DNA of 34,110 nucleotides from a virus. Positions 1 to 34,110 of the stretch are shown one piece after another (positions within the stretch are counted from its first letter, which is position 1; the number at the start of each line of letters is the position of its first letter). Both the position numbers and the translations under genes were made by a program. Location of the stretch: IMG/VR virus record IMGVR_UViG_3300023301_000047, positions 1 to 34,110 of that record, one strand, 5' to 3'. The notes under the pieces were generated by a model. The model was not told where the DNA came from. It ran no database searches and saw only the letters and a list, made by a program, of their open reading frames with translations.

Positions 1-24
1 GGCTGGATCGAAGGAGGAATGTGA
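1..24 (+). CDS. C-terminal end of an upstream gene (partial)
   Basis: The first reading frame runs from the window edge to a TGA at 22-24 and encodes only GWIEGGM. Its last codons overlap the ribosome binding site of the next small gene, as in the ATGTGATG junctions used nearby. It could equally be chance, because only seven codons are visible. Confidence 0.35.
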   Translation, partial: GWIEGGM

Positions 25-152
25 TGTGTGCTACATGTGACTGGATTGAGGAAAGGTTTCGTTCTGAAGCCGTCTTTAAGCCGCGCTTAGCGGCACGAAT
101 GGCGGCAGAGTGCCCGTGGAAAAAGGAGGAATGTGATGAAGAAATGTATTGA
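24..152 (+). CDS. Tiny hypothetical protein, Cys-containing (42 aa)
   Basis: The ATG at 24 follows AAGGAGG (11-17) at six bases, a near-ideal ribosome binding site. The 42-residue product begins MCATCDW, a Cys-x2-Cys pair, and has two more Cys near residues 30 and 37. It could bind a metal, but no family is recognised. The end of the gene overlaps the ribosome binding site and start of the next gene, which suggests coupled translation within a run of tiny genes. Coding status rests on the ribosome binding site and the tight packing. Confidence 0.6.
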   Translation: MCATCDWIEERFRSEAVFKPRLAARMAAECPWKKEECDEEMY

Positions 153-264
153 CTGTGGATCTCCGTGTGTTAAAGGTTCGAGTTACTGTGAACCGTGTCA
201 AGCCCCTATCCACAAAACTGCTAGGGAACTTTATCAAGAATTTCTTGAGGAAAGTATGCCATGA
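136..264 (+). CDS. Tiny zinc-ribbon-like protein (42 aa)
   Basis: The ATG at 136 follows AAGGAGG (123-129). The 42-residue product has a Cys-x2-Cys pair (KKCIDCG), a single Cys at residue 11, and a second pair (YCEPC) about ten residues further on. This spacing suggests a small zinc ribbon. A short helical tail (ARELYQEFLEE) follows. The stop overlaps the ATG of the next gene (ATGA at 261-264). Function is unknown; small zinc ribbons in phages are often nucleic-acid or protein binding. Confidence 0.65.
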   Translation: MKKCIDCGSPCVKGSSYCEPCQAPIHKTARELYQEFLEESMP

Positions 265-434
265 ACGCTTTCATTAAATCCAACGGCGTAACCATGACTG
301 CGTGGATTTACGGTAAACCTGTCCTCGCTTGGAACAGGGAAACACAACAGGTCGTAAACCCTTATGACCACAAACCTATCGCTCACGCGACTATGCTGGA
401 GTTCACGACACTAATCGAAAAAGGGGAGAAATAA
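261..434 (+). CDS. Small hypothetical protein (57 aa)
   Basis: This gene starts at the ATG that overlaps the previous stop (ATGA) and runs 57 codons to a TAA at 432. The product begins MNAFIKSNGV, has no membrane segment and carries no motif I recognise. The overlap and the continuing co-directional packing of small genes are the main reasons to call it. Its function cannot be stated. Confidence 0.6.
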   Translation: MNAFIKSNGVTMTAWIYGKPVLAWNRETQQVVNPYDHKPIAHATMLEFTTLIEKGEK

Positions 435-441
435 AATACAA

Positions 442-564
442 ATGTTGACAAGAAAACCAACATGCCCTCACTGTGGATTCGAGGGCGTTAAAAGCAACGA
501 ATACTTGTTTAGGTGTGTTAACTATCTGAAGTGTGGCCGATACTTTTACGAAAAGAGGAAATAA
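442..564 (+). CDS. Tiny zinc-ribbon-like protein (40 aa)
   Basis: The ATG at 442 follows a GGGGAGAA sequence (423-430). The 40-residue product contains CPHCG near residue 8 and a second Cys set (RCVNYLKCG), which looks like a treble-clef or ribbon-type zinc site. It is basic at the C-terminus (YEKRK). It is the third Cys-pair microprotein in the first 600 bases. No specific family is recognised. Confidence 0.6.
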   Translation: MLTRKPTCPHCGFEGVKSNEYLFRCVNYLKCGRYFYEKRK

Positions 565-565
565 A

Positions 566-859
566 ATGATGAGCGAACCAGAATATGCACATTTAGTTTT
601 TGAGCATAAACGAGATCCTATTCACGGTCATGAGATTTTTGTGTCCGAATGGAGCGATGATACTTGGACGGTAACGGCTTCGATTGCGTGGGATGAGCCT
701 TACGCTGATCGTCGGGGTGTCAATTATGTTATTGATAATGATGATTCGAGTTATGATCATTTTCCTACGGATGAGGAGATTCAGTTGCATCTTGAGGAAG
801 TGATGGAGGCGGCTTTTGAGAATCCGGGTTCTATGACTCATGTAATGTTGCAGCCATGA
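566..859 (+). CDS. Small acidic hypothetical protein (97 aa)
   Basis: The open frame extends upstream to 533, but that start would lie inside the previous zinc-ribbon gene. The ATG at 566 sits five bases after AGAGGAA and is preferred; an ATG at 569 is also possible. The product is strongly acidic with alternating short strands (for example SEWSDDTWTVTASIAWDEP) and has no recognised domain. The last codon overlaps the next start (ATGA at 856-859), which indicates translational coupling. Confidence 0.75.
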   Translation: MMSEPEYAHLVFEHKRDPIHGHEIFVSEWSDDTWTVTASIAWDEPYADRRGVNYVIDNDDSSYDHFPTDEEIQLHLEEVMEAAFENPGSMTHVMLQP

Positions 860-1212
860 ATCATGATGTTTTGTGTGTGGAGAATTCCCACCCGTCTGCT
901 CAGGGGGACGCGGTGTGTGTGTGTGAGTTGATTACGAAGGTGAGGGTTAAGGAGCATTTGAATATGGTGGGTGTTTCTTCTTTTGAGGTGGGTGGTATGG
1001 CTTACGCGAAAGGGCGTGAGGAGGCCGCTAACGCCGTAAAAAAGTACAAGGTGTCGTCTATCCCGATGTTTCCGGGTGACACTCCCTTTAGCCTTGCTGA
1101 GCGCATTAAGGGGCTTTTGGGTAATGCGGCTTTGTGTGGTGATGGTTCGGGGAGAGTTGAGCCTAAGACGTTGATGGAGGTTTTTTCGGAGTCGTTCGAT
1201 GTGGAGCCTTAA
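856..1212 (+). CDS. Hypothetical protein (118 aa)
   Basis: The ATG overlaps the previous stop. The 118-residue product has a Cys-rich N-terminal third (Cys at about residues 7, 21 and 23) and a mixed alpha/beta remainder. No family is recognised and there is no signal peptide. The TAA stop at 1210-1212 forms the first bases of the promoter-like dyad element that drives the next gene, so this gene ends the first small-gene block. Confidence 0.7.
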   Translation: MNHDVLCVENSHPSAQGDAVCVCELITKVRVKEHLNMVGVSSFEVGGMAYAKGREEAANAVKKYKVSSIPMFPGDTPFSLAERIKGLLGNAALCGDGSGRVEPKTLMEVFSESFDVEP

Positions 1213-1239
1213 ACCCCCGTGTGGTAAACTGGGGTTGTA
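1212..1239 (+). promoter_or_regulatory. Extended -10 promoter inside an inverted repeat
   Basis: An extended -10 (TG, G, TAAACT at 1225-1230) lies between AACCCC and GGGGTT arms. The 28-base element is identical to 2105-2132. No -35 box is visible. A start of transcription near 1237 would give a leader containing the GAAAGGGG ribosome binding site of the gene at 1257. Confidence 0.6.
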
Positions 1240-1256
1240 CCTAGAAAGGGGACACC

Positions 1257-1592
1257 ATGAATATCAGTCAAGCATTAGCCGCTGCACACATTTTTGCCGC
1301 GCTGCCGCCCGGACGCAACATAAACGCAGAAGAATTGTGTCAGCAAATCGGAATAGTAAACGTCCTAGCCATATCAGGTGGTCGAAAAATAAAAAATGGG
1401 TCATCCGTCATTTTTCCCGTATCAAACGGATATTTTGTCACAGTGACCCTCAACGTGTGGGATCTGTACGACGTGAAATTATTCAAAGCAAACAAAAACA
1501 AAGCCGTCGTAAAATCAGAGTGGTCGAACGTGGGAGCAGAAAACATTTCTGAAACCGCGTATCAAGCATCCTGTTTCAACAATTACGTTTAG
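1257..1592 (+). CDS. Hypothetical protein (111 aa)
   Basis: The ATG at 1257 follows GAAAGGGG at about nine bases and lies just downstream of the repeated promoter element. The 111-residue product starts with a helix (ISQALAAAHIFAAL) followed by a beta-rich middle. The segment resembling AEELCQQIGI...ISGGRKIKNG could be a small winged-helix-like fold, but this is a guess. It is separated from its neighbours by a promoter upstream and an AGGAGG ribosome binding site downstream. Confidence 0.65.
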   Translation: MNISQALAAAHIFAALPPGRNINAEELCQQIGIVNVLAISGGRKIKNGSSVIFPVSNGYFVTVTLNVWDLYDVKLFKANKNKAVVKSEWSNVGAENISETAYQASCFNNYV

Positions 1593-1602
1593 GAGGTGAA
1601 AA

Positions 1603-2106
1603 ATGAATTATGACCTCAGTACCCCTAGTGGAGCGTTAAAGTTTGCTATTGATGCCCATGAGGGACAAGTGGACAAGCAAGGTATCCCTTACTTCTATCA
1701 CCCTGCCCGTGTCGGGTCGGCGCTGTGGGCGTTCGGGCCTGATTACGTTATTGCGGGTTTCCTGCATGATGTAGTTGAGGACACTGATTACACGCTGGAG
1801 GATCTTGCCAGTTTTGGCGCTAATCCTGTCGTTTTGAGCGCAGTAGAGTCGGTGACCAAAACGGAGTCTGAAAGCACTCTGGAGGCGTATGAGGCAAGTA
1901 TTCGGAGGGCTATGGCTGATCCTGTCGGTCGTTACGTTAAGGCCGCTGACGTGGTTGATAACTATTCCCGTATTTACGGGGTCAAACCCGCTAGGTTGCG
2001 TAATAGGTTGCGTGAAAAGTATTTAATGGCTCAATTGGTTATTGCTGAGTTCATTCCGGGTTATTGGAGTGGATGGAGTGTGACTGCCCCTCAAGAGGCT
2101 CCCTAA
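1603..2106 (+). CDS. HD-superfamily (p)ppGpp hydrolase-like protein
   Basis: The product (167 aa) matches the SpoT/MESH1-type HD hydrolase fold. An opening helix ALKFAIDAHEGQ is followed by YFYHPARV (His33), the HD signature FLHDVVEDTDYT (His55-Asp56) and KAADVVDN (Asp116). In this family the His and Asp residues bind a metal and remove the 3' pyrophosphate of ppGpp; some relatives act on other nucleotides. No synthetase, TGS or ACT domain is present, so it is a stand-alone small hydrolase. Its start follows AGGAGGTGAAAA, a strong ribosome binding site. In a phage it could dampen stringent or alarmone-based defence responses; that role is inferred. The TAA stop lies in the next promoter repeat. 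Confidence 0.85.
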   Translation: MNYDLSTPSGALKFAIDAHEGQVDKQGIPYFYHPARVGSALWAFGPDYVIAGFLHDVVEDTDYTLEDLASFGANPVVLSAVESVTKTESESTLEAYEASIRRAMADPVGRYVKAADVVDNYSRIYGVKPARLRNRLREKYLMAQLVIAEFIPGYWSGWSVTAPQEAP

Positions 2107-2132
2107 CCCCCGTGTGGTAAACTGGGGTTGTA
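2105..2132 (+). promoter_or_regulatory. Extended -10 promoter inside an inverted repeat (second copy)
   Basis: This is identical over 28 bases to 1212-1239: AACCCC arm, TGGTAAACT, GGGGTT arm. The stop codon of the HD hydrolase supplies the first bases. The ribosome binding site GGAG and ATG of the 2163 gene lie 25-40 bases downstream. Confidence 0.6.
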
Positions 2133-2162
2133 AGCAAGGTCACCCTGAAAAAGGAGAAAAAA

Positions 2163-2528
2163 ATGAAAACCCAGAAAACCACATTCAACAAAGAAAACCG
2201 GACATTCAAAAACCAGTGGTCACTCACGGGCGAATCGCGCAACGAAGGCGCACCTACCCTGCAACTCACCACTTCATTCAACAAAGACTACAAAGAATTC
2301 AGGGCTAACCTGTCCTACGTCGAAATCCGAAACGAGCAAGGTTACAACGTTCTCAACTGGCAATCCGATTGGGACAATTTCACTATCAAACGTGAAAAGG
2401 TAGCCCGATACAGCGTGAAGGGTCTGGAGGCGTTTCTGGAATCCGTTCTTGAAGAATTGGGACAGATACCCGATGAAAGGGTCGTTAGCCTTTTGAGCAG
2501 AATCCAAGAAAACGAGGTGGCCGCATGA
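2163..2528 (+). CDS. Hypothetical protein (121 aa)
   Basis: The ATG at 2163 follows AAGGAGAAAAAA; the open frame has no earlier in-frame start with a ribosome binding site. The product has a polar, beta-rich N-terminal half and a helical C-terminal segment (LEAFLESVLEELGQI). The family is not recognised. It is the first gene after the second promoter repeat and overlaps the next gene by ATGA at 2525-2528, so the two are probably translated together. Confidence 0.7.
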   Translation: MKTQKTTFNKENRTFKNQWSLTGESRNEGAPTLQLTTSFNKDYKEFRANLSYVEIRNEQGYNVLNWQSDWDNFTIKREKVARYSVKGLEAFLESVLEELGQIPDERVVSLLSRIQENEVAA

Positions 2529-2719
2529 GTCCCACAAAAGAATTCCCCGTCCTAACCCACATCATTGATTATGAAAACGGGGAAATTGAAGATGAGAAAT
2601 TCCTTGAACTATTTCAATACCTCGTAAACACGGGGTTGGCTTGGCAGTTCCAAGGATCCTATGGTCGTACCGCCATATCACTCATTGATGAAGGGTTAAT
2701 CAGCAAGCCAAACGCCTAA
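2525..2719 (+). CDS. Small conserved phage protein, DUF7417-like (64 aa)
   Basis: The 64-residue product contains FQYLVNTGLAWQFQGSYGRTA, a signature I recognise from a small protein widespread in phages of Gram-positive and actinobacterial hosts (DUF7417-like, named from memory). Its function is unknown. The ATG overlaps the previous stop. It is directly followed by a hairpin with a T-run, so it probably ends this transcription unit. Confidence 0.75.
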   Translation: MSPTKEFPVLTHIIDYENGEIEDEKFLELFQYLVNTGLAWQFQGSYGRTAISLIDEGLISKPNA

Positions 2720-2730
2720 CACAAGCCAAT

Positions 2731-2777
2731 ATCCCAGTACACTTACCCAATGGAGGAAAAAGGTACTGGGATTTTTT
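2731..2777 (+). terminator. Probable rho-independent terminator
   Basis: The perfect 10-base arms ATCCCAGTAC (2731-2740) and GTACTGGGAT (2763-2772) enclose a 22-base loop and are followed by a run of six T. The loop is longer than usual. The start codon of the small ORF at 2750 lies inside this loop, so the structure may also act as an attenuator. Confidence 0.65.
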
Positions 2778-2908
2778 CTGACCTCAGCCCTCTCCAACAA
2801 TGGGCGACACAAGTACACGAAATGTATCAGGCGATGCTGGCAGCCGGTTTCAGTTCAGTCGAAGCGTTAACATTGATTGGTACAATGACTAAAAATTCTG
2901 ATGACTGA
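2750..2908 (+). CDS. Small hypothetical protein upstream of portal (52 aa)
   Basis: A 52-codon frame encodes a product with QQWATQVHEMYQAMLAAGF followed by SSVEALTLIGTM. This helical pattern (EMY...L..AGF...EAL.L) resembles small proteins often found next to phage structural genes. The predicted ATG lies in the loop of the 2731-2777 hairpin and has no visible ribosome binding site, which is unusual. An internal ATG at 2822 is an alternative but also lacks one. The stop lies 11 bases before the portal start. Confidence 0.55.
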   Translation: MEEKGTGIFSDLSPLQQWATQVHEMYQAMLAAGFSSVEALTLIGTMTKNSDD

Positions 2909-2919
2909 ATGGGAGACGA

Positions 2920-4317
2920 ATGGCATCCCGAATGGATTTTAACGAACTAGGCACCAGTGGCCTTAAACGCACAAGCGGGTTCGTTTACGACGAATTCCTT
3001 TCACGGCTCCAAGGCATACAAGGCATCAAAACATATCGTGAAATGTCCGACAATGATCCTGTTATTGGTGCCGTGATTTACGCTATCGAAAAAGTTATTA
3101 CCCGGCTGGAATGGCGAGTTGACCCGTATAAGGACAATTCTATTGACGGTGACATTGACCAAAAAGATATTGAGACAGCAGAGTTCATCGAATCTTGCCT
3201 CAACGACATGAGTGATTCGTGGGATTCCACGCTTTCGGAAATCCTGTCAATGGTTATTTACGGTTGGTCTTTCCACGAAATTGTGTATAAGCGTCGTGTT
3301 GGGCCAAACGAAAAAGATCCATCAAAACGATCCAAGTTCACTGATGGTCAAATAGGTTGGCGTAAGTGGGCTATTCGTGGGCAAGAAACTTTGTACTTGT
3401 GGTCTTTCGATGACGACGGTGGTATCCAAGGAATGCAACAAGTGGATCCTTACACTGGTCACGGTGTTATTGGTATTCCTATCGAAAAATCTTTATTGTT
3501 TAGAACAACAACAGCAAAAAACAATCCTGAAGGAAGATCGCTTCTCAGGAACGCATACCGACCGTGGTGGTTTAAGCGTCGCATAGAGGAAATAGAAGCA
3601 ATCGGTATTGAGCGTGACCTTGCAGGTTTACCTATCGCCCTTGTTCCACCAGAGTATTTGTCAACGACCGCTACATCTGATCAGCAAAACGTGTTGTCTG
3701 CCATTAAACAGATTGTTACGTCAATCAAAAGAAACGAGAATGAGGGAATCATTTTCCCGCAGGTTTACGACGAATCAGGTAAACCAATGTTTGAGTTGAA
3801 ACTGATGAGCAGTGGCGGGTCACGCCAGTTTGACACTGACAAAGTTATTACTCGAATGGATCAACGTATCGCTATGAGTGTGCTGAGCGATTTTATTTTG
3901 TTGGGTAATGATCGTGTCGGGTCTTTTGCTTTGGGTGCAACAAAAATGGATTTGTGGTCAATGTCAGTTGATTCTATTGCTAAAACTATTGCTGACACTG
4001 TGAACCAACATGCGATTCCTCGTTTGATGCGTTTGAATGGTATCGAACCTGACCGTGCCCCTTTGCTTGCTTACAGTTCTGTTTCACACGTTGATTTGTC
4101 AGAGATTTCTGAGTTCGTTTCTAAGATGGTGACGGCTGGGATACTTGCTCCTGATCCTGTGTTGGAAGATCATTTGCGTGAGTTGGCTGGTTTACCACCT
4201 GCCAATCATGACGCTGGGGACACCGGGGTGGATATTATGCCCGATCAGGATATGAAAGATATTTTGAATAGTCCTGTTGGTGATGAGGAAGCGTCAGCCG
4301 ACGAGCCGGAGGAATAA
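2920..4317 (+). CDS. Portal protein, Mu gp29-like (DUF935-like)
   Basis: The 465-residue product has the sequence style of Mu gp29/DUF935 portal proteins. An N-terminal DNDPVIGAVIYAIEKVI segment leads into LEWRVDPY, then a YGWSFHEIVYK strand and RSLLRNAYRPWWFK, followed by an acidic C-terminal tail. The portal forms the dodecameric ring at one head vertex through which DNA is packaged and to which the neck attaches. Its length is in the usual range. The start is an ATG preceded by GGGAG. The MuF gene follows directly, the normal order for this portal type. Confidence 0.88.
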   Translation: MASRMDFNELGTSGLKRTSGFVYDEFLSRLQGIQGIKTYREMSDNDPVIGAVIYAIEKVITRLEWRVDPYKDNSIDGDIDQKDIETAEFIESCLNDMSDSWDSTLSEILSMVIYGWSFHEIVYKRRVGPNEKDPSKRSKFTDGQIGWRKWAIRGQETLYLWSFDDDGGIQGMQQVDPYTGHGVIGIPIEKSLLFRTTTAKNNPEGRSLLRNAYRPWWFKRRIEEIEAIGIERDLAGLPIALVPPEYLSTTATSDQQNVLSAIKQIVTSIKRNENEGIIFPQVYDESGKPMFELKLMSSGGSRQFDTDKVITRMDQRIAMSVLSDFILLGNDRVGSFALGATKMDLWSMSVDSIAKTIADTVNQHAIPRLMRLNGIEPDRAPLLAYSSVSHVDLSEISEFVSKMVTAGILAPDPVLEDHLRELAGLPPANHDAGDTGVDIMPDQDMKDILNSPVGDEEASADEPEE

Positions 4318-4320
4318 ATC

Positions 4321-6198
4321 GTGGCGCTCGTAATTGGCGGTAAGCGGGTCACTAAAGCAAAAAACATTCCACCGAAACCGTCACCGTTAGAACAGTCTCT
4401 GATTAACGCTATCGTTTCAGTGAATGAGGGTTTCATTAACAGGGTTGACGTTGATGCTTTAGCCGCCGCTATACAGGGTCTTAACCCAGACAATTTTAAT
4501 AAACTTTTGGATGAAGTTTTGTTGTATCAGGATCTTGATGTTTTGATTAAGGATTCTTTACGCCGTATTGTTTTGTCGGGTGCCACAAGTGAGGCTCGCA
4601 GTATTATTCGTAACGCTCCTCGTGTGGGGCAAAACCCAATGTTGGCGTTGGAATACGGGGGTAAAGTTTTACCTAATGGAATTATTTTGCCGGGATCTGC
4701 ACCCTCTTTTCCTGATGTGATGTTTTCTATCGTTGGCCCCGTTGACCGCATGTTTACTTACATGAACGCTAACGCGGTTGCTTACGCAGCGACACGTTCG
4801 TCACAATTGATTCGTTCTATTGATAATTCTAATCGTGTTGCGATACAAAAACTGATCACTCAATCGTTTACCACACCAAGATCCGTTGACGATACAGCCC
4901 GTCTTATTCGACGGATTATTGGTTTACATCCTCGCTGGGCTTTAGCAGTTGAAAGGTTTCATGACAATAATTTTCGGCATTTTATCAAGGAAGGGATAGA
5001 AACTAATCGTGCTTTTGATATGGCTGATGCTATGGCCGAAAAATATCGGGCTAAGTTGATTCGTAGTAGGGCGCGAACGATTGCACGGACGGAGATTCAG
5101 CAGGCACAAAACTTTGGTAGGGAAGCGTCTTGGAAGGCTTCAGATAGGGCTGGGTTACTTGATGCGCGTTCGGAGAAAGAATGGCGCACGGCACCCGTGG
5201 CAAGCCGTTATGGGCCGCCGTGTCCTATCTGCATGGATTTGAGGGGGACTAGGGTTCCGTGGAATGGGGTTTTCGCTAACGGGAGTTCAATGCCTCCTGC
5301 TCACCCTAATTGTCGTTGCACAGCCGTTTTGGTGCCTCCTACTCGTGGTTTGACTGGTTTACCTTCTCAGGATATGGGTGCTTGGATTGATCGGCTTGAT
5401 GCTTTGGAGGCTGAGCAGATTCGTGAGTTGAATGACGAGCAGGTTCCGGGTGCTGCTTTACAGATAGAAATACTGACGAAGCATTATCAAGGCAAGCATG
5501 ACCAGAAAACGCATGGTAGTTGGAGTTTGGGAACAGGGCTTGATTCTATGCCGTATAAGTGGAATCCTCCAAAGCGACGCGGTGTGAATGAAATGTCAGA
5601 TGATAGATTTAAGGCTAATTTAGATAAATTTGAGAGTGTCGCGCAAGATCCTATTGCTATCCGTATGACGGGTGATCGGCTAGATAAAATAATTGCGGAC
5701 GGTAGATTTAAGAGTATAAAGGAAGGCACCAGATCAGGAAGTGCTTTCGACTCTCACTTACAGGCACGGGTTGAGTTGGAAAACAATACTTGGGGTGTGC
5801 CTAAAGATGGGGTTCAACCTATGTACGGGTATTTAGAAACGACGTATGGCGGGCACAGGCCACAAGTACATTATTACGGACGTGTGAAGATAGTTTTGAA
5901 AGATAGTGTGGCAGGGAGATCCACATTTACTGCCGGTGACAGTCTAAATAATGGGCTTATTCCTGTGTCGATAACAGATGCCAGAAATCGAAATATAAGT
6001 AATCTAGCAATCGGGGGAGCATATGTAGGTTATTCAAATCGGGATACTGAGTCGGGCGTAGATTATTATGAGGTTCAAGTTCATGGGGGAATTTCTTTAT
6101 CCGATATTAAGTACGTTACATCTGACGGTAAAGAAATTGGTCAAGCCTCAGTCAACGCTCTTAAAGAAAATGGGATTGAGGTCTTTGGAAATGACTGA
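4321..6198 (+). CDS. MuF head morphogenesis protein fused to a DUF3626-like domain
   Basis: The GTG start at 4321 follows GGAGGAA at six bases. Residues 1-240 are helical. Residues 245-340 are a MuF domain: ARTIARTE, CPIC (301-304) and PPAHPNCRC (325-333). MuF proteins bind the portal region and enter the head in small copy number. At residue 387 there is a KHYQGKHDQKTHG motif, followed by about 220 residues resembling DUF3626: EGTRSGSAFDSH, YGYLE, LKDSVAGRSTFTAGDSL and YYEVQVHGGISL. The same domain occurs again in the gene at 7078. MuF proteins with C-terminal toxin-like domains are an established phage arrangement; the biochemical activity of this one is not known. Confidence 0.85.
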   Translation: MALVIGGKRVTKAKNIPPKPSPLEQSLINAIVSVNEGFINRVDVDALAAAIQGLNPDNFNKLLDEVLLYQDLDVLIKDSLRRIVLSGATSEARSIIRNAPRVGQNPMLALEYGGKVLPNGIILPGSAPSFPDVMFSIVGPVDRMFTYMNANAVAYAATRSSQLIRSIDNSNRVAIQKLITQSFTTPRSVDDTARLIRRIIGLHPRWALAVERFHDNNFRHFIKEGIETNRAFDMADAMAEKYRAKLIRSRARTIARTEIQQAQNFGREASWKASDRAGLLDARSEKEWRTAPVASRYGPPCPICMDLRGTRVPWNGVFANGSSMPPAHPNCRCTAVLVPPTRGLTGLPSQDMGAWIDRLDALEAEQIRELNDEQVPGAALQIEILTKHYQGKHDQKTHGSWSLGTGLDSMPYKWNPPKRRGVNEMSDDRFKANLDKFESVAQDPIAIRMTGDRLDKIIADGRFKSIKEGTRSGSAFDSHLQARVELENNTWGVPKDGVQPMYGYLETTYGGHRPQVHYYGRVKIVLKDSVAGRSTFTAGDSLNNGLIPVSITDARNRNISNLAIGGAYVGYSNRDTESGVDYYEVQVHGGISLSDIKYVTSDGKEIGQASVNALKENGIEVFGND

Positions 6199-7078
6199 AA
6201 CCATTATTGATAACCCAATTACAGGGGTGCGTGAGTCCCTTGATCAAGTAGCGTTCAACAAGTACATGTCTCAGACTAATGGGCTAGTTATCGAATGGAT
6301 TGTTGAAGTAAATGTTGAAAAACATTATCAAGGTCAACATGACCAAAAAACTCATGGTCGTTGGAGTTCAGGGAAAACTTATGACCAATTTTTGAGTGAA
6401 GCAGCAGAAATCAAAGACAAGGCTCACGAGGAAAGAAAATTACGGTTTGGTGACAATGTTTTGTATGAAATGTATGACAGGGCCGGGTACAACGCTTTGC
6501 CCACTGTGGTGACTTCTACCGAACTTGATGCTTTGGTTGAGAGTGGTAGTGAAGAACTTTTTAGGGGTATTGGTGGTTGGAATCCTGATGGGAAAGATTG
6601 GGATTCTGTTGCTCAGGGTTATTTAGATGAGTTCAGGTACGGTGAGTATTACGCTGGTGCGGGAACTTTTGGTAACGGAACTTATGCGGGTAATAAGGAT
6701 TCAGTGTGGAATTTGGTCACTGATCCTGATGATGAACCTAATACAATTAGCAATGTGATTCGACTTACCATGAAGCCGGGATCTAAAATAATTTCATACA
6801 AGGAAGCCCAAATTTTGCATATGGCTGATGTAAAAAAATTGTTTGAGTCAGACAGAAGGGAATTAGAAAAATACCCTGAAATGAATGAAAAAAGAGCAGA
6901 GATTCAAGATAATCAGCATAAGCGACATGAGGTAGTTAATGACTTGGGTAGGTGGGCTGTAATGCGCGGCTATGACGCTATAAGAATACCCGGCCCGTCA
7001 CAGTTAATGAGTGAAGTTTATTACAACATTCTTAACAGGGGTCAAGTTGTTGCTCAAGACACGAATGGGTGGGAGTAA
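6191..7078 (+). CDS. Motif-tagged ADP-ribosyltransferase-like effector (295 aa)
   Basis: The open frame extends upstream to 6068, but the ATG at 6191 overlaps the MuF stop, has GAGG upstream and gives a compact protein. The tag KHYQGQHDQKTHG is at residues 44-56. The remainder looks like an ADP-ribosyltransferase fold: EELFRGIGG (Arg125), then YYAGAGTFGNGTYAG (153-167) and a C-terminal GYDAIRI...YNILNRGQVV. This pattern (Arg strand, G-x-G-x-Y loop, GYDAI and NRG strand) is seen in phage and toxin ARTs, which move ADP-ribose from NAD onto target proteins. A catalytic Glu is not certain; Glu275 is a candidate. The stop overlaps the next start (TAATG). Confidence 0.72.
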   Translation: MTETIIDNPITGVRESLDQVAFNKYMSQTNGLVIEWIVEVNVEKHYQGQHDQKTHGRWSSGKTYDQFLSEAAEIKDKAHEERKLRFGDNVLYEMYDRAGYNALPTVVTSTELDALVESGSEELFRGIGGWNPDGKDWDSVAQGYLDEFRYGEYYAGAGTFGNGTYAGNKDSVWNLVTDPDDEPNTISNVIRLTMKPGSKIISYKEAQILHMADVKKLFESDRRELEKYPEMNEKRAEIQDNQHKRHEVVNDLGRWAVMRGYDAIRIPGPSQLMSEVYYNILNRGQVVAQDTNGWE

Positions 7079-8193
7079 TGATTGCGGTTGATGCTTGTCG
7101 TAGGATCGCTCAAGCGTTAAACCACGGTGACGCTACTGTGGCGCAACGTCACGCTATTGGTGATGCTTGCTTGGTTACGGCGGGTTGGGATGATCTTCCT
7201 AGTTGGATTAAAGATTTTGTTGTGGTCACGGAAAGTAACGTGGTTAAGCATTATCAAGGTCAACACGATCAGAAAACTCACGGCACTTGGGCTGCCGGTG
7301 TTTCTAAAGATTACGCCGCAAAATTTCTTGCCGCCAAAGAAACGGGTCAAAAAATAGGTTTAACAAAAGAAACCCTGAAAGAGATACGCCACGATAATGT
7401 TGAAACCGGAAACATGAATGCTTACGGTATGAGTTCAAATGGGGAAACAATCATGGTTCACGCTATGGAATTGCGTTCGGCGCGGTTGGCTGAAACGGAG
7501 AAACTGTTTGCTGCTATGGATCCTGAGTTGCGTGAAAATTTGACTAACAACATGGATGAGTTGCGTTCCGAGGGGACGGTAATGATTGCTATTAACTCTG
7601 ATGATGCACTAAAAGTTTTACAGGAAGAATTTTTTAGAAGCCAGTTTGATACGGGAACTTCTAACGGTATGGTGAATCACGATATTCGTGCCGCTGAGGA
7701 AACGTCAGTTCACGATATTCACCCTGAAATAAACCCTCGTTTGAGGCCGATTTATGGTTATGTGGCTTTGGAGAATCTTACCCCGTTTAATGTGAGTAAT
7801 TATGGGGATATTCGTTTTGAGTTAAATGATTCTGTGAAACAAAGAACCACAATGACGGATGGTGATTCTCTTGCTTCACGCGCCACGCCTGTTCCTATGG
7901 TTGGTAAACCTTTGACCCAAAAAGAGGCTGTGAGTGCTTCGATGGGTTGGGGTGGTGAGTTGCATAATTTTGTTGGTGATGATGTTTATGAGCATATGGA
8001 TGATGTTTCTTATAGTGATGGTGGATATGTTGAGGCACAGATTTTGGGTGGGGTGAATCTTAGAAATGGTGATGTTAAAAAGATTCACATAGGAAAGGGA
8101 ATGTACGATGAGTCTGTGGAAGGTCGTACGGAAAATGCTTTGGTTGCTTTGGCTAAAGAGTGGAGGATTGAGGTGGAGTTTTATGAGTTATAG
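7078..8193 (+). CDS. Motif-tagged DUF3626-like effector (371 aa)
   Basis: I chose the ATG at 7078, which overlaps the previous stop, over a GTG at 7069. The KHYQGQHDQKTHG tag is at residues 57-69. The C-terminal half carries DUF3626-type signatures: SQFDTGTSNG (188-197), RPIYGYVALE (223-232), LNDSVKQRTTMTDGDSL (249-265) and GGYVEAQILGGVNL. It is a paralogue of the C-terminal domain of the MuF protein. DUF3626 is known mainly from actinobacteria and has no established activity; an ADP-ribosyltransferase relationship is conceivable but unproven. The gene is in the same operon as the MuF protein and is probably carried in the head. Confidence 0.72.
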   Translation: MIAVDACRRIAQALNHGDATVAQRHAIGDACLVTAGWDDLPSWIKDFVVVTESNVVKHYQGQHDQKTHGTWAAGVSKDYAAKFLAAKETGQKIGLTKETLKEIRHDNVETGNMNAYGMSSNGETIMVHAMELRSARLAETEKLFAAMDPELRENLTNNMDELRSEGTVMIAINSDDALKVLQEEFFRSQFDTGTSNGMVNHDIRAAEETSVHDIHPEINPRLRPIYGYVALENLTPFNVSNYGDIRFELNDSVKQRTTMTDGDSLASRATPVPMVGKPLTQKEAVSASMGWGGELHNFVGDDVYEHMDDVSYSDGGYVEAQILGGVNLRNGDVKKIHIGKGMYDESVEGRTENALVALAKEWRIEVEFYEL

Positions 8194-8217
8194 CATTGAG
8201 TTCCCTAAAATACTTTC

Positions 8218-8234
8218 TGGTAAACTGGGGTTGT
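8218..8234 (+). promoter_or_regulatory. Extended -10 promoter element (shortened copy)
   Basis: TGGTAAACTGGGGTTGT matches the core and right arm of the elements at 1212 and 2105, but the left AACCCC arm is missing. The expected transcription start (6-8 bases after TAAACT, about 8233) falls on the GTG of the next ORF. This suggests a leaderless or nearly leaderless message. Confidence 0.5.
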
Positions 8235-8238
8235 GAAT

Positions 8239-8433
8239 ATGACTAAAAGGGCAGCGGAGCCGGGTGAAACCATTTCGTATAGGGGTGACGGTTCAAGTCT
8301 TGTGTTTGATTACACGGATTCTAAGGGTTTAGAGATGGGTCATATTGTTCGGTCTGATGGTTCCACGGGGAGGCAGTTGCCGTTGGTGAGCATTTTGGCG
8401 CATGGATATTGGACGGCTGAACCGAATGGTTGA
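8239..8433 (+). CDS. Small hypothetical protein, possible moron (64 aa)
   Basis: Start choices are a GTG at 8233 or an ATG at 8239; neither has a normal ribosome binding site beyond GGGG in the promoter core. The product is beta-rich (SLVFDYTDSKGLEMGHIVRSDG) with no recognised family. It sits alone between two effector genes directly behind a promoter-like element, and its end overlaps the start of the giant effector gene. Confidence 0.6.
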   Translation: MTKRAAEPGETISYRGDGSSLVFDYTDSKGLEMGHIVRSDGSTGRQLPLVSILAHGYWTAEPNG

Positions 8434-11400
8434 GATTCGTTTTGCTCCGGGTCTTATGCCAGTGTTGAAACATGCTAAGCACAACCAATTGACTCATGGT
8501 AGTTGGGCTACTGGTGGTGGACAAGGTGGTGTCCTAGAAGGTAACCCCGGTGCCGAGTGGGTTATGGATGCTACTTGGTGGCACGGTACGAGTACGTCGG
8601 GGTTAGATGAAATTGACGCAAAAAACGCGCCTAGCCGCTACGCAAATATGGGTTCGGGATATTCGATTATTAAACGGAATTTTGTTACAACTTCTTACGC
8701 TGACGCGGCACAGTACGCGGTTGATGCCGCTAGGCAGGATAAGAATAATGACGTTGACGGGTCGCGGCCTGTCGTTTATCAAGTGAAACCAACTTCGTTG
8801 TTTGCTGAACCGGATTCTCATGGGGGTTTTGATGGGTGGAGTTCGCAATTTGATTCGATGCAGGAGGCTGGTGATTTTTGGGATCAGGGTGGGGGAAGTA
8901 TTTCGGTTGCTTTTGAAGATCCGTTGCTTGTGGTTCAAGAAATTAACCCTGATGATTATTCTGATTTCGATGAGCCTGTTGCAAAACATCTTGGTAATCA
9001 GCACAACCAATTGACTCATGGAAGTTGGGCTGGTGGACAATCAGTTTCCCGTAGAGAAAGCGAATGGGATGGTGTGTCTTTCGGTTCGGATTACGACCGG
9101 GACATAAACTTTTACATGGAGGAAAGTGATCCCCCAAAGACTTTGTATCACGCTGCACCAAAGGCTGCCCGTGAGGACATTGCTGTTAATGGTTTGGATC
9201 CTCAAGAAAAAACTTGGAATGTTGGTGGGGAGGGGGGAGATAAGTATGAGGATGAGCATTTGTGGCGAATGGGTGATGACGGTGAGGAGTTCGCTTACGA
9301 GTATCGTCCTGTTGGTATTTACATGTTTGAAAAAAAATCTGATGGTGAGCAATATGCTACTGGTTCCGGCATGGATCTTTATAGTATAGATACGGATACT
9401 AATGATAGAGAAATAATTAGGGATCCTTCTGTGGCTAGAGAATGGGATTATGAAGATCGGCATACTTTCGTTACTCGCTATGTTGATCCTTCTGCTTTAA
9501 CTATTGTTTCTTCAGTTGCAAAACATCTTGGTAATCAGCATAATCAGAAAACTCATGGTCGCTGGGCAGGCGGGGGATCGGATTATCAAATGACACACCG
9601 ACCCGATCTTGAGGGTGCCCCGTTAAACGATTTAACGACAGAAGGTTACTATCCCGAAAACGTGTATTCGGATGACGCTGCCCGGTTATACAGCACGGGA
9701 TACAAGTCAATGGATGCCAGAGCGCACAAGTTGATTCAAAGCGTCAAGGGTAAACCTGATGCCCCGGTACAGATTTACCGTGCCGTACCAAAAAACACAA
9801 CTTCTGAAATTGGTAGTGGAGATTGGGTTACGATTGATGAAGAATACGCGATTCAGCACGGGGAAAGTAATGTGAGTGCCGGGTACGACATTCTTACAAG
9901 AACAGTTGCGGCGAAAGAAATTTTTACTAGCGGGGATTCTTGGTTGGAGTGGGGTTACGCTCCGGCAGTTGAAAAACATCTTGGTCGTGGTCATGACCAG
10001 AAACGTCACGGTCGCCGTGGCGGTTACCCTTCCGCATCCGACCTGAACATAACCGAAGAAGCATGGCAGCAACAGCAGCAAAACATGGAATACATTTCTG
10101 GTAGAAGTTCTGCGCCTCCTGATTGGGCTGTAACCAATGTTCCATACTTCTCTCTCAGTCGTGAGTTCAAAATAAAGGTTCGTGAAACGAAAAGAAGAAT
10201 ACGCAAATGGAAAATTGATCGTGAGCAGAGACAACTTGCCGCTATGTCTGCGGAGGAGTTAGCGGAGATTGGTGCCGCTAATCAGGCGCGTTATGACGCT
10301 AAAAGGATCGCTCAGGGTTTAGCCCCGGTTTACGCGAAAGCGGTGTGGCATCCTATTTATGGTTTGTTGCGTAACGTGTTTGGTGAAACGGTTGATGATG
10401 AGATTTGGGTTGCTTTTACTATGGATCCTTTGCCGTTTACTGAGATTGATGGTTTGTTGGGTGGTTTGTTGGATGACATGTTTGATGCTGTGCTTTCGAG
10501 TTCAGTTGTGATTAAGTTTGAGCCGGGTTTGATTCCGGTTTTGAAACATTTAAGTGGTGAGCATGACCAAAAAACTCACGGATCGTGGGCTGTTGGAGTT
10601 TCGAGTTCTGGTTTACCAAAGTCTGCTGATTTTTGGATTGGTGGGGTTCCGGGAATTAAGTATCAACAGACTGAGGAAGTGCGGGCAACGGCTAGAGTGC
10701 TTGTTGGGGGTGATAATTATTACCCCAAGGATGACGGAGCAAATGATCCGGTTGAAATGTTTGATGCCACGAAATCATTGATGATTGCAATTTCTGATGC
10801 CGAACCTATCAAACAACCTTTGTATCGTGGTTTGCGTATTTGGAATCCTGATAGTAAGGAAAGATTGTTGCTGAAAGAGGGTAATGAGTTCAGTGAAATG
10901 CTTTCGTCTTGGACACCAAACGAACTAATAGCGTCGCAGTTTGCGTCTGGTGATTTAGGACGTGGTGTGAGAACTGGTGAGAGAAGCATGGATTATACGG
11001 AAATAGTTTTGAGAACAAAAAATTTGCCTGCTGTTCCTTTGGTTCAGTTTTATTCTGGTGATAAGTCTGGGAACATTGGGAAAGCCGATGAGCATATTGC
11101 TTCGGGTAAGTATCGTGTGGAAAAGGTGACGAAAACTTCGGGTGTTCCTGAAGAAATGGCTGGTAGTTATATTGTTGATGTTGTGTGGCAGGATCTTCCG
11201 TTTGATGCTGAAATTGTACGCAACACTGAATACACTGGGGGTAGGTCTATTTGGAATGGGGAGTCAGCAATTATCAGGAAATCTTTTGAACAAGACTTTG
11301 CACACAGAATGTCTTTGGATCTACTGGATGATGTAACTAAGCATCTTGCTGGCAAGCATGACCAGAAACGTCACGGTAATTGGGCTGGATCTGTTGTGCC

Positions 11401-12859
11401 CAAGGGTTGGGTGAAAACAAAAAAAGGTGAATCTCAATATGGAGCGGTAAACGACGGTCATGTGGATGAGTACGCGGGTAGTAATAATAGTTTTTTTCTT
11501 GTGGATACTGCGGTTAATGATTTTGCTTTTGAAGATTTGGCGACTCAAATGCAAACATTGACGTATTTACAGGAAATTGCTCCTATAAGCGATTTGGTTA
11601 CGATTGTGAGTAATCGTCCTTTTGATGCAATTAAAGCGCCTCCTAATGCGAATGGTTTTTTTGAAAGGAAAAAAAACACAATAAATTTGCGTCCTACTGC
11701 AATAATTAGTGGCACTGAGAATCAGTATTTGATGCAAAATGGCCCGAATCCTAAAGAATACGCTCTTGTTCATGAGTACGGTCATGCTTTGGATAAACGT
11801 ACCGACCGTCAAGCGGATGAGGATTACTTGTTTGTGCGTTATCAAGGTAATGCGGGTGGTATGAGTCGTTATGCTTATGAGGGGGATGCTGATGGGCGCA
11901 CGGGGCGTGAGGCTTTTGCTGAGGCGTGGACGGGTTGGATAGGTTCTGAGGGTAATGCTAAACCGGGATCTATGGTGAAGTTTTTTGCCGACAAATATAA
12001 TTGGAGACGTGCTGAGTATGGTCGTCCTCCGTTGGCTACGCGGCCTGCGTCTGCTGGTTTTGCTAAGGAATTGTCTGGTGAGTTCATTATTGCGGACACG
12101 TTTACGGATGAGGGTGCTTTACTGATCCCTGTTGAATCTGGATTTTTTAAGCATTATCAGGGTGAGCATGACCAGAAAACGCATGGTGCTTGGGCTACTG
12201 GTGGAAGTGGTTACGCTATTTCTAGCGCCCAAGACATTCTTCTTAGTTCGGATACTTTACGAAAGAAGGTGTATGCCGCCGAATACGCTTTGCACCGACC
12301 AATGAATGAAAAACTAGCCCCCATTAGTGATCGCCCAGTGGCACCAGTACGGGGTAAAGAAGATTGGGATGAATACTCCGCTGCTTACGACATTTACGAG
12401 AAGAAATTTGATTCTTGGGTAATAAAAAGAAACTCACTTATCATTTCGGATGTAGGTAGGAAACATTTGGACGGTACAAAAAAAGGTATTCAAAATTATG
12501 TTAACGAGGTAGTTACATCAGACAGTTTTGTGAATGATTTTGGTGATGGTGGGCAGTTTGGTATTCCCCCCGTAAAAATAACAAACAATAAACAAAATGT
12601 TTCTGGCGTATACAGAATCGGTTATAGGAACGGTAAGTATTTCACTGATCTGGGTATTGATAAAAGATACGCTTCAGATGAAACAACTATTTTGCATGAA
12701 ATCGCTCATTACGCCACCAGTATTAGCCAAAGGTCACATTTTGAAGCCCACGGAACGCAGTATGTCTTAAATCATTTATCGTTGGTTGAGGATGTTATGG
12801 GTGTTGAAATGGCTGACCAACTAAAATCTGAGTATGAAGATCAAGGGATTTCTTTATGA
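8426..12859 (+). CDS. Giant polyvalent effector with seven motif-delimited modules (1477 aa)
   Basis: I prefer the ATG at 8426 to 8402 because its N-terminus (VEIRFAPGLMPVLKH) matches internal repeats. Tag motifs start at residues 15, 187, 366, 517, 707, 972 and 1242. The modules behind them are: an ART/PARP-like domain (WWHGTSTSGL, FVTTSYADAAQYA); another ART-like domain (LYHAAPKAAREDI...GIYMF); a phage ART-like domain (IYRAVPK, GDWVTIDEEYAIQHG, GDSWLEWGY); a helical unknown; a classical-looking ART (PLYRGL with Arg801, SSWTP 827-831 then ASQFA); a zincin (HEYGH 1116-1120, EAFAEAW 1162-1168); and a second zincin (HEIAH 1424-1428, HG at 1442). This fits the phage polyvalent-protein concept. 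Activities are inferred from motifs. Confidence 0.85.
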   Translation: MVEIRFAPGLMPVLKHAKHNQLTHGSWATGGGQGGVLEGNPGAEWVMDATWWHGTSTSGLDEIDAKNAPSRYANMGSGYSIIKRNFVTTSYADAAQYAVDAARQDKNNDVDGSRPVVYQVKPTSLFAEPDSHGGFDGWSSQFDSMQEAGDFWDQGGGSISVAFEDPLLVVQEINPDDYSDFDEPVAKHLGNQHNQLTHGSWAGGQSVSRRESEWDGVSFGSDYDRDINFYMEESDPPKTLYHAAPKAAREDIAVNGLDPQEKTWNVGGEGGDKYEDEHLWRMGDDGEEFAYEYRPVGIYMFEKKSDGEQYATGSGMDLYSIDTDTNDREIIRDPSVAREWDYEDRHTFVTRYVDPSALTIVSSVAKHLGNQHNQKTHGRWAGGGSDYQMTHRPDLEGAPLNDLTTEGYYPENVYSDDAARLYSTGYKSMDARAHKLIQSVKGKPDAPVQIYRAVPKNTTSEIGSGDWVTIDEEYAIQHGESNVSAGYDILTRTVAAKEIFTSGDSWLEWGYAPAVEKHLGRGHDQKRHGRRGGYPSASDLNITEEAWQQQQQNMEYISGRSSAPPDWAVTNVPYFSLSREFKIKVRETKRRIRKWKIDREQRQLAAMSAEELAEIGAANQARYDAKRIAQGLAPVYAKAVWHPIYGLLRNVFGETVDDEIWVAFTMDPLPFTEIDGLLGGLLDDMFDAVLSSSVVIKFEPGLIPVLKHLSGEHDQKTHGSWAVGVSSSGLPKSADFWIGGVPGIKYQQTEEVRATARVLVGGDNYYPKDDGANDPVEMFDATKSLMIAISDAEPIKQPLYRGLRIWNPDSKERLLLKEGNEFSEMLSSWTPNELIASQFASGDLGRGVRTGERSMDYTEIVLRTKNLPAVPLVQFYSGDKSGNIGKADEHIASGKYRVEKVTKTSGVPEEMAGSYIVDVVWQDLPFDAEIVRNTEYTGGRSIWNGESAIIRKSFEQDFAHRMSLDLLDDVTKHLAGKHDQKRHGNWAGSVVPKGWVKTKKGESQYGAVNDGHVDEYAGSNNSFFLVDTAVNDFAFEDLATQMQTLTYLQEIAPISDLVTIVSNRPFDAIKAPPNANGFFERKKNTINLRPTAIISGTENQYLMQNGPNPKEYALVHEYGHALDKRTDRQADEDYLFVRYQGNAGGMSRYAYEGDADGRTGREAFAEAWTGWIGSEGNAKPGSMVKFFADKYNWRRAEYGRPPLATRPASAGFAKELSGEFIIADTFTDEGALLIPVESGFFKHYQGEHDQKTHGAWATGGSGYAISSAQDILLSSDTLRKKVYAAEYALHRPMNEKLAPISDRPVAPVRGKEDWDEYSAAYDIYEKKFDSWVIKRNSLIISDVGRKHLDGTKKGIQNYVNEVVTSDSFVNDFGDGGQFGIPPVKITNNKQNVSGVYRIGYRNGKYFTDLGIDKRYASDETTILHEIAHYATSISQRSHFEAHGTQYVLNHLSLVEDVMGVEMADQLKSEYEDQGISL

Positions 12860-14046
12860 TCATTGAAGATTTTGAGTCTATTATTGTGGATTCTGTGGAT
12901 CCCTTAGAAATTATTGAGCCTCGTGAATTGCGTAAGGGTGTCATGTTTCAGTTCGAGCCGGGTCTTGTCCCTACTTTCAAACATGTGAAACATGACCAAA
13001 AAACTCACGGGTCGTGGGCTGTTGGTTCGGATGGTGGCGGTGAGTTCGATAGGTGGGGTGATCGTAAAGATGCTTTGATAAAGGCTTCTGGTATTGGCCC
13101 GACTCGTGAAGATTTGGATAGTATTTTGGATCCTGATGAGTCGGCGGTTACTGACGAAGAAATTCGTGTTTATGTTTATGACACTTACGGTAGTGGAATA
13201 AATGCTGCCGCAATGAATGATTGGATGGATGCGGGTTATTCATTTGATCAGGATGGTTCACGAGAAAAACTTAAAAAGTTTCAGCAAGACGCACTAGATT
13301 TGTATGTCAATAATTTTGGTGAAAGTTCTCGTTCTGACATTGCTACTCAGAATGTAGATTTTGATGAAATTGAACCAAAGTTTAAGGATGTTTTTAATGT
13401 AGAACATACGGGTGTCAATAAAAATGGTGACACTATTGAAGTGGTTTCTCGTGTTCAAAGTGTTGGTTCTGGTTATGACAAGTTAAGTGTTATAGGTGCG
13501 CTTTATGACAGCCGCGGCAACGACATTGGTGAGTTCGACAGGACTTTTAGTAAGCGTGGAGGAAAAACGATTGTTACCCATGAGTTGTTAAACATTTGGG
13601 ATGAAGAAAATCAAGGTTCTGGTTTCGCTAAAGTGTTTAATAAGCAGGCTGAGGATTACTACATTAGTCACGGTATTGAGACTATTAAGATTCATGCTTC
13701 TCTTGGGAGGGGTGGTTATACTTGGGCGCAGGCTGGTTATGGTTGGGATACTGATAGGCGTAAAGATGAGGCTGTGGGGAATGTTCCGCAAAGAATTAAG
13801 GATTATCTTCTCAGTGGAAGTGTTGGGTCGTTCAGTGCTGCGAATGAAATCAAAAATGTTTCTAAAAGGTTTGACTTACCGTTTGATGATCCTGATTTTC
13901 CCACCCCTACGGAGGTAGCGAACATTGGTCGTACTGATGGTGCTACGACGTGGGCTGGTAAAGATATTCTTATGGCACCTCCGGGTGGATCTGTGAGTTC
14001 AGATTGGTATGGTCAAAAGATTTTGAAACCACCCATAACCCCATAA
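12856..14046 (+). CDS. Motif-tagged GNAT-like effector (396 aa)
   Basis: The ATG overlaps the stop of the giant gene (ATGA). Residues 30-52 repeat the MFQFEPGLVPTFKH plus KHDQKTHGSWAVG tag. Around residues 235-295, HELLNIWDEENQGSGFAKVF and GYTWAQAGYGWD look like a GNAT-type fold: the QGSGFA stretch corresponds to the acetyl-CoA phosphate-binding loop, and GGYxWAxxGY is common in phage members. GNAT enzymes acetylate amines on proteins or small molecules; the substrate here is unknown. The last 100 residues are low in recognised motifs and Pro/Gly-rich. The stop merges with the next promoter element (TAATAAACCCC). Confidence 0.68.
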   Translation: MIIEDFESIIVDSVDPLEIIEPRELRKGVMFQFEPGLVPTFKHVKHDQKTHGSWAVGSDGGGEFDRWGDRKDALIKASGIGPTREDLDSILDPDESAVTDEEIRVYVYDTYGSGINAAAMNDWMDAGYSFDQDGSREKLKKFQQDALDLYVNNFGESSRSDIATQNVDFDEIEPKFKDVFNVEHTGVNKNGDTIEVVSRVQSVGSGYDKLSVIGALYDSRGNDIGEFDRTFSKRGGKTIVTHELLNIWDEENQGSGFAKVFNKQAEDYYISHGIETIKIHASLGRGGYTWAQAGYGWDTDRRKDEAVGNVPQRIKDYLLSGSVGSFSAANEIKNVSKRFDLPFDDPDFPTPTEVANIGRTDGATTWAGKDILMAPPGGSVSSDWYGQKILKPPITP

Positions 14047-14055
14047 TAAACCCCA

Positions 14056-14070
14056 GTATGGTAAAATTGA
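14056..14070 (+). promoter_or_regulatory. Extended -10 promoter variant
   Basis: TATGGTAAAAT (extended TG, then TAAAAT at 14062-14067) follows AAACCCC, as in the other elements, but the right arm is GAGTGG instead of GGGGTT. It lies 18 bases upstream of the ATG at 14085, whose ribosome binding site is GGAGG. Confidence 0.5.
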
Positions 14071-14084
14071 GTGGAGGAGGGAAA

Positions 14085-14240
14085 ATGGAAAAAGAAAAAA
14101 AAGCGTTACTAGAACAACAACTATACGAACAATGGGAAGAACGCTGGTCATCAAAAGGATACTTCGACCCCGAAAACCCAACACTTGAACAATCAAACGA
14201 TCAGTGGGCCGAATACAAAAAAGTGTTTCCTGTTGAATAA
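14085..14240 (+). CDS. Small charged hypothetical protein, possible moron (51 aa)
   Basis: The ATG at 14085 follows GTGGAGGAGG and a promoter-like element. The 51-residue product is very charged and Trp-rich (EQWEERW, NDQWAEYKKVF) and predicted mostly helical. No family is recognised. Like the 8239 gene it is a short independent unit inserted between effector genes. Its A-rich codon use differs visibly from the T/G-rich effector genes around it, which suggests a separate origin. Confidence 0.65.
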   Translation: MEKEKKALLEQQLYEQWEERWSSKGYFDPENPTLEQSNDQWAEYKKVFPVE

Positions 14241-14252
14241 AAACCATAACAG

Positions 14253-14277
14253 TTTCACAGTAGGGTAACCTTAGACT
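14253..14277 (+). promoter_or_regulatory. Possible promoter (TTTCACA...TTAGACT)
   Basis: TTTCACA (14253-14259) and TTAGACT (14271-14277) precede the GTG of the 14310 gene. The same two words occur at 25882-25903 with a shorter spacer (8 rather than 11 bases). An alternative -10, GGTAACCT, overlaps. Evidence is weak. Confidence 0.3.
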
Positions 14278-14309
14278 GACCCGTATTTCATTGAGGGACA
14301 GGATTTTGT

Positions 14310-17015
14310 GTGATTGATACCACCACCCGCATTTCGGGTCTAAGTGACTCTGATCTTATTGCTATGCACAAAAAACTTGATGAGGAAGGTTTTGGTGATT
14401 CTGCAACAGTAACTATTCATCATATTGCGGCTACCGAAATGCTGAAACGTAACCTTGATCACGGGCATACGGATGACGAATGGGTTGACACGGTTCTTCT
14501 GATTGAAGAAATATCTGTGAACAGTTCAGATGAGATTGAGGCACCTGAAGGGTTTGAGAAGGCTTTTGATTCTGCTCTCGCTAGGGGTGGAACTATTTCG
14601 GTGTTGTTGACAACTAATGGTTACGTTTTGAAAGCGGATCCTACGGTCAGCGATGTTCATGTAGATGCACTATTAACTGGGGGTAAGAAAAAAACTGATT
14701 TCGATAAGGTTGATGTTGGTCAGGGTTCTTTCGTTTCATGGAATTCAAGTGGTGGGCGTTCTCAGGGAAAAGTTCAGAGTGTAAACAGGTCGGGTAAAGT
14801 CAAAGTCCCTGATTCTTCTTTCACGATAAATGGAAATGAGGAAGATCCTGCTCTGTTGATTCGTGTGTGGCGTAAAACATCAAGTGGTTGGGAAGAAACA
14901 GAAACTGTTGTTGGTCACAAGATGAGTTCAGTCACCATTATTGAGCCGTTAACAAAACAGGTTGAATCTGAGTTCGGTAAAGCCGCAAAATGTCCTATTG
15001 CTACGAGTGATGTTGAGGTAAATCTAAAGAATCGTGGGGAAGCAATTTCGGTTGCTGCCTATGGCCCTTTGAATCCTTCGCAACGAAATTCGAGTTTTTG
15101 GTCAAAAAAAGCGTCTGAGTGGGGTGTGAGTTCATCTGAGGCTAAAAAATCTCGTTGCGGGAATTGTGCTGCGTTTAATAAAACAGATGAAATTCTTGAT
15201 TGCATTTCGGATGGTGTTGGTGGGGAAAATTCGTGGGATGTTATTGCTGCGGGTGATTTAGGTTATTGCGAAGTTTTTGATTTTAAGTGTGCGAGTTCCC
15301 GAACGTGCGATGCGTGGATTACGGGTGGGCCGGTGACGGGTCAAAAGTCTGAGGTTAAAGCCATTCAGAAGGCCGTAGATACTTTTTCGCGGTTTACCCT
15401 CCCTGACGGTTCGGTGTATGAGTTCAATCTCCCTGAAGGCTCCGTTTGGGGTTCTGACGGGGTTTCTAAGCATTACCAAGGTCAGCATGAACAAAAGTCT
15501 CACGGTGGTGGTGGTTCACGACTGAATTCTGCGGTGGTCAGGAACATCATTAGGCAAGTTGGTGAGGAGGGTGGCCTTAGTGTCAGTATGGTTGACGGTT
15601 CTAATCCTCCCGATGGTTACATGGTTGCTCGCACTAAGGGTGTTAAACCTGCCATGGTTGACGCGAAAGATTTTTTTGATGAGAAGCGTGGCCCAAAGGT
15701 TTTGGGTTCTTTTTTCAAGGACAACAAACAACAACTAACCGAGGGTGACTACCTTGGGGTATGGCACGAGGAATCGTCTGGTAAGGTTTTCTTGGACGTT
15801 GCAGAAAACGTCAAAGATAGGGATACTGCTATAAGGCTTGGATCTCCACAGGAACGAAATCAAATTAGTATTTGGGATGTAGTTCGAGGCGAGGAGGTGA
15901 ATACAGGTGGCACAGGAGAAATCAGCAAATCAGGAGTTGAAAACGGTACGTCTACCGGACATGTCGAAGATGACGGACGCGGAGATAGACGCTTACGCAG
16001 TGGAGGTTTGGGGAATGATAGCGGGGAAGTAGAAAAGCATTATCTGGGTCAGCATGACCAGAAAACTCATGCTGGAAGTCGGGGAATAGGTTACAACGTA
16101 TTGCAAACCCGACGTAAAATTGGTATTGCTCTTGGCGATACGCAAAGGCCCTTGCAAAGAAATCAAGATGGACAAGTGGTTAACCCTGATGCTACGGGTG
16201 GTTACAAGGCTGGTATTTCTGAAACAGCGGTGTTCAACGGAAATACTGTGACCCCTTCTGATTCTTTGTGGCATCACCTTGAGGGTAATCCTGAAAGTGG
16301 TTACAAACTTACGGCTGAGCGCCAAAAGTTTCACAATCAGATTGTTGAAAACGATACTAAAAATGTTCTTAAATCAGTTGATCCAACTTTTCATATGCTT
16401 GGTGGCGGCCCGGCTTCAGGTAAAACAACTGCAATAAAGTCAGGTTTGGCTGAGACTCCTGATAGGTCTAAAGCAGTTCACATTAACGCTGACGAAATTA
16501 AAGGCGCAATTCCTGAATTTGAAAGATTACGCACAAGCAGTTCAGATAACGATTTTTTCAATGCAGCCTGTTTCACGCACGAGGAGTCATCTTATCTAGC
16601 GAAAGAAATACAAAAGAGGGCTATCAAAAATGGGCAAGATATTGTTTTGGACGGAACGGGTGATTCTGAATACCGAAAACTTGCCAGAAAAGTTGATCAG
16701 GCTAAAGGGGCAGGCTATAAAGTTAATGCTGTGTACGCTACTTTGCCGACAGATAAAGCAGTCGAAATTTCTAATGCGCGGTCACTGAAATATGCTGAGC
16801 GGCGTTTTGTTCCTGAGTACGTTGTTCGTGGTATTCATCGTGATATTTCTGCGGTGTTCCCGGAGGCTGTACGAAATAATCTTTTTGACAACGTAAAACT
16901 GATTGATACGAGTGACCTTTTCAATCCTGTTCTTGTGGGTGAATCTATTGGTGGTTCTTTCAAAATCCATGATTCAGAAAAATGGAACCAATTTATTGCG
17001 AAAGGGAATGAGTAA
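14310..17015 (+). CDS. Multidomain effector: Tudor-like, Cys-rich and zeta-like kinase modules (901 aa)
   Basis: The GTG at 14310 follows AGGA at six bases. Residues about 140-215 resemble the DUF2945/HVA1 Tudor-like domain (GSFVSWNSSGGRSQGKV, EEDPALLIRVW). A Cys-rich module has Cys at 283, 286, 298, 320, 327 and 333 (CGNCAAF, GYC, TCDAWITGGP), which suggests a metal or Fe-S site. The tag KHYQGQHEQKSHG at 387 precedes a phage domain ending GKVFLDVAENVKDRDTA...NQISIWDV...TGG. The second tag at 576 precedes a zeta-like P-loop kinase: GGPASGKTT (Walker A, Lys705), VHINADEIKGAIPE and IVLDGTGD. Zeta toxins phosphorylate UDP-N-acetylglucosamine or related sugars; no antitoxin gene is adjacent. The stop overlaps the protease gene start. 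Confidence 0.8.
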   Translation: MIDTTTRISGLSDSDLIAMHKKLDEEGFGDSATVTIHHIAATEMLKRNLDHGHTDDEWVDTVLLIEEISVNSSDEIEAPEGFEKAFDSALARGGTISVLLTTNGYVLKADPTVSDVHVDALLTGGKKKTDFDKVDVGQGSFVSWNSSGGRSQGKVQSVNRSGKVKVPDSSFTINGNEEDPALLIRVWRKTSSGWEETETVVGHKMSSVTIIEPLTKQVESEFGKAAKCPIATSDVEVNLKNRGEAISVAAYGPLNPSQRNSSFWSKKASEWGVSSSEAKKSRCGNCAAFNKTDEILDCISDGVGGENSWDVIAAGDLGYCEVFDFKCASSRTCDAWITGGPVTGQKSEVKAIQKAVDTFSRFTLPDGSVYEFNLPEGSVWGSDGVSKHYQGQHEQKSHGGGGSRLNSAVVRNIIRQVGEEGGLSVSMVDGSNPPDGYMVARTKGVKPAMVDAKDFFDEKRGPKVLGSFFKDNKQQLTEGDYLGVWHEESSGKVFLDVAENVKDRDTAIRLGSPQERNQISIWDVVRGEEVNTGGTGEISKSGVENGTSTGHVEDDGRGDRRLRSGGLGNDSGEVEKHYLGQHDQKTHAGSRGIGYNVLQTRRKIGIALGDTQRPLQRNQDGQVVNPDATGGYKAGISETAVFNGNTVTPSDSLWHHLEGNPESGYKLTAERQKFHNQIVENDTKNVLKSVDPTFHMLGGGPASGKTTAIKSGLAETPDRSKAVHINADEIKGAIPEFERLRTSSSDNDFFNAACFTHEESSYLAKEIQKRAIKNGQDIVLDGTGDSEYRKLARKVDQAKGAGYKVNAVYATLPTDKAVEISNARSLKYAERRFVPEYVVRGIHRDISAVFPEAVRNNLFDNVKLIDTSDLFNPVLVGESIGGSFKIHDSEKWNQFIAKGNE

Positions 17016-18499
17016 TGGCGTTATCAAGTAGTGACCTTTTGAGAATACTCCAAGCCGCCACGTTGGGGAAAGATATTGACGAGTGGGGAATTGATGTCAC
17101 GGATGAGGTTTCTCAGGCGTATGACGTTGTGCTTGCCGAAATTAACGCGGTAGAGGGCACTGTGATGATTGATCCTGTTTTTGATTGGCCGGATGATACT
17201 TATGATGATTTGATTGATCGTTCGTGGCAGGAAAATGGCGGCCCAAGGTCTTTGACTGAACTTCAAGCGGAAAACGCTATGGTGAAATTCGCTGAAATTA
17301 TGGAGAAGCACGGTGAGCCGGGACGCGACAAAGATTATGGTCGTATGCACCCTGAAGGTAGTGGCTTTGCTGGTGGTAAGGGTGGTACGAGTTCAAAAGA
17401 CGGAAAAGTTTTTGAAACCGCAGATTTGGATGAGGCTGTTTCTTATCTTGCTCGTGGGGAGAATGTAATTCTTACTTCTAAAAAAGACGCAAACACTTTG
17501 TTGCAAGAAATGAAAGATTACACGGATAAGGCTCGCGCTAAGGGTGAGAAGGCCGGTAATTTGGATCTTTGTCGTGTTTCGGTTCCGGGTACTAACTTGT
17601 TTTGTGGTAATTCTTTGGGTATTAACCGTATTGAGATGCCTCAGTTGGCTGGTAAACCTGTCAAGGATTCGGATGCCGACAAGATGCCTAAAGACAAAAA
17701 TGGTGAAGTTAACGTGGGTGAGTTGTTTAAGGATGAACTTAAATCTAAAGGTGTGGGTGTTAAAGATACTGATATTAAAGCCTCTGAGTTGAAAGCGTCC
17801 CAAAACGAATTAAAGGGTGACAAGGTTGCTTTCATGATGAGTCCTGAAGGTCAGAAAGTAGTTGATCTTGAGGCTACGCGCATTTTTGTTTCAAGTGACG
17901 GTTACGTTATTGACGGGCATCATCGGTGGGCTGCCAATGTTGGTTTGGATGCGGGTGATGGGAAATTTGGTGACAAGAAAATGAAGGTCACTGTTATTGA
18001 TATGCCTATTAGTGAGGTTTTGCAGTACGCGAACGATTTTGCTGACAAGGTTGGTATTGCTCCGAAAGCCGCTAAGTCGGTTAATGGTCAGTCTGAGCCT
18101 ACTTTGGTTTCTAAGGCTATTGAAGAAAACATGTTTACTCTTGGCCCTATGTATATTCCAAATCTTAAAGATGCTCATTCTGAGTGGACGGATGCTGTTG
18201 AGTTGCAGAAAGCCGTTTGGGAATATGTGCGTAAGGATGATCGTCGGATTCGTTTGCAGCATGATCGCAGTAAGGTTGCTGGCGAGTTCGTGGAGATCAT
18301 GTCGTGGCCTTATGAGGTTGAGGTTCCTATTGTGATGAAGGATTCTCAGGAGCAAAAAATGAAGTTTCCTGCTGACACGGTTTTTCTTGGTGTGGTGTGG
18401 GAGTCGTGGGCTTGGGAGATGGTGAAGTCGGGTAAGTTGCGTGGCTATTCGATTGGCGGTCGTGCTGAGCGTCTTTTAGTTGACATGCCGGATGAGTAA
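17015..18499 (+). CDS. ParB-like domain fused to XkdF-type prohead protease (494 aa)
   Basis: The ATG overlaps the previous stop (TAATG). The middle of the protein (residues 225-345) has a ParB/sulfiredoxin-like fold with the signature VIDGHHRWAA (DGHHRW at 300-305). The last 120 residues resemble the PBSX XkdF (S78-like) phage serine protease: PMYIPNLKDAHSEWT, LQHDRS (His416), FLGVVWESWAWE and LRGYSIGG (Ser479). Such proteases cleave scaffold and capsid proteins during head maturation. Residues 97-120 carry a degenerate tag-like segment, EKHGEPGRDKDYGRMH. Its place just before scaffold and capsid genes supports the protease call. The role of the ParB-like part is unknown. Confidence 0.78.
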   Translation: MALSSSDLLRILQAATLGKDIDEWGIDVTDEVSQAYDVVLAEINAVEGTVMIDPVFDWPDDTYDDLIDRSWQENGGPRSLTELQAENAMVKFAEIMEKHGEPGRDKDYGRMHPEGSGFAGGKGGTSSKDGKVFETADLDEAVSYLARGENVILTSKKDANTLLQEMKDYTDKARAKGEKAGNLDLCRVSVPGTNLFCGNSLGINRIEMPQLAGKPVKDSDADKMPKDKNGEVNVGELFKDELKSKGVGVKDTDIKASELKASQNELKGDKVAFMMSPEGQKVVDLEATRIFVSSDGYVIDGHHRWAANVGLDAGDGKFGDKKMKVTVIDMPISEVLQYANDFADKVGIAPKAAKSVNGQSEPTLVSKAIEENMFTLGPMYIPNLKDAHSEWTDAVELQKAVWEYVRKDDRRIRLQHDRSKVAGEFVEIMSWPYEVEVPIVMKDSQEQKMKFPADTVFLGVVWESWAWEMVKSGKLRGYSIGGRAERLLVDMPDE

Positions 18500-18708
18500 T
18501 GCCTGAGACTTCTCGTAATTTACCTCCGGTTATTAGGGCTTGGATTGAGCAGTTGCTGGATCCTGATATTACGAGGATTTTTGAGGTTTTTCCTGACGCT
18601 CAGGTTGATATTAAGTTAGGTGCTTCCCGTGGGAAAGTCCGGTTAAGGCCGGTGGTTATTTTGAATGGTGGATCCTCTGAGATGGTTGACCCGACCGACC
18701 CTACCTAA
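18499..18708 (+). CDS. Small hypothetical protein (69 aa)
   Basis: The ATG overlaps the protease stop (TAATG). The product begins MPETSRNLPPVIRAWIEQLL and ends with a Pro/Asp tail. No domain is recognised. It is translated with the protease and its TAA stop forms the start of the following promoter dyad, so it closes the effector/protease operon. Confidence 0.65.
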   Translation: MPETSRNLPPVIRAWIEQLLDPDITRIFEVFPDAQVDIKLGASRGKVRLRPVVILNGGSSEMVDPTDPT

Positions 18709-18734
18709 CCCCCCTATGCTATACTGGGGTTATA
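18707..18734 (+). promoter_or_regulatory. Extended -10 promoter inside an inverted repeat
   Basis: AACCCC and GGGGTT arms flank TATGCTATACT, an extended -10 close to consensus (TG, C, TATACT at 18720-18725). The layout is the same as at 1212 and 2105, but the -10 sequence is different. It drives the isolated gene at 18753. Confidence 0.62.
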
Positions 18735-18752
18735 CGGAAAGGGATGATTGAA

Positions 18753-19916
18753 ATGGAAAAACGCGAAATCCGGTTGGATCCAGAATTAAACCTAGTCTCC
18801 ACGCTGGCCAGAGCCAAGAAATTGGCCGCTCGCGCAACCAAAAAAGGTCTTTCTGGTGGCTATGTAGTCACGACCGAAACCCGAACAGAAATCAATCCTG
18901 TAACCGGCGAGGCGTTTGAACAAACCTACCTGATATTGGAAGGCTCACCCGCTAAGTACAACGGCTGGACATTTCTTGGTCTTGTCGAATGGGTTAACGG
19001 CGAGGCGCTTGTTTACGCGAGTCCTACCGCCGGAGTTCAAATTGACCGTTCTTTGTTGGTCGAAGGCGGCTGTGATCACTGTGGGGTGAACCGGGCACGG
19101 AAATCCGTGATCGTTGTTGAAAACGAGGCCGGTGAGCGTAAGCAGGTTGGTAAGCAGTGTGCCAAAGATTACTTGGGTCAAAGTAGCCCGGTAACTTGGT
19201 TTGCACCCGTGTCTGACACCTTTGATGAGTTCGCCGGATATTCCGGTTTAGGAACCGCCGTGTATAAATTGGGTTACATCCTTACCGTTGCTTCCAGTGT
19301 CGTTAGGCAACGTGGTTTTGTTCGTAGCAGCGGCAATGACGGTTCTGCTCTTTCAACAAGGGAACTAGTTCAATTATTTGTTGCCTCTGAGCCAACCAAC
19401 AAATATGCGTTAGAAAACTGGTTGGAGTTGAGAGCCGGTTACGATGACGTGAAAGATCCCGCTGCCGGGGTTGCCGCGTTTGAGTTCGCTCAGAAACTTG
19501 AGGGTTTTACTGATTATGTGTTAAACGTGAAAGCAGTCATCAGTGTTGGTCAAGATGGTTACTTCTCACCAAAGAATCTTGGGTTGGTTGTTTCCATAGC
19601 CGGGGTTTACGCCAAGGATGTAGCCAAAAAAGCACTTGAAGATGCCGACCCGACAGTCAACGAACCTTTCGGTCAAGTCGGTGACAAGATCACTTTGGAG
19701 GTCAAGGCTGTTTCTAGTAATTCCTTCGATACGGTCTACGGAACCACCTACGCCAATGTTTTCACTGGTGAGGGTTACAGGTTCAAGTGGTTGACTGGCA
19801 CGAGGTATTTTGATGAGGGTGACACCTTGACCCTGAAGGGAACCATTAAGGGTTATGACGAGTGGGACGGTAAAACTTACACCCTGCTGACACGTTGTAA
19901 AGAAATCGTTTCATGA
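18753..19916 (+). CDS. Zinc-finger plus OB-like protein, moron in the late operon (387 aa)
   Basis: An ATG at 18744 abuts the GGAAAGGG ribosome binding site with no spacing; the ATG at 18753, nine bases away, is the better start. Residues about 105-145 form a zinc-finger-like segment (GCDHCGVNRARKSV...VGKQCAKDYLG). The C-terminal 90 residues (KITLEVKAVSSNSF, DTLTLKGTIKGYDEWDGKTYTLLTRC) look like an OB-type nucleic-acid-binding fold that I recognise from replication-region proteins of Gram-positive phages. A DNA- or RNA-binding role is inferred. It has its own promoter and C/A-richer codon use than the flanking structural genes, so it was probably inserted between protease and scaffold genes. 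Confidence 0.65.
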   Translation: MEKREIRLDPELNLVSTLARAKKLAARATKKGLSGGYVVTTETRTEINPVTGEAFEQTYLILEGSPAKYNGWTFLGLVEWVNGEALVYASPTAGVQIDRSLLVEGGCDHCGVNRARKSVIVVENEAGERKQVGKQCAKDYLGQSSPVTWFAPVSDTFDEFAGYSGLGTAVYKLGYILTVASSVVRQRGFVRSSGNDGSALSTRELVQLFVASEPTNKYALENWLELRAGYDDVKDPAAGVAAFEFAQKLEGFTDYVLNVKAVISVGQDGYFSPKNLGLVVSIAGVYAKDVAKKALEDADPTVNEPFGQVGDKITLEVKAVSSNSFDTVYGTTYANVFTGEGYRFKWLTGTRYFDEGDTLTLKGTIKGYDEWDGKTYTLLTRCKEIVS

Positions 19917-19931
19917 AACTCTCAACTGGGG

Positions 19932-19949
19932 GCTATAACATGATAATCT
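19932..19949 (+). promoter_or_regulatory. Possible promoter for the scaffold-capsid operon
   Basis: After the stop at 19916 there is TATAAC (19934-19939) and an overlapping extended -10-like TGATAATCT (TAATCT at 19944-19949). A GGGGG stretch precedes it, as in the dyad elements. No -35 is obvious. It lies upstream of a strong hairpin, so transcripts starting here would meet that hairpin first. Confidence 0.4.
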
Positions 19950-19967
19950 AATACCATACGAGACTCG

Positions 19968-20013
19968 CGGGTTGTCGTTCAATACATCAGGTATTGAGTG
20001 ACAGCCCGTTTTT
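19968..20013 (+). terminator. Strong rho-independent terminator before scaffold gene
   Basis: An uninterrupted 18-base-pair stem (19968-19985 with 19991-20008, three G-U pairs) closes a five-base loop (ATCAG) and is followed by TTTTT. It ends the 18753 transcript. The scaffold ribosome binding site begins only six bases after the T-run, and no promoter fits between, so read-through or attenuation must feed the capsid genes. Confidence 0.85.
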
Positions 20014-20029
20014 CATTTAGGAGAATGTG

Positions 20030-20797
20030 GTGGGTGTACCTACTCGCAAAATGGTGAATCTGTCTATTGAGGAAACATCTGGAGTTGACCATCCTGCTCA
20101 TTTGCATGAGGGTTGGCTCGTAATGAAGGCTGCGTCAAGTGATGCTGTCGCCAAAGCAACCGAGGAGATTTTTATGGATATGAAAGACGGAGCGAATGCT
20201 GACGACAAAAAGCCTTCTTACGAGGATCTTTTTGCTGCGCTTGAAAAAGCCAATGCCCGCATTATGGAGATGGAAAAAATGATGGAAAAGCCTGAAACCG
20301 ACATGGAAGAAAAAGAGGAAGATTTGATGAAGTCTGCTTCCGATCCTGTCCGAAAGGCTTACGAGGACATGAAAAAGGCTGTCGAAGATGCTCAGGCTAA
20401 AACTGATGCTGTCAATGATGAACTACGCAAAGAGCGTTCCGAACGTGCCGACAATGAAGCAATTGTGAAGGCTCGCGGGGCATACGCAAATCTTGGTCTT
20501 AACCCGGATGAGGTTGGCCCTGCGCTACGCCGCCTCGCTGAAACTGACTCTGATCTCGCTAAATCAATCGAAGATGTATTGGCTTCTGCCGATGCAAAGG
20601 TTGAGTCCGCTGACATTTTTAGCGAAATTGGTAAGTCTGCCTCTTATCCATCTGGTTCGTCTTTTCAAAAGGCTGAAGCAATGGCTAAAGCGGCAGTTGC
20701 AAGTGGAAAGTCCGCTACATATGAACAAGCACTTTCTGATGTTTTCATGTCAGACAGTGAACTATACGCATCATACGTCAACGAGCAAGGAGCCTAA
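20030..20797 (+). CDS. Scaffolding protein (255 aa)
   Basis: Two in-frame GTG codons occur at 20027 and 20030; the second lies six bases from AGGAG (20019-20023) and is preferred. The N-terminus has the segment SGVDHPAHLHEGWLVMK, similar to starts of phage prohead or scaffold proteins. The body is highly charged and helical, probably coiled coil (LEKANARIMEMEKMMEK, DAVNDELRKERSERADNE), and the C-terminus is small and polar. Scaffolds direct capsid assembly and are removed by the maturation protease. The position just before decoration and capsid genes supports the call. Confidence 0.78.
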   Translation: MGVPTRKMVNLSIEETSGVDHPAHLHEGWLVMKAASSDAVAKATEEIFMDMKDGANADDKKPSYEDLFAALEKANARIMEMEKMMEKPETDMEEKEEDLMKSASDPVRKAYEDMKKAVEDAQAKTDAVNDELRKERSERADNEAIVKARGAYANLGLNPDEVGPALRRLAETDSDLAKSIEDVLASADAKVESADIFSEIGKSASYPSGSSFQKAEAMAKAAVASGKSATYEQALSDVFMSDSELYASYVNEQGA

Positions 20798-20800
20798 AAA

Positions 20801-21196
20801 ATGGCATACGAATTCAGTAATTATTCAGTAAAGGCCACGCTCGTTGCGGGTGAGGATCTTTCTGCAAAGCAATACCATTTCGTTAAGATTGATGGTGCCG
20901 GTGCTGCCGTTGCTGTCAGTGGAGCAACTGATCGTCCTCTTGGTGTTCTTCAGAATAACCCTACTGCTGGTCAAGAGGCTGAGGTTCTCATTGCTGGTGG
21001 CACCAAGGTTGCTGCTGGTGGCACTGCTGCTGCGGGTGCCCCACTTTTTGCTAACGCTTCAGCAAAGGCTGTAACTTTGGCTTTTGGTACGACTGGTGCT
21101 GCTGCTTACGCAGTTGGAACTTTCGTTACCTCTGGTGTTAGCACTTCAGTCGCAACTGCCGTAATTTCCTGCGCCAACGCCGGTCGCGGACTCTAG
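20801..21196 (+). CDS. Head decoration protein, DUF2190-like (131 aa)
   Basis: The ATG at 20801 follows AAGGAGC. The Ala/Gly/Val-rich, beta-type product has the typical decoration-protein pattern: VAGEDLSAKQYHFVKID, then TDRPLGVLQNNPTAGQ, VLIAGGTKVAAGG and an AAAY...GTFV ending. Such proteins bind the outside of the capsid lattice and stabilise the shell. The gene lies between scaffold and major capsid genes, as usual. Confidence 0.83.
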   Translation: MAYEFSNYSVKATLVAGEDLSAKQYHFVKIDGAGAAVAVSGATDRPLGVLQNNPTAGQEAEVLIAGGTKVAAGGTAAAGAPLFANASAKAVTLAFGTTGAAAYAVGTFVTSGVSTSVATAVISCANAGRGL

Positions 21197-21208
21197 GAGG
21201 AATAGAAA

Positions 21209-22186
21209 ATGCCACAGCCAACAATCAGTAACGTCCATGTTGACGCAATTCTGACAAACATCTCTGTTGCTTATATGCAAAAAGCGGAGAACATGATCGC
21301 GGATAAGGTTTTCCCGGTCGTTCCAGTTGACAAGAAATCAAATAAGTATTTCAAATATGACAAAAATGACTGGTTCCGTGACGAGGCTCAGCGTCGCGCT
21401 CCGGGTACTGAGTCAGCCGGTGGCGGTTACAACCTGTCTACTGACACTTATAGTGCTGATGTGTTTGCGTTCCATAAGGACGTTGATGATCAAACACTGG
21501 CGAACGCTGATACGCCTTTGAATCCTCTGCGTGAGGCTTCAGAGTTCGTTACTAGCCGTCTGCTGCTTCGTCGGGAAGTTCAGTTTATTGCTGACTTCAT
21601 GACTACGAGTGTGTGGGGAACGGATGTCGCGGGTGTTGCTGCTTCTCCTTCCTCCGGTCAGTTCATTCAATGGAATGAATACACTACGTCGGATCCGATT
21701 GAAAACATTGAGGCTGCTAAAGAGAAGATTCTTTCAACCACTGGTTTTGAAGGAAACACTCTTGTTCTTGGTTATCAGGTTTTCCGTCAACTGAAGAATC
21801 ATCCCGACGTTATTGATCGCTACAAATACACCACGTCAAGTGTTGTTACTGAAGAAATGTTGGCTCGTCTTTTCGGTGTGGATCGTATTCTTATCGCTAA
21901 GTCGGTTCGTGCAACTAACGCTGAAGGTTTGACTGGGGCTTACGCATTCAACTTTGGTAAGGCTGCCTGCCTTCTCCATGTTGCTACAAGTCCGGGTCTT
22001 ATGACTCCTTCTGCCGGTTACATTTTTGCTTGGACTGGCGTTTCGGGTGGTTTGGGTTCCACGATTGGTACTTCACAGTTCCGCATGGAAAGCCTGAAGG
22101 CTGCTCGTATTGAGGCTGAAGTCGCATTTGATAATAAAGTTGTGGCTACCGATCTTGGCTACTTCTTTGCAACTGCTGTTGCGTAA
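21209..22186 (+). CDS. Major capsid protein (325 aa)
   Basis: The ATG follows TAGGAGGAATAGAAA. The product resembles HK97-fold major capsid proteins of the type encoded with DUF2190 decorators: an N-terminal MIADKVFPVVPVDKKSNKYFKY, a helix (PLREASEFVTSRLLLRREVQF), a DPIENIEAAKEKI spine region, LVLGYQVFRQLKNHPD and a C-terminal beta region. Length is typical. A terminator follows directly, as expected for the most highly expressed virion gene. Confidence 0.9.
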   Translation: MPQPTISNVHVDAILTNISVAYMQKAENMIADKVFPVVPVDKKSNKYFKYDKNDWFRDEAQRRAPGTESAGGGYNLSTDTYSADVFAFHKDVDDQTLANADTPLNPLREASEFVTSRLLLRREVQFIADFMTTSVWGTDVAGVAASPSSGQFIQWNEYTTSDPIENIEAAKEKILSTTGFEGNTLVLGYQVFRQLKNHPDVIDRYKYTTSSVVTEEMLARLFGVDRILIAKSVRATNAEGLTGAYAFNFGKAACLLHVATSPGLMTPSAGYIFAWTGVSGGLGSTIGTSQFRMESLKAARIEAEVAFDNKVVATDLGYFFATAVA

Positions 22187-22204
22187 CTTTTAATTGATAC
22201 CCTT

Positions 22205-22248
22205 AGAGGGGGTCGGTGGGTTGATCCCTACCGGCCCTCTTTACTTTT
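22205..22248 (+). terminator. Rho-independent terminator after capsid gene
   Basis: AGAGGG...GGTxGGG pairs with CCCTACCGGCCCTCT around a TTGAT loop, with one bulge, and is followed by TTTACTTTT. It sits in the 73-base gap between capsid and connector genes, probably limiting transcription of the less-needed connector and tail genes. Confidence 0.8.
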
Positions 22249-22259
22249 AAGGAGTTTTA

Positions 22260-22673
22260 ATGTCTTGGTCATACAGTGGGGATCCTTCTACTTCTGCTAA
22301 GGATAAAGTCAGGTTTCTTGTTGGGGACACTGATACTGAAGATCAGTTGTTAAATGATGCTGAAGTGCTTTACGTTATTACGGAGTCAGGTGGGTCTATT
22401 TATCAGTCGGCTCACGATGCTGCTTACGCGATTGCGTCTAAGTTCACTCGCATGGCTTCGAGTAAAAGTGTTGGGGACATGTCGGTTTCTTACAGTGACC
22501 GGGCTTCTTCTTATTTTTCTTTGGCTAAAGCATTGTTGGAGTTGGGTGCCCGTCGTCAGCCTCCTACCCCGTGGATTAGTCCTGAAAACATTGTGAGGGC
22601 TTCAGAAAAAGATATGCCACCTGCGAATGGTACGGAGTTTTATACGGGTCAAACGGATTATTTGAGGCCCTAA
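22260..22673 (+). CDS. Head-tail connector (adaptor) protein (137 aa)
   Basis: The ATG at 22260 follows AAGGAG at five bases. The product has the gp6/gp15-type adaptor pattern: DKVRFLVGDTDTEDQLLNDAEV, then helical segments (AHDAAYAIASKFTRMAS, SYFSLAKALLELGARR) and an extended C-terminus. Adaptors form the ring directly below the portal after DNA packaging. Its place right after the capsid gene agrees. Confidence 0.82.
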   Translation: MSWSYSGDPSTSAKDKVRFLVGDTDTEDQLLNDAEVLYVITESGGSIYQSAHDAAYAIASKFTRMASSKSVGDMSVSYSDRASSYFSLAKALLELGARRQPPTPWISPENIVRASEKDMPPANGTEFYTGQTDYLRP

Positions 22674-22675
22674 TC

Positions 22676-23005
22676 ATGGCTATTTCCAGAGAGTTTCTTC
22701 CTTTAATGTTAGAAACTGTTGTTTTAAGAGTTCAATCTTCAATTGATAAATATGGTAAGCAGTCTTATTCTGGTTCTGGTGTTTCTTTTCGTGCGCGAAT
22801 CATTTTGAGTGAAAGAATTTTGCGTGATAATGACGGTCGTGAAATTGTTGAGGCTGGCCGCGCTATTTTGTATGGTTCTACCTCTGTGAGTTCAAATGGT
22901 CATATTACGTTGCCGGACGGTTCTTCACCTAAAATTACTTCTGTTTCAACAATTCAGGATGAGGACGGGGATCATCATTCTGTTGTTGGGTTTGGTCAAG
23001 GATAA
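22676..23005 (+). CDS. Head-tail stopper / head closure protein (109 aa)
   Basis: The small beta-rich product has VSFRARIILSERILRDNDGREIVEAG and ending SVSTIQDEDGDHHSVVGFGQG. This pattern is typical of head-closure (stopper) proteins with a beta-barrel, which seal the connector until infection. Size and position between adaptor and neck protein fit. Its TAATG stop overlaps the next start. Confidence 0.72.
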   Translation: MAISREFLPLMLETVVLRVQSSIDKYGKQSYSGSGVSFRARIILSERILRDNDGREIVEAGRAILYGSTSVSSNGHITLPDGSSPKITSVSTIQDEDGDHHSVVGFGQG

Positions 23006-23421
23006 TGGTTAAAAGATCAGTTGCGATTAAAAACCTTGATCCTTTGATGAAGGCTTTTGCTTTGGCGGGTAAGGATGCTGCCCGGTTTGCTGCGAAGGCT
23101 TTGAAAGAAGAGGCTGATGAGGCTTTCTTGATTTCTCAGGCTGTGGTTCCTGTTATGACTGGTGCCCTGTTAACTTCTGGTGAGGTGAGAGGCCCTTTTG
23201 TTCGTGGCCCTATTGTGGAGGCTTTCATAAATTACGGTGGCCCGGCTGCCCCTTACGCTATTTACGTTCACGAGTTGCCACCTTCTAGGGCAAAGCATGA
23301 CCCTCCTACTCGTTGGAAGTACCTAGAAAACCCTGTGAGGCTTTATTCTGAGGGTATGGCTGAGCGTATGACTGTGCGTGTTTTGGATATGGTTAATAGA
23401 AGATTCGAGATTGGATCATGA
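23005..23421 (+). CDS. HK97 gp10-like neck/tail completion protein (138 aa)
   Basis: The ATG overlaps the previous stop. The pattern VPVMTGALLTSGEVRGP followed by GPAAPYAIYVHEL and PTRWKYLENP is that of HK97 gp10-like proteins, which have a helix, a TGxL turn and a beta-sheet and help join head and tail. The stop overlaps the tail terminator start (ATGA at 23418-23421). Length is normal for the family. Confidence 0.8.
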   Translation: MVKRSVAIKNLDPLMKAFALAGKDAARFAAKALKEEADEAFLISQAVVPVMTGALLTSGEVRGPFVRGPIVEAFINYGGPAAPYAIYVHELPPSRAKHDPPTRWKYLENPVRLYSEGMAERMTVRVLDMVNRRFEIGS

Positions 23422-23822
23422 CTACTATTTTAGAGGCGGTTGGAGATTATTTACAGGCTCAGGGTCAGGGTACTTTAGGGACTGATTTATTTTTGGCCGT
23501 AATGCCGAATAGCCCTAATGCGTGTGTAGCCGTTTACGAAAATTCTGGAAGTAAACCTTCTTTTACTATGGGGACGGATCCGTGGGCTATTGACCGACCT
23601 TTGATTCAAGTAATTGTTCGTTCTAGTGAGGGTGATTATCCGGCTGCTCGTGACAAAGCACAGGCTATCCGTGTTTTGTTAGGTTCTTTGATTGATGTAA
23701 CTATTTCTGGTGTGAAAATTATGCGAGTTGAAAGTCAGGGTTCTGTTATTCCGATGGGAGACGATGAAAACCTTCGTTCGATGATTTCAATAAACTTTGA
23801 GTGCATGATTTCCTATGAGTGA
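23418..23822 (+). CDS. Tail terminator protein (134 aa)
   Basis: The product begins with a helix (ILEAVGDYLQAQG), then VAVYENSGSKPS, WAIDRPLIQVIVRSSEGDYPAARDKAQAIRVLLG and VIPMGDDENLRSMISINFECMI. This is the usual layout of the tail-terminator/minor capsid fold that forms a hexameric cap on the tail tube. The preceding genes give the standard adaptor, stopper, neck, terminator order. The last codons overlap the ATG of the Com-like gene at 23815. Confidence 0.82.
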   Translation: MTTILEAVGDYLQAQGQGTLGTDLFLAVMPNSPNACVAVYENSGSKPSFTMGTDPWAIDRPLIQVIVRSSEGDYPAARDKAQAIRVLLGSLIDVTISGVKIMRVESQGSVIPMGDDENLRSMISINFECMISYE

Positions 23823-23955
23823 TGCTTATGGTCGTGGTGTGGTTACGGATAAGGCACCGAGGTGTTGGAGATGTAACAGGGTTATAGCGTTTTTTGTTTC
23901 GCGTCCTTGGTCTTTGCAATGTTCTCGCTGTAAGGCAGAAAACAGAAACAAGTAA
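23815..23955 (+). CDS. Com-like zinc ribbon microprotein (46 aa)
   Basis: The ATG at 23815 lies inside the end of the tail terminator gene and the frame runs 46 codons to TAA. The product has CWRCN and, fifteen residues later, CSRCKAENRNK, a four-Cys zinc ribbon. Mu Com, a translational activator that binds the mom mRNA, is the best-known small protein of this design, so an RNA-binding role is possible. No mom-like gene is visible nearby. The overlap with the previous gene and the Cys pattern support coding. Confidence 0.72.
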   Translation: MSDAYGRGVVTDKAPRCWRCNRVIAFFVSRPWSLQCSRCKAENRNK

Positions 23956-23963
23956 GGATTAGT

Positions 23964-24218
23964 ATGAGTAATTTTATTGATGATCTTGATTCTTTGATTG
24001 GTAAATCTTTTGTGTCTCCTAATAAGTGTAAAGTTTGGCTTATCATGCATAAATTACAACCGGATGAGGCCGCTAAGTTAAATGAGTTGATAAATAATAC
24101 TTCCGTGAGTGCTAATTCTATTTCTAAAATTCTTTATCAGAATAAGCATTTTTTGAGCGGGGCTATTGTGAGCCGTCATCGAAGGCGATCTTCTGGTACA
24201 GGCTGTGCATGTCCGTAG
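23964..24218 (+). CDS. HTH-like small protein with RHRR-CxC tail (84 aa)
   Basis: The ATG follows AAGGATTAGT. The product has a helical repeat (KVWLIMHKLQPDEAAKLNELINN), an S-x-NSISKIL helix, an AIVSRHRRRSS segment and a CACP end. This resembles a family of small actinophage proteins with a ClgR/resolvase-like helix-turn-helix ending in RHRRGxCxC. In related phages it often sits next to terminase or metallophosphoesterase genes. DNA binding is inferred; whether it is a terminase small subunit cannot be decided. Confidence 0.62.
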   Translation: MSNFIDDLDSLIGKSFVSPNKCKVWLIMHKLQPDEAAKLNELINNTSVSANSISKILYQNKHFLSGAIVSRHRRRSSGTGCACP

Positions 24219-24469
24219 AGCCAATGATTATTGTTTTGGCGGCTGATAACCATATTTGGTTAGACAGTGACAGCCTTATTTCTTATTTGCGTTTCATGGA
24301 AACTCAGGCTCAAAAAACTTGTGAAGATGCGCGTAGCGTCGCGGATTTTAGTAGAGCAGTTGCCGCTTATACGTCACAGGACGTGATTAGGCAGATTGCT
24401 GATGGTCTTGTCTGTACGTCTATGACTATGGCCGAAAAGGTTAGGAGTAGGCGTGAGTCTCGAAGATGA
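24209..24469 (+). CDS. Hypothetical protein (86 aa)
   Basis: The ATG at 24209 overlaps the end of the HTH gene by ten bases. The product begins MSVEPMIIVLAADNHIWLDSD and is mostly helical after that, with a basic end (KVRSRRESRR). No family is recognised. It overlaps the metallophosphoesterase start by 17 bases, so the three genes form a tightly coupled set. Confidence 0.65.
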   Translation: MSVEPMIIVLAADNHIWLDSDSLISYLRFMETQAQKTCEDARSVADFSRAVAAYTSQDVIRQIADGLVCTSMTMAEKVRSRRESRR

Positions 24470-25640
24470 TCTTGAGTCACTAATTAGTGTTGGTGAAACA
24501 AGCAACTATAAAAATGTGGTTGCTAAGCATCCTTCGGGTTGGGAGCCGGGGGTTGCTTGGAATGGTGAAACGGGTACTTTGACTTCGCAACCTTTGGAGT
24601 CAGAGCCGAACGACTGGTCTGAGTTGCTTGCCGTGTGGGATCTTGACCCAACTATTTTTGAGGTTATTGAGCCTGTGCAGTTCAGGGCGTGGGATGCGAA
24701 CACTGGTGCTGGTGTGTTAAAGCGTTTGTACTATTACAGGGCTTCAATTAGAAGGCGCGTGGAGTCCCGTAAGTCCGTAGATGAGTTACTGGCGGTTATT
24801 GGAAAGAAAGTACCTAAAAAGCCTCCTGTTGCCACGGGTGAGGGGTTTGTTTACTGCGTCCCGGCGGGTGATTTGCAGTTGGGTAAGCCTGACGGTGATG
24901 GGACTGAAGGAACAATTGCACGTTTTTTGACCAAAACTGATTTAGCGGTGACACGTTTGAAGGAGTTGAGGAAAATTGGTCGTGAAGTGGATTCGATTAT
25001 GTTGCCGTGGCTTGGTGATTGTATTGAGGGTTTGGTATCTCAAGGCGGTGCTTTGGCTGCGGCTGGTCGGCTTGATTTGACGTTGACTGAGCAGTTGCGT
25101 GTTTATCGGCGGCTCATGTTGCATCAGATTCAGCAGTTCGCTCCGTTGGCTTCCAAAATTATTGTTCCGGTCGTTCCCGGTAATCATGATGAGGTTCAAA
25201 GGGTGGGTAAAATTCAGCGTCGGTATGACGATTCTTGGGCTATTGAAGGGGCTGTGGCGGTCGCTGACGCACTTAAACTGATTCCGGGTTATGAACATGT
25301 GTCTTTTGTTTTCCCCGGCTTTGATGAACTAACAATTACCCTTGACGTTGGTGGGACAGCAGTTGGTTTTGCTCACGGGCATCAATTTGGTAGGGATCCT
25401 GTTAAATGGTGGTCAGGTCAGGCTCATGGAATGCAAGATATTGGTTCGGCCACATTACTTTTAGGCGCTCATTTGCATCATTTGAGGATTGAGCAAGGTG
25501 GGGCTAAAACTTTTATTCAAATTCCCGCTTTGGACGGTGGTTCGACGTGGTGGAAACATAAAACTGGTCAGGATTCCCCTGCCGGTATGATGAGTTTGCT
25601 TATTGGGCATGGTGGCTGGAAAGATCTAGTGTTGTTATGA
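24453..25640 (+). CDS. Calcineurin-like metallophosphoesterase (395 aa)
   Basis: The GTG at 24453 is the only start compatible with the N-terminus. Metallophosphoesterase motifs appear in order: PAGDLQLGK (Asp140, with Gln in place of the usual His), GDCIEG (Asp189), GNHDE (243-247), GHQFGRD (His310) and GAHLHH (His340, His342). These residues bind two metal ions in nucleases and phosphodiesterases of this superfamily. The N-terminal 120 residues are a separate region with Trp-rich, winged-helix-like sequence. Similar proteins occur in actinophages beside small HTH genes; DNA cleavage or repair is possible, but the substrate is not known. Confidence 0.82.
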   Translation: MSLEDDLESLISVGETSNYKNVVAKHPSGWEPGVAWNGETGTLTSQPLESEPNDWSELLAVWDLDPTIFEVIEPVQFRAWDANTGAGVLKRLYYYRASIRRRVESRKSVDELLAVIGKKVPKKPPVATGEGFVYCVPAGDLQLGKPDGDGTEGTIARFLTKTDLAVTRLKELRKIGREVDSIMLPWLGDCIEGLVSQGGALAAAGRLDLTLTEQLRVYRRLMLHQIQQFAPLASKIIVPVVPGNHDEVQRVGKIQRRYDDSWAIEGAVAVADALKLIPGYEHVSFVFPGFDELTITLDVGGTAVGFAHGHQFGRDPVKWWSGQAHGMQDIGSATLLLGAHLHHLRIEQGGAKTFIQIPALDGGSTWWKHKTGQDSPAGMMSLLIGHGGWKDLVLL

Positions 25641-25867
25641 CCAGTGAGGAACATGCCGATGGAGTTGAAACCATTGTTGCCTCTTTGCGGAACCGTATTC
25701 TTGGGGTTGGCGCTGATCAGTATGATGACGGTTCGGGCACACAGAGGTTTGAAAACAGGCCGCTAAATAGTATTGTCACGGACGCTGTTGAAGAAATTGA
25801 TGACCTGATTGTGTATTTGTCTCAAATAAGAATGAGACTTACTGGAATCAATTTGCCAAAAGAATGA
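25637..25867 (+). CDS. Small acidic helical phage protein (76 aa)
   Basis: The ATG overlaps the phosphoesterase stop (ATGA). The 76-residue product has RNRILGVGADQYDDG, then RFENRPLNSIVTDAVEEIDDLIVYLSQIRMRL. The EEIDDLxxYL helix is reminiscent of MazG-like or other all-alpha NTP pyrophosphohydrolases, but the protein is too short for a confident call. It ends the tightly packed gene set before a 142-base gap. Confidence 0.6.
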   Translation: MTSEEHADGVETIVASLRNRILGVGADQYDDGSGTQRFENRPLNSIVTDAVEEIDDLIVYLSQIRMRLTGINLPKE

Positions 25868-25881
25868 AACAAACTCAAGAC

Positions 25882-25903
25882 TTTCACATATTTGCTTTAG
25901 ACT
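25882..25903 (+). promoter_or_regulatory. Possible promoter in the 142-base gap before tail genes
   Basis: TTTCACA (25882-25888) and TTAGACT (25897-25903) repeat the words seen at 14253-14277. The rest of the gap (25904-26009) holds a direct repeat GTGATCCTCGTGATCCT and an imperfect palindrome centred on GGATCC near 25983, just before the AGGAGG of the next gene. It has no T-run, so a terminator is unlikely. Confidence 0.35.
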
Positions 25904-26009
25904 GTGTGTAGTAGTTGATCGTACCCCTAGTGGGTCTAATCCGTCACTACATCGTGATCCTCGTGATCCTTGAGGCGGTGCGGATCCACGCTGCCATCAG
26001 GAGGATTCA

Positions 26010-26222
26010 GTGCCGTACAAGGTACTTACAGGATTGTCTTACCCGCCGGATAAACGTGCTGAGGTGGGATCCATTGTTGATGATATTCCTGCGAAATCAG
26101 TTAAGTGGCTGTTGGAAAAAGGCCATATTGAAAGTGTCGGTGCTACTTCTAGTGCCAAAATTGCTTCTGATTTTAAGGTAAACATAATCACGGAGCCTGT
26201 TGCCAAGGATGGTGAAAAGTAA
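26010..26222 (+). CDS. Small phage protein before the tail tube genes (70 aa)
   Basis: The GTG start follows AGGAGG (25999-26004) at five bases. The product contains VLTGLSYPPDKRAEVGSIVDDIP followed by KSVKWLLEKGHIESVG, a pattern of short actinophage proteins found between connector and tail genes; their role is unknown. The stop abuts the tail tube ATG (TAATG). Confidence 0.72.
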   Translation: MPYKVLTGLSYPPDKRAEVGSIVDDIPAKSVKWLLEKGHIESVGATSSAKIASDFKVNIITEPVAKDGEK

Positions 26223-26941
26223 TGGCTTTTATTCACGGAAAAAATACAGCCGTTTTTGTTAACGGATCTAACCTTTCTTCTTATTTTAATGACTCTAGTG
26301 TTTCTCAAGACGTTGAAGTTGCTGAAACAACTACTTTTGGTAGTAACGCTAAAACGTACATAACTGGTTTGAGGGACGGAACCATGAGTGCTGACGGCAT
26401 GTTTGACGGAGCGTTAGGAGCAGTTGACAATGTTCTCTCTGGCATAATTGGTTCTACGGCTGCTGACGTGGTTTCGATGCTTCCAGAGGGTGCTGTTGCT
26501 GGAAAACCTTCGTACTCCGCTGCTGCGCGGGAAACTTCCTATGAAGTTTCTAGCCCAGTTGGGGATGTTGTTTCGGCAAGTATGGAAGTGCAAGCAACTG
26601 GCGGTATTGACCGGGGTTTAGTTCTTATCGGTCTTTCTGCTGTGTCAACAGTTTCTAATTCGAGTTCAATAGATAACGCTGCGGGTACTTCCAATGGTGG
26701 GGTTGGTTACTTACACGTCACTTCAAACACTCGTAACGGTTTGACAGCCTTTTCGGTTCAGGATAGCGCCGATAACATTACTTTCGCTGATTTAGTTACG
26801 TTTACAAGCGTATCTACTTTGACGACAGGCGGCGAACGTATCGCCGTTTCAGGTTCGGTGGGTAGATATGTACGCACCGAAGTAACCCCCGGAGGTTCTT
26901 CCGGGTCAGTCACCTACACAATGGCGTTTGCCCGGAAATAA
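26222..26941 (+). CDS. Tail tube protein paralogue with extra C-terminal domain (239 aa)
   Basis: The N-terminal 140 residues have the tail tube pattern: MAFIHGKNTAVFVNGSNL, DVEVAETTTFGSNAKTYITGL and DGTMSADGMFDGA. They align well with the next gene. Residues about 150-239 are an added beta-sandwich, probably Ig-like (YLHVTSNTRNGL, FSVQDSADNITFADLVTF, GRYVRTEV), which in other phages projects from the tail surface. This suggests a decorated tube subunit or a specialised tail-tip or terminator subunit. It could be the main tube protein; the sequence does not settle which copy dominates. Confidence 0.78.
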   Translation: MAFIHGKNTAVFVNGSNLSSYFNDSSVSQDVEVAETTTFGSNAKTYITGLRDGTMSADGMFDGALGAVDNVLSGIIGSTAADVVSMLPEGAVAGKPSYSAAARETSYEVSSPVGDVVSASMEVQATGGIDRGLVLIGLSAVSTVSNSSSIDNAAGTSNGGVGYLHVTSNTRNGLTAFSVQDSADNITFADLVTFTSVSTLTTGGERIAVSGSVGRYVRTEVTPGGSSGSVTYTMAFARK

Positions 26942-26952
26942 GGAGGAGCCTA

Positions 26953-27381
26953 ATGGCTTTTACACATGGTAAGAAATCGGTAATTAAAGTTGATAACTCG
27001 TCAGGAACACTTACAGACATTAGTGCTTTCTGCGAGGATGTAAGTCTTTCACGAGATATTGAAACCGCTGAAGTAACGACTTTCGGTAATAACGCTAAGG
27101 CGTACATTACTGGTTTGACGGACGCTACTATTTCGTTTAGTGGCAAGTTTGACGCTGCCAGTGCTACCGCTATTGATCCTGTTCTTACAGGGATTCTTGG
27201 TCAAGATGCCACAGTTTCGTGGGCTTACCGGATCAGTAGTGCCGTAGTTGGTGCCACAAACCCTGAGTACCAAGGTGAAGGTATTCTTACTTCATATGAG
27301 GTTTCGGGTGGAGTTGGGGATGCTGTTACTTTCTCCGCTGAACTTCAATGCACGGGTGTAATCACTCGCGCTGTTGCTTAA
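26953..27381 (+). CDS. Tail tube protein paralogue, short form (142 aa)
   Basis: The ATG follows AAGGAGGAGCCTA, a very strong ribosome binding site. The product matches the previous gene from end to end of its tube domain: MAFTHGKKSVIKV, DIETAEVTTFGNNAKAYITGL and DATISFSGKFDAA, ending in TSYEVSGGVGDAVTFSAELQCTGVI. It lacks the Ig-like extension. Tandem long and short tube genes imply either mixed tails or one specialised copy. Confidence 0.8.
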   Translation: MAFTHGKKSVIKVDNSSGTLTDISAFCEDVSLSRDIETAEVTTFGNNAKAYITGLTDATISFSGKFDAASATAIDPVLTGILGQDATVSWAYRISSAVVGATNPEYQGEGILTSYEVSGGVGDAVTFSAELQCTGVITRAVA

Positions 27382-27430
27382 CCTGTAAGTCCTAATCGTG
27401 GGCCAAGTGCCCCTTACGGAAAGAGAAAAA

Positions 27431-27802
27431 GTGTCCTTACGCGAAAAGATTTTGGCTGCGGAAGATATTGAGTCGGAAATGGTTGAAGTCCCAGAATGGG
27501 GTGTCACTGTTGAAGTTCGAGGAATGAACGGTGCTGATCGTTCACGGATTTTGGAAGCGGCGGCATCTAGTGAAGATGGAAAAGTCAGTGTCGGTTCTAT
27601 GTATGGCGAGACTGTAATCGCTTCTACTTACGATCCCGAAACGGGTGAAAGAGTATTTACGAGTTCCGATTTTGATTCCTTAATGGCTAAGAGTGCGTCC
27701 GCAATTGACCGTTTGGCTACGGTTGGGATGCGTATGTCTGCGATGGATAAAGAGGCGACCGACGAAGCGAAGGTCACGTTTCCTGAAGAATCCGCATCGT
27801 AG
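27431..27802 (+). CDS. Tail assembly chaperone, gpG-like (123 aa)
   Basis: An open frame begins at a GTG at 27398, but a GTG at 27431 has GGAAAGAG five bases upstream and gives MSLREKILAAEDI...VPEWGVTVEVRGMNGADR, the usual start of this family. The protein assists tape measure folding and tube assembly. The frame ends in TAG at 27800, while an overlapping downstream frame carries the typical second domain, so a fused product is expected by ribosomal frameshifting. It lies between tube and tape measure genes as usual. Confidence 0.8.
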   Translation: MSLREKILAAEDIESEMVEVPEWGVTVEVRGMNGADRSRILEAAASSEDGKVSVGSMYGETVIASTYDPETGERVFTSSDFDSLMAKSASAIDRLATVGMRMSAMDKEATDEAKVTFPEESAS

Positions 27803-27965
27803 GTTTCTGTTTGAGTTAGCAGAAAAACTTGGTCGAACGGTGGGTGAGTTGCTTTATGGCTCGTCTTCTTACAGGCCGATCACTTCGTCTGAATTAACGG
27901 AGTGGTCGGCATTGTGGGAGTTGAGGGCGTATGAGTCTGAGAAGGCTTCAAGACGTAGGAATTGA
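27783..27965 (+). CDS. gpT-like extension of the chaperone, made by +1 frameshift
   Basis: This frame has no own start with a ribosome binding site and encodes RRFLFELAEKLGRTVGELL...TSSELTEWSALWELRAYE, the typical C-terminal half of the gpGT fusion. It lies in the +1 frame (or -2) relative to the chaperone. At 27779-27782 TTTC would let tRNA-Phe slip from TTT to TTC, then read CTG AAG, which makes this the best shift site visible. The fusion would span 27431-27965. Confidence 0.7.
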   Translation: MKNPHRRFLFELAEKLGRTVGELLYGSSSYRPITSSELTEWSALWELRAYESEKASRRRN

Positions 27966-27980
27966 TAAGGAGGTGTCAGG

Positions 27981-30900
27981 GTGACTCAAGTAACTGTTGA
28001 GGCTAAATATATTGCGGATACTTCTCAGTATGTGGCTGCTCTCCGTGCTGCCGCTAAAGCGACTACGGATCTTGCTAATCAAATTCCTGCCACAATAACT
28101 GGTCAAAATGCTATGGGTAAATCTTCTCGCCAGATGGGTGCCTCTGCTCAAGAAGCGGGTAAGGGTTTTACGGTCTTAAAGAACATTATGGGTACTGCTC
28201 TTGGTATTCAGGCGGTTGGTGCTTTTAATAAACTTACAAGTGGAATTAAAGGTTTCACTAAAGAGTCGTTTAATGCTGCTGCTCGTTCTCAAGAACTTGA
28301 TATTGCTATGGTGGCTATTGGTACGTCCACGGGTATCGGTAAAACTGCTTTAATGGATGCTACTAAAGAAATTCGTGCTATGGGTATTGAGTTAGGTGCC
28401 TCTCAACAGATTGCTATTGAGTTCGCTCAGAATCAGTTGGATTTGGCTTCTGCTTCTAAGGTTGCTCGTGTCGCTCAGGATCTCGCTGTTATCGCGGGTC
28501 AAAACTCTACCCAAACAACAATGATTTTAACTCAAGCGATTATTACTGGTAACTCCATGTTACTTAAATCTGCTGGTATTAGCCGTCTAGCGAGCGAGGG
28601 TTACGCTGAATACGCTAAAGAGATAGGTAAATCGGAGGGTCAACTTTCTTCTATGGAACGGCAACAAGCCGTAACTAATCTTATATTAAAAGAGGGTAAG
28701 AAGGTCGCTGGAACTTACGAGGGAGCGATGAGTTCAGCCGGTAAAGTTATGCGTTCTTTCGCAAGAATCATTAACGATATACAGATTGAGGTTGGTAAAG
28801 TTCTTCTTTCGGCTTTAGGCCCACTGATTTTGTCTACATACGATTTGTTGAAGGCTTTTAGTAAAACAACTCAGAAAGGTGGCGCTTTATCGGGAACCCT
28901 TGGAACTTTAGCAACAACTTTTGAGAATCTTTCTACCCCTCTTGTGGAATTTATTAGAGGTCTTATTGAGTCCGTTCAATCTGGTGAAGCAATGAAAAGT
29001 CTTTCTGACACTATCAATGGGATGATCCCAGTTTTTCTTGATTTGTTTGAGATAGTTAAATCACTGGGAATGGTTATGTATAGCATGTTGGTTCCTGCTT
29101 TGCAGGCACTCGCTCCTTTGTTTGCTGCGATTGCGGGTGCCGTTCGTCCCATAGTTGAATTCTTTACCAAGTTACCCACCCCTGTTAAGACTGCTATTGG
29201 TGCGCTAATTTTGTTCCGTTTTGTTTTGACAAAAATGACGGCTGCCGCTGCTGCAAACGCAACTGGATTGGCTGCTTCATTTTTTAGAATGAGTGCTTCC
29301 ATTAAATTAAGCCTTGCAACTATCCGTGCCAATATCGTAACAACTGGTTTTTCGTTTAAGACTTTTGGGATTCTTGCTAAAACGATGGGTGTTTCAGTTG
29401 CTGCTAGTTTCAGGGCTATTGGTGGGGCTGCTAAAGGACTAATGGCAAGTATTGGCCCCGTTGGCTTGGCGATTGTTGCCGCGACGGTTGCTTTTGAATA
29501 CTTTAGCGGCAAGTCTGCGAAGCAGGAAGAATTGATTGGATCACTAAAAACCTCTGTTGACGAGTTGACTGGTGCCTACAACGAACTTGGTTATGCTACT
29601 GCTTCAGCAAAGTTTCGTTTGGACTTTTCTAATGAGGATGTTGCCCAACTTGAGGCAATGGGAATTTCTATTGCAAGCATGTCGGAAGCGGCACTTGCTG
29701 GTGGGGATGCTGCTAAGGCATACGGAAATAAACTTAAAGACCTATCACTTGCTGCTGGTGGAATCTTTACTCCCTCTGGGGAACTTGTAACAGAAGTGAT
29801 AGGATCATTTAATGAATTGGTTGCTGCTAGTGCTGCAACTCATGATTCATTAAAGAAAGACGCATTAGCCGTCGCTGACGCTCAAATAATTGCCAACAAA
29901 AAGGCTTACGCATCGTATGAGTTAACGAGGGCGAAAGAAATTTCGGCGGCTACGGCGCTTCGTAGAGAGTCAGCAAAAATGATCGTGAGTTCCGATGTTG
30001 CGTCTCGTAAAGTTGCTGAGGGTGCCCGTATTATGGCTGCCGCCCATGACACTGCAAAAATCGCAATTCTTGCGGTGGATACGGCTCTCCGCAAAATAGG
30101 TAAGACTATTAGTAGAGAGGCTTCTTACGATAATGCTCGTGAGGGTATTATTAAACTTTCTGAAGAACTCAAAAAGGGTAAGAAAGATATTACTGGGTAT
30201 TCTCAGGGTGCTTTGGATAACCGTAAAGCGATTCGTGACGCGGCTCAGGGTTACATTGATTACGCTAATAGCCTGAAGGATCCTGTTAAGCGCCAAGATG
30301 CTTTGGCTGAGGGAACTAAAAAAATAACTAAGGCTTTGCAGGATCAAAACATAAATGTTAAAGATTCCAAAATTCTTAAAAAGTTGAAAGATGAATCAAA
30401 GCAGTCGGGTCTTACTGTTGATGAGTTCGCTAAGCAAAGAGATATGGCTACGGAGTATGGTCACGATGTCGGTAAAAACTTTATTGCCGGGATCATTAAG
30501 GAACTCGCTGCTGAAAAGAAAGCCGTGGAGACGGCTGCGGCCAATCTTGTGGGTGAAAATGGAATGGTCGGTGCCGTTAATAATGAACTTGGTATTGAAT
30601 CCCCGTCGAAAAAAGCAAGAGAGGTCGCTAAAAACTTTGTTGCAGGTTTAATTATTGGTGTTGAGGAAAACAGGAAACTTGCTAAGCAAAAGGTTAGCGA
30701 GTTGGGTCAGGATGTTCTTGATTCTTTGAATGAAAGAATGCAGGGTGTCACCGATATTTTCAAAACGTCTGGTGATGCTTTTAGGTCTTTCCGTGATTTG
30801 ACTTCTGGGACTGAGGTTAAGTTCGGTGAAATGTCTAAGTTGCAGGAGTCGTTTGGGCGGAACGCTAGTATCGGTCAAATTATTTCTCAGTATGAAGATT

Positions 30901-32384
30901 TGAGTTCAACTTTGAAAGATCTTTATGGCCCTTTGTTGGATATTGATATTGTTGGTAAAAAGGCCGCTAAATCTAATCGTCGGGCAATGAATACTACGCA
31001 AGGTTATCTTGATTCTTTAACTCAACATGCCATTGATTTGTTGAACGACCGTGACAAAGTTCAAAAGGATTTAACTGATCTTGACACGTCTTACGGGGTT
31101 ATTACTGCTGGCATTAACGTGAAGTTTGATGGTTTGGACGAGGCTGCCGCAAATTCTTTGAATGCTATTGAGGAGCGTTACAAGAGTATTATTCCCAGTT
31201 TGGAGGCTGCCCTTGCTGCCGCTAACGCTGCCTATGATCGTGAAAATAGTGTTTTGGAAAAACTTGTTTCTGAGCGGAATAGTTTCTTGCAAAACATTGG
31301 TGATGGTTTCCGTAAATTTGTTAACGATGTAAAGGTTGATGAAGGTTCATCTTTCACTAAATCTTTACAGGATCGCGTAAAAAGTGTTCGTGAGTTCACT
31401 ACTAACATTAAATCTTTGCTTGCTCGCGGTTTAGACCCATCTCTTGTTCAAGATTTTATTGCTGCTGGTGTTGATTCTTCTGGATTGGTTGTTGCGAATC
31501 TTGCTCAGGGTTCTGGCGTGGATATTTCTGCTATTAACGCGGCTCAGGCTGAGTTGGCTGCTTTAACTTCTGATTTTCAAACAACTGCTTCTCAACAGTA
31601 TTTTGATATTGGTATTGCTCAGCAGGAGGCCATTGTTGCTCCTTTGCGTACTGCCGCTCAGCAGGCTCAGAATGCTTTGAACATTTCTCAGGCTGCTCGT
31701 GACACTGAGTTGGCTGCTGCTCAGGCTCATCAAGCGAAGTTAAGTCTTGACAGGAAAAATGAGTTGGCTAAGGCCGACAAGGATTACAAGACTGCTAGGG
31801 ATTCTTTGTTGGCTGATCAGGAAAGAATAAATGGTTTGCTGGATTTAAATGCCGTTAAAATTAACAAGGTTTTCCTTGATTTGAGCGATCCTGAAACGGG
31901 TGTCCCGAAACACATGGATAAACTTGGCAAACAAATAATTAACGGTCTTATTGACGGTTTAGAAGAAAAGTTTCCTAAATTGCGGCTAAAGGCTGAGGCA
32001 ATGGCCGCTATTATTCGGGATACTTTGAAAGATGCTTACCGTATCAACTCTCCGTCTCGCGTTATGGCTACGATGGGTGAGCAGATCGCTATGGGTCTGG
32101 TTATTGGTATGGAGCAGGGAATAAAAGCGATTGAGGGTGCGGCTTTTGATATGTCTGCTGCTGCTACTCCTGAGTTGCCGGGTGTTGGTTACCCGATGAT
32201 GGGGAGTTCTGCTTTGATGGGGGGTTCTGCTGCCACTGGTAATTCTGGTTCTTCTGGTTTTAGTTCAACGTACAACATTACGGTTCAGGCTGGCGTTGGC
32301 GACCCACGCAAAATAGGTCAAGAAGTCGTTGAGTACATTAAAACTTTCGAAAACTCTAACGGCAAAGTTTTTGTGAGCGCGTAA
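27981..32384 (+). CDS. Tape measure protein (1467 aa)
   Basis: The GTG start follows AAGGAGGTGTCAGG. It is among the longest genes and directly follows the chaperone genes. The product is helical and Ala/Lys/Gln-rich, with hydrophobic stretches around residues 365-515 (for example LVPALQALAPLFAAIAGAV and GPVGLAIVAATVAFEYF) and coiled coils in the last third. Two tape-measure-type SPS motifs occur: IESPSKKAREVAKNFVAGL near 873 and NSPSRVMATMGEQIAMGL near 1355. Tape measure proteins set tail length and help DNA entry; at about 0.15 nm per residue the tail would be near 220 nm, a rough estimate. The stop overlaps the next start. Confidence 0.92.
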   Translation: MTQVTVEAKYIADTSQYVAALRAAAKATTDLANQIPATITGQNAMGKSSRQMGASAQEAGKGFTVLKNIMGTALGIQAVGAFNKLTSGIKGFTKESFNAAARSQELDIAMVAIGTSTGIGKTALMDATKEIRAMGIELGASQQIAIEFAQNQLDLASASKVARVAQDLAVIAGQNSTQTTMILTQAIITGNSMLLKSAGISRLASEGYAEYAKEIGKSEGQLSSMERQQAVTNLILKEGKKVAGTYEGAMSSAGKVMRSFARIINDIQIEVGKVLLSALGPLILSTYDLLKAFSKTTQKGGALSGTLGTLATTFENLSTPLVEFIRGLIESVQSGEAMKSLSDTINGMIPVFLDLFEIVKSLGMVMYSMLVPALQALAPLFAAIAGAVRPIVEFFTKLPTPVKTAIGALILFRFVLTKMTAAAAANATGLAASFFRMSASIKLSLATIRANIVTTGFSFKTFGILAKTMGVSVAASFRAIGGAAKGLMASIGPVGLAIVAATVAFEYFSGKSAKQEELIGSLKTSVDELTGAYNELGYATASAKFRLDFSNEDVAQLEAMGISIASMSEAALAGGDAAKAYGNKLKDLSLAAGGIFTPSGELVTEVIGSFNELVAASAATHDSLKKDALAVADAQIIANKKAYASYELTRAKEISAATALRRESAKMIVSSDVASRKVAEGARIMAAAHDTAKIAILAVDTALRKIGKTISREASYDNAREGIIKLSEELKKGKKDITGYSQGALDNRKAIRDAAQGYIDYANSLKDPVKRQDALAEGTKKITKALQDQNINVKDSKILKKLKDESKQSGLTVDEFAKQRDMATEYGHDVGKNFIAGIIKELAAEKKAVETAAANLVGENGMVGAVNNELGIESPSKKAREVAKNFVAGLIIGVEENRKLAKQKVSELGQDVLDSLNERMQGVTDIFKTSGDAFRSFRDLTSGTEVKFGEMSKLQESFGRNASIGQIISQYEDLSSTLKDLYGPLLDIDIVGKKAAKSNRRAMNTTQGYLDSLTQHAIDLLNDRDKVQKDLTDLDTSYGVITAGINVKFDGLDEAAANSLNAIEERYKSIIPSLEAALAAANAAYDRENSVLEKLVSERNSFLQNIGDGFRKFVNDVKVDEGSSFTKSLQDRVKSVREFTTNIKSLLARGLDPSLVQDFIAAGVDSSGLVVANLAQGSGVDISAINAAQAELAALTSDFQTTASQQYFDIGIAQQEAIVAPLRTAAQQAQNALNISQAARDTELAAAQAHQAKLSLDRKNELAKADKDYKTARDSLLADQERINGLLDLNAVKINKVFLDLSDPETGVPKHMDKLGKQIINGLIDGLEEKFPKLRLKAEAMAAIIRDTLKDAYRINSPSRVMATMGEQIAMGLVIGMEQGIKAIEGAAFDMSAAATPELPGVGYPMMGSSALMGGSAATGNSGSSGFSSTYNITVQAGVGDPRKIGQEVVEYIKTFENSNGKVFVSA

Positions 32385-33652
32385 TGGCTGGTTTTAATCC
32401 TCAGACTTTTTATGATTCTAGTTTTCAATATACAAACAATGGTCTGTATAACGGGTTTAATTATCCCGGCCCCAACGATTCAGATTGGGAGATCCTTCTT
32501 GCTGTGGATCTAGCCGCAAACGGTATCGGTGACTGGTTTACTTTGGATGATCCTGTTAAGGGCTTGTTAGATAACGCGACGTATCTTCTTGCTGGAGAAG
32601 TGTTGGTGGACATAACTAGGTGGGTGCGTAACCTTTCTGTTAGCCGTGGGCGTTCCCGGCGCATAGGTACTTTTACTGCCGGGAGTTGCTCGTTTGTTTT
32701 GGATAACCGTGACCGAATCTTTGACCCACTTATGATTGGTTCGCCGTTTTACGGTTCTATTGTTCCTCGTAAAGAAGTCCGGGTGTTTTACAAGAAACAA
32801 ACCGTGTTCATCGGTAACGTGCAGGACTGGGATTATTCTTACAACGTGAACGGTGACTCAGTTGCGATACCTTCCAGCATTGACGCGCTAGCGTACCTTT
32901 CCCGGTTGAAGTATCCTGCTCGTACTGAAATAGCGGAGTACGCGACAGCGAGGGTAGGCAGGGTTCTTGACGCTGTTGGCTGGCCTGCTGCCGGAAGAAT
33001 TATTTCTGTGCTGCCGTTTGCTGACGCTTATTTACACACTGATGTTCATGGGGATGTTTCCGCTTTGACGTATTTACAAAGCATTGAACTGAGCGACTTG
33101 GGTGCATTGTTTGTAAACAAAAACGGGTTGGTTGAGTACCGTTCAAGGAGAGTTTGGGACGATTCTTCGCAAGCCACTTTTGGGATAGGCGGGATTCCTT
33201 TCAGTAACATTGAAGTGACGTATGAGACAGACGCTATGACTAATCTAGTGAGTGTTGGGTACGATGCGTCTTCGACTAACGTGTACACGGATACACCTTC
33301 GCAAGATGCTTACGGGGAGTTGAGTACCTCGTTTAGCACTCTTCTTGCTGACACAAGCGAGGCTGACATGTTTGGCGATAGTTATATTGCTTCTTTCAAA
33401 GATCCGAACTATTACATTCAAAGCGTTTCGGTGAATATTCTTGGGGTGGGAACAACTTTTGTTTCTACTCTGTTAAGTCTTGAGTTGCGTGACACGGTTG
33501 AAGTTATTTTCAGGCCAAACGACACTGGTGTCCCGCAAATATATGAACTTGTTATTGACCAGATAGAACATCAAGTGTCACCGGGAAGGCATGTAATGAA
33601 GTTTGCTATGAGTCCCCCATTTATTTTCGTCCCTGATGAAGTTGGGATTTAA
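32384..33652 (+). CDS. Minor tail protein, distal tail/hub type (422 aa)
   Basis: The ATG overlaps the tape measure stop (TAATG). The product has the distal tail pattern seen after tape measure genes in actinophages: WEILLAVDLA, DITRWVRNLSVSRGRSRRIGTFTAGSCSFVLDNRDRIFDP, then KEVRVFYKKQTVFIGNVQDWDYSY and a long beta-rich remainder ending in QIEHQVSPGRHVMKF. Such proteins link tube, hub and receptor-binding parts. Confidence in tail function is high; the exact ring position is less sure. Confidence 0.82.
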   Translation: MAGFNPQTFYDSSFQYTNNGLYNGFNYPGPNDSDWEILLAVDLAANGIGDWFTLDDPVKGLLDNATYLLAGEVLVDITRWVRNLSVSRGRSRRIGTFTAGSCSFVLDNRDRIFDPLMIGSPFYGSIVPRKEVRVFYKKQTVFIGNVQDWDYSYNVNGDSVAIPSSIDALAYLSRLKYPARTEIAEYATARVGRVLDAVGWPAAGRIISVLPFADAYLHTDVHGDVSALTYLQSIELSDLGALFVNKNGLVEYRSRRVWDDSSQATFGIGGIPFSNIEVTYETDAMTNLVSVGYDASSTNVYTDTPSQDAYGELSTSFSTLLADTSEADMFGDSYIASFKDPNYYIQSVSVNILGVGTTFVSTLLSLELRDTVEVIFRPNDTGVPQIYELVIDQIEHQVSPGRHVMKFAMSPPFIFVPDEVGI

Positions 33653-33671
33653 TGTGATTTATTTAATAGAG

Positions 33672-33699
33672 TTGCTGCCCGTATTATTGTGAATAAATA
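33672..33699 (+). promoter_or_regulatory. Possible promoter before the fibre-like gene
   Basis: TTGCTG (33672-33677) and TAAATA (33694-33699) are separated by 16 bases, in the 69-base gap between minor tail and fibre-like genes. It resembles a -35/-10 pair, but the evidence is weak. Confidence 0.28.
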
Positions 33700-33721
33700 C
33701 TGATGAGATAGTGAGGAAGTT

Positions 33722-34110
33722 GTGGTTGATTTTGTTGCAAGTACAGTGTTAAGTGCCGCAAATCTTGACGCGGCGTTTAACGCTGCTGTTTTGAATACGC
33801 AAACTGGAATAACGTATAGTTTGGTGTCGGCAGATCAAGGTGAGATTGTTGTTGGTAATAATGCTTCAGGTTTAACAATAACTATTCCAACGAACGCTGT
33901 TGTTCCTTTGGCTGTCGGTACGCACATTGGGATTCTTAACATTGGTGCGGGTAACATTACGGTTGTTGGGGCGGTCGGCGTTACTGTTACCCCAACGACG
34001 AGAACGGTGGCTACTGATGAGGCCTCGACTCTTATTAAAACGGCAACAAATACTTGGCGGTTTGTGCGTGGTGGTTTCCCAAAAGCCGTAGTGTCCTCTA
34101 GTACTGCTGC
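33722..34110 (+). CDS. Tail appendage/fibre-like protein, N-terminal part (partial)
   Basis: The GTG at 33722 follows GAGGA at four bases, and the frame stays open to the window end, so the gene is cut. The visible 129 residues are beta-rich (STVLSAANLDAAFNAAV, YSLVSADQGEIVVGNNASGLTITIP, HIGILNIGAGNITVVG). The N-terminal SxLSAANL segment is common in actinophage minor tail or fibre proteins that attach below the hub, and repeated short strands fit a carbohydrate-binding or fibre domain. The remainder, including any receptor-binding end, lies outside the window. Confidence 0.68.
   Translation, partial: MVDFVASTVLSAANLDAAFNAAVLNTQTGITYSLVSADQGEIVVGNNASGLTITIPTNAVVPLAVGTHIGILNIGAGNITVVGAVGVTVTPTTRTVATDEASTLIKTATNTWRFVRGGFPKAVVSSSTA

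Follow-up and report, generated by a model that had tools for sequence, protein, structure and literature searches.

A tail assembly chaperone gene with a predicted forward frameshift

Two overlapping open reading frames of a bacterial virus are very probably the parts of a single tail assembly chaperone gene, whose long form would be made by a +1 ribosomal frameshift at the tetranucleotide TTTC. The pair is located in an IMG/VR virus record of 34110 bases, which is taken in full and called the window here. The first frame, ORF1 (positions 27398 to 27802, plus strand), encodes the short form of the chaperone (TAC-N) and matches phrog_344 with an E value of 3.3e-23. It is 134 amino acids long from GTG 27398 and 123 from GTG 27431, and the latter, which has GGAAAGAG ahead of it, may be the true start. 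The Pfam family Phage_TAC_1 matches ORF1 below threshold (17.4 bits, cutoff 25). An AlphaFold model of ORF1, derived from 12 input sequences with a mean pLDDT of 74.4 and low values at residues 118-134, finds its best match in the HK97 chaperone 2ob9 (Foldseek E 1.4e-4), with a VIA-align Z score of 11.7 over 100 residues and an rmsd of 4.0 Å.

The second frame was read in the initial annotation as lying +1 relative to the first, and this is indeed its position: ORF2 is open from 27684 to 27965, one base forward relative to ORF1, and the −1 frame is closed, with a single open stretch of 10 codons (27787-27819). The part of ORF2 predicted to be translated (27783 to 27965, plus strand) would add a C-terminal extension (TAC-C) of 60 amino acids. 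Its family match is weak (phrog_337, a tail protein family, E 0.0019), and the assignment draws in addition on conservation and on frame-specific constraint.

Both frames are embedded in a run of tail genes on the plus strand. A first copy of the major tail protein gene (26222 to 26941; phrog_9522, E 8.2e-56) is followed by a second copy directly upstream of ORF1 (26953 to 27381; phrog_10528, E 1e-36), and directly downstream of ORF2 is the gene for a tape measure protein of 1467 amino acids (27981 to 32384; phrog_5493 and other tape measure families). The pair therefore has the gene position of the G/GT type, with the major tail protein genes on one side and the tape measure gene on the other. 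The product of ORF1 belongs to a chaperone family and has, in the model, a chaperone fold, and the C-terminal extension is reached via a frame change, as judged by comparison only. The tandem major tail protein genes of the window are related to each other, with a 66% identity match at the DNA level and overlapping families, and two such genes are also annotated in the phages Salgado, Kovu, Ottawa and Waltz. Elsewhere in the window, between 5479 and 16070, a short motif like KHYQGQHDQKTHGSW recurs 10 times within a MuF-like protein and the large ORFs that follow it. One of these ORFs contains a zeta-toxin domain (E 3.8e-23) and another matches DUF3626, and the region looks like an array of cargo proteins linked by a common tag. 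No tRNA genes were found in the window.

At the proposed site, ORF1 reads ACG TTT CCT GAA. The slippery tetranucleotide, TTT_C, consists of the phenylalanine codon TTT and the first base of the next codon (27779 to 27782). It is preceded by the E-site codon ACG (27776 to 27778) and overlaps the frame-0 A-site codon CCT (27782 to 27784), and the short form ends at the frame-0 stop codon TAG (27800 to 27802), 7 codons after the start of TTTC; all of these features are on the plus strand. The predicted junction is ...VTF followed by LKNPHRRFLFEL, which is the join of VTF to LKNPHR that had been anticipated for this site. A +1 shift at TTT_C would give the Glu-C junction peptide AKVTFLKNPHRRFLFE, whereas the tryptic peptide VTFLK is short.

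Relatives and the frame of ORF2

The relatives came from five protein searches of viral contigs and two phage searches, together with 15 phage regions and the window and its own record. From each of four viral-contig scans the best 80 loci were taken. The resulting sample comprises 363 stretches, many of them repeats of the same contigs. Profiles recognized both ORFs in 356 of these, which reduce to 154 distinct cores of 210 bases. Relative to ORF1, the frame of ORF2 is +1 in 73 of these cores (210 stretches), −1 in the other 81 (146 stretches) and the same in none. Forward shifting in tail chaperones had been described in the initial annotation as known but rarer; known cases do exist, but in this chaperone family, with 73 of 154 cores, it is not rare. 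With 73 distinct +1 cores at hand, a sequencing error that joins the frames can in practice be dismissed.

The stretches in which the profiles found no ORF1/ORF2 pair (L030, L153, L193, L194, L260, L355 and L360) are outside the core counts. On inspection by eye, L355 and L360 are −1 and L030, from the Microcystis phage Mae-JY09, is +1 with TTTC; L153 ends short of ORF2 and L260 begins at ORF2. Among the 15 regions from isolated phages, 12 were scored −1, two are −1 by eye (L355 and L360) and one, Mae-JY09, is +1. No relatives of the window at the DNA level were found in the phage collection, nor were relatives of the Mae-JY09 chaperone found in the viral contigs. A scan for the pattern gave at least 120 places, of which at least 86 are chaperone-like by their +1 frame, and the matches from a scan of genome contigs were two Micromonospora loci only. 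The Micromonospora prophage loci L193 and L194 (about 4960-5135) have a +1 ORF2 but no TTTC, and their candidate sites are AAA_A or CTT_C, which indicates that not every +1 relation among distant relatives is produced via TTT_C.

Conservation of the TTTC site

A comparison of the site among related phages, as the initial annotation had proposed, singles out TTTC. In the reachable part of the overlap, the codons at which a shift would be functional (median 13, minimum 8, 1678 in total), each of the 73 +1 cores has exactly one in-frame TTTC, and none of the 81 −1 cores has any. The next commonest in-frame tetramer is present in 57 of the 73. If kinship is ignored, the reachable codons would be expected to contain about 0.23 occurrences when the remaining parts of these ORF1s set the background (1 in 7358 codons), and about 4 when the genes of the window set it (26 in 10276 codons); the +1 cores are related, not independent.

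The codons around the site vary. In the 73 +1 cores the E-site codon is CGA in 51, ACG in 9, CGG in 6, CAG in 3 and one of four others once each, and the A-site codon is CCT in 64, CCA in 6, CAT in 2 and CTT in 1. Across the 53 distinct contexts from −24 to +33, TTTC is the sole run of four invariant bases, being present in all 53. Two of these four bases occupy a position that is degenerate in one of the frames: for frame 0 it is the last base of TTT, and for frame +1 it is the C. Moreover, the codon at the site is TTT and never TTC, while elsewhere in the +1 cores the TTT:TTC ratio is 82:65 in ORF1 and 94:63 in ORF2.

Change of constraint at the site

To assess which frame is under constraint, the +1 cores were compared in 31 disjoint pairs. 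Over the 18 bases that precede TTTC (−18 to −1), differences at frame-0 codon positions 1, 2 and 3 number 25, 14 and 52, and from TTTC to the ORF1 stop they number 20, 2 and 3. Since the first codon position in frame 0 is the third in frame +1, the constraint switches frame at TTTC. When the changed codons between TTTC and the stop are read in frame 0, 20 are non-synonymous and none is synonymous; when they are read in frame +1, 16 are synonymous and five are non-synonymous. These substitution patterns place the start of ORF2 coding right after TTTC. In the core types of L043 and L051, a +1-frame stop is located directly upstream of ACG TTT C, and there the shift can be no further upstream.

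The same region bears on whether the ribosome might instead shift at the stop codon of ORF1 (TCG_TAG in the window and TCC_TGA in many relatives), in the manner of prfB or antizyme, with TTTC as mere coding sequence. The stop is near the site, 5 codons from TTTC in 46 cores, 7 codons in 22 and 11 codons in five, such that 68 of the 73 have it 5 or 7 codons away, and TCC_TGA resembles the UCC_U antizyme site described in PMC3498833. Nevertheless, the bases from TTTC to the stop are already constrained in the +1 frame, and the +1 residues LxNPxRR are conserved there, with the proline in 73 of 73 cores, and match the fusion of the −1 relatives. The codon before the stop also varies (TCG, TCC, GCG, GTT or ACC among the cores listed). 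We therefore regard a shift at the stop codon as very unlikely.

Even less credible is the idea that ORF2 is a separate gene with its own start and that the two proteins are never fused, as the annotation of two separate proteins in some records (e.g. Mae-JY09 and Dryad) would have it. As far as the site, the open +1 stretch is free of ATG, GTG and TTG in 47 of the 73 +1 cores, and all 73 lack these codons among the 8 that begin with TTC, which cover the LxNPxRR stretch. On the evidence of these codons, an internal start is excluded in most +1 cores; a separate gene would also leave the invariance of TTTC without a reason.

The usual slippage of RNA polymerase requires more than three T nucleotides, and the run of three at the site is too short for it. 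A −2 ribosomal shift, which has been reported for Mu, would reach the same frame, but in most cores tRNA-Phe would then face xGT or xAT, and tRNA-Pro would face TTC, presumably with no cognate pairing. It would also give a different junction, as had been foreseen for a shift of this kind, with one residue more than VTFLKN; with no other invariant run in the 53 contexts that fits either model, −2 shifting or transcriptional slippage is the least credible source of the frame change.

Proposed mechanism and possible stimulators

In the favoured +1 shift at TTTC, most ribosomes would translate ORF1 and terminate at TAG 27800. In a minority, the P-site peptidyl-tRNA-Phe would move one base forward from UUU onto UUC, which the GAA anticodon of tRNA-Phe is expected to read better than UUU. 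Such ribosomes would then read the +1 frame to TGA 27965 and make a long form, ...VTF followed by LKNPHRRFLFELAEKLGRTVGELLYGS..., of 188 amino acids from GTG 27398 or 177 from GTG 27431. Re-pairing of tRNA-Phe from TTT to TTC was the mechanism suggested in the initial annotation, and a P-site slip of this kind is the most likely one from the comparison with relatives. By analogy with lambda gpG and gpGT, coating of the tape measure protein would presumably fall to the short form, and the long form, the less abundant of the two, might recruit the major tail protein.

Several types of stimulator were sought. A Shine-Dalgarno-like element upstream, as in prfB, was not found in a crude energy test, in which 3 of 53 contexts were more stable than the mean of their own shuffles; shuffled sequences pair more strongly with the anti-Shine-Dalgarno sequence than the real ones upstream of TTTC do, which is the opposite of enrichment. 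Codon usage in 29 chosen ORFs of the window likewise gave no sign of a rare codon in the A site: CCT is the commonest proline codon there (185 occurrences, 18.0 per 1000), and CTG, the +1 codon, is less frequent (58 occurrences, 5.6 per 1000), which speaks against a hungry A site.

A 3′ structure common to the family was not found in the 73 +1 cores, for which the mean z score is 0.14 over 45 nucleotides and −0.07 over 80, with control values of −1.15 upstream and −0.68 further downstream. The corresponding means for the −1 cores are −0.58 and −1.26 (controls −0.73 and −0.09), and over 80 nucleotides these cores tend towards a downstream structure stronger than chance. In the window itself, the 3′ folds have z scores of −2.16 over 60 nucleotides and −1.33 over 90, and because of the value for the 60-nucleotide stretch a local hairpin may be present at its site. 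Other single folds gave −2.80 (L137), −1.31 (L016), −0.74 (L065) and 0.03 (L089) for +1 members and −3.26 (L021) and −3.47 (L091) for −1 members.

Reversal of shift direction within the family

That the window departs from the usual −1 heptamer, as the initial annotation had remarked, is correct: with ORF2 in the +1 frame and the −1 frame closed, it does not carry an X_XXY_YYZ cassette for −1 shifting. Its relatives alongside do use one and make a closely similar fusion. GGGAAAA or GGGAAAC is present in 76 of the 81 −1 cores. Five −1 cores lack GGGAAA(A/C), and three of these (L028, L031 and L361) are without any X_XXY_YYZ heptamer in the overlap; these three are from named phages, Thermobifida phage P1312 and Rhodococcus phages REQ1 and Madraxi.

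When the fusion proteins are aligned, the last frame-0 residue falls in column 139 in all 73 +1 cores, and in column 137 (67 cores) or 138 (9 cores) in 76 −1 cores. The +1 junction thus follows the −1 junction by one or two residues, which suggests that the shift was both moved and reversed while its product was kept. For example, the predicted −1 fusion of L091 reads ...DEMGK followed by RFLANPDRRFLFELAEKLGRTV, and the +1 fusion of L089 reads ...DEAGKRF followed by LTHPHRRFLFELAEKLGRTV. The Gly-Lys pair that the −1 slippery site encodes is kept before the junction in 15 of the 73 +1 cores, and the window has KVTF at this place.

Comparison of the two groups indicates that the direction of shifting has been reversed at least once in this chaperone family. 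Trees built from columns away from the site need four changes of direction, with either 141 or 131 rows, of which the starred branches force only one. The 131-row tree leaves out the distant −1 members L357, L358, L359, L028, L024, L023, L027, L032, L031 and L361; with the 131 rows kept, a single +1 clade is not rejected (p-AU 0.556), and the tree that holds this clade together is 2.99 log units better. Judged by these sequence-based trees, neither one switch nor several is demonstrated. The −1 state is likely the older one, because nearly all regions from isolated phages (14 of 15) read −1.

Comparison with known frameshifting systems

Tail chaperone shifts are usually −1, according to PMC5009743, in which the shift in HSTV-2 is termed very likely +1. 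Like lambda gpG/gpGT as described in that source, the window has a pair located between tail tube and tape measure genes with a predicted two-product logic, and its ORF1 has the predicted fold of the HK97 chaperone; unlike lambda, which shifts −1 at X_XXY_YYZ, it would shift +1 at TTT_C. The −1 members of its own family (L020-L022; Arthrobacter phages Salgado, Kovu and Waltz) have homologous ORF1 and ORF2 and a closely similar fusion, but their −1 shift, at GGGAAA(A/C), comes one or two residues sooner in the fusion. HSTV-2 and the Listeria phages PSA, A118 and A500 resemble the window in having forward shifts in structural or tail-assembly genes of tailed viruses. In the Listeria phages, related structural genes use +1 or −1, and the direction differs between phages in the coat protein genes, whereas the PSA-type shift differs from that of the window in occurring on CCC, in coat or tail-shaft genes (PMC5009743).

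The site has closer parallels elsewhere. For the HF1-group haloviruses, PMC7230728 proposes a TTT-CGC motif as the +1 site of the chaperone pair, and the idea of a TTT_C chaperone shift is hence not new. Those viruses are archaeal, with CGC in the A site, and the motif was only proposed, from six aligned genomes. In influenza A virus PA-X (UCC_UUU_CGU), PMC3498833 argues that tRNA-Phe pairs better with UUC than with UUU and would gain by moving forward while the A site is empty, and it reports that the site and direction were shown by mass spectrometry. PA-X and the window are alike in their P-site slippage on UUU_C (predicted, in the window) and in having no obvious stimulator; they differ in that PA-X involves a eukaryotic ribosome, an unrelated gene and a CGN codon in the A site, where the window has CCU. 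An in-frame UUU followed by C is present where the frame changes in all 73 +1 cores, in agreement with the constraint boundary, and the preference for CGN in the A site is absent from these cores. We conclude that the predicted shift would work like the UUU_C (PA-X type) class; strict membership is not claimed, CGN being a preference.

Mae-JY09 (PP395641) has the in-frame sequence CGA_TTT_CCT_GAG (L030:1813-1816) and a chaperone-like ORF2 in the +1 frame, as in the window; it is distant (27.8% identity), has 70.7% G+C in the fetched stretch, and is annotated with two hypothetical proteins.

Neither a bacterial phage chaperone with a TTT_C +1 site nor a chaperone family whose shift changed direction was found among the papers that our literature searches listed. 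As far as these searches show, three things are new: a TTT_C shift predicted in a large family of bacterial phages whose A-site codon is CCT and not CGN, a proof of the site by sequence comparison, and the apparent reversal of direction with the product kept.

Implications

Forward shifts are poorly predicted, with no agreed general motif according to the PRFect paper. PRFect itself has the rule that the +1 A-site codon must be commoner than the frame-0 codon. With CTG (58) rarer than CCT (185) in the window, PRFect would probably miss the TTTC site. Recognition of the site benefits annotation, as ORF2 is otherwise labelled a separate or hypothetical gene.

We put forward tentatively, at a little under an even chance, the broader reading that the chaperone family replaced −1 shifting at GGGAAA(A/C) by +1 shifting at a TTT_C that lies one or two codons further downstream and left the fusion almost unchanged, and that TTT_C with little else is a general minimal +1 signal in bacterial phages, haloarchaeal viruses and eukaryotic RNA viruses. 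The family offers a clade of 73 distinct sequences with one invariant four-base site, beside 81 backward-shifting relatives with a similar product. Two questions are thereby made testable: what a minimal +1 site needs in bacteria, and whether it is the ratio and the fused protein, rather than the direction of the shift, that are under selection.
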